A stretch of 64,000 bases of DNA, taken from Acidimicrobiales bacterium (lineage in GTDB: Bacteria; Actinomycetota; Acidimicrobiia; Acidimicrobiales; Acidimicrobilacustridaceae). Shown here piece after piece: positions 1 through 64,000 of this stretch (the stretch's first letter is position 1; the number at the start of each line of letters is the position of its first letter). The stretch covers positions 1 to 64,000 of the forward strand of contig JALOLF010000004.1 of NCBI GenBank assembly GCA_025456085.1, read 5' to 3'. The notes beneath the pieces were generated by a model, which was not told the DNA's origin, did not search any database, and was given only the letters and a program-made list of their open reading frames with translations. A program made the position numbers and the translations under genes.

Positions 1-2767
1 AGAACTGCTCCAGCATGTGGTTGGGCACGATCACCGCCGGTTTGGCCACCGACCCCAGCCGGCGCAGCTCCATGGCCGCCATGACCATCGTGGCGGTCTT
101 GCCTGCCCCCACCGCATGGGCCAGCAGGGTGCGGCCGTCGGTGAGGATGCGGGCCACGGCGTCGCGCTGATGGGCCCGGGGGACGAACGAGCCGGACAGG
201 CCGGGCAGCGAGAGGTGCGACCCGTCGTGAGCCGGCAACACGGTGGACGCGAACAGCTCGTTGTACCGGTCAGCCAGCCGGGCGGCCCGGTCGGGGTGCT
301 CCCAAACCCACGCCGAGAACCGGTTGGCGAGGGCTTCCTGCTTGTCGCGGGCGGCGAGGGTCTCGGCGTCGTTGCGCATCCGGCGGCCGTCGTCGGTGGC
401 GTCGGTGACGGTGTGCAGCCGCTGGTTGAGCGCGGCGTCGAGAAGCGTGATGCCGTCGGCCCGGGCCGTCCCCCACTCCGAGGACAGGGCCACGCTGCGG
501 CGGCTGCCGTCGCGCAGCCGGGCCGACCAGTGGCCGAGCTCGGGGAGGCGTTCCACGTCGACGGCGGCGTCGAGCACCTCCAGGCAGAACCGCTCCACGT
601 CCGCCGCGGGGATCCACGGGGCGCCCAGCCGGGCGGTGATCTCCCCCGGCGCCAGTTGGCGGGGCAGGAACCGTTCCAGCGCGACGACGTTGACCGAGAA
701 CCGGGGGTCCGCCTGCGCGGCCGGGCGGGCGGCGTCGAGCTTTCGGCGGATGTTGCCCGACAGGTACTGCGCCGCCGGGACCAACGTGGCGTCGACGGGA
801 TCGTCGTAGACCAGCTCCCCCAGCTCGACCCGGGTGGTGGCCGGCTCGGTGCCGAGCAGTTCGGCCACCCGGTCCAGGTTCACGCTGCCGGACTCGTCCA
901 GGCAGACGGCGACCGCCTCGTCCGGGGTGTCGACCCCGAGCCGTTCCCGTGGTGGGTCGATGACCCGTTCGGTGAAGATCGCCGCCGGTCGGGCCTGCTG
1001 GGTCTCGTCGTCGAAGACCTCCAGGGCGGCCACCAGCGGCCAGTCCGGGTCGTCACGGAAGCCGCCCATGCGGGGACGCACCCGGCGCAGCACCTCGGCG
1101 CCGGTGGCCGGGTCGACGCGGCCGGTGCGGGCCTGGGTGGACCGGTTGATGGGCCCGTGCACCCGCACATACGACTCGTAGCGTTCCGCGAGGACGCGCT
1201 GCGCGGCGCGCAGAGTGGCCTCGTCCCCGCCGTCGACCTGGACCGCCAGCACCGCCCGGGCCGCGTCGCGCAGCCCGATCAGGCGGCGTAGCTCCGCCGT
1301 GTCCTTGACCACCCGCGGCGTGTGGGTGGCTACCTGGCCATTCACGAGCTGGCCGACCTGGCCGGCGCGGTTGGCGACGTAGCTGCCTTCCTGCGCCCAG
1401 GTGATCCCGTAGCCGGCAATCGGTTCGGTCGCCGTGCTGACGCGTTCGCGCTCACGCTCCGGTGCCGAAGGGGCGAGCGTGAGCCCGGTGACGTGAGCGT
1501 CGGCCACGAGCCGTTGGAGCCCGTCGGTGAGCTGCTGCTCGAGGGGGCCGGTGGCGGTCACCGTCAACTCGTGCTTGCGGTACATGCCCCGGTCGGCGGT
1601 GAGCCGGCCCAGCACCCGGTCGGGATGGTCGGCGAAGTACTCGTTCAGGTCCAGCGGCTCACCGCCGGCCGCGCCGGTGCCGTCGGGGAGGTCGAGGTCT
1701 GCCGGCACGGTGCGGGTCCAGGCCGGGCCGGTGGGTTCCGCGCCGGGGAGGCGACGACGCAACATCAGCAGGTCCACGACCACATCGGTGCCCGACGACG
1801 CTGCGAAGGCCCGTTCCGGCAGACGCAACGCCCCCACCAGGTCGCCGATGGCGGCCATCTCCCGGCGGGCCGCCGGGTTGCGGGCATCGAGCGTGTACCG
1901 GGAGGTGAGCGCCACCACCAGCCCACCGGGCCGCACCAGGTGCAGGCTCTTGAGCAGGAAGTAGTTGTGCAGGGCGTGGCGCCCCCGGTTGTGGCGGGGG
2001 TCGTGCGGGGTGACCTTGGCGAACGGGACGTTGCCGATCACCACGTCGAACGAGCCGTCGTCCGCCCGGAAGTCCTCGAAACCGATGGCGTGGATGGCGG
2101 CCCGCTCGCCGTACAGGTGGCGGGCGATCTGCGCGGTGGTCTCATCCAGCTCGACACCGACCAGGCGGGCACCAGCGGGAGCGAAGCCCAGGAAGTTGCC
2201 CGATCCGCAGCCCGGCTCCAACACCCGCCCGTCACCGTCGAAGCCCAGATCGGAGACCGCCTGCCACATGGCCTGCACCACGACGGCCGACGTGTAGTGG
2301 GCGTTGAGCGTGGTGCGCCGCGCCTGCGCCCACGCCTCCTCGCTACCCAGCAGGGCCCGCAGTTCGGCCCGAGCGGAGGCGAAGCGGTCGTCGCTGTCGT
2401 CGAACATCTGCGGGATCGCGCCCCAGCCCGACCAGCGGGCCAACACCGCCTGCTCCCCCGCCGTCGCCCACCGGTCCTCGGTTCGGCAGACGGCCAGGAC
2501 CCGCAGAGCGTCGAGGTTCGCCGCCAGCTTGGCCCGGACCCCCGATGGCGCAAGATCCGCCTGAACGGTCGGGCGGAACGCCGGCGGCCGGTCCGGCCCG
2601 GCGGCGCCGAGGCGGGGGGCTACGCGGTGTGGATCGCTTCGTTGATCGCCGCCAGCATCGCCGCCGACCGGGTCTCGCTCGGGTCGTCCTCGATCCCGTC
2701 GTCTTCGTCCGACTCCGGCTGGAACAGCGGATGGTCCCGCAGGGTCAGCTCCTCCGCCGTCGCCCAC
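1..2767 (-). CDS. N6-adenine DNA methylase fused to a superfamily 2 helicase, partial (cut by left edge)
   Basis: The reading frame stays open from the left edge to about 2767. The N-terminal part holds a class I methyltransferase fold: motif I LEPGCGSGNF near 2210 and the catalytic motif GNVPF near 2035, an NPPF-type motif of N6-adenine methylases. At the left edge a helicase domain begins with Walker A HAVGAGKT (about 75-105) followed by PAVIVPNHML. Giant methylase-helicase proteins of this order are common on conjugative plasmids and ICEs, where they are thought to protect entering DNA from restriction. The only canonical in-frame start that keeps the conserved N-terminus (FRPTVQADLAPSGV, near 2580) is GTG at 2767. 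That start overlaps the upstream gene by 148 nt, and a GTG at 2446 would cut the conserved part, so the start is unresolved. The C-terminal helicase lies outside the window. Confidence 0.85.
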   Translation of the reverse strand, partial: MGDGGGADPAGPSAVPAGVGRRRRDRGRPERDPVGGDAGGDQRSDPHRVAPRLGAAGPDRPPAFRPTVQADLAPSGVRAKLAANLDALRVLAVCRTEDRWATAGEQAVLARWSGWGAIPQMFDDSDDRFASARAELRALLGSEEAWAQARRTTLNAHYTSAVVVQAMWQAVSDLGFDGDGRVLEPGCGSGNFLGFAPAGARLVGVELDETTAQIARHLYGERAAIHAIGFEDFRADDGSFDVVIGNVPFAKVTPHDPRHNRGRHALHNYFLLKSLHLVRPGGLVVALTSRYTLDARNPAARREMAAIGDLVGALRLPERAFAASSGTDVVVDLLMLRRRLPGAEPTGPAWTRTVPADLDLPDGTGAAGGEPLDLNEYFADHPDRVLGRLTADRGMYRKHELTVTATGPLEQQLTDGLQRLVADAHVTGLTLAPSAPERERERVSTATEPIAGYGITWAQEGSYVANRAGQVGQLVNGQVATHTPRVVKDTAELRRLIGLRDAARAVLAVQVDGGDEATLRAAQRVLAERYESYVRVHGPINRSTQARTGRVDPATGAEVLRRVRPRMGGFRDDPDWPLVAALEVFDDETQQARPAAIFTERVIDPPRERLGVDTPDEAVAVCLDESGSVNLDRVAELLGTEPATTRVELGELVYDDPVDATLVPAAQYLSGNIRRKLDAARPAAQADPRFSVNVVALERFLPRQLAPGEITARLGAPWIPAADVERFCLEVLDAAVDVERLPELGHWSARLRDGSRRSVALSSEWGTARADGITLLDAALNQRLHTVTDATDDGRRMRNDAETLAARDKQEALANRFSAWVWEHPDRAARLADRYNELFASTVLPAHDGSHLSLPGLSGSFVPRAHQRDAVARILTDGRTLLAHAVGAGKTATMVMAAMELRRLGSVAKPAVIVPNHMLEQF

Positions 2768-2970
2768 GCCTGGTAGCCCCGCTGGCGGTACTGGTCGGGG
2801 TTCTCCCCCGGCCGGGGCGGACCGAGGACCTCGTCGCGGCGGCTCGTCACCGCCGCCTGGAGCTCGAGGCCGATCTGTTCGAAGAACGCGATCGGGTCGC
2901 CGATCAGCGCGTGCTCCAGGGGTCGGTGACGGCGGTGCTGGTCGAGTGCGATCTGGGCGTAGCGGTTCAT
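2620..2970 (-). CDS. Small conserved hypothetical protein of the transfer region
   Basis: This encodes 116 residues from ATG 2970, which has a GGAGGCG Shine-Dalgarno sequence 7-13 nt upstream; an in-frame extension to 3120 is possible but lacks a ribosome site. The N-terminus MNRYAQIALDQHRRHRP is followed by a hydrophobic-acidic helix region (PIAFFEQIGLELQ) and a very acidic middle (ESDEDDGIEDDPSE). It resembles small proteins found beside methylase-helicase genes on actinobacterial mobile elements, sometimes labelled TnpV, but I cannot assign a function. It lies directly upstream of the methylase-helicase and downstream of a 110-aa gene, in a five-gene run that starts with the coupling protein at 5390. 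Confidence 0.75.
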   Translation of the reverse strand: MNRYAQIALDQHRRHRPLEHALIGDPIAFFEQIGLELQAAVTSRRDEVLGPPRPGENPDQYRQRGYQAWATAEELTLRDHPLFQPESDEDDGIEDDPSETRSAAMLAAINEAIHTA

Positions 2971-3126
2971 CGCTGAGCGCCTCCGGTGCGGGAACACGGG
3001 GTTCGTCGTCGGCAGGGAGCGCTTCGTCGAACAACGAGAGCTGTTCGGTGGCGTGCGCCCGGCGGGCGCTCCGATCGCTGCCCACAGGCTACCCCTGCGC
3101 AGGTGAGGGCCGTCGGACACACTCGC

Positions 3127-3459
3127 TCACAGCGACCGCCCGCCCAGCTCGGAGCCGACAGCGGCCGACTGCTCGAGGCCGTCCCGATCGGCGACCCGGT
3201 CGAGGGCGGCGGCGACCACCTCGGCATGGTCCCGAACCCACATCTCACTGGTGCCGTCGACGGCGACCCGGCGGTAGCCCCCCTCGGCGAACCCGGCGCG
3301 GGCTTCGTCGGTCACGTCGCCACGGACGAAGGCGACGTCGTGCCGGCCGGGGTCGTAGACGACCTCGACCTCTCTGCCCGCCCACTGGCCGGCGGGTTCG
3401 GACACCCAGCCGACCGGGGCGAGCTTGCCGCGGTCGGTCGGGCGGAGGAACGGCCTCAT
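3127..3459 (-). CDS. Hypothetical protein, 110 aa
   Basis: The 110-residue protein starts MRPFLRPTDRGKLAPVGW and contains REVEVVYDPGRHDVAFVRGDV, then VAVDGTSEMWVRDHAE. It has no signal peptide or membrane segment and I do not recognise the family. The mix of short beta-type and charged segments suggests a small soluble globular protein. It sits between the 34-aa membrane peptide and the 116-aa protein on the same strand, with short gaps, so it is probably co-transcribed with the coupling protein gene. The frame is supported by position and by protein-like composition only. Confidence 0.6.
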   Translation of the reverse strand: MRPFLRPTDRGKLAPVGWVSEPAGQWAGREVEVVYDPGRHDVAFVRGDVTDEARAGFAEGGYRRVAVDGTSEMWVRDHAEVVAAALDRVADRDGLEQSAAVGSELGGRSL

Positions 3460-3478
3460 CGTCGCGTCCGGGGTTCCG

Positions 3479-3583
3479 CTACGCCGAGGTCCACAGCACC
3501 CAGGCGAGGACGGCGTAGGGCAGCACGATCAGGGTCATGCCGGCGGCGAGGATCGACAGCATCCGGAACTGGTGAGGGGGCAT
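3479..3583 (-). CDS. 34-aa single-span membrane peptide
   Basis: An ATG at 3583 follows a strong AAGGAG ribosome site 7 nt upstream and opens a 34-codon frame ending in TAG at 3479-3481. The peptide begins MPPHQFRMLSILAAG and continues with a hydrophobic stretch rich in Leu, Ile, Val and Ala ending VLWTSA, which is enough for one transmembrane helix. It lies 25 nt downstream of the membrane-anchored coupling protein gene and 19 nt before the next gene, so it is probably translated as part of the transfer operon. It may be a small partner of the coupling protein or of the mating channel; that role is inference. Confidence 0.6.
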   Translation of the reverse strand: MPPHQFRMLSILAAGMTLIVLPYAVLAWVLWTSA

Positions 3584-3608
3584 GGCGGGCTCCTTGGTCG
3601 GGGTGGCG

Positions 3609-5390
3609 TCAGTCGGCCGGTCGATGCACGACGGGATGCGCGGCGCGGCGGGCGAGGGCCCGATCCCGGTAGAAGGGCCGGGTGCGCACGTGCGCCGGCG
3701 GGAGGGTCCCGTGCAGCAGCAAGGCGTCGCCGGGCTGCATCTGGCGCAGCGTGTGCGCCGGGGCGAGGTCGAGGTGCGTGGTGCTCAGCTGCGTGGAGGC
3801 ACCGCCGAGACGTTCGATGCCCGAGCGGGACCGCGTCTCCACCTCGGCGTTGCCGAGGACGAGGCTGACGTAGCGCAGCGACGCCGGATCGGAGAGCCCG
3901 GCGTAGAAGACCTTGGTGAGATGGTTGGTGAGGATCGTGTCGGCGTGACGGTCGTAAGCCGCCTCGATCTGGGCAAGCGACTGCCAGATCGTCACCAGCA
4001 GCACGCCGACCCCGGCCAGCGTCGACGCGTACTCGGGCAGCGCCCGCAGCGGCGTGTTGCCGGCTTCGTCGATCACGATGAGCAGTGGCGGGTCGATCGG
4101 TGCGCCGGTCGCGGCCACGTGGCGGTAGGCCTGGGCGATCAGGTCGTTGAGCAGCCCCCCGAAGGCGGGAGCGAGGCGCTTCTGGTCTTCGATCGGGGCG
4201 CAGAGGTAGAGGGTGTTGCGGCCTTCGAGGAGCCAGCTCAGCTCGATGCTGTCGCCCTGGGAGGATCGGGCGACGCCGGGGTCGGCCCACGGCCACACCA
4301 CGGTCTGGGCGGTGGCGTAGATGGAGGAGCGGGTCCGGTCCTCCATGTTCCAGATGGCGAGTAGGGCGTTGGAGACCTCGATCGCCTGGTGTGCGACGGC
4401 CGGTTCACGGTCGTTCATCAGGATGTCGAGGGCCTGGCGGACCTCGCCCGGGCCGAGCATCGTCGGATGGTCCTGGGTGAGGACCCACTCGCACACCGTG
4501 CCCATGTCGCGTCGGGCGTGGTGGGCCACGAACAGCAGACCGGAGAGGAGGATCTCGGCCTGGGCGAGCCAGAAGTCCAGGCCGCCTTCCACCCCGCCCT
4601 TTGGTGCTGCGTCGCAGAGCGCACGAGCGGACCGCTGGGCGCCGACGATGGTCGAGGCCTGGTGGAGCGGCGACCACGTCGCCGTCGTCGAACCCGTGGA
4701 GGAGGTCGGGTCGAAGATGCGCACGTCGCCCAGCGTCGAGCGCCAGCCGTGCGTGGCCCCGAGCAGGTCGGCCTTGACCGAGGACAGGATCGCCGGTCCG
4801 TCCCACTCGAGGATCCCGCCGACGGCGGCCGTCGTCTTGCCCGACCGCGACGGACCGACCAGCGCGAGCGCGCCCCGGTCCCCGCGCCGAGGTCCGCGCT
4901 TCTCCCCTGCCGTCGGGGTCGCCTCGGTCGCGACCAGCTTGCGGCCGAAGCGAGCGATGACGAAGCGGCCCGGTTGCGCGGAGCGGACCAGCAGCGGGGC
5001 GAGGTCGCGGGCCCGGGCGAAGCGGGGACGGGCGTCGACACCGAGTGGCCGCCGCTCGGCCGTCCCGACCCCCGATCGCGTGAGCAACCTGACTCCCACG
5101 ACGACGGCCGCGGCGATGGCGACAGCGGCGACGACGGTGCACAGCCAGTAGACGACCGGGCCAGGAAGGACTTGGGCGTACGGCTCGGGCCACGCCGCCG
5201 CCGGGTCGCTCAGGTTGGCAGGGAGGTCCGGGAGAGCGTCACCTGCAGCCGCAACCGGCACGCCCGGCGACTGGCCCGTGACCAGCATGGCGAGCGCGGC
5301 ACCCGCCCACACCACGCCGAGCACCGCCGCGACAGCACCGCCGACGACGAGCACCACCATCTCGAACCCGCTGAGGCCATCTCTCTCCAC
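3609..5390 (-). CDS. TraG/VirD4-type coupling protein (T4CP), membrane-anchored
   Basis: This 593-residue type IV coupling protein would deliver the relaxase-DNA complex to the conjugation channel. Two transmembrane segments lie at about 11-36 and 79-103. Walker A GPSRSGKT is at 179-186 and Walker B LLIVIDEAGN near 420, followed by WQSLAQI, the typical T4CP arrangement. The start is GTG 5390; a later in-frame ATG would remove part of the first membrane helix. It heads a minus-strand run (34-aa membrane peptide, 110-aa, 116-aa, methylase-helicase). A second coupling-protein homologue at 10605-12275 lacks the membrane anchor, so this one is the better candidate for the true channel-docking protein. 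Confidence 0.93.
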   Translation of the reverse strand: MERDGLSGFEMVVLVVGGAVAAVLGVVWAGAALAMLVTGQSPGVPVAAAGDALPDLPANLSDPAAAWPEPYAQVLPGPVVYWLCTVVAAVAIAAAVVVGVRLLTRSGVGTAERRPLGVDARPRFARARDLAPLLVRSAQPGRFVIARFGRKLVATEATPTAGEKRGPRRGDRGALALVGPSRSGKTTAAVGGILEWDGPAILSSVKADLLGATHGWRSTLGDVRIFDPTSSTGSTTATWSPLHQASTIVGAQRSARALCDAAPKGGVEGGLDFWLAQAEILLSGLLFVAHHARRDMGTVCEWVLTQDHPTMLGPGEVRQALDILMNDREPAVAHQAIEVSNALLAIWNMEDRTRSSIYATAQTVVWPWADPGVARSSQGDSIELSWLLEGRNTLYLCAPIEDQKRLAPAFGGLLNDLIAQAYRHVAATGAPIDPPLLIVIDEAGNTPLRALPEYASTLAGVGVLLVTIWQSLAQIEAAYDRHADTILTNHLTKVFYAGLSDPASLRYVSLVLGNAEVETRSRSGIERLGGASTQLSTTHLDLAPAHTLRQMQPGDALLLHGTLPPAHVRTRPFYRDRALARRAAHPVVHRPAD

Positions 5391-5465
5391 GACCCACTAC
5401 GCTGCGGATCGAGGGCTTCATCGCGGAGAGATCTCACGGTTGCCGGACCGGAGGGTTTGGTGGCG

Positions 5466-6275
5466 CTACTGGACCGCGATCACGAACTCGACAGGGCGAT
5501 GGTCCGAGGGAGTGTGCTGCGACTCATCCAACCGGTGGTCGAGCACCTTGGCCTCGATGATGTGCACCGCGAGTGAACGGGAGGCCAGCACGTGATCGAT
5601 CTGATAGTCGCCCCTCGTCGCGATCTCCTCACCCCAGAGAAGGTGCAGGCAGTCGACGAGGTCGGCAGCCGCCACCGCCTCGAAGTACTCGCTCCCCCAC
5701 GTCTCGCCCGGATGGGTCAGGTCCCAACGCCGTGCCTCGTTGAGGTCGCCAGCGGCAAGAACCGGGCCGTGGCGGGCGTGGTCGGCGAGCGTCGCGAGGA
5801 CGTAGTCCGCGTCCCACAGCCGACCGGCGTCGCGGCCGCCTCCCGACCGAGCCGGCGGAGGGGAGCCGGCCCAGCGACTCTCGTCGTCGGAGCGGAGTCG
5901 ACTCGGGCTGGCGTGGACGCTGAAACAGGCCACCTGTCCCACCGAGGGTAGGCGGATCGTTGCGGCGGCCAGATACGAGCCGTGGTACCCGGCGTTCGAG
6001 ACGTCGAACGGAGTGGGTTCGAGCCAGGACCGAGCGACGACCGCGGACCGACATCGGAAGGACGGCGCCTCCGTGCCGGCGGTGAAGACACGGAAGCCGT
6101 GGAGTTCGAATCGGCTCAGCCATTCGGCGGATGGGACCTCCTGAAGGAACAGAAGATCGACGTCCGCTGCGACGATCTGACCGGCCCACGCGTCGGCCGC
6201 TGACAGGTGGATGGCTCGCTCAGGCCCGCCGCAACCGAGGTTCGCCGTGATGGCTCGAAGCCGAATCTCCTGCAT
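5466..6275 (-). CDS. Endonuclease/exonuclease/phosphatase (EEP) family protein
   Basis: A 269-residue metal-dependent hydrolase of the EEP (DNase I-like) fold. The N-terminal strand ITANLG, the metal-binding Glu in LFLQEV, the GDLNEAR motif and the C-terminal SDHRPVEF motif are all present, so it should be catalytically competent. I chose ATG 6275 because TACGGT lies 7 nt upstream (6283-6288), fitting a leaderless promoter; an ATG at 6302 is the alternative, and the longer frame to 6812 runs over the divergent gene and is not credible. The substrate cannot be predicted: members act on DNA, RNA, lipids or nucleotides. It is divergent from the 188-aa gene at 6447 and looks like cargo rather than transfer machinery. 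Confidence 0.85.
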   Translation of the reverse strand: MQEIRLRAITANLGCGGPERAIHLSAADAWAGQIVAADVDLLFLQEVPSAEWLSRFELHGFRVFTAGTEAPSFRCRSAVVARSWLEPTPFDVSNAGYHGSYLAAATIRLPSVGQVACFSVHASPSRLRSDDESRWAGSPPPARSGGGRDAGRLWDADYVLATLADHARHGPVLAAGDLNEARRWDLTHPGETWGSEYFEAVAAADLVDCLHLLWGEEIATRGDYQIDHVLASRSLAVHIIEAKVLDHRLDESQHTPSDHRPVEFVIAVQ

Positions 6276-6446
6276 CGGAGGAACCGTAGAGCAGGCTGCC
6301 ATAGATCCGTAGCGCGGACTGCGCTGCTCGCGACGGGGGCACCTGACCGCTGCATGCCATCGTTCAGTTCCGATCCGGCGTGGAGGTTTGGCAACCGGAT
6401 CGGTCGGCCGCAGATAGCTGTCGCACCCCCTGGTTACCGTCACGAC
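6276..6446. promoter_or_regulatory. Divergent promoter region with two leaderless-type -10 boxes
   Basis: On the minus strand TACGGT (6283-6288) lies 7 nt before ATG 6275. On the plus strand TACCGT (6435-6440) lies 6 nt before ATG 6447. Both fit the actinobacterial pattern of a TANNNT box placing the first base of the start codon at the transcript end. No clear -35 boxes are visible. Confidence 0.5.
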
Positions 6447-7013
6447 ATGGACACGACTCGAGGCTCGCTCGGGACGGACCCGGCATGGGCCGCGGCTGAG
6501 GCCCTCGCTGCGGCGGTCGCCTCTGGCCAGCATCTGCCCAGCCTGGACAGCCCCGTGCTGCTGGACAGCGGCGAGGTGCTGCACGCGTCGGTGACAGCAA
6601 GCGGTTGGCGCTTCCACGGCGTCGACATCGCGTTCGAAGATCGGCGCGTCCTGGCCCTTGGAAGTCCGATCTCCTTCGGGTTCGGTCTCTTGGCGAGCGC
6701 GATCGGCAACCGGCGGTCGCGTTCGGAAGCGGAGCGCCTTGCCGCGCCGCAGTGGCGTCCCCTTGGGCCCATGCACGTACTGGCGACCGGCCGGCGCCTG
6801 CTTGCGCTCCACGAGGGCGCGTGGGCGTCGGTGTGGTACCCGGCGATCCGCCAGCTCATCCCCGACTTACCCAGTCGACGGCTCGAGGTGCGCTTCGACG
6901 CCGACCCGCCGTACCTCCTCCTCGGCGAGTGGGTGCCCTACCTCACCGTCGTTCTGGTCGCGACCATCGCCATCGAGCGAGGACCCGAGTCCACCGGAGC
7001 CGCTACACGTTGA
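6447..7013 (+). CDS. Hypothetical protein, 188 aa
   Basis: The protein from ATG 6447 has an alanine-rich helical N-terminus (about 5-30), then a region of alternating hydrophobic strands (EVLHASVTASGWRF, RRVLALGSPISFGFG, MHVLATGRRLLALH, RRLEVRFD) and a hydrophobic C-terminal strand (PYLTVVLVATIAI). The pattern is reminiscent of a PH-like or GRAM-like beta-barrel, but I cannot name a family. There is no signal peptide. The frame extends upstream to 6207 without support, whereas TACCGT sits 6 nt before 6447. It is divergent from the EEP nuclease and may be a paired cargo gene. Confidence 0.65.
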   Translation: MDTTRGSLGTDPAWAAAEALAAAVASGQHLPSLDSPVLLDSGEVLHASVTASGWRFHGVDIAFEDRRVLALGSPISFGFGLLASAIGNRRSRSEAERLAAPQWRPLGPMHVLATGRRLLALHEGAWASVWYPAIRQLIPDLPSRRLEVRFDADPPYLLLGEWVPYLTVVLVATIAIERGPESTGAATR

Positions 7014-7154
7014 CTCGAGTCGCGCCCGAACCTGCGGATTGCTGTGCGTGCCGGCAAGCGGCCCAGCACGGAAGGACACGCACGTTGCGCCCCTGTAGAG
7101 CGAGGAGGCGCAAGGACCTTGGGGTGTGAACGGAACCCTTGCAGTCCCCGTGTT

Positions 7155-8918
7155 CTACTTGACGAACTTGAAGTGGGCGGTGTGGGTGATTCCTTCGCCG
7201 AGGTCGAGGTGCACGGTCCGGCAGGTTCCGGCCCAGGCTTTGTCGGTCGTCCAGTTGTACTGGTAGTAGCCGTCACCGAGGTTCTGTAGCCCTGATCCGC
7301 CCGCAGTCGTGGCGTATTCCTCGATGGCGTCCGAGGCTCCGCTGACGCAGTCGACCGGCTTGGATGCCAAGGTGGCCGTGGTGAGGTCGGTGATCGGCGT
7401 TCCGTTGGCGTCGGTGATCTGCCATTTGATGGGGACCACTCGGCCTGCTTTGGCCTGGTTCACCGTCTCGTTGTCAACCGGGGCGGTGAAGAACTGCTGC
7501 TGGTTCGCCTGGTAGAGGACCGTGTACGGGCACGACACCGTGGTCGAGTTGCCGGCCTGGTCTTGCCCGGTGAGCTCGACCGTCTTGGGTCCCACCGAGC
7601 TGGTGTCGGCCGGTTCCGACACGCGAGATGCGAGCGGACCCGACCCTCCGGGCTCGTCGGCCACCGTGGCCCACACCAGAGCTGCTGACTGACTCAGGGC
7701 GAATTGCGGTGCCGGCGTGTCACAGGTCACCGCCGGCGGGGTCGTGTCGCCCCCGGTGGTGTTCAGCCGCACCGACACGGTGGCCCGCTCGGGGTGGGAG
7801 ACGGCCAGGTCAAGGGCCGCGTCGCCGTTCAGGTCGCCCAGTGCCACCCAGGCGGGACGGTCGTCGGTGGCGAAGTCGGTACGGATGTCGGGGTCCGACG
7901 GAATACCGAAGCCTCCAGTTCCGTCGCCCAGGAACACCGACACACTTCGTGCGGTGCCGTTGGCGACGGCGAGGTCGGGGAAGGTGTCGCCGTTGAGGTC
8001 ACCGACCGCGATCCCTGCGGGGTCGGCCATGGCCGGCAGGCCGTAGTCGGCCACGTAGTCGAAGCTGCCGCTGCCGTCGCTGAGCAGCACCGTTGCCGTG
8101 CCCTGGATGTAGTTGGCGAGGGCGACGTCGGGGAGGCTGTCGCCGTTCAGGTCACCCACCGCCATCATGTAGGCACCGCCGTACGGAAGGCGATACCGCT
8201 GTTCGGACCCGAGGCCACCACTCCCGTCGCCGAGGAACACCGACACGGTGCCCCAATGGTCGGTGACCACCAGGTCGGAGACGGTGTCGCCGTTCAGGTC
8301 ACCCACCTCCACACCGGCCGGGCGCCAACCGACGGTGAGGTCGGTCGCAGTGCCGAAGCCGCCCGTTCCGTCGCCGAGCAGCACCGACACCGTGCCCTCG
8401 TAGTAGCTGGTGGCCGCGAGGTCGGGGAAGGTGTCGCCGTTCAGGTCACCGACAGCCACCGCGAACAGGTAGTCGCCGGCCGGGAAGTCGGTCGCTGCGC
8501 CGAAGTTGCCGGTTCCGTCACCGAGCAGCACCGACACCGCGCCCGAACCTTTCGCGACGACGAGGTCGGGGAAGGTGTCGCCGTTCAGGTCAGCCACCTC
8601 CACCCAGGCCGGTCCGCTGACGGCGAAGTTGGTCGCAGCGCCGAAGCTGCCGGTTCCGTCGCCGAGCAGCACCGACACCGCGCCCGAACCGTTCGCGATC
8701 ACCAGGTCGAGGAAGGCGTCGCCGTTCAGATCGGCTGCTGCCCCCCAACCGGGGTTGTCACCAGTGGCGAAATGGGTCTCGGGGCCGAAGGCGACCGGTG
8801 GCCCGTCTGCCTGCACTGCCCTGCTCGGCACCCCCAGCGTCGCCGCCACCAACGCGACCACCCCGGCCATCGAAGCCATGCCCCGATGGCCCTTGCGCTC
8901 ACCACGTGGGCCAGACAT
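7155..8918 (-). CDS. Secreted FG-GAP/VCBS repeat protein with C-terminal PxKF-like domain
   Basis: From ATG 8918 (MSGPRGERKG) a basic start and hydrophobic stretch (MAGVVALVAATLGV) form a signal peptide ending near AVQA. Seven repeats of about 46-50 residues follow, each with a calcium-loop motif of the form D-L-N-G-D-x-x-x-D and an LLGDGTG-type turn, the hallmark of FG-GAP/VCBS beta-propeller blades; seven blades would make a closed propeller. The C-terminal part holds an immunoglobulin-like segment and a region with VPIKWQITDANG that resembles PxKF domains of exported actinobacterial proteins. It is probably an extracellular or cell-surface binding protein. A 28-residue upstream extension to 9002 lacks a signal-peptide shape. 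It is convergent with the 188-aa gene. Confidence 0.85.
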   Translation of the reverse strand: MSGPRGERKGHRGMASMAGVVALVAATLGVPSRAVQADGPPVAFGPETHFATGDNPGWGAAADLNGDAFLDLVIANGSGAVSVLLGDGTGSFGAATNFAVSGPAWVEVADLNGDTFPDLVVAKGSGAVSVLLGDGTGNFGAATDFPAGDYLFAVAVGDLNGDTFPDLAATSYYEGTVSVLLGDGTGGFGTATDLTVGWRPAGVEVGDLNGDTVSDLVVTDHWGTVSVFLGDGSGGLGSEQRYRLPYGGAYMMAVGDLNGDSLPDVALANYIQGTATVLLSDGSGSFDYVADYGLPAMADPAGIAVGDLNGDTFPDLAVANGTARSVSVFLGDGTGGFGIPSDPDIRTDFATDDRPAWVALGDLNGDAALDLAVSHPERATVSVRLNTTGGDTTPPAVTCDTPAPQFALSQSAALVWATVADEPGGSGPLASRVSEPADTSSVGPKTVELTGQDQAGNSTTVSCPYTVLYQANQQQFFTAPVDNETVNQAKAGRVVPIKWQITDANGTPITDLTTATLASKPVDCVSGASDAIEEYATTAGGSGLQNLGDGYYQYNWTTDKAWAGTCRTVHLDLGEGITHTAHFKFVK

Positions 8919-9475
8919 CACGGGCCCTCCGATCTCTCGAACCGCGCCGGAGGGCCAACCTGTCAGCAACCCTGGTTTCGCTCGCACCGAGCCGCCGTGC
9001 AACCTCCGCTCGCAATGGACCCTCTTGCAGCTTCGACTTCATGCTCCGCCGCTCTCGTGCAGGTGTCCAGGGCCGAACTACACGTTCTCGACGCGCCGAC
9101 GACCCCTCGACACGATGTGAGGCTCCACCGGGGCACCACAGGCTCCGTCGGGACCTGGGCCCGGCATCAACAATCAGGACCCTGAACCCCGGGATGCGTG
9201 GAGGCTCGGCTGGTTGGCACCATCGGATGATCTGGCACCTGGGGACGGTCCGACGCGTGCCTCATGCTCCGATACTCGGCCGGGAGGCTCGCACGCAGCG
9301 CTTCTGTCGACGACGCCGTGGCAGGAGATCCAGCTGCCGAAAGGTGACGAAGTGAGACGGGTGGCGCTTTCCGGCCGCCGGTGTTTGCTGGCGTTGAGAT
9401 CGGTGTGCAGACCGACGTGCAGACCGAGGTGAGTCGGTGCAGGCCGTCACGGTGGGGAAGACCGCCGGTCTCCCG
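8919..9475. other. Intergenic region with a GTGCAGAC box pair
   Basis: I see no convincing gene in these 557 bases between the start of the FG-GAP gene and the end of the primase gene. It should hold the FG-GAP promoter. Two direct GTGCAGAC octamers lie at 9405-9412 and 9417-9424 (12-bp period), the same octamer that forms the array at 21562-21746. Confidence 0.5.
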
Positions 9476-10552
9476 CTACCCCACCTCCAAGGCCCGCGAG
9501 GCGCCGAACTGACCGAGGGCGGCGTTGACGCGCAGCTCGAGCTCTTTGGTCCAGTTCGACGAGCGCACGAGCGCTTCGTTGACATCGCCTGCCGACAGCA
9601 CGAGGTTCGCCGGGTGTCGCTGATGCGCGTCGAGCAGCGCCGTCAGCCGACCTGCGGCCGCCCGGCCGGCGTCGTCTTGGTCGAAGGCGATCACGAGCGG
9701 ATCAGGCAGTCGGGACAGCTCGTGCGCGACGAGTCGGTCGGGGTAGGCGGCGCTGAGCACCGCCACCGCACGGAACCCGGCGGATGCGGCGGAGAGCGCA
9801 TCGATGGCGCCTTCGGTGATGATGATCGCCTGCCGCTTCTGCTCGACGGGACGGACTCGGGCCAGCCGGGGATTGGGCGCAAGTCCAGCTCTGGGGTTGA
9901 GGTAGCGCGGCCGATCGGGGCGGGGATGGGGGACGCGGATCTGGGCGTAGACGGCGTGACCATCGACCAGTACGGGGAGCACGACGCCCGAGGCTCGCGG
10001 CATGCCGTCTGGCCGGTCCTGGCGTCCGGGGCCGAGGTCGGCACCGACCCTGTTCGCTTCGAGGACCGGTGGTGGCAACCCCCGTTCGTCGGTGAGCCAC
10101 CGAAGTAGGTGCTGGCCGGCCGGGCTGAACAGCCGGTGCGCGCACTCCTCGACGTAGCGATCCAGGCCCGCCTGGTCCCGGCAGCCGACCGGCACTCCCA
10201 CAGCGGCGAGCGGTGAGTGGCGAGGGCGGGGGCGGGGGCTCCAGCCGGGCGCCTGGGGTTCCTGCCCGACCCTGCGGGCGAGGAACTCGAGGGCGTCGCG
10301 CAGGTCGGTGCGACAGAAGACCATGACGAGGTCGATGGCGGTGCCGCCTGCCCCGCAGCCGTGGCACCGCCACCGCTGCTCGCCACGACCGCTGGTGAAG
10401 ATGGAGACCGGCGGCGTCCGGCCGGTCTGTGCATGTTGGGGTTCCGGGCATCGCCACATGGGGGCCCGGGCCGTCCCAGTGTGTGGGCCGAGGAGCTCGT
10501 CGGCCAGAGCCGGCAGGTCGACGGCAGCGATGAGGGCGTCGCGGTCGTACAT
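9476..10552 (-). CDS. DnaG-like primase with CHC2-type zinc finger and Toprim domain
   Basis: This 358-residue protein starts MYDRDALIAAVDLPALADELLG, followed by a zinc-ribbon of the CHC2 type: WRCPEPQHAQ with WRCHGCGAGG (about residues 33-70) and the conserved GTAIDLVMVF helix. The C-terminal half holds a Toprim domain with the acidic motif ITEGAIDALSA and the metal-binding motif VIAFDQDDAGR. Such short primases on plasmids and ICEs prime complementary-strand synthesis after transfer. The start at 10552 lies close to the start of the divergent soluble coupling protein gene, so they probably share a control region. A second primase of a different family (Prim-Pol) is encoded at 13862-14818. 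Confidence 0.9.
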   Translation of the reverse strand: MYDRDALIAAVDLPALADELLGPHTGTARAPMWRCPEPQHAQTGRTPPVSIFTSGRGEQRWRCHGCGAGGTAIDLVMVFCRTDLRDALEFLARRVGQEPQAPGWSPRPRPRHSPLAAVGVPVGCRDQAGLDRYVEECAHRLFSPAGQHLLRWLTDERGLPPPVLEANRVGADLGPGRQDRPDGMPRASGVVLPVLVDGHAVYAQIRVPHPRPDRPRYLNPRAGLAPNPRLARVRPVEQKRQAIIITEGAIDALSAASAGFRAVAVLSAAYPDRLVAHELSRLPDPLVIAFDQDDAGRAAAGRLTALLDAHQRHPANLVLSAGDVNEALVRSSNWTKELELRVNAALGQFGASRALEVG

Positions 10553-10604
10553 GGCTCACGCCGCCTCGACCTCGCCGTGCGCGAACTCACGGGGGTTCGT
10601 CCCC

Positions 10605-12275
10605 ATGCACGCCGGCTTCGCCCGCCCCCGCGACCTCGCCCGCCTCCGGGTGCGGCGCCCCACCCCTGGGCGGCTCACCCTCGGCCACCTCGGCCGCCAC
10701 CTCCTCGCCGCCGAGGAACAGACCAGCCTCGCCGTCGTCGGACCCACCGGGTGCGGCAAGACCGCCGGGTTCGCCATCCCCGCCCTGCTCGAATGGACCG
10801 GCCCCATCATCGCCACCTCGGTCAAGGCCGACCTCATCGACGCCGCCGTCGAGCACCGCCGCCACGCCGGCCGGGTCTGGATCTACGACCCCACCGGCGC
10901 CTCCGGCCACCCCGGCGACCGCTGGTCCCCGCTCGCCGCCTGCACCACCTGGGCAGGCGCGCTGCGCATCGCCGCCTGGCTGTGCGAAGCGGCCCAGCCC
11001 CGCAACGACTCCGTCACCGACGGCGACTACTGGTACACCCAGGCCCGCCGGGCGCTCGCCCCCTACCTCTACGCTGCCGCCGTCGACGGCCGCACGATGC
11101 AAGACGTCATCACCTGGGTCGACAGCCGCGAGATCGACGACATCGAATGCATCCTGCGTCGCCACGCCGGCATCGATGTCACCGTCGACGACCTCCTCAC
11201 CAGCGACGCCGCCACCGCCCGCCGCAACGTGCTGCGCGGCATCGTCGAACCCGAAGAAGTCGCCTACGTCCGCCAGCAGATGGCCGCCCTCGGCGGGGGA
11301 GGCTCCCGTTCGTGGGAAGCCCAACCCGTGGCCCGCTGGCCCGCCGACCAACAGACCCAACTCGCCGAACGGGTCGAGGCCGAAGTGGAACGCCGGCTAC
11401 GCACCGAGCTCGAGCAGCAGGCCCTGCACCAACGACGCTCTGGCGGACAACTCAACCCGCTGCACGCCGCCCAGGCGCTGTGGTCCAAAGAACCCCGCAT
11501 CCGCGACTCGGTGCTGTCCACCATCGAGAACGTGCTCGCCGGCTACGGCGACCCCGGCGTCCTCGACGCCGCCGACGACTGCGACCTCGACCTCACCGAC
11601 TGGCTGTCAGGCAACAACACCATCTTCGTCGTCGCCCCCGCCCACGAACAGGCCCGCCTCCGACCCGTGCTCACCGTGCTCGTCCAACAAGCCATCCGCG
11701 CCGCCTACGAACACGCCAACGCCAACCGCGGCACCCTCGAACACCCCTGCCTCGTGCTGCTCGACGAAGCCGGCAACATCGCCCCCCTGCGCGACCTGCC
11801 CAGCTACGCCTCCACCGCCCGCAGCCACGGCATCACCTTCGTGTCCATCTGGCAGGACCTCGCCCAGATCAAAGCCATCTACGGCGACCGGGCCCGCACC
11901 GTGCTCAACAACCACCGAGCCAAGCTCTTCGGCTCCGGCATCGCCGACGACGACACCCTCGAGTACCTCAGCAAACTCATCGGCGACCAACGCCGCACCG
12001 AGATCAACCTCTCCGGTGACCTCCACAGCGGACGGCGCAGCATCAGCGAACACGCCACCTACCGACGCGCCGCCCCCGCCGACCTCCTCCGCCGCGTCCA
12101 ACCCAACGAAGCCGTCCTCGTCTACGGCAGCCAGCTCCCCGCGCACATCCGCCTGCGGCCGTGGTGGCAGACCCAGCGACGGCGCCGCTCCCCAGCTCGC
12201 GGGCCGGCTCCAGGCGGTGTGTCGGACGCCATATCGCCAGGCGCAAGGTCGGCGCGTAGGCTGCGATCGCGCTGA
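10605..12275 (+). CDS. TraG/VirD4-like ATPase lacking membrane anchor
   Basis: A 556-residue coupling-protein homologue. Walker A GPTGCGKT is at 46-53, then SVKADLI as in the 3609-5390 paralogue, Walker B CLVLLDEAGN near 380 and WQDLAQIKAIYGDRA. Compared with that paralogue it begins at the segment matching its residue 125 or so (MHAGFARPRDLA), so the two N-terminal transmembrane helices are missing and the protein should be soluble. It also carries a 60-residue charged, helical insertion (AERVEAEVERRLRTELEQQ) absent from the paralogue. The start ATG 10605 is the first good one; an in-frame ATG at 10551 would add 18 non-hydrophobic residues. A disordered Arg-rich tail follows. It may act with the anchored T4CP or as a DNA-processing ATPase. 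Confidence 0.85.
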   Translation: MHAGFARPRDLARLRVRRPTPGRLTLGHLGRHLLAAEEQTSLAVVGPTGCGKTAGFAIPALLEWTGPIIATSVKADLIDAAVEHRRHAGRVWIYDPTGASGHPGDRWSPLAACTTWAGALRIAAWLCEAAQPRNDSVTDGDYWYTQARRALAPYLYAAAVDGRTMQDVITWVDSREIDDIECILRRHAGIDVTVDDLLTSDAATARRNVLRGIVEPEEVAYVRQQMAALGGGGSRSWEAQPVARWPADQQTQLAERVEAEVERRLRTELEQQALHQRRSGGQLNPLHAAQALWSKEPRIRDSVLSTIENVLAGYGDPGVLDAADDCDLDLTDWLSGNNTIFVVAPAHEQARLRPVLTVLVQQAIRAAYEHANANRGTLEHPCLVLLDEAGNIAPLRDLPSYASTARSHGITFVSIWQDLAQIKAIYGDRARTVLNNHRAKLFGSGIADDDTLEYLSKLIGDQRRTEINLSGDLHSGRRSISEHATYRRAAPADLLRRVQPNEAVLVYGSQLPAHIRLRPWWQTQRRRRSPARGPAPGGVSDAISPGARSARRLRSR

Positions 12276-12395
12276 GGGAACGCCCTCGGGCCTGCCGTGC
12301 CCGGGGGCGTGCCACTTCTGGGAAGGGCTTGCGCCGGCCTCCGTGACAGCCGCCGGACCGCTCCGCGCCTGCATCCGAGAGCGACGAATCCGTCC

Positions 12396-12432
12396 GTCGC
12401 GTTTCGGCCCGTCGACGCGCTTTTCGTTGGTG
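12396..12432 (+). promoter_or_regulatory. 31-bp fixed-spacing motif, copy A
   Basis: The pattern is GTCGCG, a 12-nt middle starting TTTCG, then GACGCGCTTTTCG. It recurs with identical spacing at 25748-25784 and inverted at 20745-20780. Here it ends about 6 nt before GTG 12432, with no Shine-Dalgarno sequence between. It may be an operator or promoter element shared by element genes. Confidence 0.55.
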
Positions 12433-13865
12433 TGGACGAGATCGATGCATCTGCCCTGACCGACACGACCCGCCCGCCGGCTGCCAGCGTGGTGGTGGCG
12501 GCGTGCGAGGAGGCGTGGCGGGCCATCCAGCGCCGCCACCCCGAAGTGCCCGACGCCATCCAGGTGCTCGGCTCCGGCGTGGAGCGGGGCCGGCTGGTGA
12601 AGCTCGGCCACTGGTGGGGTGGGCGCTGGGTCGCCGACGGCGAGGTCCGCGGCGAGGTGCTGCGCGCCGGGGAGGCGCTGAACCTCATGCTCGGCCAGGT
12701 GTTCGAGATCCTGCTGCACGAGGCGGCGCACGGGCTCAACGCCGCCCGGGGCATCAAGGACACCTCGCGGGGCGGCCGCTACCACAACGCCCGCTACCAG
12801 GCCACGGCCCAGGAGGTCGGCCTGGCGGTCGAGCAGATGCCGCCCTACGGGTGGGCCAAGACCGAGCTCACCCCCGCCGCGGTGCAGCGCTACCTGCCCG
12901 AGATCGAACGGCTCGGCGAGGCCATGCGCATCGCCCGCCGACTCGAACGCGAGGTCCGCCTCGGCACCGGCGACACCACGGGTGCCGGCCGGGACGACAC
13001 CGGCGCATCCGGTGGGGACCGGCAACAGCCCAAGCAGCCACCCGCCACGTGCGGGTGCGGACGCAAGATGCGCATGGCGCCCTCGGTGCTGGCCCAGGGG
13101 CCCGTGCTGTGCGGCCTGTGCGGGCAGGACTTCACCGTCGACCGGGCCGCCCAACGCACCTCGACCCGCGACCTCGCCGCCGCACCGAACCCCGGGCCGG
13201 CGGACGCTCCGGTCGACAACTCGTTCCTGCAGCGCCGCTCGGCCGAGCTCGCCGCCGAGGCCCGCCGCCGCGAGCCGGACTCGCCCAGCCGGATGGGGCA
13301 CCCGTCCCGGTTCCACGAGCTGACCCCGCTGCAACGCCAAGGGCTCGCCGAGGTCCACCGGCTCACCAAGACGCCCGCCGACACCGAGGTGCTGGACCGG
13401 GTGCACGTCTGGTTCGAGGCCCAGCGCCGCGGCGACCCGACACCGCTGATCGGCACCTCCGCCGAGGACGTAGCGGCCGCCAACGCCGCCGCCCGGTCGG
13501 TCCTCAAGCTGGTCGGGATGCTGTCGGGTCCGCCGGTCGAGCTGCCCTGCGGCGAGGTGCGGGTCGGCGACCAGGTGATGATGACCGGCGACCCCCACGC
13601 CTGGGACCCTGCTCAGGACCTGCCCTCGCCCGGGATGGTCGGCACCGTCGAGCGGGTCGACGTCGACCGCGGCGAGATCGAGGTCGACTTCGCTATCGCC
13701 GGCATCTACCGCTTCGTGGCCGACGAACCCACAGCCGCCAGGTTGACCTACGGCTACGCCGAACCCGCCGACCAGGTCGGCGCACCCCTTGTCGACCTGC
13801 GCGACCTGCCACCCCGAGCGCCGGAACCCGAGCACCTCGCCGACGTCGTGGAGCTGACCTGGTGA
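12432..13865 (+). CDS. HEXXH (SprT-like) metalloprotease-fold protein with zinc ribbon
   Basis: This 477-residue protein has LLHEAAHGLNAARG (about residues 98-111), an HEXXH zinc-protease signature with a downstream GRYHNARYQATAQE helix as in SprT-like and IrrE-like families. A zinc ribbon CGCGRKMRM...CGLCGQDF follows at about 205-235, the SprT-like plus zinc-ribbon layout. The C-terminal half has an unrecognised helical region and a beta-rich segment (GEVRVGDQVMMTG, GTVERVDVDRGEIEVDF). SprT-like proteins cut DNA-protein crosslinks or regulators; a role in DNA processing of the element is plausible but inferred. The start GTG 12432 follows motif copy A directly; an upstream extension to 12297 reads through the motif. 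The gene overlaps the primase-polymerase gene by 4 nt (GTGA). Confidence 0.7.
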   Translation: MDEIDASALTDTTRPPAASVVVAACEEAWRAIQRRHPEVPDAIQVLGSGVERGRLVKLGHWWGGRWVADGEVRGEVLRAGEALNLMLGQVFEILLHEAAHGLNAARGIKDTSRGGRYHNARYQATAQEVGLAVEQMPPYGWAKTELTPAAVQRYLPEIERLGEAMRIARRLEREVRLGTGDTTGAGRDDTGASGGDRQQPKQPPATCGCGRKMRMAPSVLAQGPVLCGLCGQDFTVDRAAQRTSTRDLAAAPNPGPADAPVDNSFLQRRSAELAAEARRREPDSPSRMGHPSRFHELTPLQRQGLAEVHRLTKTPADTEVLDRVHVWFEAQRRGDPTPLIGTSAEDVAAANAAARSVLKLVGMLSGPPVELPCGEVRVGDQVMMTGDPHAWDPAQDLPSPGMVGTVERVDVDRGEIEVDFAIAGIYRFVADEPTAARLTYGYAEPADQVGAPLVDLRDLPPRAPEPEHLADVVELTW

Positions 13866-14818
13866 GGGTCCAGTCCCACCGCGCCCTCGACGCCGCGACG
13901 GCCTACGCAGAGCGCGGTTGGCCCGTCTTCCCGTGCCACTCGCCCGCAGGGTGCGGGTGCTCGTGCCGCTCTCCCGGCTGCACGTCACCGGGCAAACACC
14001 CCCGAGTGCAGGGCGGGTTCAAAACCGCCACCACCGACCTCGCCACCGTGCAGCGGTGGTGGCGCCAGTGGCCCGCCGCCAACATCGGCATCGCCACCGG
14101 CGACGCCAGCGGACTGGTCGTGGTCGACGTCGACCCCGACCACGGCGGCGTCGACACCATCCGCTCCCTGATCGGCCGGAACGGCCCCCTGCCTCGAGGC
14201 CCGGTCGTGCGGACCGGCTCCGGCGGCTGGCACCTCTACTTCCGCCACCCCGGCCACGACGTGCGCAACTCCGCCGGGCTCCTCGGCGCAGGCCTCGACG
14301 TGCGCGCGGACGGCGGCTACATCATCGGACCACCCAGCCGCCACGCCACCGGAGGCGCCTACCGGTGGCGCGAGCCCGTCCCCGGCCTGCCCGATCTGCC
14401 GGACTGGCTCCTCACTGCACTGGAACGCCCCCAAGCCGAACCCCGGACGGACCGGTTCGACGGGCCCGTCCGGCTAGACCGGACGCTGTCCGCGTGGGCC
14501 CGCGCCGCGCTCCACGGTGAAGCCGAACGCGTGCGCACGGCTCCCCAGGGGCAGCGCAACCACACCCTGAACCGAGCCGCGTTCTCCCTCGGCCAGATCG
14601 TCGAGTCAGGCATCCTCGACGCGTCCACCGTCGAGCACACGCTGATGCACAGCGCCCTCACCTCCGGACTTGGCGAGCGCGAAGCGGCCCTCACCATCCG
14701 ATCCGGGCTGACGGCCGGTCGGGAACGACCCCGAACACCTGAGCCACCACACCTCGCAGGCAGCCTGGCAACGGCAACGGCGGTCGAGACACCGCACAAC
14801 GCCGTGGGGCTCGCGTAG
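13862..14818 (+). CDS. Bifunctional primase-polymerase (Prim-Pol, AEP family) protein
   Basis: The 318-residue product from GTG 13862 starts ALDAATAYAERGWPVFPC, the standard opening of Prim-Pol domains. The catalytic acidic pair appears in GLVVVDVDPDHGG (about residue 83), followed by VVRTGSGGWHLYF and LDVRADGGYIIGPPS, both characteristic of this archaeo-eukaryotic primase subfamily. A short C-terminal helical domain (GQRNHTLNRAAFSLGQ) matches the post-Prim-Pol region seen in plasmid and phage replication proteins. There is no helicase domain. It is translationally coupled to the HEXXH protein by a GTGA overlap. It probably serves replication of the excised or incoming element. Confidence 0.9.
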   Translation: MRVQSHRALDAATAYAERGWPVFPCHSPAGCGCSCRSPGCTSPGKHPRVQGGFKTATTDLATVQRWWRQWPAANIGIATGDASGLVVVDVDPDHGGVDTIRSLIGRNGPLPRGPVVRTGSGGWHLYFRHPGHDVRNSAGLLGAGLDVRADGGYIIGPPSRHATGGAYRWREPVPGLPDLPDWLLTALERPQAEPRTDRFDGPVRLDRTLSAWARAALHGEAERVRTAPQGQRNHTLNRAAFSLGQIVESGILDASTVEHTLMHSALTSGLGEREAALTIRSGLTAGRERPRTPEPPHLAGSLATATAVETPHNAVGLA

Positions 14819-14897
14819 CCGGCCGTAGGGGGCATGCGCTACGCACCCCGGTCCGGTCCGCTTCGCGCCGCCCAACGCCGTCGAACGCCGCACGATG

Positions 14898-15383
14898 TCA
14901 CGAGCGCGGCAGGAATCGGCCCAGCTTCGCCTTGAGTCCTTCTCGTGGCTTGGCGCCTGTCTCCCGTAGGAACTGCGCCACCGGTGAGCGACGCTTCGGG
15001 AACACCAATGACAAGGGTTCGGTTGGGCCTCCGGACGTTCGCACCGTCATGGTCAGAACGTTTTCCTCGTCGTGCGTCAGACGCACCGTTTCGAGACGCA
15101 CATCGGTAACCCTCTCATCATCGGCTGTCACGATCCTCAGACGCTCGGTCGTCGCCACGACCAGCCCAAACCGCGGCAGCGAACTCTCTGCCGCGCGCTT
15201 GCCGAGTTGCTGGCCACGGCTGATCCCGACGTAGTCGTCGTCGATGACGACTTCCTCCGGCCGCAGGTCCGCAGCCATCTTGTTCCGCATCCGCAACGCG
15301 AAGTCGGTCGCGTCGACTTTGCGGATGGCCGCACTCAGATGCTCGGCCTTCTTGAAGAACACCTGATCACGCCTACCTACCAT
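14898..15383 (-). CDS. Hypothetical protein, 161 aa
   Basis: The protein begins MVGRRDQVFFKKAEHLSAAIRKVD and then has a strand-rich middle (EVVIDDDYVGISRGQQLG, GLVVATTERLRIVTADDERVTDVRLETVRL, VLTMTVRTSGG) and a basic C-terminus. The phrase pattern of a small PH-like or bacterial PH domain (strand, turn, TTERL-type strand) is suggestive, but I do not claim it. There are no membrane segments. A GGAG-type ribosome site precedes ATG 15383. It is convergent with the primase-polymerase gene across a 79-nt gap. Codon use is less GC-biased than in the transfer genes, which fits cargo. Confidence 0.65.
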   Translation of the reverse strand: MVGRRDQVFFKKAEHLSAAIRKVDATDFALRMRNKMAADLRPEEVVIDDDYVGISRGQQLGKRAAESSLPRFGLVVATTERLRIVTADDERVTDVRLETVRLTHDEENVLTMTVRTSGGPTEPLSLVFPKRRSPVAQFLRETGAKPREGLKAKLGRFLPRS

Positions 15384-15773
15384 GTGCGAGCTCTCTCCGC
15401 TGCGACTGCCCCAACTCCACGCACGCTACACAGCACTGCTGGCCACCGCAGCGCACAGGCTTGAGAGCGGTCCGGCACAAGATCGGCAATCGAACGCTCG
15501 TCAGGTGTGCGCTCGCAACCGGCACCGGTGCACCCGTCGGGTCCAATCCCATTCGATGGGGAACCTCCGAGCCGCGGCGGCGATGACGAAGAGGTGAGGC
15601 GCTGGTGGGAGAGCTACTTCCACCCTGTCGCCCGAAACCTCCCGATCCGCCAGAGGTACCGCCGTTCGGGGCGACAGATGTAACGGCGTGGAGGTGAGCG
15701 TCCACGTGACCAATCCCAGTGGAATCCCGCAAGCGGTCCCTACCAGGTGGCACAAACCTCCGAACGCCGGTTC
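15384..15773. other. Intergenic region, nothing recognised
   Basis: No frame in these 390 bases looks protein-like on either strand, and I see no RNA gene, terminator or repeat. It should contain the promoter of the minus-strand gene starting at 15383. Confidence 0.4.
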
Positions 15774-16433
15774 CTACCAGTTGGCAGACGGCATCCACCC
15801 TTTGCGAACCTGCGGGAAGCTGGCGCGGATGTGCAAGATTGTCGTGCCAGAACGCTGCGCCACCCCGCCCAGTTCGAAGCCGACACCCTTGAGCTGTAGT
15901 GCCAGGTCGCCATCGATCGCGTACATGCGGCTGCTCCTGATGCGGATCTCCACCTCAGCCGATCCGTTCTCGAGAACGTTGGCGACAGCGGCCGAGAAAC
16001 CAGGTTCGTCCGGCCAACTGAGGGGCCTCGGGTCCCGGGGTGCGTGTCCCGTTCCGTCGTGTCGGAAGTCGAATCCGCTGTTCTGGACGCGCTCCTGAGT
16101 GAACTGAGGACCTTTGCCCGCGATCTTGGCGCGAAGTCCTCGTCGAACAGAGACCTCGGCGAACGTCTCACACGTGATCGATGAGGCACCGAGCACAGTC
16201 ATGATCCGGAGCGCCTCGTTGTATCGGTCACGGAGCGACCAATCGTCGTAACCCCCAAACGGAACCAGAAGCCATCCAGTGGGGCGGTACACGCAGACGT
16301 AGACGAGCGCTGCTCGGATCGCTCCTTCGACTGAGGGAACTCCGGCAGCCGACGCAATCTGCGCCTGTGTGATCTCCACGTCGCCGTTGACTTCAACCGG
16401 ATTGGTGTCGTAGTAGGCAACGAGCTGAGTCAA
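15774..16433 (-). CDS. Hypothetical protein, 219 aa
   Basis: Translation from TTG 16433 gives MTQLVAYYDTNPVEVNGDVEITQAQIASAAGVPSVEGAIRAAL, preceded by GGAGG about 8 nt upstream. A tyrosine/tryptophan-rich middle (VYRPTGWLLVPFGGYDDWSLRDRYNEALRIM) and a strand-rich C-terminus follow. I see no signal peptide, membrane segment or catalytic motif and cannot name a family. Base composition is lower in GC than its neighbours, suggesting a recently acquired cargo gene. It is a single gene flanked by intergenic DNA. Confidence 0.65.
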   Translation of the reverse strand: MTQLVAYYDTNPVEVNGDVEITQAQIASAAGVPSVEGAIRAALVYVCVYRPTGWLLVPFGGYDDWSLRDRYNEALRIMTVLGASSITCETFAEVSVRRGLRAKIAGKGPQFTQERVQNSGFDFRHDGTGHAPRDPRPLSWPDEPGFSAAVANVLENGSAEVEIRIRSSRMYAIDGDLALQLKGVGFELGGVAQRSGTTILHIRASFPQVRKGWMPSANW

Positions 16434-16797
16434 CCTTCGACCTCCTCGCAGCGCAGCCTAATCACTGAGGTCATGGGTCGACCCCACATCCGGCTATCAG
16501 GTGAACGACTCCGGACCGAGGGCTAATCGTTGCACGGTTGGCCGCGTCGGATGGTCTCTCGACTGCCCCATCAGCGATCCGCCGTCAACATGACAGCCCG
16601 ACAGGGCCGTGCGCGGCCAGATGTCCCGTAGGGCAAGAGCCATCGGGTCGATCGACCACCCCACTACATGCCCGTAGGCGACGGTTTCGAGGCATCCACC
16701 GAGCACCACCCGAGGCAGTGCCTCGATCGGCTCTGCTCCAGGCGAACCACGGACGCCTCTCATATTGAAGTTGATTACCTGCGGTAGACTCCCCTTG
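16434..16797. promoter_or_regulatory. Intergenic region with leaderless promoter for the 16798 gene
   Basis: The stretch carries no convincing gene. Close to its right end TAGACT (16785-16790) lies 7 nt before ATG 16798, the spacing of a leaderless promoter. TTGAAG (16765-16770) is a poor -35 candidate because only 14 nt separate the two. The local sequence (16762-16790) is AT-richer than its surroundings. Confidence 0.45.
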
Positions 16798-17127
16798 ATG
16801 GCACGACAAGCAGGCCGGCCGCCGAACCGGCGGGACTTCGACGAAGAGACGATGGAGGCGGCGCGTGCTGCCTTGGCGGGTGCGGCGAAGGCGTTGGGGT
16901 TGCCGCGGGGCCGGTATCCCGACGTCGAGGATCCCAGCCGAATGAGGTCGCGGGCGCGTCCGTTGGATGCGGCGGTGTTGGCGATCACGTTGAGCCAAGC
17001 GCTGGAGGTGGTGGCGGCGGAGCAGGTGGCGTTGGCACGTGAGCATGACGGGGTGACGTGGGAGCAGGTGGGTGAGGCGTTCGGGATCTCGATGCAGTCG
17101 GCGCACTCGCGATTCCGTCCCCGCTGA
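16798..17127 (+). CDS. Small putative DNA-binding (HTH) protein
   Basis: The 109-residue protein begins MARQAGRPPNRRDFDEET and has two predicted helical segments followed by a C-terminal helix-turn-helix: LAREHDGVTWEQVGEAFGISMQSAHSRF, where TWEQVGEAFGIS-x-QSAHSRF matches the recognition-helix layout of sigma-region-4-like and other small HTH proteins. Its promoter looks leaderless (TAGACT 7 nt upstream), which supports ATG 16798 over an upstream TTG at 16765. It is convergent with the relaxase gene, 23 nt away, and could be a regulator of the element. Confidence 0.7.
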   Translation: MARQAGRPPNRRDFDEETMEAARAALAGAAKALGLPRGRYPDVEDPSRMRSRARPLDAAVLAITLSQALEVVAAEQVALAREHDGVTWEQVGEAFGISMQSAHSRFRPR

Positions 17128-17150
17128 ACCAACGAACCCGAGCGTCCCAG

Positions 17151-20100
17151 CTACGGCCCGGCGGTGAGCTCGGGCGCGGCGACCTGCTGGACGTGGGCGG
17201 GGTCGAGGCAGGCGTCGATGGCGGCGCGGGCCTGGTCGTGTGATGCGGCGAGGTGGGGGTCGGCGGGGCGGGGGCCCAGGAGCGTCTCGAGCGGGTCGTG
17301 ACTCGGCGACGGTGGGGTGTCGAGGCGGGCGTGGTGTTCGCCGACGGCTTCGACGGCTCGCCGCCAGGTGAGGCGGTCGCGTTGGCTGTCGGGTTCGGGG
17401 CCGATGAGGTCGAGCAGGGCCCGTGGGGGTCGGGCGAGCGCGGCGGAGCGGGCCTGCAGCGCTCGGGCGTGTTCGGCGCGGCGGAGCAGGTCGGCTTCGT
17501 CGACGAGGTCGGCGTGGTCGGCCATCCACTGGTCGTGGGCGTTCTGTTGGCGGTGGGCGGCGGCGAGTTTGCGGTCGAGGCGGTCGATGGAGCGGTCGAG
17601 CGCCCCGATGGAGGCGGTGGCCCGGCGGACCGTCGGCTCGTCGGCGGGCGTCTGGTCGAGGACGTCGTGCCAGGCGTGGCGGCGGGCGCGGAGCCGGTCG
17701 AGAGCCTGTTCGGTGTCCCCGATCACCTGCCGGGTCGCAGCAGGGGCGGCGGCGAGCCGGTGGTCGAGTTGTTGGCGACGGCGGGTGAGCTCGGCCAGGG
17801 AGAGCGTGTCGAGGGTTGCGGCGACGGCGGTGAGGTGTTCGGCGAGGTCGGCGGCCATGTGGCTGGCCCGCCGCCGGGCGAGGGCGCTGGCGATGTCGGT
17901 GATGCCGAAGGGTTCGGGTTGTTCGGGGGTGTGGGTGAGGTCGGGGTCGTCGTGGCCGGCGGTGGTGTCGACGAGGTAGATGCGGGTGGCGTGTCGGGCG
18001 CGGGTGACGGCGACGTAGCCCCCTTCGAACGAGGAGGCGTCGGTGGGGACGTAGCGGGCGGTGCCGTGGGTGGCGCCCTGGACCCCGTAGGTGGTGCGGG
18101 CGTAGCCGTGTTCGAGCTTGCCGGCCGCCAGGTAGTCGTAGGGGATGGTGATGCGGCCTTCGCGGGTGAACTCGACGATCACCTGGCGGCGGTCGAGGTC
18201 GAGGGCGTGCACGACGCCGGTGGAGCCGTTCTTCACGAAGTCCCGGCGGCCTGGGGCGTGCAGGGCGCGGTTGTTGTGGCGGGCGACGACCTGGTCGCCG
18301 ACCATGAACTCTCGCCCGGCGACGGTGAGGGCCGCGCCGGTGAGTTCGCCGTTGGCTTTCAGGAGGGTGCGGGCACGTTCGTTGAGGGCCCGGCGGGTGG
18401 AGTTGGGGCCGGCGATCATGGGGTCGTGTTCGCCGTGGAGGTGTCCGGCGTACCAGTCGGCGACGATGGCGTCGAAGCACTCTCCGGCGGTGCGGCAGCG
18501 AACCACCTTGCCGGCGGTGTCGTAGGTGGCGAGGGCGTCGTCGACGCGGCCGTCGCGGTAGGCGTCGATGGCGAGGCGGTCGGTGTGGTCCTGCTGGCGG
18601 TTGTTCTCCACCAGGGTGACGAGCTGGTCGCCGCGGTCGGCACACAGGCGGCGGAAGACGCCGCCGACGTCGACCGAGCCGTGCTGGTCGGGGTCCCCCA
18701 CCAACACCACTCGCCCGCCGCACGCCTGGGCGACGGTGGCGAGGCGGTGCAGGTCCCGGGTGCCCAGCATCGACGCTTCGTCCACCACGATCACCGTCCC
18801 GCGCCGCAGGCCGGCGGTGGGGGCCGAGAGGTGGTGGAGGAGGCGGGCGACGGTGGTGGCGTCGGTGCCGGTGGAGCGGGTGAACCCGGCGGTGGCTTCC
18901 AGTTCGGCGGCTGCGGCGGCGGACACGGCGCAGCCGATGATGGGGACGCCGGCGACGACATGGGCGGCGACCACCGCCTCGGTGGCATACGTCTTGCCCG
19001 CCCCCGGCCGTCCCGCCACCGGCAACAACAAGTTGGTGGCGGTGGCGGCGGCGTGGATCATGGCTTGCTGTTCGGTCGAGAGCTCGGGGCGCTCCCCCGC
19101 CACGTGCGCCACCACGTCCTCGGGGATGGGGGTGCCGGCGGGGTCGCTGGACGTGCCCCACTGGAGGATGGCGTCTTCGAGGTGGGCGAGCTCGACGGTG
19201 GTGTAGGTGTGCTGGGTGGTCGACCGGCGCGGGGTGAGTGATCGGGGCAGCCGGGCGGGGGTGGTGCGGTCGACGGGCACCACGTGACTGGTGGCGAGGA
19301 ACGCGTCGGCCAGCCCTTCGATCTCACTCGCCGTGGATACCGAGCCGGCGGCCGACGCGATGGCCTCGATGACGTCGGTGCGACAGAACGTGGAGGACCG
19401 TTCGGTGAGCCCGTGCGGTCCCGCCAGCACCGCGAACAGCATGTCGGGCTCGAGTTCGACGCTGCGGGTGTCGCGGTGCAGGCAGGCGGCGAGCTGGTCG
19501 GGGCCGAAACCGGCGGCGTCGGCTTCGGCGTGCCAGCGGGCGGTCAGGGTCTCGGGTTCGACGCCGTACTCCTTGGCCCGACGGCTCTTCAGGGTGGCCA
19601 GCTGGGCGGAGCGGCCCGATGAGGCGCCCCATTCGGCGACCAGTTCTTCGATCTCCTCGCGGCGTTTGGAGAACACCTGGATCACTTCGGCGGGCACCCC
19701 GTCGATCTCCGCCCAGCCGTTCACCACCGGCGTGAACTCGACGCCGAGGCGGGTGGTGAGCAGGTGGCGCAGGTGGGCTTGGTAGAGGTGCCCGGCGGCG
19801 CGGGCGTGCTCGAACAGCCCTCCCCCGGCGATGGCCCGCCACTGCACCGGCCCGTCTGCACGGTCTGTGCGGTCTGCACCGGCGGTGCAGGTCAGGTTGG
19901 CGGTCACCACGTGGGTGTGCAGCAGCGGGTCCCCGGCCCGGCTGGTGCGATGGTCGAACGCGGCGGCGACGATTCCCGCCGTGTCCACGAGCCGCCGGTG
20001 GCCCGAGCCCTGGCGGATGCGCACCGCCTGGGTCTCGTAGTAGCGCACCACCTCGTCCACCGCTTCCCGGTGGGCGTCACGGATCACGGCGCGGGTGTCG

Positions 20101-20711
20101 TCGTCGGCCAGGGCCCACACCACGCTCACCGACTTCGGCGGGCGCAGCGTGAGGTCGTAGCCGGGGCGGGCCTTCGTCGCCCGGCGGGACTCGGCGAACC
20201 GCTCAAGCTCACTGCGTGGGACCAGCCACGCCTCCCCGATCGGACCCTTCGGCCCCGGCACCTTCGTCCCCAGCAGGTACGCGGTTGGCTCTGGGACGAC
20301 CTCGTCGCCACCGGCAGATGTGAGCCGCTGGCGATAGTGCTCTCCCTCGGTCAGCAACCGGCGCAGATAGCGGGCGCTCACCCCGAGGTGGGCGGCAGCA
20401 CGTTCGGTGGGAACCTCGTCGGGCAGGCGGTACGAGACGGTCTCAGGCGCCTCGCTGCGCTTGTTGGCAGCGCGGGCGGCGGAACCCTGGGTGGTGATGA
20501 GCTGCTCGCCGGTGTGGGGGTGGCGGCCCTGCAGCAGACGGCGGAAGTGGGTGGGGTCGACGGCGCCGTCGAGGCCGAGCTCGCGGGCCAGCGACCCGAC
20601 CCACCGGCCCTGACTCTCCCCTCGGCCGGTGTAGTAGTCCTCGGCCGACGTGGCGACGGACTCGATGTAGTACTCGCCCGCTCCCGGGCTCAGCTTGCCG
20701 ATGTTCAACAC
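17151..20711 (-). CDS. MOBF (TrwC/TraI-type) relaxase with C-terminal helicase
   Basis: This 1186-residue conjugative relaxase nicks oriT and unwinds the transferred strand. The N-terminus MLNIGKLSPGAGEYYIESVATSAEDYYTGRG carries the catalytic tyrosine region. GYDLTLRPPKSVSVVWALAD and the HUH-type histidine motif LLHTHVVTANL (about residue 265) complete the relaxase domain. A RecD-like helicase follows with Walker A PVAGRPGAGKT (about 565), VVDEASMLG and VAVTRARH. Unusually, about residues 93-170 hold an insertion with a winged-helix-like segment (ERAAAHLGVSARYLRRLL). A long helical C-terminus may recruit the coupling protein. The start is GTG 20711. It is the last gene of the ParB operon. Confidence 0.95.
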   Translation of the reverse strand: MLNIGKLSPGAGEYYIESVATSAEDYYTGRGESQGRWVGSLARELGLDGAVDPTHFRRLLQGRHPHTGEQLITTQGSAARAANKRSEAPETVSYRLPDEVPTERAAAHLGVSARYLRRLLTEGEHYRQRLTSAGGDEVVPEPTAYLLGTKVPGPKGPIGEAWLVPRSELERFAESRRATKARPGYDLTLRPPKSVSVVWALADDDTRAVIRDAHREAVDEVVRYYETQAVRIRQGSGHRRLVDTAGIVAAAFDHRTSRAGDPLLHTHVVTANLTCTAGADRTDRADGPVQWRAIAGGGLFEHARAAGHLYQAHLRHLLTTRLGVEFTPVVNGWAEIDGVPAEVIQVFSKRREEIEELVAEWGASSGRSAQLATLKSRRAKEYGVEPETLTARWHAEADAAGFGPDQLAACLHRDTRSVELEPDMLFAVLAGPHGLTERSSTFCRTDVIEAIASAAGSVSTASEIEGLADAFLATSHVVPVDRTTPARLPRSLTPRRSTTQHTYTTVELAHLEDAILQWGTSSDPAGTPIPEDVVAHVAGERPELSTEQQAMIHAAATATNLLLPVAGRPGAGKTYATEAVVAAHVVAGVPIIGCAVSAAAAAELEATAGFTRSTGTDATTVARLLHHLSAPTAGLRRGTVIVVDEASMLGTRDLHRLATVAQACGGRVVLVGDPDQHGSVDVGGVFRRLCADRGDQLVTLVENNRQQDHTDRLAIDAYRDGRVDDALATYDTAGKVVRCRTAGECFDAIVADWYAGHLHGEHDPMIAGPNSTRRALNERARTLLKANGELTGAALTVAGREFMVGDQVVARHNNRALHAPGRRDFVKNGSTGVVHALDLDRRQVIVEFTREGRITIPYDYLAAGKLEHGYARTTYGVQGATHGTARYVPTDASSFEGGYVAVTRARHATRIYLVDTTAGHDDPDLTHTPEQPEPFGITDIASALARRRASHMAADLAEHLTAVAATLDTLSLAELTRRRQQLDHRLAAAPAATRQVIGDTEQALDRLRARRHAWHDVLDQTPADEPTVRRATASIGALDRSIDRLDRKLAAAHRQQNAHDQWMADHADLVDEADLLRRAEHARALQARSAALARPPRALLDLIGPEPDSQRDRLTWRRAVEAVGEHHARLDTPPSPSHDPLETLLGPRPADPHLAASHDQARAAIDACLDPAHVQQVAAPELTAGP

Positions 20712-21537
20712 GCCCGACGGTCCTCGTTCGATCGGTGACTGTTCGCCGTGGAAAAGCGCGTCCCGACCGCCGAACGCGACCGGCGATTCGGCCTCGGCCG
20801 GTTCCGCTAGGCGGAACCGGCAAGTCTGTGCCGAACATGATTGGGTTCTGCGGGCTCGATCCGGGGTCCTCGGCCGGGGTCCGGGTGGAGGTGCCGACGG
20901 CGGGTCGAGCGGGGTCGACGAGGGGTCCGGTGGAGGTCGAGGTCGGGTCGTCGTCGGGGTGGTCGGGGTCGGGTGTGGTGGGCAGGAGCGGGGTGAGCCA
21001 GCGGCGCAGCTGGGTGAACTCCCGGAGCTGACGGTGGCGCAGCGTGAGCAGCCCGGCGTCGATGGCTCGGGCCACGCCCGGCGTCACCGTCACGGCCGCC
21101 ACGACGGGCTGTGCGGTCACGTCGGCGACGTCGGAGGGGGTGAGGCTCCGGCCCGGCTCGGCGAGCACCACGACGCCGCTGAAGCGGTCCTGGGAGGTCA
21201 CCAGCGTCCGCAGCCCCAGATAGCACGGGCCTCGCAGCACCACCACGTCGATCCCGTCGTCGGGTCGGTCGGGTGCGGGGCGGTCGGTGCCGTGGTCGTA
21301 GACGGCGATCTCGGCGGTCGGGCCGGGGTGGCGGGTCAGGGTGAGGGTGTCGGACACGGCGACGGTGGGGGCGTCGCCGGGGTCGGCCAGGCCGAGCAGC
21401 GCCGCCATCACGGCCAGGTCGTGCGGGACCAGCTCGGTTCTGGCGTGGTCGGCGGCGGTGAGTGCGAGCACGGCGGCGACGGTGCTGGCCCCGTGGCCGC
21501 CCCGGGCGCCCCACACGTGGATCGACCGGGTGCTCAC
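20443..21537 (-). CDS. ParA/MinD-like protein with degenerate Walker A motif
   Basis: From GTG 21537 the protein starts STRSIHVWGARGGHGASTVAAVLAL, which has the ParA/MinD deviant Walker A layout. Both lysines of the usual KGGxGKS/T are replaced (Arg and Ala), so ATP hydrolysis is doubtful. Downstream strands (TAEIAVYDHG, GIDVVVLRG, SGVVVLAEPG) fit the fold. About 235 residues look protein-like, up to roughly 20830. The frame then stays open to 20443 but becomes an Arg/Pro-rich string overlapping the relaxase by 269 nt, so the true C-terminus is doubtful and a frameshift is possible. It is coupled to the VQT-repeat gene by GTGA overlap. It probably takes part in partition or regulation together with ParB. 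Confidence 0.65.
   Translation of the reverse strand: MSTRSIHVWGARGGHGASTVAAVLALTAADHARTELVPHDLAVMAALLGLADPGDAPTVAVSDTLTLTRHPGPTAEIAVYDHGTDRPAPDRPDDGIDVVVLRGPCYLGLRTLVTSQDRFSGVVVLAEPGRSLTPSDVADVTAQPVVAAVTVTPGVARAIDAGLLTLRHRQLREFTQLRRWLTPLLPTTPDPDHPDDDPTSTSTGPLVDPARPAVGTSTRTPAEDPGSSPQNPIMFGTDLPVPPSGTGRGRIAGRVRRSGRAFPRRTVTDRTRTVGRVEHRQAEPGSGRVLHRVRRHVGRGLLHRPRGESGPVGRVAGPRARPRRRRRPHPLPPSAAGPPPPHRRAAHHHPGFRRPRCQQAQRGA
20745..20780 (-). promoter_or_regulatory. 31-bp fixed-spacing motif, copy C (upstream of relaxase)
   Basis: Read on the minus strand it is GTCGCG, a 12-nt middle starting TTCGG, then GACGCGCTTTTCC, with the same 6+12+13 spacing as the copies at 12396 and 25748. It ends about 33 nt before the relaxase start. 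It lies inside the formal 3' extension of the ParA-like reading frame. Confidence 0.5.
20797..20821. other. Perfect 11-bp inverted repeat upstream of relaxase: candidate oriT
   Basis: The arms GCCGGTTCCGC and GCGGAACCGGC flank a 3-nt TAG spacer. It lies 86 nt upstream of the MOBF relaxase start. Origins of transfer recognised by MOBF relaxases carry such inverted repeats beside the nic site and are commonly next to the relaxase gene. The nic site itself cannot be located by eye. Confidence 0.45.
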
Positions 21538-21860
21538 CGCACCGCTCGACCCGTGGCGGCGGTCTGCACCGTCTGCACGCCGGACTGCATGCTCGTCTGC
21601 ACAACCCGGTTCGAGGTCTGCACAGCTGTCTGCACCGCCGGGGTCGAGGACTGCACCGTGGTCTGCACCACCGGGGTTGGGAGCTGCTTGCTCGTCTGCA
21701 CGTCGGGCCGCACAACGGCGTTCGGGGTCTGCACGGCGGTCTGCACGGGGTGGGTGGTGCCGGGTCGGGTCGGGCCCCCGAGCCCCGACCCGGCACCCGT
21801 CATGGCGTCCCGGCTTCCCCGACCGGGAACCACGAGCTCGACCATCGCCCGCCGGTTCAT
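21534..21860 (-). CDS. Small VQT-repeat protein overlying the GTCTGCAC box array
   Basis: The 108-residue frame starts at ATG 21860 in an ATGA overlap with the upstream 159-aa gene and ends in a GTGA overlap with the ParA-like gene, so its position argues for translation. The N-terminus is MNRRAMVELVVPGRGSRDAM. The C-terminal two thirds consist of low-complexity Val-Gln-Thr repeats with an 11-residue period. The Gln-Thr pairs are encoded by the GTGCAGAC octamer, so the peptide may be a by-product of a DNA repeat array. No fold, signal or membrane segment is visible. Its real role may be to carry the array and couple translation. Confidence 0.5.
   Translation of the reverse strand: MNRRAMVELVVPGRGSRDAMTGAGSGLGGPTRPGTTHPVQTAVQTPNAVVRPDVQTSKQLPTPVVQTTVQSSTPAVQTAVQTSNRVVQTSMQSGVQTVQTAATGRAVR
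21562..21746. repeat. Iteron-like array of GTCTGCAC boxes with 33-bp period
   Basis: Exact GTCTGCAC octamers begin at 21562, 21571, 21595, 21616, 21628, 21661, 21694, 21727 and 21739. Six of them (21562, 21595, 21628, 21661, 21694, 21727) are exactly 33 bp apart. Near-matches begin at 21583 and 21649. The array ends 25 bp from the ParA-like start codon, the kind of place where partition centromeres or iterons lie. Confidence 0.75.
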
Positions 21861-22336
21861 CGCCCCACCGCCGCACATCCGCACCCCTGCTCCACGGGGG
21901 GTTTGGCGGCGTCAAGGGCGTGCCGCTCGGCCAGGTACTCGGGGAGCCGTACCACGTGGCGCTGGGCCAGCGGCGGGAACGCGGTGCGCACCTGGTAGGC
22001 GCCGCCGCCGACGCCGGCCAACCCGAAGTCGGCCAGCCGGGTGAGGGTGCGCACCACGGGGGCGTGGCGGGCGGTGGAGGCGCCGAGGCCGAGGGAGCGG
22101 GCCAGCGCCTCGAGGGGAACCTCGAGGCCGTCGGGTCGCTCCTCCAGCCAGTCCACCAGGCGGCGGGCGGCGAGCACCGCCGACGGGCCCAGCACGACCA
22201 GCCAGTAGGTCTCGACGTAGTCGCTGCGGGGATCGAAGCCGACCTGGTCGTACAGCGGGTCCCGCCAGGCGGTCACCGGCAGCGGGTCGTGCTCGGCGAT
22301 CGAGGCGGCGTGGTCACGGGGGCGGACGGTGCGCAT
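21857..22336 (-). CDS. Hypothetical winged-helix-like protein, 159 aa
   Basis: From ATG 22336, which has AAGGAG 9 nt upstream, the protein reads MRTVRPRDHAASIAEHDPLPVTAWRDP. The core YWLVVLGPSAVLAARRLVDWLEERPDGLEVPLEALARSLGLG, followed by APVVRTLTRLADFGLA, looks like a helical winged-helix DNA-binding domain. The C-terminus ends in a Cys pair (GCGCAAVGR). An in-frame ATG at 22363 adds nine residues. The gene lies between parB and the VQT gene (ATGA overlap at its end), so it may be the DNA-binding adaptor of the partition or regulatory module. Function unknown. Confidence 0.7.
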   Translation of the reverse strand: MRTVRPRDHAASIAEHDPLPVTAWRDPLYDQVGFDPRSDYVETYWLVVLGPSAVLAARRLVDWLEERPDGLEVPLEALARSLGLGASTARHAPVVRTLTRLADFGLAGVGGGAYQVRTAFPPLAQRHVVRLPEYLAERHALDAAKPPVEQGCGCAAVGR

Positions 22337-22363
22337 CGGGTACTCCTTCGAGGGCGTGCTCAT

Positions 22364-22428
22364 GTTGAACCTGAGTAGTGCAAATGTCACGTTGAATCTG
22401 AGTCGGGGTGTTGACACGTACGTGTCAA
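22364..22428. promoter_or_regulatory. 18-bp perfect palindrome plus two direct repeats downstream of parB
   Basis: TTGACACGTACGTGTCAA (22411-22428) is perfectly palindromic and contains the parB stop codon. GTTGAACCTGAGT (22364-22376) and GTTGAATCTGAGT (22391-22403) form direct repeats 27 bp apart. TTGACA in the palindrome could also be the -35 of a promoter for the 22336 gene. The set is a good candidate for a ParB/regulator binding site. Confidence 0.6.
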
Positions 22429-23594
22429 CCGGCGGCGGTGGGGGTGTCGAGCCCGTAGCTGGTGAGGAACTCGACGTGGCGGGCAGCGACGGTCGTGGTG
22501 GCGCCGTAGCGGGCCTGGTCCTCGCCGATGGCGAAGGCGACCGCCAGCAGCGCCCGGTCCCGGTTGCCGGGCGACTCGGCGGCGTAGGCCTCCACGGCGC
22601 TGCGGTGGTCGGGGCCGTAGGTGCCCTCGACCGGGTCGATCCCCAGCAGGCGGCAGGTGAGCTTGGCGTGGCTAGCCGACAGGTCGCCCACCACCTGGGC
22701 TGCGGCCAACGCCACGATGTCGCCCTTGGGGACCCGGCGGGCCAGCAGGCTGCGGGCGAACTCGATGCGCGCCCGGCTCGCCGCGGTGCGGGCCTTGAAC
22801 TCCGCCCGCTCGACCGCCTGGCGTTCCCCCGCCCGGTCACCCTCCGGTGGCGCGGCCCGCTCGCCGGTCTCGGTGCCCGGTGGCTGCCCGCCGGCTTCGG
22901 CCTCGGGGTCGTCGTCGGCGGTCGACCGGTCAGCGTCGCCGTCGGCATCCCGGTCGGTGTCGCCATCTTTGGCGTCCGGGTCAGGGTCGGGGGTCGTGGT
23001 CCGATCGGCGGCGTCGAGACGGTGCTGGGCTCGCAGGACGGCCCGTTCGATGTCGCGCCGTTCCCATTCGTCGCCCACGATTGCGTCGATCACCTCGGGG
23101 TGGTCCCTCAGACCGAGCAGGGCCTGCCCGTCGGCCACGGTCAACGTCCCGGCGTGCAGCTCCCGCTGGACGGTCTTGGGGAGCTCCAACAAGGCGAGGC
23201 GGGCGGCGACGTGGCGGGCCGACCGGCCGATCCGGGAGGCCAGCTCCCGCTGGGTGAGACCGTGCTCGACGAGACGGAAGTAGCCCGACGCCTCCTCGAT
23301 GGGGCTCAGGTCGCAGCGCTGCAGGTTCTCCACCAGCATGATCTCGACCCGCTCGGCATCGGTGAGCAGGCGGATCGTGCACGGCACCTCCCCCAGCCCG
23401 GCCTTCACCGCCGCGGCGTGGCGGCGATGCCCGGCCACGATCACGTAGCGGTCCCCCTCCACGGGGCTGACCAGCAGCGGTTCCACGATGCCGACCGAAG
23501 CGATGCTGGCGGCCAGGTCCCGCACGTCACCGGTACGGCGGCGCAAGTTGTCCTCAGCCGGGACGACCGAATCGATGGGAAGCAAAGAGAGCAT
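22425..23594 (-). CDS. parB: ParB/Spo0J-family nuclease-domain protein
   Basis: A 389-residue ParB. The N-terminal ParB domain has DSVVPAEDNLRRR, LAASIASVGIVEPLLV and the signature motif VIVAGHRRHAAA (about 50-62), then VENLQRCDLSPIEEASGY. The central helix-turn-helix follows: LTQRELASRIGRSARHVAARLAL. An acidic linker (DPDPDAKDGDTDRDADG) leads to a second helical domain ending AARHVEFLTSYGLD. ATG 23594 was chosen because AAGGA lies upstream and the conserved domain starts there; longer forms to 23693 add Arg-rich noise. It would bind parS-like DNA; a perfect palindrome overlaps its stop codon. It is in an operon with the 96-aa gene upstream and the partition/relaxase genes downstream. Confidence 0.92.
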   Translation of the reverse strand: MLSLLPIDSVVPAEDNLRRRTGDVRDLAASIASVGIVEPLLVSPVEGDRYVIVAGHRRHAAAVKAGLGEVPCTIRLLTDAERVEIMLVENLQRCDLSPIEEASGYFRLVEHGLTQRELASRIGRSARHVAARLALLELPKTVQRELHAGTLTVADGQALLGLRDHPEVIDAIVGDEWERRDIERAVLRAQHRLDAADRTTTPDPDPDAKDGDTDRDADGDADRSTADDDPEAEAGGQPPGTETGERAAPPEGDRAGERQAVERAEFKARTAASRARIEFARSLLARRVPKGDIVALAAAQVVGDLSASHAKLTCRLLGIDPVEGTYGPDHRSAVEAYAAESPGNRDRALLAVAFAIGEDQARYGATTTVAARHVEFLTSYGLDTPTAAG

Positions 23595-23605
23595 CAGGGG
23601 TCCTT

Positions 23606-23896
23606 TCAGCCGTGCTCGTCGAGCAGGCGGGCGCAACGGTCGGGCCACGACGCCGGCCCGCAAGGCGTCACCCGGAACCCGCCCTCCGCCCAACGCACGG
23701 CGGCGACGGTCCCGTCGAACGACACGATCTCCACCCCATGGCCCGCCACCACCGCCGCCCGGGCCTGCGCCGTGGCCAGCGACAAGCTCGCCACCACCGG
23801 CCCCAACGCCCCGCCATCGATCCGCAGCCGGAACCGCACCGGCCCGTCACCCATGGTCGGGAACAGGCGAGGCTGGCCCCACACGGCCGTGCTCAT
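23606..23896 (-). CDS. Hypothetical protein, 96 aa, first gene of the ParB operon
   Basis: From ATG 23896 (GGGAG about 7 nt upstream) the protein reads MSTAVWGQPRLFPTMGDGPVRFRLRIDG, then an alanine-rich helix (VASLSLATAQARAAVVAG) and VEIVSFDGTVAAVRWAEGGFRVTPCG. It looks like a small alpha/beta protein; the family is not recognised. It ends 11 nt before the parB start, so the two are co-transcribed. The upstream extension to 24016 has no ribosome site. Confidence 0.65.
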   Translation of the reverse strand: MSTAVWGQPRLFPTMGDGPVRFRLRIDGGALGPVVASLSLATAQARAAVVAGHGVEIVSFDGTVAAVRWAEGGFRVTPCGPASWPDRCARLLDEHG

Positions 23897-24170
23897 CCGT
23901 CCGCTCCCGCAGGGAGCGGCCAGTCTGTGCACGCTCAGTTCGGCGTCCTCGCCTGGTCTTCGACCTGCACGTGGGTCGCGGACAATCCATTGCGGTGGCG
24001 ACCGCTGAACCGGCACTCAGTCGGCGCTGGCGGGCGGCAGCGGTACCCGGTATCTCTCTGCACCTTCGCCTCGGGCGTGACAAGCGCGAGGTCATCGGGG
24101 ACACGGCGGCACCGTGCTCATCTCGGGGAGTACCGTGCGAGGGCAGGAGAGTGCTGGCGGGAGGTGCGGG

Positions 24171-25340
24171 GTGCCGACGAAGATGGCGCTGTGGCAGCTG
24201 CAGGGGGACGGCTCTGCGACACCCGTTGCTGAGGAGCAGCTCCGGGCTGAGGCGCTGATCGAGTCAGCTGTTGAGTCAGCGCCGGAGTTGCTTGGCGTCG
24301 ACGTTCTGATCGTTGGTCGACAGGTTCCGACGCCCTCTGGCCCACTCGACCTTCTCGCGATCGATGCAGAGGGTCACCTCGTGGTCATCGAGAACAAGCG
24401 CGACCGGACGCCGCGCGACGTGCTGGCTCAGACGCTGGACTACGCCGCCTATGTGAGCACGCTTGCCTTCGACGATGTCGCTGCGATCTACGAGGCGTAC
24501 TGCTCACGCTCGGGATCAACCGAGACAGATCTCGCCGAGGTGTTCGAACAGCACTTCGGCGAGCAGCTCGATGCGATCGCCTACCCACCCCAGATGATCG
24601 TGGTCGCGTCGAGAATGGATGACTCGACGGAGCGCATGATCGGCTTCTTGGCCGACGGCTTCGGTGTCCCGGTGAACGCTGCGCTGTTCCAGCCGTTCAC
24701 CGGAGGTCTGATCGGACGAACGTGGCTCCGGGTCGAGGAGTCTCCGCGGGTTGTCGCTCGATCCTCGAGCAACACCGAGTCCAGGGATCAGGCGAAGATC
24801 TTCTGGGATGCCTGGCTTCCCTTCGGCCGAGCGGCGCTTCCCGGCATCCGGTTGCCTGCGAATGGGCCGAGGTCAGTTCTCATTAAGCGCCGCATCGTCA
24901 GTGGCGTCCCGGCCGCACTCACAGTCTGGGTCAGCAGCGCGGAGGCCTACGCCGAGGTCCAGTTCGATGACGATGACCCCACGATGAACGAGGCACTCCT
25001 CAACGCGTTGCGATCGAAGCACGAGGCGATCGAGAGCAGCTACGGGTCGGTGCTCGACTGGCGCGGGCCCGAGTCTGGCGGTCTGATGACGAAGCGCACG
25101 AAGGTGGTCGCTCCAAAGGTGGGCATAGGCGACCGCGCCAGCCCCACGGACGATGGCCTCCAGGCCCTGGCCGACTCGGCGCAGCGGCTGCTGAAGGCGG
25201 TGCAGCCCCACCTGCAGTTGGCCAACGACACGGCCGTGAACGCCCTCGCGGAACTTGAGGCGGAAGCGGAGGTACAAGCTTCGGGTGACAGGGAACCCGA
25301 CTTGGGAGTCGATACACAACTCGCCAGCCCCCCACCCTGA
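24171..25340 (+). CDS. NucS-like PD-(D/E)XK nuclease-fold protein
   Basis: The 389-residue product from GTG 24171 has GGAGG 6 nt upstream; an ATG at 24183 also fits. The N-terminal half carries a restriction-endonuclease-type core: LLGVDVLIVGRQVPTPSGPLDLLAIDAEGHLVVIENKRD, in which the Asp of PLDLL and the ENK motif are the expected metal-binding residues, as in NucS and DUF91-type nucleases. QTLDYAAYVSTL follows as in that family. The C-terminal half (DQAKIFWDAWLPFGRAAL...) resembles DUF4268-type regions. NucS-like proteins act in mismatch repair or phage defence; as an isolated gene between the ParB operon and the integrase this is probably defence or repair cargo (inference). Confidence 0.75.
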   Translation: MPTKMALWQLQGDGSATPVAEEQLRAEALIESAVESAPELLGVDVLIVGRQVPTPSGPLDLLAIDAEGHLVVIENKRDRTPRDVLAQTLDYAAYVSTLAFDDVAAIYEAYCSRSGSTETDLAEVFEQHFGEQLDAIAYPPQMIVVASRMDDSTERMIGFLADGFGVPVNAALFQPFTGGLIGRTWLRVEESPRVVARSSSNTESRDQAKIFWDAWLPFGRAALPGIRLPANGPRSVLIKRRIVSGVPAALTVWVSSAEAYAEVQFDDDDPTMNEALLNALRSKHEAIESSYGSVLDWRGPESGGLMTKRTKVVAPKVGIGDRASPTDDGLQALADSAQRLLKAVQPHLQLANDTAVNALAELEAEAEVQASGDREPDLGVDTQLASPPP

Positions 25341-25747
25341 GCACCCCTGCTGGGCAGGCGTCACCGAGGCAGGTGGTGGCGCAAGGCATCCGGCGATGTC
25401 GAGCGCACCGGTCGCTCCTTGGTGCTCGCCACGACGATCCGTCCCGGCGTCGCCATGGGGGAAGACGGCACACGGCGACCCCGCATGAAAGTTACCTATT
25501 CACCGTCCTGGGCAGTACGCAATGCGAGGCTCGCTTCGAACGCGATGTCCGACGACCCGCCCTGCAGCTGACAGCCCTGGTGTCCTCTACCGCCGGTGAC
25601 AGGGAACTCCGCTCCGCGGTCTCAATCGGTCGAAGCATCACGCGGTGGGAGGCTGCCTTCTGTTCGCCAGTGGGCGATTCGTGATCGCCACCGAGGGGCC
25701 TTCCACCCCGTTGCGTCGCTGAGTTCGTGCTCGGGAGAACTCCCGCT
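25341..25747. other. Intergenic region, nothing recognised
   Basis: No protein-like frame, RNA gene or repeat is visible in these 407 bases. The right end leads into motif copy B and the excisionase gene and should hold the promoter of the excisionase-integrase operon. Confidence 0.4.
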
Positions 25748-25784
25748 GTCGCGTTTCGACCGTCCGACGCGCTTTTCGTGGGTG
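25748..25784 (+). promoter_or_regulatory. 31-bp fixed-spacing motif, copy B (upstream of excisionase)
   Basis: The pattern is GTCGCG, a 12-nt middle starting TTTCG, then GACGCGCTTTTCG. It differs from copy A at only four positions in 31. The excisionase ATG (25785) follows directly, with no Shine-Dalgarno sequence, just as GTG 12432 follows copy A. Confidence 0.55.
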
Positions 25785-26051
25785 ATGAGCTCCCGTTGCC
25801 TTCTCACCCAGTTCCCCGATGCCGCCGACCGACCGACGCTGACCGTCGACGAGGTCGCCGAGCTGCTCGGTCTCAGCCGCAACAGCGTGTACGACGCGGT
25901 GCGCACGGGGGCGGTACCCTCGATACGGATCGGTCGGCGCTACCTCGTGCCGACCGCTCGCCTCGCCGAGATGCTCGGCCTCGCGGACGGATCATCGGAC
26001 GCCGAACCCGACCCGTCCCCCGCGCAGCCAGGGCAGGCGCTGCCTTCGTAG
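25785..26051 (+). CDS. Excisionase / MerR-type helix-turn-helix protein
   Basis: This 88-residue protein contains PTLTVDEVAELLGLSRNSVYDAVRTGAVPSIRIGRRYLVP, the standard excisionase-family (winged HTH, Xis/AlpA-like) DNA-binding domain. It lies 19 nt upstream of the integrase on the same strand, the usual xis-int order. It should control directionality of integrase recombination and so excision of the element. ATG 25785 follows the 31-bp motif copy B; the frame extends to 25596 without support. Confidence 0.9.
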   Translation: MSSRCLLTQFPDAADRPTLTVDEVAELLGLSRNSVYDAVRTGAVPSIRIGRRYLVPTARLAEMLGLADGSSDAEPDPSPAQPGQALPS

Positions 26052-26070
26052 ATCGACTCCGGAGGCAACC

Positions 26071-27270
26071 ATGCGCGGCCACATCGCGAAGAAGCACGAC
26101 CGCTACTACGTCGTGCTCGAACACGGCATCGACCCCAGCACCGGGAAGCGTCGCCGGACCTGGCACCCCGTCGGGACCAAGAGACGAGAAGCCGAACAGG
26201 CCCTCGCCGAGCTGCTCGAGCAGAAGCGCACCGAGACCTACGTCGAACCACGCAAGCTGACCGTCGCCCAGTACCTGGTCGACGAGTGGCTCCCCGTCGC
26301 CAAGCACGAGCTGCGGCTGAGCACGTTCGACTCCTACCAGCGCAACACGCGTCTGCACGTCGTTCCCGGTATCGGGCGGATCGGCCTCCAGCGGCTGCGG
26401 CCCCTCGACCTGACCAAGTTCTACGCCCAGCTCCTGGCCACGGGCCGCAGGGACGGAAAGGGTGGGCTCAGCCCCAAGACGGTCCAGAACATCCACCAGA
26501 TGATCCGCAAGGCGCTCGAGGACGCCGTGCAGCACAACTACGTCGTCCGCAACGTGGCCGCCGCCGCCAAGGTCCCCAAGGCCGGGAAGGCCGCAACAGA
26601 CGAGATGCACGTCTGGACCGGGGAGGAACTGCGGAGCTTCCTCAGCGCGAACCGAGACTGCGTCCACTGGTCGGCGTGGTACCTCGCTGCCAACACCGGG
26701 ATGCGCCGCGGCGAGATCCTCGGCCTGCGCTGGCGCGACGTCGACCTCGACGCCGCCCGGATCTCCGTGCGCCAAGCCATCATCAACGTCGCCTACAAGG
26801 TCCACCGCTCCGACGTGAAGACCCAGCGCAGCCAACGCGTCGTCGACATCAACTCCAGAACCGTCGCCGTGCTGCGCCGCCAACTCGGCGTCGTCCAGGG
26901 CTACCGGGCGGCGCTCGGCGACACCTACCAGGACCACGACCTCGTGTTCGCGAAGCCCGATGGCTCCCCCGTCCACCCCGACACGTTCAGCAAGGCCTTC
27001 GACCGCCGGGTCGCCAAGACGTCTGTACCCGTCATCCGTCTCCACGACTTGCGCCATACGCACGCCACCCTGCTCCTGCTGGCCGGCGTGCCACCCAAGG
27101 TCGTGTCCGAACGACTCGGCCACGCCACCGTCGCGTTCACCATGCAGGTCTACGCCCACGTCATCCCCGGCATGCAGGCCGACGCTGCCGCCGCCTTCGG
27201 TGACTTCGTGTTCGGCGACGACGACGAGGGCGACGACACCGACGAAGAGGTGCACGATGATGAGGAGTAG
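26071..27270 (+). CDS. int: Tyrosine recombinase/integrase
   Basis: A 399-residue phage-type integrase. It has an N-terminal arm-binding segment (GKRRRTWHPVGTKRREAEQ), a SAM-like core-binding domain (TVAQYLVDEWLP to RKALEDAV) and a catalytic domain with Arg212 (NTGMRRGE), His325-x-x-Arg328 (HDLRHTH), LGHAT and the nucleophile Tyr361 (MQVYAHV). All catalytic residues are present, so it should be active. An acidic tail (DDDEGDDTDEE) closes the protein. It follows the excisionase. The likely target is the initiator tRNA gene 4 kb downstream, with cargo genes between. Confidence 0.95.
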   Translation: MRGHIAKKHDRYYVVLEHGIDPSTGKRRRTWHPVGTKRREAEQALAELLEQKRTETYVEPRKLTVAQYLVDEWLPVAKHELRLSTFDSYQRNTRLHVVPGIGRIGLQRLRPLDLTKFYAQLLATGRRDGKGGLSPKTVQNIHQMIRKALEDAVQHNYVVRNVAAAAKVPKAGKAATDEMHVWTGEELRSFLSANRDCVHWSAWYLAANTGMRRGEILGLRWRDVDLDAARISVRQAIINVAYKVHRSDVKTQRSQRVVDINSRTVAVLRRQLGVVQGYRAALGDTYQDHDLVFAKPDGSPVHPDTFSKAFDRRVAKTSVPVIRLHDLRHTHATLLLLAGVPPKVVSERLGHATVAFTMQVYAHVIPGMQADAAAAFGDFVFGDDDEGDDTDEEVHDDEE

Positions 27271-27346
27271 CCACGGGCGCCGACCATCCCGCGGCCGCTG
27301 CCGCTCCACCCCGGCACCCCAACTGACCAACGAGAGCTCCCCTCCC

Positions 27347-27895
27347 ATGAAGCTCCACCCGAACATCGCCCATCTCCTCGACCCGGAGGCCCGCCACGCC
27401 GTCGACACAGCGATCGAGCTCCTCGACGACCTGTTCCTCGCTGGCATCGCCGAGACGCTCATGGCCGACCCCGACGAACCGCCCTACGTGGAGCTGTACA
27501 CGTTCCTCCCGCCGCGCTACCTGGACTTCTACGACCTGCGTCTCCTGCGCCGCTGGTACATCTGCTTCCTCACCGTGACGGAGCGGCTCGCCAACGGCTG
27601 GGGTCTGCTGCGATGCCGAGGCGAGGAGCTCGCCCTTCAAGCGATCATCGAGTGCGCCCAGGACCAACTCGACATCGGCATCGACGAAGACGACGAGATC
27701 CGCACCCGGTTCTTCCGACTCGAGGACGACCTCTTCGAAGACCTCGACTACCTCGTCATGTGGCAACCCGAGCTCGACGGCATCGACGACCCCGAGACCG
27801 CCGAGGGCGCCCGCATGGACATGGGACCCATGCACCCCCGCCACTGGTTCGAACCGTTCCGAGACGAACTCCCCGTGCACCCGCTACTCGCCTGA
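27347..27895 (+). CDS. Conserved hypothetical acidic protein downstream of integrase
   Basis: The 182-residue protein from ATG 27347 starts MKLHPNIAHLLDPEARHAVDTAIELLDDLFLAGIAETLMAD and is strongly acidic and helical (IGIDEDDEIRTRFFRLEDDLFEDLDYLVMW). The C-terminus is RHWFEPFRDELPVHPLLA. There are no membrane segments or catalytic motifs. The frame is also open through ATG 27257, which would overlap the integrase end. The family is not recognised. Its place just after int suggests a partner of the recombination module or the first cargo gene. Confidence 0.65.
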   Translation: MKLHPNIAHLLDPEARHAVDTAIELLDDLFLAGIAETLMADPDEPPYVELYTFLPPRYLDFYDLRLLRRWYICFLTVTERLANGWGLLRCRGEELALQAIIECAQDQLDIGIDEDDEIRTRFFRLEDDLFEDLDYLVMWQPELDGIDDPETAEGARMDMGPMHPRHWFEPFRDELPVHPLLA

Positions 27896-28308
27896 CAGCG
27901 GGAATGGTGAGTGGGGCCAGCCCAACCGGGGCGGCCCGGCCGTCGTCGGAACACGGCCCGCCCTCGCGCCGAGGCGGGGGCGTTCGGCTCGCTGTCACGG
28001 CACCGAGCGACACGGAGGGTGGACGGCACGACGAAGACCGCCGTCACCGGCGTATCGGGCAGGCAGCGATGGGTCTCCACGACATCTCATCCGACGGGGG
28101 TCCACCGAGTCGGCTGCCCACAGAAGCGACCCGCCGGTGGTCAACGAGCACGGCGCGCAGTCGCCATCTCGGCACGACCGAGAACGACAAGGGCTGGACT
28201 CCCCGGTCTGTCCCGAAGCCGGCCTTCGGGTGCGGACGGCGGTCTGGGGCACCACACCATGCAGTAGCTTGTCGTCGGCGGCGAGGAGCGGGCGGAAAGG
28301 GCTAGGGC
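27896..28308. other. Intergenic region, nothing recognised
   Basis: These 413 bases contain no frame that looks like protein and no repeat or RNA gene that I can recognise. A purine-rich GGAAAGGG just before 28309 is the ribosome site of the next gene. Confidence 0.4.
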
Positions 28309-29247
28309 ATGCCGGCAGGTGACGAACGCCTCCTCCAAGACCAAGCCTGGCGACGACGCAACTCGATGTGGCTGTTGCCCACGGTGATCTGCTGCGGCGT
28401 CCTGACCTGGGCATCATTTCTCTACGTCGGGATCAAGGCGAAGCGGCCGTCGTGGCTCGCCGCCGCCGCGTTCTACGGCGTCGTCTTCGTCCTCTACTTC
28501 GTGCTCGCCGACACAGCCCCCGAGGCTGCCGACGGGACGACGACCACGTCCAGCTGGCAGAGCACCGCCGCCAGCATCTTCATGTTGGCGGTCTGGATCG
28601 GGGGAGCTGTCCACGCCCTGGTCATCAACCGCGAATGGCTTGCCCTGCAAGCGACTCCTCAGGATCCGGCGACCACCTCCTGGTTCTCGGCGAGTTCGGC
28701 GATCAACCCGTGGACGCTCGACGACCCATGGCGGTCGTTCGTGTCACAAGCCCTCACCATGCAACGCGACATCACGACCGCGGCGATCAGAACCCCTCCC
28801 GGACCCATGCGGGACCGACTCCAGGCCGTGGCTGGCCGCGTCGACACCTCCATGACCGAGGTGTGGCAGGTCGCCCAGGGAGGGCAACGGCTCGTCGAAG
28901 CACGGGCTCGCATCGACACCGCTGCCATCGCCCAACGACTCAACCAGCTTCCGACAGCCGGGCCGTTCAGGGCAGACCCGTCCCTGGCCGAGGCGGCTCG
29001 GGCACTACAGGCCCAACTCGATACCGCGACGCGCATCGAGCGCGAGGTCTCGTCCACCTACAACGGGCTGGTGCTGTTGAACGCTCGCTTCGGTGAGGTC
29101 GCTGCTCGTGTGATCGAGCTCTCGGCACGACCACATGCACTGGCCGATGTCGCCGCACTCGATACCGCCGTCGCGTCAGTCGTCCTCGAGTTGACCGCGA
29201 TCCGACAGGCCCTCACCGAGATGGACCGATACCCGACAGGCAGATGA
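28309..29247 (+). CDS. Membrane protein with cytoplasmic helical domain
   Basis: The 312-residue protein has three hydrophobic spans at about 20-43, 47-66 and 86-106. A soluble, mostly helical domain follows (LQAVAGRVDTSMTEVWQVAQGGQRLVEARARIDTAAIAQRLNQL, then heptad-like segments to the end), compatible with a coiled coil. I do not recognise the family. AAAGGG lies upstream of ATG 28309. It is followed after 162 nt by the DUF726 gene in the same direction. The pair lies between the integrase and the attachment tRNA, a typical cargo slot. Confidence 0.7.
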   Translation: MPAGDERLLQDQAWRRRNSMWLLPTVICCGVLTWASFLYVGIKAKRPSWLAAAAFYGVVFVLYFVLADTAPEAADGTTTTSSWQSTAASIFMLAVWIGGAVHALVINREWLALQATPQDPATTSWFSASSAINPWTLDDPWRSFVSQALTMQRDITTAAIRTPPGPMRDRLQAVAGRVDTSMTEVWQVAQGGQRLVEARARIDTAAIAQRLNQLPTAGPFRADPSLAEAARALQAQLDTATRIEREVSSTYNGLVLLNARFGEVAARVIELSARPHALADVAALDTAVASVVLELTAIRQALTEMDRYPTGR

Positions 29248-29409
29248 ACACGAGTCAGCCGGTGCCGACGAGCACGCACTCTCCGCAGCCACAGCCTCAA
29301 CCATGATCTACAACAGGACGAAAACATCGACGGTGCGTCGTCCCGGAGGCTGGGACCAGCTGCAGGGTGGCACCGCACCCGCTCAGCGAACGAAAGGCAT
29401 CCCCGCACC

Positions 29410-31038
29410 ATGAAGAAATCGAACGTGGTCACCCGTGTACTGGGCGGCGATCGGCTCGAGTGCCAAGTCAACTCACCTGACGGCGAAAGACTCACGCTGA
29501 CCGGCACCACGACGGACGTGGAGCCCGCCGAGTTCATGGGGGCGGCAGCGCTGGCGGGCAACCGAGCCCTGATCAACAACGCGTGGGCCTTCGCGAAGTT
29601 CACGTATCAGAAGGTCCATCTCCCCACTCCCGAAGAACAGAAGCTCGCGGAGAAGCGGGCGAAGGCCCATCAGGACGTCGCGGAGTGGCTTGCCGATCTG
29701 GCCGACGACTTCGAGGTCGGGACGAAGCGAGGCTGGTGTTCTAGCTGCTTCACCAGGACGGACCACCGGAAGGGCAAGCGGCCGTTCGGTCAGCTTCCCG
29801 CCTACCTGTGCAGCACTTGCGGCTCGCCGACCCTGCCCTGCGCATACAAGCCCTGCGACAACATGGCGGTGCGGGAACGGGGTCCGATTCGGGTGCCGCG
29901 ATACTGCGCCGAGCACAGCCACGAGATCCCGGGATTCGACAAGGCCGACCGCAAGATCGACACGCTCGTGGACTACCGAGCGTTCCTCGAGTACGACAAG
30001 CGAAACCTGAGCCACACCACCAAGGTTGTCGGTACCGGATTCGCGGCGCTCGCTCTGAGCGCTCCCGTCGCCCTCCTTGCTGCGCCAGCCATCGGAGGTG
30101 CGGTCGGCACACTCATCGGTGGCTACACCGGTGCCGCAGCCACCAGCTACGGGCTGGCGCTCCTGGGAGGAGGCTCGGTGGCCGCGGGGGGACTGGGCAT
30201 GATCGGCGGCACTGCAGTGGTCACCGCAGTCGGCGGCACCCTGGGGGGTGCGCTGGGGGCGTCGATCACGAATGCCTACGTCCGCGAGGACAAGTCGTTC
30301 CACATCGAGATGCTGCAAGGTGGACACGGCGTACCGGTGGTCGTCTGCAACGGGTTTCTCAGCGAGAGCGGCCAAGGCTGGGGCGAGTGGAAGGACCTCG
30401 TCACGCGGCGGTATCCCGACTCACCCGTCTACCGAGTGCATTGGGGCGCCAAGGAACTCAAGGACCTGGGGATCCTCGCCGGCTACGGAACAGTGAAGGC
30501 TGCCGCACCCACCGCGATCAAGAAGGCTGCGATGGCCGCCACGAAGAAGGGAGCGGGCTTGCTTGGCCCGGTCGGCCCCGTGCTGCTGGGATCGTCGCTG
30601 GCCAAGAACCCCTGGCACGTCGCCAAGAACCGAGCTGACAAGACCGGGGTCGTCCTGGCCGACCTGCTGGCTCGCACGAAGGCGAAGTCCTACGTGCTGA
30701 TCGGCCACAGCCTCGGCGCGAGGGTGATGGTGGTCACGGCCCAGACCCTGGCGACCAAGAGGGACGGCCCGCGAGTCGAGGCCGCCCATCTCACCGGCGC
30801 AGCCATCGGCGCCAAGAGCGACTGGCTCACCTTGACCAAACGGGTCAACGACACGATCTACAACTACTACTCGACCAACGACAACGTCTTGAAGTACCTG
30901 TACGCCGCCGCCATGGGAGGTCAGACCGCGGCCGGTGTCGCAGGCTTCACGCCGATTCCTCCCAGTCTGAAGAACATCGACGTCTCAGCACAGGTCGCGC
31001 GCCACTCCGACTACTACACGATGGTCACATTGCAGTGA
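29410..31038 (+). CDS. DUF726-like alpha/beta-hydrolase protein with N-terminal zinc-finger segment
   Basis: The 542-residue protein has a Cys-rich segment at about 115-160 (CSSCF, CSTCG, CAYKPCD, YCAEH), probably zinc-binding. A strongly hydrophobic Gly/Ala region follows (about 205-290, VGTGFAALALSAPVALLAAPAIGG onward), able to enter a membrane. A hydrolase domain then has VPVVVCNGF and the nucleophile elbow LIGHSLGARVM (about 432-442), as in DUF726/TMCO4-type proteins. Late Asp and His candidates are in YSTNDN and ARHSDYY. Serine hydrolases with membrane segments occur in defence cassettes; that role here is inference. ATG 29410 follows an AAAGG ribosome site. Confidence 0.75.
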   Translation: MKKSNVVTRVLGGDRLECQVNSPDGERLTLTGTTTDVEPAEFMGAAALAGNRALINNAWAFAKFTYQKVHLPTPEEQKLAEKRAKAHQDVAEWLADLADDFEVGTKRGWCSSCFTRTDHRKGKRPFGQLPAYLCSTCGSPTLPCAYKPCDNMAVRERGPIRVPRYCAEHSHEIPGFDKADRKIDTLVDYRAFLEYDKRNLSHTTKVVGTGFAALALSAPVALLAAPAIGGAVGTLIGGYTGAAATSYGLALLGGGSVAAGGLGMIGGTAVVTAVGGTLGGALGASITNAYVREDKSFHIEMLQGGHGVPVVVCNGFLSESGQGWGEWKDLVTRRYPDSPVYRVHWGAKELKDLGILAGYGTVKAAAPTAIKKAAMAATKKGAGLLGPVGPVLLGSSLAKNPWHVAKNRADKTGVVLADLLARTKAKSYVLIGHSLGARVMVVTAQTLATKRDGPRVEAAHLTGAAIGAKSDWLTLTKRVNDTIYNYYSTNDNVLKYLYAAAMGGQTAAGVAGFTPIPPSLKNIDVSAQVARHSDYYTMVTLQ

Positions 31039-31309
31039 TGCCGAGACCCTCGACGGCGCCAAGGCCGGCGACGTCAGCCGTCCACAGCGCCGCTCCACCG
31101 ACCCGGTGACTGCGATTGCAGCCACCATCCGTCTGATTCTCACCGAGCGGCGACACCGGACGCAGTGACGACCAAACGAGCCGCGGGTCCATTGCCGCCA
31201 CGGAGCGTGGTCGGCCCTCGAGATGTCCATCGGGGTGACGGGCAGAACGGTCGCGACACGATTTCGGGAAATGGGTAGAAAAAAGGGCAGAAGTCGGGCG
31301 AAAACGCAG

Positions 31310-31337
31310 CAGGCCGGTTGTCCAAGCAACCGGCCTG
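31310..31337 (-). terminator. Intrinsic terminator of the initiator tRNA gene
   Basis: CAGGCCGGTTG (31310-31320) and CAACCGGCCTG (31327-31337) form a perfect 11-bp stem with a 6-nt loop. Read on the minus strand, it lies 14 nt past the tRNA 3' end and is followed by GCGTTTTC and, further on, a run of six T. Confidence 0.8.
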
Positions 31338-31351
31338 ACCTGCTCTTTCGT

Positions 31352-31428
<77 letters not shown>

Positions 31429-31439
31429 GCGTGGGCGTC

Positions 31440-31468
31440 AGGGTAGCAGCGGCACGACGAGCTTCCAA
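31440..31468 (-). promoter_or_regulatory. Promoter of the initiator tRNA
   Basis: On the minus strand TTGGAA (31463-31468) and TACCCT (31440-31445) are separated by exactly 17 nt, and the -10 box ends 11 nt before the mature tRNA 5' end. Confidence 0.7.
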
Positions 31469-31484
31469 TTCGGGTCCCGGCGCC

Positions 31485-32078
31485 TCACCGCAGGGTCGGC
31501 GCTGGCAGGTCCAGGTACTCGACGCCCTGCATCATGGCCATCATCTCCTCGCCCAACGCCGCCAGTTCGGGAGGCATCTCCAGCTGCTCGCCAGCCCGGG
31601 CCGCCTCCTCCGAGGAGAAGTAGACGACCTCCACCGACTCGTCGTCGAACCAGTGCACGACACCACCGAGGATGTCCCGACGGACCCTCTGCATGGTCTC
31701 GACCGTGGCGTCGTAGATCTCCTCGAGTCGGGCGCGGTCGGCGACCCGCCCCTTGAGGACCTGGACGAAGCCCGCGTCGTCCGAACCGCCACCTCCCCAC
31801 TCCGTGACGTCGGTCGTCTCCCGGAACGACGGCGGTTCGACGAACAGCGGCGACACCTCGGACCACCACACGCTCTGCTCGGGGCGGGCCGCGTTGGCCG
31901 CCGCGTCCTCGGCCGAGCGGAACCGTGCTGCGATGAAGGTCGTCCCGTCCGCCGTGACCCCTCCCGTCGAGCCCAGGAAGCCCACCGCGCCCGGACGGCA
32001 CGTCGCGTCCCACGAACGCTCCATGTCCACGAACGACGCAGGCTCACGGACCTTCCCCTCGATGATCTGCACGAACAT
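31485..32078 (-). CDS. Tandem dimeric alpha/beta-barrel (ABM-like) protein
   Basis: The 197-residue protein is an internal duplication: both halves start with a strand, MFVQIIEGKVREPASF and AGFVQVLKGRVADRARLEEIYDATV, and continue with GGV-type turns (GFLGSTGGVTADGTTFIAARFRS; DILGGVVHWFDDESVEVVYFSS). This is the layout of ferredoxin-like dimeric barrel domains, often annotated as antibiotic-biosynthesis-monooxygenase-like or stress-responsive. No catalytic residue can be assigned. A GAGGGGG ribosome site precedes ATG 32078. It is the first chromosomal gene beyond the tRNA. Confidence 0.65.
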   Translation of the reverse strand: MFVQIIEGKVREPASFVDMERSWDATCRPGAVGFLGSTGGVTADGTTFIAARFRSAEDAAANAARPEQSVWWSEVSPLFVEPPSFRETTDVTEWGGGGSDDAGFVQVLKGRVADRARLEEIYDATVETMQRVRRDILGGVVHWFDDESVEVVYFSSEEAARAGEQLEMPPELAALGEEMMAMMQGVEYLDLPAPTLR

Positions 32079-32302
32079 CGCATCCCCCTCTCGTCAGCGG
32101 GAGTAGACCCCGACGGAGTCCACCTCGCACGCCTCGGTCCCCCACTCATAGGACACAACGGCTCCGAGCACCAGAGGCAATCCTGAGCCGGCATCGAATC
32201 ATCGACGCAGCGTGGCGGCGGAAGGCCGCTGCGTCTTGATACACGCCGGGATGCTGCCGTGGTCGGTCCGCATCGGCGCCCGGCGACGCGCCCCGGGCGT
32301 CC

Positions 32303-33082
32303 TCAGCCGGCGAGTGGAGCGGCCATGGCGTGGAAGCCGCCGTCGACGTGGAGGACCTCACCGCTGATGGCCCGGGCCAGATGCGACAGCAGGAAGCACG
32401 TGGCGTCCGCGACCGGCTCCGGATCGTGCTCGTCCCAGCGCAACGGCGACGTGGTGGCCCAGGCACCGGTCAACAGCTCGAAGTTGGGGATGCCCGACGC
32501 CGCCCGGGTGCGCAGCGGGCCCGCAGCCACCAGGTTGACGCGGATGCCCCTGGGGCCGAGGTCCCGTGCCAGGTACCGGGCGCTCGAGCGCAGCGCCGCC
32601 TTGCACACGCCCATCCAGTTGTAGGTGGGCCAGGCCCGGTCGTCGGCATCGAAGTCGAGCCCGACGAGCGACGCGCCGCCCTCGGGGGCGAGGTCGCCGA
32701 GGAGCCGGCCGAGCGCGGTGAGGGTCCACGCACTGGTCCGAAAGGCCAGCTCCACGCCGGCCGGGTCGGCATCGGCCAGCGTGCCCCGCAGGGCGTCGCC
32801 CGGCGCGAACGCCACCGCGTGCAGGGCGCCGTCGAGCCCGCCGAGCTCGGCACCGACCTTCGGGATCGTCGCCGTGACCATCTCGCCGTCGGTCAGGTCG
32901 AGCGGCAACACCGTCAGATCGTCGCCGAGCGTGCGAGCCAACTCGACGACGTCGTCGAAGTCCCGGGGGAAGGCGGTCAGCACGATCCGTGCCCCCAGCT
33001 CGAGGCTCCGGCGGGCGGTGGCGTAGGCGATGCTGTCGGGGGTCGCCACGCCGGTGATGAGCAGTCGTCGTCCGGCGAGCAC
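32303..33082 (-). CDS. fabI: Enoyl-[acyl-carrier-protein] reductase (FabI/InhA-like)
   Basis: The 259-residue short-chain dehydrogenase catalyses the last reductive step of the fatty-acid elongation cycle with NADH. It has the FabI-specific nucleotide motif ITGVATPDSIAYATA (glycine-poor compared with ordinary SDRs), FAPGDALRGTL, and catalytic Tyr and Lys in PTYNWMGVCKAALRS with the expected Y-x6-K spacing. IRVNLVAAGPLRT and the C-terminal ISGEVLHVDGGFHAM are standard. The start GTG 33082 has GGAGGG upstream. It is downstream of the PII/DabA genes, 57 nt away. Confidence 0.9.
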   Translation of the reverse strand: MLAGRRLLITGVATPDSIAYATARRSLELGARIVLTAFPRDFDDVVELARTLGDDLTVLPLDLTDGEMVTATIPKVGAELGGLDGALHAVAFAPGDALRGTLADADPAGVELAFRTSAWTLTALGRLLGDLAPEGGASLVGLDFDADDRAWPTYNWMGVCKAALRSSARYLARDLGPRGIRVNLVAAGPLRTRAASGIPNFELLTGAWATTSPLRWDEHDPEPVADATCFLLSHLARAISGEVLHVDGGFHAMAAPLAG

Positions 33083-33139
33083 GTCAGCGCCCTCCCCGAA
33101 CGGGCACGGCGATGGGGCGGACCGAGGCCCCTGGTCGGC

Positions 33140-33463
33140 TCACGTGAAGTACTCCGGTCTGCTGACGCTGGTGGGTGACACGAAGAACACGCCGGAACGG
33201 TCCTCGAAGTGGCGGCGAAGCGCCGACACGACCGCGTCGGTTCGATCGTCGGGCACCACGCACAGCACCATGCGCAGCGCGTCGTGGTCGTTGAACAGCA
33301 GACGCCCCTGTTGGACGCCACCGTGGCCGAACCCGGAGCTGGCGGCGAGCACCGTGTAGCCCGACGCGCCGCACGCCTGCAGCGTGGCGGTGACCGCAGC
33401 GACGTCGTCGCCGGACACCACGACCTCGATCTTGGTCATCGGCGTCAGTCCTGACTGGCTCAT
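33140..33463 (-). CDS. PII-like regulatory protein linked to DabA/DabB
   Basis: A 107-residue ferredoxin-like protein of the PII/GlnB-like class: MTKIEVVVSGDDVAAVTATLQACGASGYTVLAASSGFGHGG has the beta-alpha-beta opening and a GYT-type T-loop base, and RMVLCVVPDDRTDAVVSALRRHF forms the second repeat. It lacks the uridylylation-tyrosine T-loop of GlnB. ATG 33463 overlaps the dabA stop by ATGA, so translation is coupled. PII-like proteins beside DUF2309 genes probably tune inorganic-carbon uptake by binding a nucleotide or bicarbonate-related signal (inference from context). Confidence 0.85.
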   Translation of the reverse strand: MSQSGLTPMTKIEVVVSGDDVAAVTATLQACGASGYTVLAASSGFGHGGVQQGRLLFNDHDALRMVLCVVPDDRTDAVVSALRRHFEDRSGVFFVSPTSVSRPEYFT

Positions 33464-36153
33464 GACCGAACCTCCCTCGTCGCGGACGACCCGTCCTCGG
33501 TCGACGCTACGCCCCCGGCTGACGGCGTGACCACCGCACGACCGTCCACGGAATCCGATGCCGCGACCGCGACCCAGGACCCGCCGGGCAGACGGCGTCG
33601 CCAGGTCTCGCTGCCGGGTTCGACGACGACGAGGTGCACCCAGGCGCCGTCGAAGAGCTCCTGCAGGATCGGGTTGCGCTCGATGATCCCCTCGACGCGT
33701 CCCTGCGGCGCCACCACCACGGTGCACAGTCGCACCGGTTCGTGGCGCGGTCCGTCGAAGCCGGCGACGGACTGCCAGGGCAGGCCGGCCCGGAGATCGC
33801 CGCCGACCCCTTCGAGCACACCGACGCCGGCCACCGGGTTGTGCAGCGTCTTGTCGCCGGCGCCCCACCGCTGCGGGTCGACCGTCGAGCCGTAGTACTG
33901 CATGTTGATCCAGTGCGCCACGACCATGGGCGCGGTGAGGATCGTCTCGAGGGCCCGGCCCTCGACGTCGCCCGCCGGGTCGTAGGAGTGGAGGAACACC
34001 CGGCCCCCCAGATCGACCCCGGTGCTCAGCGACCGGGGCGCGACCAGGAAGGCGGCGTTGCCGGCCAGCCCCCATTCAGGTCGGGTCTGCGCCCAGTCCG
34101 CGGACCGGCGCCGGGCCCGCGTCGAAGCCGGTGCGCCGGCGCGGCCCGCCCCGGCGGGGAGCGCGGCCAGCCGTTCCGCAGCGTTGCGCTCACCGGCTCG
34201 GGCCAGATCGGCCTCGAGGCGGCGCAACGCCTCGGCGTGCACAGCGGGCGGCTCCTGCGCGAACAGCCGCACCCGGTCGGTGGTGGTGTCGTGCTCCGCA
34301 GCCACGAACCAGGTCGCTGCCGGCACCGCGATGCCCCGAGCGGCCAGCTCGGCACGCACCGCCGGATCGTTGAGCACCGCCGCAGCCGCCCGGGCGTTCG
34401 CCGCGCCGCGGTTCCCGCCACAGGCCCCGCAGTCCAGCGACGCGGCATGGGGGTTGGCGGTCGTGGTGGCGCCGTGGCCGCACAGCACGACGATGGGAGC
34501 GAACCCCGACGTCAGACCCATGGTGCGCAGTGCCGTCTCGGCCACCAGCGCACGCTCGGCCAACGTGTAGCCGACCGCCCCGTCACCCTCGACGCACAGG
34601 GCTCCGACCGGCGCGTCGGCGCGGGAGGCGGCGCCGGGAGCCAGTGTGCGCCCGACCGCCATCGGCCCCAGCACCCAGCCGGCCCCCTCGGCCAGGGCGT
34701 ACATGGCCGCCGGGCCATGGGCGACGTCCTCGAAGCTGGCGCCGGTGGCGGCGCTCGTGCGGCGGCGGCGGGCGAGGTCCCGTCCGTCGGCCACCTCGGC
34801 CTCGCGCACCTCGATCTCGGGCTGCAACAAGGCGGGAGCCGACGCGATGGACTCGCTCGACCCGGCGGGCCGGAAGCGCATGGCCGCGGCGAAGAACCCG
34901 GCGAAGCCGACCGTCTCGTAGGGGCCGACCGCCTCGAGGTGTCGTCGAAGTCCCTCGGAGCGCACGTCGATGCAGCACACGACCTGCGCCGCCGGCGAGC
35001 CGTGCGACGCGGTCGTCGCCGGTGCAGGTCGGCCGGAGCCGGCGCCGAGCCCTTGCAGCAGCGAGGCCCGGAAGGTGTTCTCGAGTGCCGCGAGCACGGC
35101 CAGTCCCCGCTGGCGGGGGGAGCACCGACCGAGCACGGCGGCGGCCGCGACGCGCAGGTCGGCGTCGTCGGGGTCGAGACCCGTGGCGCGCAGCACCCCG
35201 GTGATGCGATCGGGGTCGACGGCATCCCGGTCGGCGATCGGCGCAGCGGGCCTGGCCGTGGGAACCACCCGGCCCCGCAGCTGCTCGTAGACCAGGGCGT
35301 CGCAGGTGAGCCCCACCGCCAACAGGTCGAGCAGCGCCAGGCGGGGCGCCGGGTCGTCAGCGGCTGCCCACTCGTCGCTCCAGCGGGCGAACCCGGCCCA
35401 GCCGGAGCGGCGGGCGACCTGCCCGCGCAGCTCGTCGGTCCAGCGGGCGTCGCCCACCCCGAGCACGTCGAGGGCCCGCAGCACAGCGTCGTCGGCCCGC
35501 CGCGGGAGTCCTTCGAGCCGCTGACGCACGTCACGACCGGCCAGCCGGCGCAGTCGACGGTCGTGCCGGGCGAGCGCCAGCCAGGTCGGCCACGCCCCCA
35601 GCGATCCGGCGCCCCGACCCGGGCCGTGGTGGTGCTCAACCAGGATGGCCAGCCATCGCGTCACCTCGTCGTCGACGGAGGCGGCGTACGAGGACCCGTG
35701 GTCGGCGTCGAAGGCCTCCAGGACGGTGCGTGGTGCCGCGACGCGGGCCGGGTCGGCGGCGGAAAGCAGATCGGCCACCACGAGCTCGGCGGGGTGGACG
35801 GCGTGGGACGGCCCGCCCAGCGGGTCCATCCCGGCCACGTCGGGCACGACCTCGGCGACCGCTGCCGCGAGGTCCGCCCGGGTGAGCCTGCCGTCGGCCA
35901 GAGCCCGACGGGCGTCGCCGGGACCGGGCAGGCCGGCCACCCCGAGCCAACGCGACGCCGTCGCGGTGGCGCCGTCGAACCCCCGGTCGGTGAGACCCTG
36001 CATGGGGTTCACGGCGATGAACCGCTCGATGGGCCACAGCGGGGCGACCAGACGGGCGGCCCGGGCGACATCGACCTGGAGCCGGCCTCGCAGCGCGGCC
36101 CGGTCGGTGCCGGCGACGGACAGGCCCGAGGGCGACGATTCGACGAGCGTCAT
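33460..36153 (-). CDS. dabA: DabA (DUF2309) inorganic-carbon accumulation subunit
   Basis: The 897-residue protein is the cytoplasmic, carbonic-anhydrase-like subunit of the DAB bicarbonate/CO2 pump. Zinc ligands expected from the family are visible: CCIDVRSE (about residue 395) and GHGATTTANPHAASLDCGACGGNRG (about 552-575). The N-terminus PLWPIERFIAVNPMQGL is typical, and WINMQYYGSTVDPQRWGAGDKTLHNPV is a diagnostic C-terminal motif. ATG 36153 overlaps the dabB stop by 4 nt (ATGA). It is coupled on both sides: dabB before, the PII-like gene after. Confidence 0.93.
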   Translation of the reverse strand: MTLVESSPSGLSVAGTDRAALRGRLQVDVARAARLVAPLWPIERFIAVNPMQGLTDRGFDGATATASRWLGVAGLPGPGDARRALADGRLTRADLAAAVAEVVPDVAGMDPLGGPSHAVHPAELVVADLLSAADPARVAAPRTVLEAFDADHGSSYAASVDDEVTRWLAILVEHHHGPGRGAGSLGAWPTWLALARHDRRLRRLAGRDVRQRLEGLPRRADDAVLRALDVLGVGDARWTDELRGQVARRSGWAGFARWSDEWAAADDPAPRLALLDLLAVGLTCDALVYEQLRGRVVPTARPAAPIADRDAVDPDRITGVLRATGLDPDDADLRVAAAAVLGRCSPRQRGLAVLAALENTFRASLLQGLGAGSGRPAPATTASHGSPAAQVVCCIDVRSEGLRRHLEAVGPYETVGFAGFFAAAMRFRPAGSSESIASAPALLQPEIEVREAEVADGRDLARRRRTSAATGASFEDVAHGPAAMYALAEGAGWVLGPMAVGRTLAPGAASRADAPVGALCVEGDGAVGYTLAERALVAETALRTMGLTSGFAPIVVLCGHGATTTANPHAASLDCGACGGNRGAANARAAAAVLNDPAVRAELAARGIAVPAATWFVAAEHDTTTDRVRLFAQEPPAVHAEALRRLEADLARAGERNAAERLAALPAGAGRAGAPASTRARRRSADWAQTRPEWGLAGNAAFLVAPRSLSTGVDLGGRVFLHSYDPAGDVEGRALETILTAPMVVAHWINMQYYGSTVDPQRWGAGDKTLHNPVAGVGVLEGVGGDLRAGLPWQSVAGFDGPRHEPVRLCTVVVAPQGRVEGIIERNPILQELFDGAWVHLVVVEPGSETWRRRLPGGSWVAVAASDSVDGRAVVTPSAGGVASTEDGSSATREVRS

Positions 36154-37745
36154 GGGAGACTCCGAGCGGGAACGAGGTGCACGGCACCTGCAGGGCGGGG
36201 GGACGGGGGAAGCGGTGAGCGGGCGATCGGCCGCGGCCGGCCCACTGCGGCGAGCAGGGCCCACAGACGGGGGGCGTGGGCGGGGTGGCGCAACACCCAC
36301 GAGCCGGCGAGGCCTCCGGCAGCGAGGACCGCCAGCGCGAGCGGCGCATCGATCGCGGCGTCGCCGATCGGCGGCAGCGCGCTCTCCAGCAGGGCCTTGA
36401 GCACCACCATGACACCGAGAGCCGCCAGCGTGAGGGCGGTCACCCCGGCGACACCGAGAACGGTGGTCCGCTGGTCGCCGAGGGGGCGGGTCAGCCACGC
36501 CCAGGCGCCCTGCGCGCCGGCCACGGCGAGGGCGACACCGACCATCCAGGCGTCGGCTCCCGAGAGGGTGAGACCAGCGGCGATCCCCACCACCGCAGCG
36601 ACGCCGAGGCTCACCACGACCAACGCGGCGCGGCGCGCGGCGGACCCTTCGAGTCGGGCGGCGGGAGCGAAGCGCCGCTCACGGATGGCGGTCCCGATGG
36701 CGGCACCGACCCCCAGGAAGCGGGCCGACTTGTACAGGGCGTGGCCCGCCAGGTGGGTCAACGCGGCCGCAGGAGCACCCACGGCGATCGCCAGGAGCAT
36801 GAAGCCCATCTGGGCCGAGGTCGAGACCGCCAACGCGCCCTTGGCATCCGACCGGGCGAGCATGGCCCCGGCCGAGACGAGCACCGTGGCGATGGTGGCG
36901 AGGGCGAGCAGCGCCGTGGCGGCGCCGACGCCGGTCACCAGATCGAGCGAGCGGATGAGCAGCACCGCACCGGCGTTCACCACGCCGGCGTGCAGCAGCG
37001 CCGAGGTCGGGGTGGGCGCGGCGACCGTGCCGGGCAGCCATGCCGGGAAGGGCAGCTGGGACGCCCGAGCGAGGGCGGCCAGCACCAGCAGGCCGGCCAC
37101 GAGCGTGGCCACGCTCACCTCGGTCAGGCCCACCACCGAGAACGAGCGCTGCTGCAGGTCGCCAGCCACGCCGCCCAGGCCGTCGAGGGCCGGGTCGCCG
37201 ACCACGGCCAGCACGACGACGGCGGCGACCACCAGGGCCAGGTCGCCGGAGCCGAGCGCCGTCACCGTCCGCATCGTCGCTGTGCGTCGAGCAGGCAGGC
37301 GCGGATGGTGGAGCAGTGCCACGACGGCGAGCGTGGTCAGCAGCCAACCGGCGACCAGCACGGTGAGGCGTCCGGCCGAGGCGACGAGCAGCGTGCCCGC
37401 CAGCACGGCGGAGCCACCTGCCGCGGTGCGCACGGCCTCCGATCCCGGATCGAGATAGCGCCGGGCGTAGACGAGCACGGTGAGGGCGATCGTCGATGCC
37501 ACGCCGGCCACGAGGAGCGTGACCGCGTCGCCTCGCAGCCAGGCCGGATCCCCGCCGAGCGTTGCGGGCGATCCCACGGCGTGTAGCACCGCCAGGGCTG
37601 CGGTGGACCCCAGCGCCGCGGCGGTACCGGCGACCGCGAAGCCGCCGGCACGGGCGGATCGGTCGCGCCGACCTCGGAGGAGCTCGGCGACGGCGGCGAG
37701 CGAAGGGGCTGCGACGAGGACGAGGAGGAGAGGGGTTTCGAGCAC
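36150..37745 (-). CDS. dabB: DabB membrane subunit (NuoL/MrpD-like proton-channel protein)
   Basis: About 530 residues with 13-14 hydrophobic spans and the NuoL/ND5 signature QLPFPAWLPGTVAAPTPTSALLHAGVVNAGAVLL, with STSAQMGFML and a HLAGHALYKSARFL motif carrying the channel lysine and histidines. In the DAB system this subunit couples ion flow to DabA. GTG 37745 is favoured because TATAGT lies 6 nt upstream, making the mRNA leaderless; GTG 37760 (VYSAVVLETP) is the alternative. It is the first gene of the dabB-dabA-PII operon. The C-terminus ends in a short Pro/Arg tail. Confidence 0.9.
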   Translation of the reverse strand: MLETPLLLVLVAAPSLAAVAELLRGRRDRSARAGGFAVAGTAAALGSTAALAVLHAVGSPATLGGDPAWLRGDAVTLLVAGVASTIALTVLVYARRYLDPGSEAVRTAAGGSAVLAGTLLVASAGRLTVLVAGWLLTTLAVVALLHHPRLPARRTATMRTVTALGSGDLALVVAAVVVLAVVGDPALDGLGGVAGDLQQRSFSVVGLTEVSVATLVAGLLVLAALARASQLPFPAWLPGTVAAPTPTSALLHAGVVNAGAVLLIRSLDLVTGVGAATALLALATIATVLVSAGAMLARSDAKGALAVSTSAQMGFMLLAIAVGAPAAALTHLAGHALYKSARFLGVGAAIGTAIRERRFAPAARLEGSAARRAALVVVSLGVAAVVGIAAGLTLSGADAWMVGVALAVAGAQGAWAWLTRPLGDQRTTVLGVAGVTALTLAALGVMVVLKALLESALPPIGDAAIDAPLALAVLAAGGLAGSWVLRHPAHAPRLWALLAAVGRPRPIARSPLPPSPRPAGAVHLVPARSLP

Positions 37746-37751
37746 GACCGC

Positions 37752-37789
37752 ACTATACACGAACTTTGCTTCTGGTAATCAAGTTCGTG
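37752..37789 (-). promoter_or_regulatory. dabB promoter with operator-like inverted repeat
   Basis: TATAGT (37752-37757) serves GTG 37745. Directly upstream, CACGAACTT (37758-37766) and AAGTTCGTG (37781-37789) form a perfect 9-bp inverted repeat separated by 14 nt. TTGATT (37777-37782) is a possible -35 with a long 19-nt spacer. An AT-rich dyad covering the -35 region suggests a dedicated regulator, for example a LysR-type protein. Confidence 0.65.
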
Positions 37790-37825
37790 ATTTGAGTTTC
37801 TGCGGCATACGGAGGGTGGCCCGGT

Positions 37826-38632
37826 TCAGCGTCCTTCGAAGGTCGGCTCGCGCTGCTCGAGGAACGACGCCACGGCCTCGCGGAAGTCCGCCGTCTGCAT
37901 GAGACGCACCGTCTGGAGCAACACGTGATGCGTGTGCGAGACGAAGTCCTCGCTCAAGCCGTGGCGGAACAACCGCTTCATGGACTGCACGGCGAGCGGC
38001 GCGTTGGCGGCGATCTCCGCCGCCCACCGCCGCGCCGTGGGCAGGAGCTCGTCGTCGGACACGACGGTGTTGAGCAGGCCGATGCGCTCGGCTTCGACGG
38101 CGTCGAGATCGTTGCCCCGGAAGGAGATCTCCGCCGCCTTGGCCCACCCGAGCAGTCGGGGCAGGTACCACGTGCCGCCGCTCTCGGGCACCACACCCCG
38201 CTTGGCGAAGCCGGGGAGGAGCCGCGTCGAGGTGCCGCCGATGCGCATGTCGCAGCCGAGGGCGAGGTCGATCCCGTAGCCGGCTGCCGCTCCGTTGACG
38301 GCCGCGATGATCGGCGTGTCCATCTCGAACAACACCGTCGTCGGGATGTCCCTCGTGTGGGGCAGGCCACCGCTGAACGAACCCTGCGACCCGATGCCGC
38401 TGCCGCCCATGGCCTCCTTCAGATCGAGGCCCGAGCAGAACCCTTTGCCGGCTCCGGTCAGGATCACCGCCCGGACCTGCGGGTCGCCGTCCGCCGCCAG
38501 CAGCGCCTCGGTGAGCTGCTCGAGCATGGTGAAGGTGATGGCGTTGCGGCGGTGCGGCCGGTTCAGGGTGATGGTGGCGACGTGGTCGTCGACCTCGTAG
38601 GTGCACTCGCGCTCGTGTTGCTCATCGCTCAT
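37826..38632 (-). CDS. Enoyl-CoA hydratase/isomerase family protein
   Basis: A 268-residue crotonase-fold protein. The N-terminal VATITLNRPHRRNAITFTM, the first oxyanion-hole segment GKGFCSGLDLKEAMGG, the second one AAVNGAAAGYGIDLALGCDMRIG, and a catalytic-type glutamate in FAKRGVVPESGGTWYLPRL are present. It probably hydrates or isomerises an enoyl-CoA in fatty- or amino-acid breakdown; substrate unknown. ATG 38632 has GGGGGAG upstream. It is one of three crotonase-family genes in this window, and none is next to a dehydrogenase partner. Confidence 0.9.
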   Translation of the reverse strand: MSDEQHERECTYEVDDHVATITLNRPHRRNAITFTMLEQLTEALLAADGDPQVRAVILTGAGKGFCSGLDLKEAMGGSGIGSQGSFSGGLPHTRDIPTTVLFEMDTPIIAAVNGAAAGYGIDLALGCDMRIGGTSTRLLPGFAKRGVVPESGGTWYLPRLLGWAKAAEISFRGNDLDAVEAERIGLLNTVVSDDELLPTARRWAAEIAANAPLAVQSMKRLFRHGLSEDFVSHTHHVLLQTVRLMQTADFREAVASFLEQREPTFEGR

Positions 38633-38835
38633 CGCTCCCCCTCCGGGCCGTGGCACGTGCGACGCTGCGGTCGCAGCCGTCGCCGACGACGCTAGGTCAG
38701 CACCGGGGCACCCGCTGACGGTGCGACCCGGCCCCACGACTCGGGAGCGGCGCGGCCCTTGGACCCTGGCACCGCGTCTCGACGGCCCCCATCATGGGCG
38801 ACGCCCGACGACAGACGTGTGCAGAGGAGACTGCC

Positions 38836-39399
38836 GTGGACACACCGTTGGTCGCGTTGGTGGATCGAGCCGTCGACGACACCGCCAGGATCGTCGCCGC
38901 CGTGCAGCCGGACGACCTGGAGCGGCCGACACCCTGTGCGGACTTCGACGTCCGGGCCCTCCTGGCCCATCTGATCGGGGGCCTCGACGCCTTCGCCGTG
39001 CTGGCCGAGACGGGCGAGATGCGCTTCGAACCCGATCCCGACATCACCGCGGAGACGGCCTCGTCGAGCTACAGGGCGGCCGCGGAGCGGCTCCGCGCCG
39101 CGTGGCGCGCCCCGGGCGTCCTCGATCGCACCTACCAGGCCCCGTGGGGCGAGTCCACCGCCGAGCAGCTCCTGGGCTTCGCGCTCATCGAGCTCACCAC
39201 GCACGGGTGGGACCTGGCTCGGGCCACGGGACAGACCAGGACCGTCGACGCCGACCTGGCCGAGGCCGCGCTCGCCGGTGCCCGGGCGTCGATGGACGAC
39301 AGCGTGCGGGTCCCGGGCCTCTTCGGCCCCGAGGTCTCCATCGCCGCCGACGCTGCCGCTCCCGACCGCCTCGCCGCCTTCCTCGGCCGCCAGCCCTGA
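38836..39399 (+). CDS. TIGR03086-type metal-binding (DinB/mycothiol maleylpyruvate isomerase-like) protein
   Basis: The 187-residue four-helix protein reads VDRAVDDTARIVAAVQPDDLERPTPCADFDVRALLAHLIGGLDAFAVLAE, where PCADFDVRALLAHLIGG is the signature of this actinobacterial family; the His of LLAHLIGG and of LTTHGWDLARATGQ are metal-ligand candidates. Relatives use or resemble mycothiol-dependent isomerases; the reaction here is unknown. GTG 38836 has GAGGAG 8 nt upstream and is better than the upstream frame to 38794. Confidence 0.85.
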   Translation: MDTPLVALVDRAVDDTARIVAAVQPDDLERPTPCADFDVRALLAHLIGGLDAFAVLAETGEMRFEPDPDITAETASSSYRAAAERLRAAWRAPGVLDRTYQAPWGESTAEQLLGFALIELTTHGWDLARATGQTRTVDADLAEAALAGARASMDDSVRVPGLFGPEVSIAADAAAPDRLAAFLGRQP

Positions 39400-39590
39400 T
39401 CGCCCCACGACCCGACCTCTCGCCGACTGGCGGCCGCCTGCCGACGCCGGTTCGCACCTGCCGCCACCGACGCCGTTCTTGCGCGATCCGGCGTCGGTCT
39501 CCGGTGGCGGAGGACCCGATTTCGGTGGCGGGCGGACTGAGGTGCGGCGGTGGAGGGCGGGCCGAGTTCGGGTAGCCGGGTGGGCGGGCG

Positions 39591-39627
39591 GTGCGGTGCG
39601 GTGCGGTGCGGTGCGCATCGGTATCCT
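39591..39627 (+). repeat. Five-copy GTGCG repeat directly upstream of a leaderless promoter
   Basis: GTGCG is repeated five times (39591-39615). TATCCT (39622-39627) follows and lies 6 nt before GTG 39634. The repeat therefore occupies the upper promoter region, where changes in copy number would move upstream elements. Confidence 0.7.
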
Positions 39628-39633
39628 TCGGTC

Positions 39634-40122
39634 GTGCTCGCATCGAACCTCGACCGGCCGGCCGCCACCACTGCGCTGACGCGCTGGGGCACACGACGGT
39701 GGGCCACCGCCGGCGCCGCGGCGATCGGCACCGCCCTGCTGATCGGCCTGCCGACCGACGTCATCCCCAACCCGGTGTTCGGCCGTCCGGTGCCGGTGAC
39801 GTGGTGGGCGCTCCCCGTACTCCTCGTCACCTCCGCGCTGGGCGGGCTGCTGCTCGCGACCTACGTGCGGGAGCCCGGCACCGAGCTCGACCGACCGGCC
39901 CGGGCCGCCGGCATCGGCGGTCTGCTCGGCTACTTCGCCGTGGGTTGTCCCGTGTGCAACAAGCTGGTGGTGCTGGCCCTGGGCACGACCGGCGCGCTCG
40001 AGCTGTTCGCCCCGGTCCAACCGCTGCTGGCGGTGGGTTCGGTCGTGCTGCTCGCCGTCGCCCTGCGCGCCCGGCTGCGCGGCGAGATCGCCTGCCCGGT
40101 CGACACAGCAGCCCTGGGCTGA
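39634..40122 (+). CDS. Integral membrane protein with CPVCNK motif
   Basis: The 162-residue protein has four hydrophobic spans (WATAGAAAIGTALLIGL; VTWWALPVLLVTSALGGLLLATYV; AGIGGLLGYFAVGCPVCNKLVVLAL; LLAVGSVVLLAVALRA). The CPVC pair sits at the end of the third span, a CxxC arrangement compatible with redox or metal handling. The family is not recognised with certainty. The start GTG 39634 is supported by TATCCT 6 nt upstream. A thioredoxin-CcdA fusion is encoded less than 1 kb away on the other strand, so a shared redox role is possible. Confidence 0.75.
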   Translation: MLASNLDRPAATTALTRWGTRRWATAGAAAIGTALLIGLPTDVIPNPVFGRPVPVTWWALPVLLVTSALGGLLLATYVREPGTELDRPARAAGIGGLLGYFAVGCPVCNKLVVLALGTTGALELFAPVQPLLAVGSVVLLAVALRARLRGEIACPVDTAALG

Positions 40123-40170
40123 GATCTCGTCGTCCAGCCTCGGTCTCCGGGGTCACGTGACGGGATTTCG
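40121..40170. repeat. 50-nt hairpin repeat, copy A
   Basis: It aligns without gaps to 51061-51110 at 39 of 50 positions by eye. It can fold as CGTC ... CCTCGG-TCT-CCGGGG ... GACG. It starts at the stop codon of the CPVC membrane protein gene and ends before an enoyl-CoA hydratase gene. Confidence 0.5.
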
Positions 40171-40186
40171 CGAGAGGCTGGGGGGG

Positions 40187-40978
40187 ATGACCACCTGGAC
40201 GCTCGAACGCCACGACCGCATCGCCGTCGCCACCTTCACCCGCCCGCCGCGCAACCTCATGAGCATGGCCGCCATGGGCGAGCTCGAGCGGCTGCTGGAC
40301 GAGGTCGCCCGGGACGACTCGATCCACGTGCTGGTGCTCACCGGTGGGGTGCCCGGCTACTTCGTGGCCCACGCCGACCTGGACGACCTGGCCGCGCTGG
40401 GGCGGGGCGAGCCGGTGGAGGGCGACCCCGGCAGTTGGGCTCGGGCCATGGCGCTGCTCGAGTCGATGCCCCAGCCCGTGGTCGCCGCCGTCAACGGACA
40501 GGCCTGGGGTGGGGGCTGTGAGCTGTCGCTGGCGTGCACGCTGCGGGTCGCGGCGCAGTCCGCGCACCTCGGCCAACCGGAGGTCGTGGTGGGGATCATC
40601 CCCGGCGCCGGTGGCACGCAGCGCCTCCCCCGCCTGATCGGCGCGGGACGGGCCGCCTCCCTGGTGCTGACCGGGCGCATCGTCGATGCGGCGGAAGCCG
40701 AGCGCCTCGGCCTCGTGGAAGCGGTCCTGCCCGACGAGGACTTCCTCCCGGCCGTGCTGGCCTGGGTGGAGCCGATGGCCCGTCACCCCCGACACGCCGT
40801 CGTGGCCGCCAAGCGTGCCCTCGTCGAGGGGCTGCGCCTCCCGCTCGAGGACGGGCTCCGCCTCGAGTCGCAGCTGTTCATCGAGTGCCAGGTCCGACCC
40901 GAGACGGTGGCGATCCAGGAGCAGGCCGCCGACCTCGAGCGTGCGACCCCGCCGGACGAGCGGGTCGAGCTGTCCTGA
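40187..40978 (+). CDS. Enoyl-CoA hydratase/isomerase family protein
   Basis: A 263-residue crotonase-family protein with IAVATFTRPPRNLMSM, GGVPGYFVAHADLDDL, AAVNGQAWGGGCELSLACTLRVA (oxyanion hole) and a catalytic-type glutamate in GQPEVVVGIIPGAGGTQRLPRLIG, the standard hydratase layout. The C-terminus VRPETVAIQEQAADLERAT fits. ATG 40187 follows a G-rich stretch that can serve as a ribosome site. Its 3' end overlaps the convergent thioredoxin-CcdA gene by about 100 nt. Confidence 0.88.
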   Translation: MTTWTLERHDRIAVATFTRPPRNLMSMAAMGELERLLDEVARDDSIHVLVLTGGVPGYFVAHADLDDLAALGRGEPVEGDPGSWARAMALLESMPQPVVAAVNGQAWGGGCELSLACTLRVAAQSAHLGQPEVVVGIIPGAGGTQRLPRLIGAGRAASLVLTGRIVDAAEAERLGLVEAVLPDEDFLPAVLAWVEPMARHPRHAVVAAKRALVEGLRLPLEDGLRLESQLFIECQVRPETVAIQEQAADLERATPPDERVELS

Positions 40979-42464
40979 GGTCCCGGCGACGGCCGCCGGA
41001 CCAGGGGCCGATGCCTGCCAGGTGGGCGACCAGCGCGATCGCCCCCGCCAGCGCCACCGCCAGCAGGAACACGGCCACGGCGCCACCGACCGTGTCCAGC
41101 AGATCGGGGGCGAACACCAGCACACCCGCCATCGCCACCATGAGCGCGCCGCCCACCAGCTTCAACACCCGACCGTGGCGCTCCTGGAGCTTCGCGGCGC
41201 GCATGGCGGTCACGGCGACACCGAACACCAGCAGCTCGTCGAGCAGGAACACGAGCATGTAGACGGCGAAGAGTCCCGCCGCCTGCGCGCCATCGACGCC
41301 CTGCTCGACGAGCAGGTTCGTCCACAGCACGGGGAACCCGGCGGTGCACGGCGTCTCGAGCAGCGACACGCCCACGGCCAGCACGGACGTGGCCACCAGC
41401 GCCGCCGGCAGCGTCGGCTCCCGGTCGAGCAGGCGGATGCGGCGGTAGATGCCGGGCCTGCTCGAGTCGGGGATGGTCAGCGACAGCCCCTGGCGGTACC
41501 AGAGGTAGTCCTTCAGGTTCACCACACCGGCGGCCAGGGCGACCAGGGCCAGCACCACCCGGACCCACCCCAGGTAGGCGACGTAGGACAGCACGCTGTA
41601 GAGCCCGACGATGTAGAAGCCGTACAGGGCGGTGGTGATGAGGAGGAAGACGCCGCCGACGGCGACGACGCGCCGCCGGGATCCCTGGTGGATGACGATG
41701 GCCAACAACATCGTGAGCACCCACAGTGAGCAGGGGTTCACGCCGTCCACGAAGCCGATCACGACGGTGGCCACCAGCAGGGACGTGGACGCCACGTCGA
41801 CCTCGCCGACGAAGGGGACCTCCACCGACGACGACACCTCCGCACCGTCGCCGTCCGTCGCGGCCTCGCCTCCCCCGAGCCGCGACACCACCTCGGCCCG
41901 GATGTCCTCCCCCGTCCGATCGCTGAACCCGATCCACACGCGGTCGCCGACGATGGTCACCGGGACACCGCTCGCGTCGAAGCCCAGCTCGTCGGCCCGG
42001 TCCTGCAACAGGTCACGGTTCGCGTCGTCGTACCAGACCTCGTACTGGCGGACCTCGAGATCGGGCTGCTCGGCGGCAAGGCCCTCCAGGAAGCGCTTCT
42101 CGGCCGCGCAGTGGGGACACCCGTCGCCCCAGAAGAGCTCCAGCACCACGGGTTCGGCGGCGGCCGTGCCGGCCACGGTCGTCGTGGCAGCGGTGGGGTC
42201 GAGCGTCTGACCCGCGGCGGGCGGCACCCTCCGCGTCGGCGCAGCGGCCACGAACGCCAGGGCCAGCGCGACCACGACGGCCAGGCCCACCGAGCGCGAC
42301 ACGAACCGGGACGCGGTCCGCCCGCGGGTCCGGGTCCGGGGCACAAGCCACCGGCGCGGAACCGGCGGGTGGACCGGTCCGGGCGACGGGGCGGCGAACC
42401 CGGATGACCTCCGGGCACGAGCCGAGAGCGTGGGGTGGAGTCCCACCCCTGCACCGTGCGCCAT
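40878..42464 (-). CDS. Thioredoxin-like domain fused to CcdA/DsbD-type membrane domain
   Basis: This protein of up to 528 residues has a basic N-terminal region, one signal-anchor span (SVGLAVVVALALAFVAAAP), and a thioredoxin-like domain with catalytic WGDGCPHC (about 111-118) and the cis-proline region SGVPVTIVG. A membrane domain of six to seven spans follows with FVDGVNPCSLWVL and LLETPCTAGFPVLW, the paired Pro-Cys motifs of CcdA/DsbD electron-transfer proteins. It would move reducing power across the membrane to the attached outward-facing thioredoxin domain. The start is uncertain (ATG 42464 or a later GTG). The Arg/Pro-rich last 40 residues overlap the convergent hydratase gene. Confidence 0.85.
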   Translation of the reverse strand: MAHGAGVGLHPTLSARARRSSGFAAPSPGPVHPPVPRRWLVPRTRTRGRTASRFVSRSVGLAVVVALALAFVAAAPTRRVPPAAGQTLDPTAATTTVAGTAAAEPVVLELFWGDGCPHCAAEKRFLEGLAAEQPDLEVRQYEVWYDDANRDLLQDRADELGFDASGVPVTIVGDRVWIGFSDRTGEDIRAEVVSRLGGGEAATDGDGAEVSSSVEVPFVGEVDVASTSLLVATVVIGFVDGVNPCSLWVLTMLLAIVIHQGSRRRVVAVGGVFLLITTALYGFYIVGLYSVLSYVAYLGWVRVVLALVALAAGVVNLKDYLWYRQGLSLTIPDSSRPGIYRRIRLLDREPTLPAALVATSVLAVGVSLLETPCTAGFPVLWTNLLVEQGVDGAQAAGLFAVYMLVFLLDELLVFGVAVTAMRAAKLQERHGRVLKLVGGALMVAMAGVLVFAPDLLDTVGGAVAVFLLAVALAGAIALVAHLAGIGPWSGGRRRDLRTARPARPAGSHARGRRPAPGSPPSRVGPGTR

Positions 42465-42681
42465 CCGCCGGGGTGCGGGCCAGGGACGGAAGGCCCGAGC
42501 GGCGCGGACGCCGGCCCCGTCCGGGACGGCAGGAGCCGACCCACCGGGGCCCGGCGGGGCGGGGGCCGGGCGGAGGCGTCGGGAACCGATCGGCGCTGCC
42601 CGGCGTTCACCTCTGCAAGCAGCTCGATCGACGTCGCGAACGCGACCGCCGAGCCGGACCCCGGTGGAGGATCACGCACCG

Positions 42682-43359
42682 ATGTACACCGAACCCGCCC
42701 GCCCCCGTCGTCTCCGGTCGGTGGTGGCCGGCCTCGTGGTGGGGCTGGCGGCTGCCGCAGCCCTCGTCGTGGCCGTCGCACTGGTGGCGGTGTCGCTGTT
42801 CGACCCCTTCGCCACGACCGAGACCGAGCGGGCCAACCCGGTCGTGCTCACCGAGCTCCAGGATCTCCAGCGCTTCACCGCCGCCTCCGGCCGCTTCTCC
42901 ACCATCGTCGACGTCGAGACCGACGCCAAGTACCTCCCCGACGTGGTGAAGGGCGAGCGCACGGTGTTCATCGCCGAAGGCGACGTCGAGGCCTACGTGG
43001 ACTTCGCCGCGCTCACCGAGGACGGCATCGTCGTGTCCGAGGACGGGACCAGCGTGACCGTGCGCGTGCCCGAGCCGCAGCTGACCGAGCCCAGGCTCGA
43101 TCCCGACGCCACCTACGTCGCCGCCCGTGACCGGGGGCTGCTCGACCGCCTCGAGGACGCCGTCACCGACGGGGAGCCCACCGACGACCAGGCGCTGCAC
43201 CAGCGGGCCGACGAGAAGCTGACCGAAGCCGCCGACCAGAGCGAGCTGCGCGACCAGGCCCGCGAGAACACCGAGACCTTCCTGGTGTCGATGCTGGGCG
43301 CGATGGGCTACGAGCAGGTGACGGTGGAGTTCGTCGCCCCTTCCGGCTCCACCGCCTGA
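42682..43359 (+). CDS. DUF4230 domain protein, membrane-anchored
   Basis: The 225-residue protein has one N-terminal anchor (SVVAGLVVGLAAAAALVVAVALVAVSLF) and an extracytoplasmic domain with the DUF4230 pattern: VVLTELQDLQRFTAASGRFSTIVDVE, FIAEGDVEAYVDFAALTEDGIVV and VTVRVPEPQLTEPRLD. The C-terminus is helical (ENTETFLVSMLGAMGYEQVTVEF). The function of the family is unknown. ATG 42682 follows GGAGG by about 13 nt. It is divergent from the thioredoxin-CcdA gene, with 217 nt between. Confidence 0.85.
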   Translation: MYTEPARPRRLRSVVAGLVVGLAAAAALVVAVALVAVSLFDPFATTETERANPVVLTELQDLQRFTAASGRFSTIVDVETDAKYLPDVVKGERTVFIAEGDVEAYVDFAALTEDGIVVSEDGTSVTVRVPEPQLTEPRLDPDATYVAARDRGLLDRLEDAVTDGEPTDDQALHQRADEKLTEAADQSELRDQARENTETFLVSMLGAMGYEQVTVEFVAPSGSTA

Positions 43360-43525
43360 GCGTCCGGGACGTCCCCCGGCCGGCACGATCCGCACCGCCG
43401 ACACCGCGCCGGCGAGGAGACATCGCACCCAGGAGGGACCTTCGGCCCTAGGTGCCGGCGGCGAGGCGAGGTTGGCTGGGGTCGCGACCTTCACGTCCGG
43501 TGCCTGCGACCCCCAGGAGGCGGCG

Positions 43526-43990
43526 ATGCCCAGCCGTGCCGTCATCGACGACTTCCTCGCCCAGCGACGCCTCGCCTTCGTCGGCGCCTCGCACGACCCC
43601 AAGGAGTTCTCGGCCACCGTGTACCGGGAGCTGCGAGACCGGGGCTACGAGCTGTTCCCCGTCAACCCCCACGCCGAGCTGGTGGAGGGGGACCCGTGCC
43701 TGCCCGACGTGGCGTCGCTGCCCGACGGCATCGACGGCGCCATCGTCATGGTGCCCCCCGAGGCCAGCGCCGGCGTGGTGGAGGCGTGCATCGCGCGGGG
43801 CATTCCGCGGGTGTGGCTCCACAAGGGCGGCGGCCCCTCGTCTGCCACCGACGAGGCCGTGGCCCTGTGCCGCGAGCACGGCATCGAGGTGGTCGACGGG
43901 GCCTGCCCGATGATGTTCGCCGAGCCCGTGGCCTGGTTCCACCGGGTCCACCGCTTCGAGCGCACGCTCACCCACCAGATCACCACCTGA
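43526..43990 (+). CDS. CoA-binding protein (single Rossmann domain)
   Basis: The 154-residue protein is a stand-alone CoA-binding domain: RLAFVGASHDPKEFSATVYRELRDRGYELFPVNPHAELVEG, then GIDGAIVMVPPEASAGVVEACIARGIPRVWLHKGGG. This is the standard YccU-like layout, similar to the CoA-binding domain of succinyl-CoA synthetase. The C-terminus has VVDGACPMMFAEPVAWFHRVHRF. No catalytic partner is nearby. The GGAGG ribosome site 6 nt before ATG 43526 decides the start over an upstream GTG-type extension. Confidence 0.9.
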   Translation: MPSRAVIDDFLAQRRLAFVGASHDPKEFSATVYRELRDRGYELFPVNPHAELVEGDPCLPDVASLPDGIDGAIVMVPPEASAGVVEACIARGIPRVWLHKGGGPSSATDEAVALCREHGIEVVDGACPMMFAEPVAWFHRVHRFERTLTHQITT

Positions 43991-44050
43991 GCGGGCGCGC
44001 CCACCATCCGCCGTCCGTCCGCCGACGGAGGTGGCGCGGAGGTGGGACGC

Positions 44051-45736
44051 TCAGCCGGCGTGGCCGTGGCGCAGCAGGCGACCCGGGCGACCGGCGGGCG
44101 GCGTCACGTCGACACCGTCGCGACGGATGACGGCGCCGTTGACGATCACGGCGTCGATGCCGATGGCGTCGGCCACCAGGCGCTCGGCCCCGGCCGGGAG
44201 GTCCGCCACCCGACGCAGCGGGCCGGCACCGACCGTCGCCGGGTCGAACACGACGACGTCGGCGGGACGGCCCTCGGCCAGCAGGCCGCGGTCGGACAGG
44301 CCGAACACGTCGGCGGGGTCGCTGGTCAGCATGCGCACCGCCTCCTCCAACGAGAACGACCCCCGCTCGCGGACCCAGTGGCCCAGCAGATGGGTCGAGA
44401 AGCAGGCGTCGCAGAGCTGGCTGGCGTGCGCGCCCGCGTCGGACAGGCCCAGCACCGTCACGGGATCGGCCAGCAGCTCCTGGACCCGGTCCTCGTCGAT
44501 GTTGACGGTGGCCATGCGGAAGCGGGCCGCGAGATCGCTCTCGAGGGCCAGGTCGAGGGCCAGGTCGGTCGGGTCCACCCCCCGTTCGGCGGCCAGGTCG
44601 GCCACACCCCGCCCCTCCAGCGACGGGTCGGCCGGGGACCAGCCCACGACCGTGGTGTCCCAGCTGCCGGCCAGCACGCCGGCCCCCTTGCCGGCCATCT
44701 GCTCGCGGAAGGCGCCACGCCAGGCCGGGTCCGCGTAGATGGTGCGCTTGCCGGCGAGGTCGGCGGCGGCCAGATCGGTGAACAGTCGGGAGCTCTCGAA
44801 CGGGAACGGCTCGACGAAGGAGAACTCGAAGGTGAGCGGCCGGCACGACGCCTGGGGGCGCACCGGCAGCCCCTGGTCGGCGAGGGCGTGGGACTCCTGA
44901 CGGAACCACTCGTCGACGCCCGGACCGCCGATGCCGGCGAGCAGGGCCGTCCAGCTCACCGGACGGCCGGTCCGTCGGGCGATCTCCGCGAACTCGGCGA
45001 ACAACAACCCCGGGCCGAGCGTGGCCTGCACCACCCGGCCGCCTCCCTCGGCCGACGCCGCCGCCAGCTCGATGATCTCGGCGGTGGAGGCCGCCCGGCT
45101 GGGCACCGGCACGCCACGGAAGCCGACGTGGGTGGGCGACTTGGAGCTGGCGAAGCCCAGCGCACCCGCCGAGGCGGCCTCGACGACCAGGGCCCGCATG
45201 GCGGCGAGCTCCTCGTCGGTGGCCTCCCGCTCGACGGCCGCCTCCCCCATCACCTCCAGGCGCAGCGGCGTGTGGCCGAGCAGCACCGCCACGTTGATCA
45301 CCGGTCGCGCCGCCTCCACGGCGTCGAGGTACGCCGGGAAGCTCTCGAAGGGCCAGGTGGCGCCGAGCCCGGCGTGGAGGGCCTCGGCGCTCATGCCCTC
45401 CACCTTCTCGAGGGTCCGGATGATGAGCTCGTGGTGCGCGGGTCGCGTGGGTGCCACCCCGAACCCGCAGTTCCCCAGCACCACCGAGGTCACGCCGTGC
45501 CAGGGCGACACCGACAGCAGGGGGTCCCACAGCAGCTGGGCGTCGTAGTGGGTGTGGATGTCCACGAAGCCGGGGCTCACCACCCGGCCGGTGGCGTCGA
45601 TGGTGGTGGCCGCGTCCTGCGCGGCCTCGCCGATGGCCACGATCCGGCCGTCACGGATGGCGACGTCGGCCGTGAACCCGTCCCGCCCGGTGCCGTCGAT
45701 GACCCGTCCACCGACGATCTTCAGGTCGTAGGCCAC
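44051..45736 (-). CDS. D-aminoacylase/N-acyl-D-amino-acid deacylase family amidohydrolase
   Basis: A 561-residue amidohydrolase. The N-terminal beta-sandwich segment DLKIVGGRVIDGTGRDGFTADVAIRDGRI and GFVDIHTHYDAQLLWDP carry the metal-binding HxH. LGNCGFGVAPT is the diagnostic Cys-containing motif of the D-aminoacylase subgroup. GLSDAGAHASQLCDACFSTHLLGHWV provides the late Asp, and ADVVVFDPATV returns to the sandwich domain. It probably removes acyl groups from D-amino acids or a related substrate. The start GTG 45736 follows a G-rich ribosome site. It is the downstream neighbour of the UPF0182 gene. Confidence 0.9.
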   Translation of the reverse strand: MAYDLKIVGGRVIDGTGRDGFTADVAIRDGRIVAIGEAAQDAATTIDATGRVVSPGFVDIHTHYDAQLLWDPLLSVSPWHGVTSVVLGNCGFGVAPTRPAHHELIIRTLEKVEGMSAEALHAGLGATWPFESFPAYLDAVEAARPVINVAVLLGHTPLRLEVMGEAAVEREATDEELAAMRALVVEAASAGALGFASSKSPTHVGFRGVPVPSRAASTAEIIELAAASAEGGGRVVQATLGPGLLFAEFAEIARRTGRPVSWTALLAGIGGPGVDEWFRQESHALADQGLPVRPQASCRPLTFEFSFVEPFPFESSRLFTDLAAADLAGKRTIYADPAWRGAFREQMAGKGAGVLAGSWDTTVVGWSPADPSLEGRGVADLAAERGVDPTDLALDLALESDLAARFRMATVNIDEDRVQELLADPVTVLGLSDAGAHASQLCDACFSTHLLGHWVRERGSFSLEEAVRMLTSDPADVFGLSDRGLLAEGRPADVVVFDPATVGAGPLRRVADLPAGAERLVADAIGIDAVIVNGAVIRRDGVDVTPPAGRPGRLLRHGHAG

Positions 45737-45767
45737 AGAACCCCCCGGTTGCGAAGGCCGGGCGCGC

Positions 45768-48700
45768 TCAGGTCGACGCGCCGGGCACGGTCGTGGTGGT
45801 CGTCGTCGTGCTGGGCGCCGTGAGCTCCTCGGCCCGGGCCAGCAGCTCCTGGGCCCGACGCACGGACTCCTGATAGGCCCCGAGGTCGCCGTCCTCCTTC
45901 AGCCTCGCCTCCGCCTCGTCCAGCAGGCGGCCGGCTTCGGCGATCAGCGTGGCCACGTCCTCCTCGCCCGGCTCGCCCGTGTCGGGGGGCAGCGTCGTCG
46001 AGGAGGTCGACGTCGAGGTGGAGCTCGACGTGGAGGAGGTGTCGGTCGTGTCCTCACCGTCGGGCTCGGGGAGGGGCTCCGCTCCCTCGAGGGTCTCGAG
46101 GTCGATGTCGTCGAAGAGCTGGGCCAGCGCCTCCCGCAGCGTGTCGGCCATGACGACCTCGTCGCCCAGGACAACGATCACGTTCTTGAGCTCCGGCGCC
46201 GGCGTGGCTCCCGACGCCGTGACGTACAGGGCGCGGACGTACAGCACGTGTCGGCCCACCGGCACCAGGTAGAGCTCGCTGAACTGGACCTGCGAGCCCT
46301 GCTGGTTGAGCGCGGTGATCTGGCGCGAGATCTCCTCCTGCTGCTGGATGCGCGAGCCCACCAGCGACGGACCGTCCACCGGGAGGTCGGAGGGCATCTC
46401 GTAGACGCGCAGGCGCCCGTAGTCCTCCGGATCGGAGTCGGCCATCATGAACGCCGTCAGCTTGTTGCGGTTGTTGCTGGCCGACTGGGGCACGAAGGTG
46501 CGCGACAGCACGAACGAGGGCTCGTCCTCACCGGGCAAGGTCAGCAGCTGGTAGTACGGGTCGACGCGGTCCTCGCTGCGGGTCACGGGGACCTGGCCTG
46601 CGGCCTGTGGCGCGACCACCAACGACGAGGTGGTCACCGCCGCGGCGTCGACGGTCGAGGGCGGCTCCTGGGCCACCGACCAGAAGTTCGTGCCGTTGTA
46701 GAAGTTCTGCGCGTCCTGGATGTGGTACTGGCCCCACATCGCGGTCTGCACCCGGAAGAGGTCGCCCGGGTAGCGCAGGTGGTTGCGCAGGTCCTGGGAC
46801 ATGGTGTCGGCATCGGCGAACAACCCCGGGAAGGCCCGCTGGTAGGCCTCGACGACGGGGTCGGCGTCGGGCTGGTCCATCACGTAGAGCTCCACGGTGC
46901 CGTCGTAGGCGTCGACGACGGCCTTCACCGAGTTGCGGACGTAGTTGAACCGGCCACCGGCCAGGTCGCCGGAGGCGGCGAGGCCGGCGTTGTCGGCGCG
47001 TTGGGCGTTGGGGTAGTAGGCCGAGGTCGTGTAGCCGTCGAGCATGTACACCAGGCGTCCGTCGGCCGCGACCGGGTAGGGGTTCGAGTCCCATTCCAGG
47101 AACGGCGCCAGCGTGCGGACCCGTTCGCGGACGTCGCGGATGTAGAGGATGCGCGACTCGCTGTCGATGAAGCGCGAGATGAGCAGGTCGAAGTCGTTGA
47201 AGCGCAGCGCGAACGCCGACTGGCGCACGAAGGACCCGAGCGGCACGCCGCCGGTGCCGGTGTACTCGGTGGTGACGTCCTGCTCGCCCTCGCCGACGTA
47301 GTCGACCTCGGGCCGGCTGGTGCCCACGATCGAGTAGCCACCCAGGCCCTCGCCGAAGTAGATGCGCGGCTGCTCGATCTCGAGATCGATGGCGTCCTCG
47401 CGGATGCGGGTGGGGACGTCGAGCACGGCGAAGTCGGGCTGGCCGCTGGTGGTCACCGCCGTCCCGGCCGACAGCGCCATGCCGAAGCCGTGCGTGTAGG
47501 CCAGGTGCTGGCCTTCCCAGGAGCTCTGGGGGATGCCGTTGATGTCCAGCTCGCGGTTGGCCAGCACGGCCAGCGTCGGAGCGAAGTCCCCGTCGGGGGT
47601 TCGCATCATGTAGCGGTCGGCGTCGAGCCCGGAGAAGCGGTAGAAGGACCGCACGCCCTGGAAGCGCTGGTAGGTGCTGGTCACGACCTTCGGGTCGAGG
47701 AGGGGGACGTTGCGGACGTTCTCCGGGTTGTCGAGGATGGCCTGGGCGGCCTCCTGCTGATCGGCGCTGTACTCGAACGACTCGACCTGGACCTCGTCGA
47801 GGCCGAGCGCAGCTCGCGTGGCCTCGATGTTGTTGCCGATCGCCTCCTGCTCGCGCGTCGACTGGTTGGGCTGCACCACGAAGCGCTGGATGAACGCCGG
47901 ATAGGCCTCGCCGGCCACGATGGCCAGCAGGCTCCACAACCCCACGGCCACGACCGGCAGGACCCAGCCCCGGCGACGGATGTTGTACAGGAACAGTCCG
48001 CAGGAGATGAGCGAGATGCCGAGCAGCAGGTAGATCGCCGGGAGCTGGGCGTTCTGCTCGGTGTAGGTCATGCCGTCGACGATGCCCCGGGTGGACAGGG
48101 TGAGCTCGTAGCGCTGGAGCCAGTAGTCGGCTGCCTTGATGAGGGCGAGGCAGGCCAGCAGCACCGACAGGTGGGCCTTGACCTGCGGGGTGACGCGCTC
48201 GATCGCCGGCTGCAGGCGGATGCCACCGTTCAGGTAGTGGGCCACCGCCACGATGAGCAGGATGATCACGAAGGAGGCGAACATCCAGTCGACGACGGCT
48301 CCGTAGAACGGGAGCTGGAAGACGTAGAACCCGACGTCGGCGTCGTAGATGGGATCGACCGTGCCGAAGTCGACCCGGTTGGCGAACAGCAGCCACTCGT
48401 TCCACAGGCTGGACATGCTGACGCCGGTGAGCAGGCCGAAGGCCACCGCGACGACGACGCGCAGCACGCCGGCACGGCGTTCCTTGATGCGGTGGTACCG
48501 CGCCAGGAGCTCGTCGTCGGGCGTCAAGGGCCGGAAGGCGGGAGCGATCCGGTCCGCCACGAGCAGGTTCACCCACAGCACGACGGCGAAGAAGAGCGCG
48601 AAGACGCCGGCCAGGCCGATCTTGGTGACCAGCGTGGTGCGCCACACGTCGGAGCGTCCCACCGAGTCGAACCAGAGGTAGTCGGTCCAGAAGCCGGCGA

Positions 48701-48815
48701 TGCCGCGCAGGGACGTGAACAGCACGAACGCCACCACGGCCAGCACGATGATGAAGATGCGTCCGCGGCCACTGGATTCGCGGCGTCGTCGCGGCATGTC
48801 GGTGGGCGCGCGCAT
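45768..48815 (-). CDS. UPF0182 family large membrane protein
   Basis: The 1015-residue protein has seven N-terminal transmembrane helices (first at about 20-45: IFIIVLAVVAFVLFTSLRGIAGFWTDYLWF). A large extracytoplasmic region follows with family landmarks FEYSADQQEAAQAILDNPENVRNVPLLDP, YTHGFGMALSAGTAV and PDLFRVQTAMWGQYH-type sequence. The last 130 residues are acidic with a Ser/Thr run (about 935-960) and a helical tail. The function of UPF0182 is unknown; it is widespread in actinobacteria. ATG 48815 has TAGGCT 8 nt upstream, so the mRNA is probably leaderless. Confidence 0.93.
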   Translation of the reverse strand: MRAPTDMPRRRRESSGRGRIFIIVLAVVAFVLFTSLRGIAGFWTDYLWFDSVGRSDVWRTTLVTKIGLAGVFALFFAVVLWVNLLVADRIAPAFRPLTPDDELLARYHRIKERRAGVLRVVVAVAFGLLTGVSMSSLWNEWLLFANRVDFGTVDPIYDADVGFYVFQLPFYGAVVDWMFASFVIILLIVAVAHYLNGGIRLQPAIERVTPQVKAHLSVLLACLALIKAADYWLQRYELTLSTRGIVDGMTYTEQNAQLPAIYLLLGISLISCGLFLYNIRRRGWVLPVVAVGLWSLLAIVAGEAYPAFIQRFVVQPNQSTREQEAIGNNIEATRAALGLDEVQVESFEYSADQQEAAQAILDNPENVRNVPLLDPKVVTSTYQRFQGVRSFYRFSGLDADRYMMRTPDGDFAPTLAVLANRELDINGIPQSSWEGQHLAYTHGFGMALSAGTAVTTSGQPDFAVLDVPTRIREDAIDLEIEQPRIYFGEGLGGYSIVGTSRPEVDYVGEGEQDVTTEYTGTGGVPLGSFVRQSAFALRFNDFDLLISRFIDSESRILYIRDVRERVRTLAPFLEWDSNPYPVAADGRLVYMLDGYTTSAYYPNAQRADNAGLAASGDLAGGRFNYVRNSVKAVVDAYDGTVELYVMDQPDADPVVEAYQRAFPGLFADADTMSQDLRNHLRYPGDLFRVQTAMWGQYHIQDAQNFYNGTNFWSVAQEPPSTVDAAAVTTSSLVVAPQAAGQVPVTRSEDRVDPYYQLLTLPGEDEPSFVLSRTFVPQSASNNRNKLTAFMMADSDPEDYGRLRVYEMPSDLPVDGPSLVGSRIQQQEEISRQITALNQQGSQVQFSELYLVPVGRHVLYVRALYVTASGATPAPELKNVIVVLGDEVVMADTLREALAQLFDDIDLETLEGAEPLPEPDGEDTTDTSSTSSSTSTSTSSTTLPPDTGEPGEEDVATLIAEAGRLLDEAEARLKEDGDLGAYQESVRRAQELLARAEELTAPSTTTTTTTVPGAST

Positions 48816-48823
48816 GGGCGCTC

Positions 48824-48829
48824 AGCCTA
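48824..48829 (-). promoter_or_regulatory. Leaderless -10 box of the UPF0182 gene
   Basis: TAGGCT on the minus strand lies 8 nt before ATG 48815. No convincing -35 box is visible. Confidence 0.45.
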
Positions 48830-48877
48830 CGGGCATTCGCCGGGGGAAGGCGCGCGCCGGGGCGGCATCCGATGCAC

Positions 48878-50068
48878 TCAGTCGCCGGTCCCCTCGGCCA
48901 GGGCCCGCTCGGTCACCTGACCGGCGTCGCCACCGTTCTCGGCCAGCACCCGCAGGGCGTCGTCGAGCGTCTCGACGGGCACCACGCGCATGTCGCCGGC
49001 GAACTCGAGGGTCTGCTCGTACTCGTCGGCGGGGACGATGAACAGGTCGACGCCGTCCTCGCGGGCCGCGACCGTCTTCTGGGGGACGCCGCCCACGAGC
49101 CCGACCGTGCCGTCGATGGAGATCGTGCCCGTCGTGGCGACCTTGAGGCTCCCGGTGAGGTTCCCGGGGGTCAGCACGTCGATGAGGCCCAGGGTGAAGG
49201 CCAGGCCCGCCGACGGGCCGCCCACCTGTCCGGACTCCACGCTCACCTGCAGGGGGAACTCGAAGCGCTGGTCCCGGGTGAGCGCGCTGACGCCCAGCAT
49301 GGCGGCGGAGGCGTCGTCGGGGTTCGCGGCCAGCGTCACGGTCTCGGTGCGGGTCTCTCCACCGTCGTGGGGCTCGATCGTCAGGGTGATCTGGTCGCCT
49401 GGGGCGTGCGAGCGGATGGCAGCCACCAGTTCGTCGGACAACATGATCGGTGCACCGTCGACGGCCACGATGGTGTCGCCGGCCTCCAACACGTCGGCCG
49501 CCGGGTAGTCCCGGCCCACCTCGACCACCAGGGCTCCGGTCCCGGTCACGGAGACGTCGTAGCCGAGCTCCTGCAGGGCCACGGCGGTGGCCACCTCCTT
49601 GGCGTCGGTCATGGCCCGCAGGTTCTGCTCGCGGTTCTCGTCCGGGTCCTGACCGCCCAGAGCGGTGTCCTCGTCGAGCAGCTCCACGGCGGGGTCGAAG
49701 TAGTCGACGACCGCCTCGAGCGCCGTCGCCTGCCGGAACGACACCGTCGTGTAGTTCAGGTCGCCGGCGTCGGCGAGGAAGCTGTCGGCCCCGTCCACCT
49801 GGATGAGGGCCTGGGTGCGGTAGGTGTTGCCCGGCCCCACACGCCAGTAGGGGATCTTGACGAACGCCGAGGAGATCACCGCCGCGGCGAGCAGCACGCA
49901 GAAGCCACCGAGCCCCCACCACACACGCCGCACCCGGCGTCGACGGCGCGACCCGGTGCCGTCACCCGGGACCTCCGGCGTCAAGGCGCCGTCGCCGCCC
50001 CCGGGGATCGGAGCCCCCGGGGATCCGGGGACTACGCTCGCCCCCAACGGTTCGTCGTTCGTCGACAC
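48878..50068 (-). CDS. PDZ-containing Lon-type (S16-like) membrane protease
   Basis: A 396-residue YlbL/SepM-like protease. One N-terminal membrane span (VWWGLGGFCVLLAAAVISSAFV) is followed by YWRVGPGNTYRT and a PDZ domain (YPAADVLEAGDTIVAVDGAPI). The C-terminal Lon-type domain has catalytic Ser in GGPSAGLAFTLG and Lys in GLVGGVPQKTVAA, the Ser-Lys dyad. It should cleave extracytoplasmic substrates. GTG 50068 is preferred over the ORF start at 50146 because GGGGAG lies about 7 nt before it. It ends 62 nt upstream of the UPF0182 start. Confidence 0.9.
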   Translation of the reverse strand: MSTNDEPLGASVVPGSPGAPIPGGGDGALTPEVPGDGTGSRRRRRVRRVWWGLGGFCVLLAAAVISSAFVKIPYWRVGPGNTYRTQALIQVDGADSFLADAGDLNYTTVSFRQATALEAVVDYFDPAVELLDEDTALGGQDPDENREQNLRAMTDAKEVATAVALQELGYDVSVTGTGALVVEVGRDYPAADVLEAGDTIVAVDGAPIMLSDELVAAIRSHAPGDQITLTIEPHDGGETRTETVTLAANPDDASAAMLGVSALTRDQRFEFPLQVSVESGQVGGPSAGLAFTLGLIDVLTPGNLTGSLKVATTGTISIDGTVGLVGGVPQKTVAAREDGVDLFIVPADEYEQTLEFAGDMRVVPVETLDDALRVLAENGGDAGQVTERALAEGTGD

Positions 50069-50178
50069 CTCGCACTCCCCTGCCTGCTCTCGCAGGCCTC
50101 GTCTGCGGCGGACCAGCCTGACATGAAAACGTCGAGCTCCCCCCACGGGGTTCCCGAACCGACCGGATCGACGCTGCG

Positions 50179-50391
50179 ATGATCCTCTCCCGCAACCGCC
50201 GCCCGACGGTTGCTGTTCCCAGCCCCTATCCGGCCGACGACGCTGCGAACGCCCACCCCCGCTGGTGGGAGCGCCTCCGTGGCCTGGCCGGCATGAGCCT
50301 CATCGTGGTGGTGACCGGCGTGCTGGTGGCGGTCATCATCGGCGTGCTGCTGCTGGCGCTCGCCATCTACCTCGCGACGGGGATCACCTGA
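50179..50391 (+). CDS. Small single-span membrane protein, 70 aa
   Basis: The protein starts MILSRNRRPTVAVPSPYPADD and has one long hydrophobic helix at about 38-66 (GMSLIVVVTGVLVAVIIGVLLLALAIYLATGI). No motif is recognised. It is divergent from the PDZ-Lon protease gene. Its TGA stop overlaps CTG 50388 of the next gene, suggesting translational coupling. Confidence 0.65.
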   Translation: MILSRNRRPTVAVPSPYPADDAANAHPRWWERLRGLAGMSLIVVVTGVLVAVIIGVLLLALAIYLATGIT

Positions 50392-51044
50392 GCGGCCCGG
50401 ACGACCGGGCTCGGCGGCGCGTCGCGGCGCTGGCCGGCCACCGAGGCGACGCCGACACCGCCCGTCGCCTCACCCGGGATCCGGCACCGCGGGTGCGGGC
50501 CACCGCCCTCGGCGCACTCGCCCGCTGCGATGCCCTCACCGCGTCGGACCTGGTGCGCGGCGGGACCGACGGCGACCCCCTGGTGCGGCGGCGGGCCGCG
50601 CAGCTGCTCGCCACGTGGGAGCCGACCGGCCCTTCGGACGCGGACGCCGCGCTCGGCGCCGCAGCCACGGCCCTACTCGACGACGCGGACCCGTCGGTCG
50701 TGGAGGTGGCCGCGTGGGCCGTGGGCGAGCACGCCTCCCGAGCAGCCGAGCACGACCGCACCCCCGCGCTGCCCGACCCGGTCGACGCCCTGGTCTCGCT
50801 GGCCGCCGACCACCAGGACCTGCTCGTGCGGGAAGCCGCGGTGGCCGCGCTGGGCGCCATCGGCGACGAGCGGGGCCGGGCCGCGATCCTCGCCGCGCTC
50901 GGCGACAAGCCCGCCATCCGACGGCGGGCGGTGCTGGCCCTGGCGCCGTTCGAGGGTCCCGACGTGGAGGAGGCCCTGGCCCGCGCCCTGCACGACCGGG
51001 ACTGGCAGGTCCGCCAGGCCGCCGAGGACCTCACCGACCCCTGA
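50388..51044 (+). CDS. HEAT-repeat protein
   Basis: About 218 residues of repeated helical pairs: DTARRLTRDPAPRVRATALGALARC, LVRRRAAQLLATWEP, DADPSVVEVAAWAVGEHA, DLLVREAAVAALGAIGDERGRAAILAALGDKPAIRRRAVLALAPF. This is the HEAT/PBS-lyase-repeat pattern of a protein-interaction solenoid. The start is unclear: no ATG/GTG/TTG precedes the first repeat closely, whereas CTG 50388 forms a CTGA overlap with the preceding stop. An in-frame GTG at 50265 would overlap the 70-aa gene almost fully. Confidence 0.75.
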   Translation: MSGPDDRARRRVAALAGHRGDADTARRLTRDPAPRVRATALGALARCDALTASDLVRGGTDGDPLVRRRAAQLLATWEPTGPSDADAALGAAATALLDDADPSVVEVAAWAVGEHASRAAEHDRTPALPDPVDALVSLAADHQDLLVREAAVAALGAIGDERGRAAILAALGDKPAIRRRAVLALAPFEGPDVEEALARALHDRDWQVRQAAEDLTDP

Positions 51045-51060
51045 CCGTGGGCGGACGTGC

Positions 51061-51110
51061 GACATCTCGTCAGCGAACCCCGCTTGCCGGGGTCAGGTGA
51101 CGGCATTTCG
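51061..51110. repeat. 50-nt hairpin repeat, copy B
   Basis: It matches 40121-40170 at 39 of 50 positions, ungapped. It can fold as CGTCA ... ACCCCG-CTTGC-CGGGGT ... TGACG. It lies between the convergent HEAT-repeat and enoyl-CoA hydratase genes and includes the hydratase stop codon. Confidence 0.5.
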
Positions 51111-51872
51111 GAAGCAGGGCGGGCGCTTGTCGAGGAAGGCGGCGATGCCCTCCCTGGCGTCAGGGGTCTGGCTCGCCGCGGCCATGACCTCGATGGCATG
51201 GTCGTAGGCCTTGGGCTGGTCGAGGTCGATCTGGGTGTAGAAGGCCTGTTTGCCCAGGCCCTTGGAAGCGGCGCTGCCCCGGGTGGCCCGGGTCAGGAGC
51301 TCGAGGGTCGCGGCCTCCAACTCGGCGTCGGGCACCACCCGGTTGACGAGGCCCCACGCCGCGGCCGTGGCGGCGTCGATGGGATCACCGGTGAAGGCCA
51401 GCTCCAACGCCAGCTTGCGGGGGACGGCACGGCCCACGGCCACCAGCGGCGTGGTGCAGAACCACCCGCCCTTGCCTCCCGGCAGGGCGAACGCCGCAGA
51501 GGTGGCGGCGACCGCCAGGTCGCAGGTCGCCACGAGCTGGCACCCGGCGGCGGTGGCCAGGGCGTGGACGCGGGCCACGACCACCTGCGGGATGGCCTGC
51601 ATGGTCTCCATCAGGTCGGTGCAGGTGCGCAGCAGCTCACGCATGGCCGCCAGGTCGGCGCCGGCCAGGTCGGCGAAGTCGTGCCCGGCCGAGAACACCG
51701 GGCCGTTGCCCGCCAGGATCACGCCCCAGGCGTCGCTGTCGCCCACCGCCCGGAAGGCATCGAGCAGCTCACGCAGATGCGTCAGCGACAGGGCGTTGCG
51801 CCGTGCGGGCAGGTTCATGGTGATGGTGGTGAACGGGCCGTCCCGCTCGACGAGGATGCAGTCGTAGGTCAT
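51093..51872 (-). CDS. Enoyl-CoA hydratase/isomerase family protein
   Basis: A 259-residue crotonase-family protein: FTTITMNLPARRNALSLTHL, GNGPVFSAGHDFADLAGADLAAM, RVHALATAAGCQLVATCDLAVAA (oxyanion hole) and GGKGGWFCTTPLVAVGRAV. In the last segment the usual catalytic glutamates of hydratases are absent, as in some isomerase or thioesterase-like members, so hydratase activity is uncertain. ATG 51872 has CGGAG 7 nt upstream. It lies 82 nt downstream of the livK-like gene and may be part of that operon. Confidence 0.88.
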   Translation of the reverse strand: MTYDCILVERDGPFTTITMNLPARRNALSLTHLRELLDAFRAVGDSDAWGVILAGNGPVFSAGHDFADLAGADLAAMRELLRTCTDLMETMQAIPQVVVARVHALATAAGCQLVATCDLAVAATSAAFALPGGKGGWFCTTPLVAVGRAVPRKLALELAFTGDPIDAATAAAWGLVNRVVPDAELEAATLELLTRATRGSAASKGLGKQAFYTQIDLDQPKAYDHAIEVMAAASQTPDAREGIAAFLDKRPPCFRNAVT

Positions 51873-51954
51873 GGTCGCTCCGGGAGATGGGGGCTGGAAC
51901 GGCGAGGGCCGGCCCCTGGAGGCCGGCCCTGCGCCAACGACGGATCCGGGGCGC

Positions 51955-53337
51955 TCAGCCCTCGGGGATGTACTCCTTGGTGCGGCCCTCGACGTCGACG
52001 ACCTCACCCTGGGTCTCCCAGCAGGTGCCGCTGTACTTGATGATGTACAGCGACTCGATCACGAACGGGTCCTCGACACCGTTGGTGTTGGCCGACACGC
52101 CGGGCAGCAGCAGCGGCAGGTCGACGTCCTGCAGGTTGTAGGCCGCCTCCATCACCGATTCCCGGGTGAGCTCCGGCGCGCTCTTCAGCGTCTCCTCGAG
52201 GAGCTGACCCATGCTCCAGCCGTAGGCCACGAAGCCGTTGCTGGCGTCCTCGGCGCTGCCGCCGTTGGCCTGCACCTGGGCCCGGAAGTCCTCCATGTTG
52301 GTCGCCAGCTCCGGGTCGAGCGCCTCGAGCTGGGCCTCACAGCCGGCCTTCGGGTCGGCGATGTAGCCGGTGGAGAGCACGTCGGTGGTGTCCTCCGGCG
52401 CGGCCAGGTTGAGGATGGTCTGCGAGGTGCAGGTGGCCGAGATGTAGGTGATGGGGTCCCAGCCGGCACCGGTGATGGCCTTGAGGGCGTTCGGGCAGGC
52501 GAGGCCCGTGGCCCCGACGAACACCGCGTCGGCGCCGGAGCCGGCCAGGGCGGTGATCTGGGCGGTCACGTCGGGCGAGTCGGAGTTGTAGACCTCCTCC
52601 TGCACGATCTCGATGTCGGTTCCCTCGATGGCGGTGACCAGCGCCTCGGCGTAGCCCTCACCGAAGTCGTCGTTCTGCTTCAGCACGGCCAGCGTGGCGT
52701 CGGGCTTCTGCTGCTGCAGGTAGTCGACGAAGACGGCTGCTTCGGTGGGGTAGGCGGGGATCGAGCCGATCAGGAACGGATAGGCCTCGGTCTGGCCCCA
52801 CAGCTGCGAGCCGGTGCCCGTGAAGAGGTTCGGCACGCAGAGGCTGTCGACCGCGTTGTAGTCGTCGCGGAAGGCCAGGTTGTTGGGCGTGCCGATCACG
52901 TTGAACGTGGCGAAGACCTCGTCCTCCTGCACCAGCTTGTCGATGTTGGACTTGGTGGTGCCGGCGTTGTACACGTCGTCGTACTTGATCACCTCGATCT
53001 GGCGACCGTCGACGCCCCCGGCTTCGTTGACCGAGTTGATGTAGTACTCGTAGCCCCGGGAGATGGCGGCGAAGGCCGTGCCGTAGGGGCCGGAGAGCGG
53101 CAGGCTCACGCCGATCTTGATCGACGTGTCCGTGACCCCCGTGTCGGGCTGGTAGTCGGTGCACTCGCTGGTGTCGATGTCGAACCCGGTCGCCTGCTCG
53201 CCACCGGAGGTCGTGCCGTTGGAGGCACCGCCACCCGACGACTCCTCGTCGTCTCGACCGCCACCGCACGCGGTGGCTGCGAGACCGACGGCCATGCCCA
53301 GCGCCAAAAGGCGCGTCAGCCGTGATCGCTTCACCAT
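51955..53337 (-). CDS. Branched-chain-type ABC transporter substrate-binding lipoprotein
   Basis: The 460-residue protein has a lipoprotein signal (LLALGMAVGLAATACGGG, lipobox Cys at about 24) followed by a Gly/Ser/Thr linker. It is a type I periplasmic-binding fold: IKIGVSLPLSGPYGTAFAAISRGYEYYINSVNEAGGVDGRQIEV is the classic LivK opening. Cys pairs in the mature domain may form disulfides. It would capture amino acids or another small ligand for LivHMGF encoded upstream on the same strand. ATG 53337 has GGGAG upstream. Confidence 0.92.
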   Translation of the reverse strand: MVKRSRLTRLLALGMAVGLAATACGGGRDDEESSGGGASNGTTSGGEQATGFDIDTSECTDYQPDTGVTDTSIKIGVSLPLSGPYGTAFAAISRGYEYYINSVNEAGGVDGRQIEVIKYDDVYNAGTTKSNIDKLVQEDEVFATFNVIGTPNNLAFRDDYNAVDSLCVPNLFTGTGSQLWGQTEAYPFLIGSIPAYPTEAAVFVDYLQQQKPDATLAVLKQNDDFGEGYAEALVTAIEGTDIEIVQEEVYNSDSPDVTAQITALAGSGADAVFVGATGLACPNALKAITGAGWDPITYISATCTSQTILNLAAPEDTTDVLSTGYIADPKAGCEAQLEALDPELATNMEDFRAQVQANGGSAEDASNGFVAYGWSMGQLLEETLKSAPELTRESVMEAAYNLQDVDLPLLLPGVSANTNGVEDPFVIESLYIIKYSGTCWETQGEVVDVEGRTKEYIPEG

Positions 53338-53512
53338 GGGGACTCCCTCGCATCGCTCACTCGGACCGCCGACCGGCCCAACGGAAAAGTGGTTCAGGTG
53401 TCTATCCTGCCAGGAACCGAGCTGTGACGCCCGTCATGTTGCGACAAGAGTCCGGCCAACGGCGCCAAGGCGCGTGTGGGCGGACGATCGGCGCCGGGCA
53501 GCGCCGGCGCCG

Positions 53513-54622
53513 TCAGGCGGTCGAGACCGCCGGCTCGCCGCCGCCCGGTGGCGCCTTGCCCGCAGCGGCGACGGCCCGGCGCTGCTTCAGCCGGTACAGC
53601 GCCAGCTTGATGCCGCCGACCAACCCGTAGGGCGCCAGCATCATCAGGGCGATGAGCGCGGCGCCGAACACCAGGTCGATCAGCTCGGGGTTGTCCTTGA
53701 GGATGAGGTCGGGCATGACCGCCGGCGGCAGGATGTCGCCGTTGGGCAGCCACACCACGAGGTAGGCGCCGACCGCGGGGCCGAGGATCGTGGCCGCCCC
53801 ACCGACGACCACCGCCACCAGGACCGTGATCGACAGCACGATGCCGAACTGGCCCGGGTCCACGAAGTTGGTCTGCCACACGTTCACCGCACCGCCCATG
53901 CCGGCGAGCATGGCCGAGATGCCGAACACGACGACCCGGTAGGCCGAGAGGTGCACGCCCATGGTCTCGGCCGCCGTCTCGTTGTCACGCGAGGCGATGA
54001 GCGCCCGACCGACGCGGCTGTGCACGAGGTTTCGCACCGCCACGAACGACAGGACCAGCAACACGACGGCGACGTAGTAGATCCACTGGTCGTTGGCGAG
54101 GTCGGTCGCCTCGGGGGCCTTGAACTTGGGGACGCGCAGGCCCTGGGTGCCGCCGGTGACGTCGCCGTAGCGCTTCACGACCTCGGGGAACAGGGTGGCG
54201 AGGGCCAGCGTCACGAGGGCCAGGTAGAGGCCCTTGATGCGCAGCGCCGGGAGGCCGATGAGCACGCCGAGCACGAACGCGGCCGCCGCGGAGGCCACGA
54301 GGGCGGCGCCGTGCGACCAGCCGTGGTCGGCCACCAGGATGGCCGTGGTGTACGCGCCCACCCCCATGAAGGCCCCGTGGCCGACCGAGATCAGCCCCGA
54401 GTAGCCGGTCAAGAGGTTCAAGCCGAGGGCCGCGAAGGCGAGGGCGATGACCTTGGTGAACAGGCCCACCTGCACGGGGGTGAAGTACTGGGGCACCCAG
54501 TACAGGACGCCGACGACGGCGACCCACACGACGACCTTGATCGCCGTGCGAGCGGCAGGTGACAGACCCCCGGCGGTGGGCGCCGGGGCGGTCGCAGTGG
54601 CGGTGGCGGTGGCGGCGCTCAT
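53513..54622 (-). CDS. livM: LivM-type ABC transporter permease
   Basis: A 369-residue permease with about ten hydrophobic spans. ALGLNLLTGYSGLISVGHGAFMGVGAYTTAIL and ALRIKGLYLALVTLALA are LivM landmarks, and GVHLSAYRVVVFGISAMLAGMGGAV contains the ATPase-coupling loop. The N-terminus is an Ala-Thr run (MSAATATATATAPAP) encoded by a short hexanucleotide repeat. ATG 54622 overlaps the livH stop by ATGA. The C-terminus is cytoplasmic and basic. Confidence 0.93.
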   Translation of the reverse strand: MSAATATATATAPAPTAGGLSPAARTAIKVVVWVAVVGVLYWVPQYFTPVQVGLFTKVIALAFAALGLNLLTGYSGLISVGHGAFMGVGAYTTAILVADHGWSHGAALVASAAAAFVLGVLIGLPALRIKGLYLALVTLALATLFPEVVKRYGDVTGGTQGLRVPKFKAPEATDLANDQWIYYVAVVLLVLSFVAVRNLVHSRVGRALIASRDNETAAETMGVHLSAYRVVVFGISAMLAGMGGAVNVWQTNFVDPGQFGIVLSITVLVAVVVGGAATILGPAVGAYLVVWLPNGDILPPAVMPDLILKDNPELIDLVFGAALIALMMLAPYGLVGGIKLALYRLKQRRAVAAAGKAPPGGGEPAVSTA

Positions 54623-55509
54623 ACCCGGGTCACCTGTGCCTTCCCGAACAGGCCCTGGGGGCGGACCAGCAGCACCACGAGGATGAGCAGGAACGCCGGC
54701 AGGAGCTTGAGGTCGTTGCCGATGGCGTCGACGTAGTGGGCCAGCAACTCGGTCACCACGCCGACGATCAGGCCACCGACCACGGCGCCGAGGGGGCTGT
54801 CGAAGCCGCCCAGCGTGGCCGCGGCGAAGGCGTAGATGAGCGGGCCCAGCATCAGCGTCGAGTCGAGACCCACGTCGGCGGTGGCCACGCCGGCCAGCAC
54901 GCCGAAGGCGGCCGAGAGACCCCAGCCGATCATGAGCATGTTGCCCACGGGCACGCCCACCAGGGCGGCGGACTCCGAGTTGGAGGCGACGCCCCGCATG
55001 GCCAGGCCCACCTTCGTGCGCTGGAAGAGCAGGTAGAGCACGAGCACCTCGGCGGCCAGCATGGCCAGCGTGCCGAGGGTCTGGTAGTCGATGCTGGCGC
55101 CGAAGATCTCGACCGAACCCGACCCGAAGAGCTGCGGGAAGGGCTTGGCCGTCTCGCCCCACAGCCAGGGGGCGAGGGCCTGGAAGCCGAGGAACAACCC
55201 GATGGTCACGATCACGACCGGCAGCGGGTTGTGGCCCGCCTTGTCCGAGACGGGCCGGATCAGCAGGCGTTCGATGAGCGCGCCCATGAGGAACGACACG
55301 ACCATGCCCAGCAGCACCGAGGGCCACAGCGGGAGGCCGAAGCCGTCGTAGAACCCCCACACGATGAAGGTGGAGAACATCGCCATCTGACCCTGGGCGA
55401 AGTTCAGCAGGCCCGTGGCCCGGAAGATGATGACCACGGCGATGGCCAGGGTGGCGTAGATGGCGCCGCGTCCGAGGCCGAGGAAGAAGAACTGCAGGAA
55501 CTCGCTCAA
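54619..55509 (-). CDS. livH: LivH-type ABC transporter permease
   Basis: A 296-residue permease with about eight hydrophobic spans: LGRGAIYATLAIAVVIIFRATGLLNFAQGQMAMF is the standard LivH opening, and GLAMRGVASNSESAALVGVPVGNML carries the coupling helix. It starts at TTG 55509, preceded by a GGGGGAA ribosome site. It pairs with LivM (ATGA overlap) and lies 55 nt downstream of the livF stop. Confidence 0.93.
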   Translation of the reverse strand: MSEFLQFFFLGLGRGAIYATLAIAVVIIFRATGLLNFAQGQMAMFSTFIVWGFYDGFGLPLWPSVLLGMVVSFLMGALIERLLIRPVSDKAGHNPLPVVIVTIGLFLGFQALAPWLWGETAKPFPQLFGSGSVEIFGASIDYQTLGTLAMLAAEVLVLYLLFQRTKVGLAMRGVASNSESAALVGVPVGNMLMIGWGLSAAFGVLAGVATADVGLDSTLMLGPLIYAFAAATLGGFDSPLGAVVGGLIVGVVTELLAHYVDAIGNDLKLLPAFLLILVVLLVRPQGLFGKAQVTRV

Positions 55510-55564
55510 CTGGTTCCCCCGCTGGTCGCCACTCGCTCGATCGGTGTCACGCTCGTCTCCCGCC

Positions 55565-56271
<707 letters not shown>

Positions 56272-56275
<4 letters not shown>

Positions 56276-57039
56276 GTGATGCCTCCACCCAGGTAGGCCT
56301 CGATGACCGTGGGGTCGTTCTGGACGTCCGCCGGGGCGCCCTCGGCGATCTTGCGCCCGAAGTCCATGACCACGACCTTCTCGGAGATCTCCATGACCAT
56401 GCCCATGTGGTGCTCGACCAGCAGCACGGTGAGGTCGTGGTCGTCGCGCAGGCGCCGGATGACCGCCGCCAGCTCGTCGACCTCGGTGTGGGTGAGACCG
56501 GTCGCCGGTTCGTCGAGCATCAAGAGCTTCGGGTCCGACACCAACGAGCGGGCGATCTCGATGCGCTTGAGCGTGCCGTAGGGCAGCGCCTGGCACGGGC
56601 GCGAGGCGAGGGGGGCGAGGTGGAGCTTGTCCAGGATCTCCATGCTCGTGGCGCGGAGACGCTTCTCCTCCGAGCCCACCGGAGGGAGCCGGAAGGGGGT
56701 GGTCAGGAAGCCGCCCCGGCTGCGGCTGTGCGCGCCCACCATGACGTTCTCGAGCACGGTCAGGCCCGGCACGAGGGCCAGGTTCTGGAAGGTGCGGGAG
56801 ATGCCGGCGGCTGCGATGCGGTGCGCCGGAAGGGCGAGGAGGTCCTGGCCGTCGAAGCTCACCCGGCCCTGACTGGGCGGGTAGAGCCGGCTCACCACGT
56901 TGAAGAAGGTGGTCTTGCCCGCGCCGTTGGGACCGATCAGCGCGCAGATCTGGCCCCGGTCGATGGTGAAGGTGAGACCGTCGAGCGCGAGCAGGCCGCC
57001 GAAGCGCACGCTCACGTCGTGAACGTCGAGCAGCGTCAT
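56272..57039 (-). CDS. livG: LivG-type ABC transporter ATPase
   Basis: A 255-residue ATPase with VSVRFGGLLALDGLTFTIDRGQICALIGPNGAGKTTFFNVVSRLY (Walker A at about 38), ISRTFQNLALVPGLTVLENVMVG, a signature region shortened to LPYGTLKRIEIARSL (the usual LSGGQ-type motif reads LPYGTLKR, as in LivG proteins) and Walker B LLMLDEPATGL. Its ATG 57039 directly follows the mreB stop codon without a gap, so it is in the mreB transcript. Confidence 0.94.
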
Positions 57040-58044
57040 TCAGGTCCTCGTGTCCATGAACATGACCTTCAGGTCGTCGTAGGCCTCGATGCAGTGGCCC
57101 GCCCCCAGCACCACGCACTCTAGAGGGGCGTCGACCAGGTGCACAGGGATCTCGGTCTCCTGCTGGATGCGCAGGTCGAGTCCGCGCAGCATGCCGCCGC
57201 CTCCGACGAGGTGGATGCCCTCGTGGATGAGGTCCTGCGCCAGCTCCGGAGGGGCCTGCCCGAGACAGGCGATGACGGCGTCGACCATGGCCGAGACCGG
57301 CTCGTCGATGGCGTCGCGCACCTCCTCGGCCGACAGGATCACCGTCTTGGGCAGACCGCTCATGAGCTCCCGACCGCGCACCTCGGCCGAGTACTCCTGC
57401 TCGGTGGGCCAGGCCGAGCCGATCCGCACCTTGATCTCCTCCGCGGTGCGCTCCCCGATGGCGATGCCGTACTCGCGACGGATGTAGGTCTGGACGTGGG
57501 CGTCGATGTCGAACGACCCGACCCGGACCGCCTCCAGCGCCACCACCCCGCCGAGGGAGATGAGGGCCACCTCGGTGGTGCCGCCGCCGATGTCGATCAC
57601 CATGTTGCCGAGCGGCTCGCTGATGGGCAGCCCGGCACCGATGGCCGCGGCCATGGGCTGTTCGATCAGGTGGGCCTCGGCGGCGCCGGCCCGTCGGGCG
57701 GCCTCGGTCACCGCCCGACGCTCCACCGCGGTGATGGCCGACGGGACGCAGATCACCACGCGCGGGCGGTTGAACCGGCTCACCTTCACCCGCTGCAACA
57801 GGAGCCGGATCATCCGCTGCGTGATGTCGAAGTCGGTGATGGCCCCCTTGCGCAGCGGGCGCACCGCCACGATGTAGCTCGGCGTGCGGCCGATCATCTG
57901 CCACGCCTCGTGGCCCATGGCCAGCACCTCACCGGTGCGGCTGTTCAGCGCGATGACCGAGGGTTCGTTGAGCACGATCCCCTCGCCGCGGGCGTACACG
58001 AGCGTGTTGGCGGTACCCAGATCGATGGCGAGATCGCGAGCCAG
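57040..58044 (-). CDS. mreB: MreB-family actin homologue, apparently starting at CTG
   Basis: The 334-residue protein is a rod-shape/cell-wall cytoskeletal ATPase of the actin fold. The phosphate-1 motif IDLGTANTLVYARGEGIVLNEPSVIA lies at residues 7-32, phosphate-2 MVIDIGGGTTEVALISLGG at about 150, and the adenosine motif LVGGGGMLRGL near 285. The first canonical start (GTG 57999) would remove the essential IDLGTANTL motif. The frame is closed by TGA at 58048-58050, leaving CTG 58044 (LARDLAIDLGTANT) as the start, with GAGGAG 9 nt upstream. It sits between a small membrane protein and livG; no mreC or mreD is adjacent. Confidence 0.9.
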   Translation of the reverse strand: MARDLAIDLGTANTLVYARGEGIVLNEPSVIALNSRTGEVLAMGHEAWQMIGRTPSYIVAVRPLRKGAITDFDITQRMIRLLLQRVKVSRFNRPRVVICVPSAITAVERRAVTEAARRAGAAEAHLIEQPMAAAIGAGLPISEPLGNMVIDIGGGTTEVALISLGGVVALEAVRVGSFDIDAHVQTYIRREYGIAIGERTAEEIKVRIGSAWPTEQEYSAEVRGRELMSGLPKTVILSAEEVRDAIDEPVSAMVDAVIACLGQAPPELAQDLIHEGIHLVGGGGMLRGLDLRIQQETEIPVHLVDAPLECVVLGAGHCIEAYDDLKVMFMDTRT

Positions 58045-58047
58045 GGT

Positions 58048-58353
58048 TCAGCGCTCCTCGTCGGTCGCGCCCCGGGCGGTGTCGCCGACGTGGCGGCGGG
58101 CGTCGCGGAGCTTGCGGGCCAGGTCGCCCTGTTCGGGAGCGGGCACGATGGGTGACGGTCGGTCCACTCGGCGGCGACCGGGGCGGCGATCGGTGCTCTC
58201 GGGGGCGTCTCGGCCGAGGGCGTCCATCTCCCGCTCGAACTGCTCGATGCTCGACATGAACGTCGTGGGTCGGTGGTGGCGCCACCACAGGAACAGCGAC
58301 CCGACCACGCTCGCCACGACCGCGATGAGCAGGAACCCCACGCTGCCGCTCAC
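58048..58353 (-). CDS. Small single-span membrane protein, 101 aa
   Basis: The protein begins SGSVGFLLIAVVASVVGSLFLWWRHHRP, one N-terminal anchor, then a charged cytoplasmic region (SSIEQFEREMDALGRD and a basic, Arg-rich middle, then LARKLRDARRHVGDTARGATDEER). No family is recognised. It overlaps the moaE stop by 4 nt and is followed by mreB with only 3 nt between its stop and the CTG. The tight packing with mreB suggests a helper in cell-shape or envelope work (inference). Confidence 0.7.
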   Translation of the reverse strand: MSGSVGFLLIAVVASVVGSLFLWWRHHRPTTFMSSIEQFEREMDALGRDAPESTDRRPGRRRVDRPSPIVPAPEQGDLARKLRDARRHVGDTARGATDEER

Positions 58354-58835
58354 GACCCGGCCTCCCGGGCCGACTCACGCACCGGCTGCGCCGCCGACGC
58401 CCAGTCGCTGCCGCCGGGCCAGTGCTCACGCTTCCAGATGGGGACGGTGGCCTTCAGCTCGTCGATGGCGAAGCGCGCCGCGGCGAACGCCTCTTCCCGG
58501 TGCGGAGCCGAAGCCACGACGAGCACGGACGTCTCCCCCAGGGGCACCGCGCCCAGCCGGTGCAGCAGCACCAGCCGGCCCAGGTCCGGCCACCGCGACC
58601 GCGCCCCGGCGGCGATGCGCTCGAGGCGCGCCACGACGTGCTCCTCGTAGGCCTCGTACTCGAGCAGGGTGACTCCCGTGCGGTCCTCGGCGTGGTCGCG
58701 GGTCGTGCCCGAGAAGGTCACCACCGCGCCGCAACCGGGCAGGACCGACCACGCCACCGCCTCGACCAGGGGCAGCGCGGCGCTGCTCAGGCCGAGCCAG
58801 TCCTCCCCCTGCGTAGGTGCGTCGACGGTCGTCAC
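58350..58835 (-). CDS. moaE: Molybdopterin synthase catalytic subunit MoaE
   Basis: A 161-residue MoaE that transfers sulfur from MoaD thiocarboxylate to precursor Z. Family motifs CGAVVTFSGTTRDH, LEYEAYEEHVVARLERIAA, LHRLGAVPLGETSVLVVASAPHREEAFAAARFAIDELKATVPIWKRE are all present, with the catalytic Lys residues in KATVPIWK. No moaD or other moa gene is near. It overlaps the 101-aa gene by ATGA. Confidence 0.94.
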   Translation of the reverse strand: MTTVDAPTQGEDWLGLSSAALPLVEAVAWSVLPGCGAVVTFSGTTRDHAEDRTGVTLLEYEAYEEHVVARLERIAAGARSRWPDLGRLVLLHRLGAVPLGETSVLVVASAPHREEAFAAARFAIDELKATVPIWKREHWPGGSDWASAAQPVRESAREAGS

Positions 58836-58912
58836 GGCCGCTCAGGGTAGTTCGGCGCCGCCACCCGCAGGTCCCTCGCACGGGCCGCGGCCAGTACGGC
58901 CGAGGTGGTCAC

Positions 58913-58918
58913 TATCCT
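58913..58918 (+). promoter_or_regulatory. Leaderless -10 box of the HtrA-like gene
   Basis: TATCCT lies 8 nt before GTG 58927, and no ribosome site is present between them. Confidence 0.45.
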
Positions 58919-58926
58919 CGAACGAC

Positions 58927-60180
58927 GTGCCCATCGACGATGACGACGACGGCGCGCTCGGCCAGCCCCTTCCACCCGAGGACCGCCTGTGGCGACACCC
59001 TTCGGAGGTCAATGCGCCCGGCGCCCCCCAGCCCATCGTCCTCGTCGCCAAGACGGTCGGATGGGGGCGGGTGGTCGCAGCCGCCGTGCTGGCCGGCATG
59101 CTCGGCGCGGCGTCGACGTTGGCGGTCCTGTCGCGCACGGACACCCTGGACGAGCGGGAGGAGGCCGGCACGGTCATCGAGCGCATCGACGCCGACCTGA
59201 GCCCCACACCCGGTGAATCCACCCTGGCCATCGCGTCCGACGTGCTGCCGAGCGTCGCCCGGGTCGAGACGACGGGACCGGGCGGGACCACGACGGGCAC
59301 CGCAGTGGTGTTCCGCGACGACGGCCACCTGGTCACCACCGCCGACGTCGTCGACGGCGCCGAGCTGATCGTCGTCATCCTCGACGACGGGTCGCAGCTC
59401 GGCGCCACCTTCGTCGGGCGCGACATCGAGAGCGACGTGGCGGTGATCAAGGTGGAACAGGTCGGGCTGCCGCCCGCGGTCGGGGACCTGTCGCCGCAGG
59501 AGCTGACCTTCGGCGACCCCACGGTGGTCATCGACTTCGGGTCGAACCCCACCCGGGCGCCCGACATCGCCGAGGGCTTCCTCAGCACGGTCAGCCGCCA
59601 GGTCGACCGGGAGAACGATCGGCCGCTGTTCGGGCTCATCCAGACCAACACCCCGGCCAGCTTCGGCGCCTCCAGCCCGGGCTCGGTGCTCGTCAACGAC
59701 TCCGGTGAGGTCGTCGGCATCGTCACGGGCCGGGCCGGCGGCGACCGAGGCGACGACGTGGAGGTGCCCGGCGACGCGGCGTCGCAGGCCGCGGCCGACG
59801 GACTCGTCCCCCAGTTCGCCACCCCTGCGGACTACGTGTGGAAGATCGCCGGCGAGCTGATCGACACCGGCGAGGTGCGCCACCCGCTCCTGGGGGTCGA
59901 CGGCGAGACGGTCACGGGGGAGGAGGCGCAACGGCTCGACGTCGTGGGCGGCATGCGCATCGACTCCCTGCTCGCCGACGGCCCGGCCGAGAAGGCGGGG
60001 CTGCAGGAGGGCGACGTGATCGTGGCCATCGACGGCACCGCGGTGGGGTCCCTCAACGACCTCGTGACCGCCATCCGACGCAAGACCCCGGGGCAGTCGG
60101 TGTCGATCACCTACCTGCGCGAGACCGAGAAGGACGTCGCCCTCGCCACCCTGCAGGAGTGGACGCCCAACGTGCCCTGA
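58927..60180 (+). CDS. HtrA/DegP-like PDZ protein with altered protease active site
   Basis: This 417-residue protein has a cytoplasmic acidic N-terminus (VPIDDDDDGALGQPL and RLWRHPSE), one membrane span (RVVAAAVLAGMLGAASTLAVL), a trypsin-like domain and a C-terminal PDZ domain (GGMRIDSLLADGPAEKAGLQEGDVIVAIDGTAVGSLNDL). In the position of the HtrA motif TNAHVV it has TTADVV, so the catalytic His is Asp. The DVAVIKV Asp remains. The GNSGGPL nucleophile loop is replaced by FGASSPGSVLVN. It is probably a binding or chaperone-type pseudo-protease. GTG 58927 is supported by TATCCT upstream; the frame to 58669 overlaps moaE. Confidence 0.85.
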   Translation: MPIDDDDDGALGQPLPPEDRLWRHPSEVNAPGAPQPIVLVAKTVGWGRVVAAAVLAGMLGAASTLAVLSRTDTLDEREEAGTVIERIDADLSPTPGESTLAIASDVLPSVARVETTGPGGTTTGTAVVFRDDGHLVTTADVVDGAELIVVILDDGSQLGATFVGRDIESDVAVIKVEQVGLPPAVGDLSPQELTFGDPTVVIDFGSNPTRAPDIAEGFLSTVSRQVDRENDRPLFGLIQTNTPASFGASSPGSVLVNDSGEVVGIVTGRAGGDRGDDVEVPGDAASQAAADGLVPQFATPADYVWKIAGELIDTGEVRHPLLGVDGETVTGEEAQRLDVVGGMRIDSLLADGPAEKAGLQEGDVIVAIDGTAVGSLNDLVTAIRRKTPGQSVSITYLRETEKDVALATLQEWTPNVP

Positions 60181-60195
60181 TCCCTCCCGCGCCTG

Positions 60196-61260
60196 CTACC
60201 GCCGCAACCGCCGGACGACGAGGTACGCGGCACCGACCACCGCGACGCCGGCGACCCCGACACCCACGAGCGAGAGCTGCTGGCGACGCCGGGCGCTGAG
60301 CGAGGCGAGCGCGCCGCCGGTGTCGGCCACGACGTAGGCCTCCTCACCGGTGTGGCTGGGCGTCCAGCCCGCCGCCTCCAACCGATCGTTGGCGACGACC
60401 CACGGGTGGGTCAGGTAGGCGAGCAGGCCCTCGGGGGTCCCGCCGGGCAGGCGACCCCGCCACGACCGCAGACGGGCCGCGAACCGGGGGCGCAGCGGCA
60501 ACCGGGGCGCCGGGCCCCGCAACCGCCGCACCTGCTCGGCGGTGGTCCAACCGTCGGGGGCGACGTTGAACACCCCGTCCAGCCGACGGCGCCTCGCGAC
60601 GTCCACCGCCGCGACGACGTCGTCGACGTGCACGAACTGCCGTGGGCTCTCGCCGTCCTCGACCGGCAGTCCACCGGCGGACCACGCGGACCGTCGCAGC
60701 CAACCGCCGTCGTCGGGATGCACGACGACGGCGGTGCGCAGCAGCGCCACCGTGGCGCCGCTGCGACCACGCCACTCGAGCACCAGACGCTCCAGCTCGG
60801 CGTGCTCGAGTGCGAACGCCGACGCCGGTCCGGGCCGAACCGGTGCGTCCTCGGTGAGCGGCACCGGGTTGTCGGGCCACGCCCCGTAGACCATGGCCGT
60901 GGAGCGCACGACCACGTGCCGTACACCGGCCGCCGCCGCGGCGTCGAGCACCCACCGGCAGGCGTCGAGGTCCCCGCTGGCGAGCCCGGAGCCGTCGATC
61001 GACTCCGCCGCCGGCACCGCGGTCCCCAGCAGCACCAGCACGTCGGCGTCGCGCAGCAGGCCCTGCCACTCCGCCGGCGTGGGCACGCCGGGCACCCAGT
61101 CGACCAGGGCACCGGCGGGCAGCTTGGGACGACGGAGGGGGTCGCCGGCGGCGCCCTCCACCGCCACGACGTGGTGCACGTCGGGATCGTCGGCGATGGC
61201 CGCCACCACACCCGACCCGAGCACGGATGCCGCCCCGGTGACCACGACCCTGTCTGCCAT
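60196..61260 (-). CDS. NAD-dependent epimerase/dehydratase-like protein with C-terminal membrane span
   Basis: The 354-residue extended-SDR protein has the nucleotide motif VVVTGAASVLGSGVVAAI, VRHVVVRSTAMVYGAW and FVHVDDVVAAVDVA, but the catalytic YxxxK is replaced by AFALEHAEL, so no Tyr-Lys pair is present. The C-terminus carries one hydrophobic span (LSLVGVGVAGVAVVGAAYLVV) and a basic end, placing the enzyme domain at the membrane. A modified function such as NAD(P) sensing is possible. It is convergent with the HtrA-like gene, 15 nt apart. Confidence 0.82.
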   Translation of the reverse strand: MADRVVVTGAASVLGSGVVAAIADDPDVHHVVAVEGAAGDPLRRPKLPAGALVDWVPGVPTPAEWQGLLRDADVLVLLGTAVPAAESIDGSGLASGDLDACRWVLDAAAAAGVRHVVVRSTAMVYGAWPDNPVPLTEDAPVRPGPASAFALEHAELERLVLEWRGRSGATVALLRTAVVVHPDDGGWLRRSAWSAGGLPVEDGESPRQFVHVDDVVAAVDVARRRRLDGVFNVAPDGWTTAEQVRRLRGPAPRLPLRPRFAARLRSWRGRLPGGTPEGLLAYLTHPWVVANDRLEAAGWTPSHTGEEAYVVADTGGALASLSARRRQQLSLVGVGVAGVAVVGAAYLVVRRLRR

Positions 61261-61339
61261 CCACGCATTGTGCCGTCATCGGCATGGGCACCGCCATCGG
61301 TCACGCACGACCCGGGGCCGCGGTTCGGTCCACCGGCCC

Positions 61340-61345
61340 TACCAT
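61340..61345 (+). promoter_or_regulatory. Possible leaderless -10 box of the zincin-like gene
   Basis: TACCAT lies 7 nt before GTG 61353 and supports that start over ATG 61344, whose first two bases lie inside the box. Confidence 0.35.
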
Positions 61346-61352
61346 GCACGGT

Positions 61353-62567
61353 GTGAGCGACAGCACCCCACCGATCGGGCCGGGCGACGGCGATCCCGAC
61401 GAACCGAACCCGTTCGCCGGGGTACCCATCTTCGGTGATCTGATGAAGCTCTTCGGCCAGCAGCAGCCCGGCCCCATGAGCTGGGACACCGCCCGGCAGT
61501 TCGCCCTGTCCATCGCCACCGAGGGCAGGCCCGAGGCCAACATCGATCCCGTGACCCGCCTCGGCATCGAGGAGCTGGCACGGGTGGCCGAACTGCAGGT
61601 CGCCAACGCGACCGGCCTCGAGGTCTCCCAGACCGGTCAGGGCATCACCATCGCCCCGGTCACCCGGGCACTGTGGGCCCAGCAGACCCTGGAGGCCTAT
61701 CGTCCGCTGTTCGACGTGCTGGCGGCATCGCTCGACCAGCAGCCCGGCGACGAGGCGGCGCCCGACCCCGCCGATCCGTTCGGGTTCCTGGCGCCGCTCA
61801 TGCGGGCCATCGGCCCCATGATGCTCGGGCTCACCGCCGGCAGCATGGTGGGCCACCTGGCCCAACGCAGCTTCGGCCAGTACGACCTGCCCATCCCCCG
61901 GCCGCCCGGCGATCGGTTGCTGATCGTGGTGCCCAACATCGACGCCTTCGGCGGGGACTGGAGCCTGCCCCTCGACGACCTCCGCCTGTGGGTGTGCCTG
62001 AACGAGGTCACCCACCACGCCGTGCTGGGCGTACCCCACGTCCGGGAGCGACTCGACACACTCCTGCGCGACTACCTGGCGCGCTTCGAACCCGATCCCG
62101 GGCGCCTGGATCTGCTCGGCGACTTCGAGAACCTCGACGCCTCGGGCCCGGAGGCCTTCCAGTCCCTCATGGCCGATCCCGAGATGGTGTTGGGGGCGTT
62201 GCAGTCACCGGCGCAGCGTGAGCTGCTCCCGCACCTCGAGGCGGCGGTGGCGGTCGTGGTGGGCTACGTCGACCACGTCATGGACCGCATCGGCACGGGC
62301 CTCGTGGGCCAGTACGCCATGATCACCGAAGCCGTCCGGCGCCGGCGCGTCGAGGCCGCACCGCACGACCGCTTCGTGGAGCGGCTGTTCGGTCTCGAGC
62401 TCACGCAGGCCCAGTACGACCGGGGCACCGCGTTCGTGAACGGCGTCCTGGAACGAGCCGGCGACGACGGCCTGCGACGGCTGTGGGCGTCGCCCCGCGA
62501 GCTCCCCACTCCCGCCGAGGTCGACGCCCCCGGGCTGTGGCTCGCCCGCATCGACCTGCCCGACTGA
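61353..62567 (+). CDS. DUF2342-type zincin-like protein
   Basis: The 404-residue protein starts SDSTPPIGPGDGDPDEPNPFAGVPIFGDLMKLF and has GPMSWDTARQFALSIAT, LMRAIGPMMLGLTAGSMVGHLAQRSFGQYDLPIPRP and WVCLNEVTHHAVLGVPHVRERL. The region matches the actinobacterial zinc-metalloprotease-like family often linked to coenzyme F420 genes, where an HEXXH helix is expected. Here the first His is Asn (NEVTHH), so zinc binding may be lost or shifted. A late conserved part, RFVERLFGLELTQAQYDRGTAFVNGV, follows. The start is taken as GTG 61353 with TACCAT upstream; ATG 61344 is an alternative. Confidence 0.8.
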   Translation: MSDSTPPIGPGDGDPDEPNPFAGVPIFGDLMKLFGQQQPGPMSWDTARQFALSIATEGRPEANIDPVTRLGIEELARVAELQVANATGLEVSQTGQGITIAPVTRALWAQQTLEAYRPLFDVLAASLDQQPGDEAAPDPADPFGFLAPLMRAIGPMMLGLTAGSMVGHLAQRSFGQYDLPIPRPPGDRLLIVVPNIDAFGGDWSLPLDDLRLWVCLNEVTHHAVLGVPHVRERLDTLLRDYLARFEPDPGRLDLLGDFENLDASGPEAFQSLMADPEMVLGALQSPAQRELLPHLEAAVAVVVGYVDHVMDRIGTGLVGQYAMITEAVRRRRVEAAPHDRFVERLFGLELTQAQYDRGTAFVNGVLERAGDDGLRRLWASPRELPTPAEVDAPGLWLARIDLPD

Positions 62568-62600
62568 ACCCGAGCGCGGAGGCGATCCGGGCGGCGCCCG

Positions 62601-64000
62601 TCAGTGCGGCCCGCCGTCGACGGTGCGACGGCGGCGGTCGGCCCGACGGGCGGCGGCGGACCCACCCGGCGACAACTCCACGGTCGGGGCATCCAGCGGC
62701 GAGGAGCCCGGGATCGCCACACCCGGCGGCAGCTCCACCGTCGGGGCATCCAGCGGCGCCACCCCCGGAACGGCCACACCCGGCGGCAGCTCCACCGTCG
62801 GGGCATCCAGCGGCGAGGAGCCCGGGATCGCCACACCCGGCGGCAGCTCCACCGTCGGCGTGTCCAGCAGCGACGAGCCGGTCACACCGGCGTCGACGGC
62901 CGGGGCGGCAGAGAGCGCCTCGAAGCCGGGCAACGGTGGCGTCTCCACCGTGCGCCAGGCCGGCTCCGGATAGGTGAACGGCGCTGCGCCCGGTGTGGCC
63001 AACCGCAGGTCGCCGGCCGCGACATCCACGGTGCGCACGCCCTCACCGGGACCGAAGTCGAGCGGCTCCTGCCCGAGATCGATGACCGCCTCAGCCGGCT
63101 CGGGGACCGGCGGTGCCGGCTCCGGATGGTCCTCGGCGACTGCGCGCTCGCCGTCGAACAGCACCGACCCCGACGGCTCGGCGCGCTCGGGCTCCACGGG
63201 AGTCGGCTCGACCGGGTCGAAGATGCCGGCGGGCTCCGGCGTGAGCAGGGTCGACGGGAGCGGCTCGTCGGCGAGGCCGAGCAGCCCCGGCGACGCCGTG
63301 ACGGGCCCCGCTGCGCCGTGCTCGTCGGCCGCCACGCCGGCGGTGGATCCCGCCCCGGTCGGTCCCACGAACGCCTCGGACGTGGCCTCGGGTCGCGCCA
63401 CGACAGGCGCGTCGTCGTCCGGGATCTCGGGCGCAGGGACCTCGGACCGGGTCAGGCCGGGTTCGGGCACGTCGAGCGGGGGCGGGCCGTGGCCATCGGG
63501 CAGCACGAGCGTGGCGTCCGTCGGCTCCCAGGCGTCGCCGGCCACGGGCACCGCTCCCGGGTCGAGGGCGGTCTCCTCGCCGGACGAGCGGCGCGCCCAC
63601 AACCGACGCCGGGGCAGGCTCGGCTCGGGCAGGAGCTGGGGTCGGGGTTGGCGCTGCCGACGAGCGTCGTCGTCGATGCGGCGCATGCCGAGGTCGTAGG
63701 AGACGAGCGCGCCGCCGGCCACCACCGCCACGAACACGAAGCCCACCTCCAGAGGCGGACGCAGCGCCACGGGGATGAGCGCGCCGAGCACCCACACGAG
63801 CTGGAAGCGGGTCTCGAAGCGGGCGAAGGAGCGACCCCGGTTGGCGTCGGGAGCGTCACGCTGCACGAGCGAATCGAAGGACTGCTTGGCGATGTTGGAG
63901 GAGACCCCGGCGCCGAGAGCGACCAGCGCCGCACCCCACAGGCCTCCCATCAGCGCGGTCAGGACCCCCGTCACGGCGAGCACGCCGAGCGCCACCATGA
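62601..64000 (-). CDS. MFS-like membrane transporter, 3' part (cut by right edge)
   Basis: The visible 465 residues begin at an ATG two bases inside the right edge, but the sequence there is mid-protein: three to four hydrophobic spans (VALGVLAVTGVLTALMGGLWGAALVALGAG; FQLVWVLGALIPVALRPPLEVGFVFVAVVAGGALVSYDLGM) with an intervening AKQSFDSLVQRDAPDANRGRSFARFETRF loop typical of MFS-type transporters. A long Pro/Glu-rich cytoplasmic tail of about 330 residues follows, ending with four copies of a 19-residue repeat (PLDAPTVELPPGVAIPGSS). The start lies beyond the window. Confidence 0.75.
   Translation of the reverse strand, partial: MVALGVLAVTGVLTALMGGLWGAALVALGAGVSSNIAKQSFDSLVQRDAPDANRGRSFARFETRFQLVWVLGALIPVALRPPLEVGFVFVAVVAGGALVSYDLGMRRIDDDARRQRQPRPQLLPEPSLPRRRLWARRSSGEETALDPGAVPVAGDAWEPTDATLVLPDGHGPPPLDVPEPGLTRSEVPAPEIPDDDAPVVARPEATSEAFVGPTGAGSTAGVAADEHGAAGPVTASPGLLGLADEPLPSTLLTPEPAGIFDPVEPTPVEPERAEPSGSVLFDGERAVAEDHPEPAPPVPEPAEAVIDLGQEPLDFGPGEGVRTVDVAAGDLRLATPGAAPFTYPEPAWRTVETPPLPGFEALSAAPAVDAGVTGSSLLDTPTVELPPGVAIPGSSPLDAPTVELPPGVAVPGVAPLDAPTVELPPGVAIPGSSPLDAPTVELSPGGSAAARRADRRRRTVDGGPH
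62682..62852. repeat. Three exact-length 57-bp tandem repeats
   Basis: Units begin at 62682, 62739 and 62796, with partial copies on both sides. The first and third units are identical over most of their length. They encode the 19-residue repeat at the C-terminus of the MFS-like protein and keep the frame. Confidence 0.85.

What the first reader, a model, noticed from the sequence alone, without database searches (positions are those of the whole stretch)
21534..21746. 33-bp-period GTCTGCAC iteron array hidden in a VQT-repeat frame, next to a ParA-like gene
Nine exact GTCTGCAC octamers lie within 185 bp, and six of them are exactly 33 bp apart (21562, 21595, 21628, 21661, 21694, 21727). The array ends 25 bp before the start of a ParA-like gene whose operon also contains parB. 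Regularly spaced direct repeats beside partition genes are the form taken by plasmid centromeres and replication iterons. The overlying 108-aa frame is almost pure Val-Gln-Thr repeat, so selection may act on the DNA rather than on the peptide.
Basis: partly seen in the sequence, partly recalled or inferred. Interest (0 to 1): 0.8.

Follow-up and report, generated by a model that had tools for sequence, protein, structure and literature searches.

The report
oriT-linked GTGCAGAC repeats inside VQT gene
A row of nine identical 8-base words lies inside a small gene (its protein repeats Val-Gln-Thr), and because the same word also forms short clusters in non-coding DNA next to DNA-transfer origins of other mobile elements in the same genome, it is probably both a coding repeat and a DNA-level signal used when these elements are mobilised.

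Summary
The array is real: nine exact GTCTGCAC in 185 bp, six at 33-bp steps. Read on the minus strand it is GTGCAGAC, codons V-Q-T, in a 108-aa ORF (21860-21534) whose start and stop overlap its neighbours by 4 nt and whose GC3 (0.90) matches them: very probably a real gene. That alone would make the array an ordinary peptide repeat. However, the octamer also recurs at non-coding places in the same genome, at codon-incompatible 13-bp spacing and in both orientations. In two homologous integrative elements the octamers are kept while the spacers diverge, 150-190 bp from an orphan oriT like the window's oriT at 20798-20830. The closest relative (L270) has three octamers at the same place, again in a VQT frame; other relatives have none. 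So a DNA-level motif is supported; a ParB centromere or replication iteron is not: L270 has no parB beside its octamers, the 33-bp period is not conserved, and a conserved palindrome (22410-22429) is the better operator/centromere candidate. Best reading: oriT-associated accessory sites of a MobF mobilisation module, overlapped by a coupled VQT-repeat ORF. What binds them is unknown.

The parts
21562..21746 (-). GTGCAGAC array: nine exact copies (GTCTGCAC on +), pitch 33 bp with 12/21 and 9/24 sub-spacings, all in one codon phase (V-Q-T)
21534..21860 (-). VQT-repeat ORF, 108 aa; ATG overlaps the wHTH stop (ATGA) and its TGA overlaps the ParA-like GTG (GTGA); C-terminal half predicted helical at low confidence
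   Evidence: GC3 0.90 in array; AF2 mean pLDDT 59, helix 73-103
20809..21537 (-). ParA-like gene (deviant P-loop GARGGHGAST, no P-loop Lys); the frame stays open to 20443, true end not settled
   Evidence: (TIGR03815 Ssd E=4.7e-8, below cut-off)
20798..20830 (+). predicted oriT: hairpin GGTTCCGC-TAG-GCGGAACC followed by GGCAAGTCTGTG, upstream of mobF; near-identical orphan copies in the same genome
17151..20711 (-). MobF relaxase-helicase
   Evidence: TrwC 2.8e-80; NF041492 MobF 6.2e-75
21857..22336 (-). small predicted winged-helix protein, first gene of the conserved wHTH/ParA-like module
   Evidence: (weak HTH hit only)
22410..22429 (.). perfect palindrome GTTGACACGTACGTGTCAAC; TTGAC-N8-GTCAA found upstream of wHTH in every relative that carries wHTH plus ParA-like
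21800..21835 (-). hairpin with loop TCGGGGAAG in the wHTH-ParA spacer, conserved with differing stems in 7 relatives
21756..21797 (-). perfect 14-bp inverted repeat directly upstream of the array, inside the VQT ORF
   Evidence: -39 kcal/mol, z -3.6
22425..23693 (-). ParB-family gene (start uncertain)
9405..9424 (+). second octamer doublet GTGCAGACCGACGTGCAGAC, beside a Toprim primase-like gene (10552-9476)

Best explanation
The octamer GTGCAGAC is a nucleotide-level repeated site of a family of MobF integrative/mobilisable elements, clustered near oriT, most likely a binding site of a relaxosome or mobilisation accessory factor. In the window these sites are embedded in, and frame-locked by, a small translationally coupled ORF (VQT protein) between a winged-helix gene and a ParA-like gene in the operon that continues into the relaxase. 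Relaxase-less elements in the same genome carry the same oriT with octamer clusters, as if copying the helper's mobilisation signals. SHOWN: array, ORF, overlaps, GC3, recurrence of octamer clusters, association with oriT-like sites, conservation in L270. INFERRED: that the hairpin plus GGCAAGTCTGTG is oriT; that a protein binds the octamer; that the VQT protein is made; mobilisation in trans.
For: Own genome: octamer pairs no more than 39 bp apart at seven loci, 19 hits, 0 for the reversed control; about 0.7 expected by chance. Triples in only 5 of 298 genomes of the order, with 4 loci in this genome; the other four genomes have one locus each, with short regular repeat units. Clusters at C109:10767-10830 and C257:12467-12532 have 13/30/13 and 13/32/13 spacing, which no single reading frame can explain; they share a 27-bp identical doublet and oriT flank while the spacers differ. 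C109:5884-5958 has three direct and one inverted copy between int and an excisionase-like gene. Four of seven pair loci lie within 1 kb of one of the four oriT cores (P about 3e-10; 3e-5 with related loci merged). L270/L269: three octamers in the same spacer, VQT frame, stop overlapping the ParA-like ATG, oriT variant about 740 bp away. Thr wobble varies (C/G/A) while Val and Gln wobbles never do in 12 copies.
Against: No binding protein identified. Geometry differs: 150-190 bp 5' of the oriT hairpin in the orphan elements, about 730 bp on the other side and inverted in the window. Most relatives of the module (L267, L268, L272-L276) have no exact octamers. One cluster in the second MAG lies in a Tad-like locus with no oriT found, and C109 c1 is 2.3 kb from an oriT. 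The two oriT-adjacent clusters are homologous, so not independent. The genome is a fragmented MAG (279 contigs, 2.8% contamination), so the contigs may not share a cell. Chance estimates assume random placement, but mobile-element DNA is not random.
Confidence: 0.45

Rival explanations
1. Purely a peptide repeat: the VQT protein has an 11-residue amphipathic repeat expanded by tandem duplication; GTGCAGAC is just the usual spelling of V-Q-T in a GC-rich genome.
For: All nine octamers in one frame; GC3 0.90 in the array and 0.87 in the spacers alone (P=0.004); 4-nt overlaps at both ends here and in L270; among phage contigs octamer triples are mostly coding repeats (115 of 132 in phase), and two phage proteins with long repeat ORFs show the same 12/21/33 VQT spacing.
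Against: Octamer clusters recur in the same genome with 13-bp spacing and both orientations, outside any consistent frame, near oriT. Val codon is always GTG in the VQT units although GTC is as common in neighbouring genes.
Confidence: 0.28
2. One reading: partition centromere (parS-like) or replication iterons bound by the element's ParB or ParA-like protein.
For: Regular spacing beside a ParA-like gene in an operon with parB; a doublet also sits beside a primase-like gene.
Against: parB is not next to the module in L270, L268, L272-L275, yet L270 keeps the octamers. L267 and L276 have parB but no octamers. The palindrome is present in all of them. The ParA-like protein lacks the P-loop Lys. 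The 33-bp pitch is not conserved.
Confidence: 0.08
3. Operator sites of a transcriptional regulator (for example an excisionase-like HTH or sigma-linked regulator) shared by several mobile elements, unrelated to oriT as such.
For: Clusters lie upstream of an excisionase-like gene (C109 c1), of a sigma-factor-like gene (second MAG) and of the ParA-like gene.
Against: In C257 the cluster is downstream of the HTH gene and 190 bp from oriT; four of seven loci lie within 1 kb of oriT.
Confidence: 0.12
4. Neutral minisatellite-like expansion with no function of either DNA or peptide.
For: Repeat number differs strongly between relatives (9, 3, 0) and most lack it.
Against: Frame kept, coding-like GC3, octamer kept while spacers diverge in two unlinked elements.
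Confidence: 0.07

Closest known systems
pWBG749-family oriT with accessory factor SmpO and oriT mimics (Staphylococcus; PMC8136818, PMC4652767)
   Same: A relaxasome accessory protein binds short sites in the oriT region, and relaxase-less elements carry mimics of the helper's oriT.
   Different: MobF-type here, actinobacterial integrative elements, octamer arrays further from nic and one of them inside a coding sequence; binding protein unknown.
VirC1/VirC2 and overdrive (Agrobacterium; described in PMC4949242)
   Same: A ParA-like protein encoded beside transfer genes, acting with a second factor at a sequence next to an oriT-like site.
   Different: No sequence test of relation made; the ParA-like protein here lacks the P-loop lysine; no binding shown.
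RepA_N plasmids with origin iterons inside the rep coding sequence (pLS32, pSK41; from memory)
   Same: Direct-repeat DNA sites lying within a reading frame.
   Different: No Rep gene here; the repeat ORF is tiny and of unknown function.
Phage proteins with 11-residue repeats (L072, L180; tape-measure-like, named from memory)
   Same: Same VQT spacing of 4, 7 and 11 residues.
   Different: Those are parts of very long phage ORFs; this is a 108-aa ORF of a mobilisable element; no homology shown.

Membership tests
Plasmid centromere (parS/parC) or replication iterons | Array conserved together with its cognate ParB/Rep gene in related elements | tested here: not met
   L270 has octamers but no parB in its flanks; L267 and L276 have parB but no octamers
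Plasmid centromere (parS/parC) or replication iterons | Regular spacing conserved in relatives | tested here: not met
   33 bp here, 12 bp in L270, 13/30-32/13 in C109 and C257
Plasmid centromere (parS/parC) or replication iterons | Specific binding by ParB/Rep | not testable with these tools
   needs EMSA or ChIP
oriT-associated accessory sites (SmpO/TrwA/TraY type) | Clusters lie close to oriT more often than chance | tested here: met
   4 of 7 pair loci within 1 kb of four oriT cores; homologous loci counted, conservative P 3e-5
oriT-associated accessory sites (SmpO/TrwA/TraY type) | Site sequence conserved while surroundings diverge | tested here: met
   C109 c2 against C257 comparison
oriT-associated accessory sites (SmpO/TrwA/TraY type) | Fixed position relative to nic and present across the element family | tested here: not met
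   150-190 bp on one side against about 730 bp on the other; absent in most relatives
oriT-associated accessory sites (SmpO/TrwA/TraY type) | Bound by an element-encoded accessory protein | not testable with these tools
   no candidate tested
MobF oriT (site at 20798-20830) | Hairpin plus conserved nic-side sequence upstream of a MobF gene in relatives | tested here: met
   L261, L263, L276 and, as a variant, L269; nicking itself untested
Translated gene (VQT ORF) | Coding-like codon-position composition and conserved coupling to neighbours | tested here: met
   GC3 0.90, ATGA/GTGA overlaps; L270 has GTGA/ATGA overlaps; L270 ORF GC3 only 0.74
ParA/MinD ATPase | Deviant Walker A with lysines (KGGxGKT) | tested here: not met
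   GARGGHGAST and relatives GxxGG[HQ]G[TA][ST]T; only a sub-threshold TIGR03815 match

The most novel reading that the evidence does not exclude
A dual-use sequence: a mobilisation-region binding array (GTGCAGAC) of an uncharacterised MobF helper element has been captured into, and frame-locked by, a translationally coupled repeat protein, while relaxase-less hitchers in the same genome copied both the oriT and the octamer sites.
Probability: 0.33. Interest if true: 0.65.

Novelty: new variant of a known kind. Interest (0 to 1): 0.5.

Why it matters
Helper/hitcher conjugation in Acidimicrobiia-type actinobacteria appears little described (one literature query found no dedicated study). A shared octamer and oriT give a concrete, testable signal for which orphan elements a MobF element can mobilise, and a case where a DNA signal and a peptide repeat constrain the same bases.

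Tried and rejected
VQT homologues by tblastn in plasmids, viral contigs, and by family in Pfam, NCBIfam and PHROGs: none. Weak hits in related genomes were low-complexity matches, not VQT repeats. A phage-contig VQT match (L073) turned out to be Gly-Leu-Asp repeats of an FtsK-like protein on the other strand. The GAD frame in phase with ParA-like was rejected (third-position GC outside the VQT frame only 0.54-0.68). Uptake-sequence idea rejected: octamers outside the array are only slightly above chance in the window. Integrase arm-site idea kept only as possible for C109 c1: the window array is 4.3 kb from its int. Rfam found nothing credible in the region. The Iamia plasmids with a wHTH relative carry neither palindrome nor octamer in the stretch read. 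The AF2 model was too weak (pLDDT 59) for a fold search.

Full report
OBSERVATION. The nine exact GTCTGCAC octamers are at the stated places, six of them 33 bp apart; the window has 15 copies against 3.7 expected. All nine share one codon phase; the 9- and 12-bp sub-spacings do not fit a helical lattice.

CODING. On the minus strand the octamer is GTG CAG AC = V-Q-T. The frame runs from ATG 21860, overlapping the stop of the upstream winged-helix gene (ATGA), to TGA 21534, overlapping the GTG of the ParA-like gene (GTGA). GC at codon positions 1-3 in the array is 0.68/0.53/0.90, close to the neighbours at positions 2 and 3; the other two frames have third-position GC of 0.68 and 0.54. Spacers alone, octamers removed, still show GC3 0.87 (P=0.004). 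So a translated, coupled small ORF is very likely. A single-sequence AF2 model is poor (pLDDT 59) but makes the last repeats helical. No family match.

THE OPERON. parB - wHTH - VQT - ParA-like - oriT - mobF. The ParA-like protein has GARGGHGAST in place of KGGVGKT, and the P-loop lysine is missing in all seven aligned sequences. An integrase (26071-27270) and an excisionase-like gene lie nearby, so this is probably an integrative element.

RELATIVES. Scans of 397 genomes of the order and of 84,980 species gave about nine further elements with wHTH and/or ParA-like. TTGAC-N8-GTCAA lies upstream of wHTH in every one where both genes and the upstream DNA are held, and in none of the loci with wHTH alone and no ParA-like gene. 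A hairpin with loop TCGGGGAAG (TCGAGGAAG in L272) sits in the wHTH-ParA spacer of most. The octamer is found in only one pair, L270/L269 from one MAG: three copies at 12-bp spacing in the same spacer, in a VQT frame that begins with a GTGA overlap and ends with an ATGA overlap. L270 is also close in its integrase (64%), and has no parB in its flanks. The other relatives have none.

DNA LEVEL. Searching the window's own genome for octamer pairs gave 19 hits at seven loci, with 0 for the reversed control. Outside the array: C109:5884-5958 (three direct, one inverted, between int and an excisionase-like gene), C109:10767-10830 and C257:12467-12532 (four each, spacing 13/30/13 and 13/32/13), C274:8689, window 9405, and a pair inside mobF (19854). 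A 13-bp spacing cannot be a peptide repeat in one frame. The two four-octamer clusters belong to homologous elements: a 27-bp doublet is identical, the inter-doublet spacers differ, and both stand 150-190 bp 5' of a hairpin plus GGCAAGTCTGTG. That hairpin plus core is the sequence just upstream of mobF in the window and in L261, L263 and L276 (variant in L269/L270): a predicted oriT. The genome has exactly four exact cores, three without a relaxase beside them in the stretches read. Four of seven pair loci lie within 1 kb of one (P about 3e-10, or 3e-5 when related loci are merged; both assume random placement). The second MAG has a further 13/13 cluster upstream of a sigma-like gene, with no oriT found. 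In 298 genomes of the order only five have any triple cluster, so this is not a general genomic motif. Codon choice agrees: 9 of 9 VQT use GTG although GTC is as common in the operon; the peptide with operon codon usage gives a mean of 4.0 octamers (P of 9 = 0.001, an over-statement because copies share ancestry).

COUNTER-EVIDENCE FROM PHAGES. Octamer triples are common in phage contigs, but 115 of 132 clusters are in phase and mostly pentapeptide or collagen-like repeats. So an octamer array alone is no evidence of binding; the off-frame, oriT-linked clusters are.

MECHANISM. Best supported: the octamer is a repeated DNA site of the mobilisation region of this MobF element family, probably bound by an accessory factor, and relaxase-less elements carry matching oriT plus octamers, as pWBG749-type oriT mimics carry sites for SmpO (PMC8136818; hitchers reviewed in PMC11389934). 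A ParA-like protein helping relaxosome assembly has a precedent in VirC1 with overdrive (PMC4949242). In the window the array is additionally held in frame by the VQT ORF. Binding, oriT function and translation are inferred, not shown.

CAVEATS. Fragmented MAG; two clusters homologous; geometry relative to oriT not conserved; few relatives; binder unknown.

Noticed in passing
22410-22429: Perfect 20-bp palindrome GTTGACACGTACGTGTCAAC overlapping the parB stop; TTGAC-N8-GTCAA is found upstream of wHTH in every relative with wHTH plus ParA-like whose upstream DNA is held, in none of the loci with wHTH alone. Likely operator or parS-like site.
   Followed up: partly
21800-21835 and L268, L270, L272-L276: Hairpin with conserved loop TCGGGGAAG and different stems in the spacer after wHTH (in L274 before an SSB gene); no Rfam match at the window copy.
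   Followed up: partly
L311 8298 and 10584, L312 10247 (own genome C109, C257): Three orphan oriT-like sites nearly identical to the window's, one with a compensated stem change (GGTTGCGC/GCGCAACC), in integrative elements without a relaxase beside them.
   Followed up: partly
9405-9424: Octamer doublet beside a Toprim/DnaG-zinc-ribbon primase-like gene (10552-9476).
   Followed up: no
L313 9916-9949: Three GTGCAGAC at 13-bp spacing upstream of a sigma-factor-like gene in what looks like a Tad-type locus of the second MAG.
   Followed up: no
order-wide, 324 of 397 genomes: wHTH relatives occur in most genomes of the order, usually one copy and in a longer ORF; function unknown.
   Followed up: no
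20443-20809: The ParA-like frame runs on through the oriT and over the mobF start; its true 3' end is unclear.
   Followed up: no
62663-62879: 57-bp tandem repeat, 3.8 copies, 86% matches.
   Followed up: no
8224-8729: 147-bp tandem repeat inside a 615-aa ORF with repeated GDLNGD motifs (7155-9002, minus), FG-GAP-like by eye.
   Followed up: no
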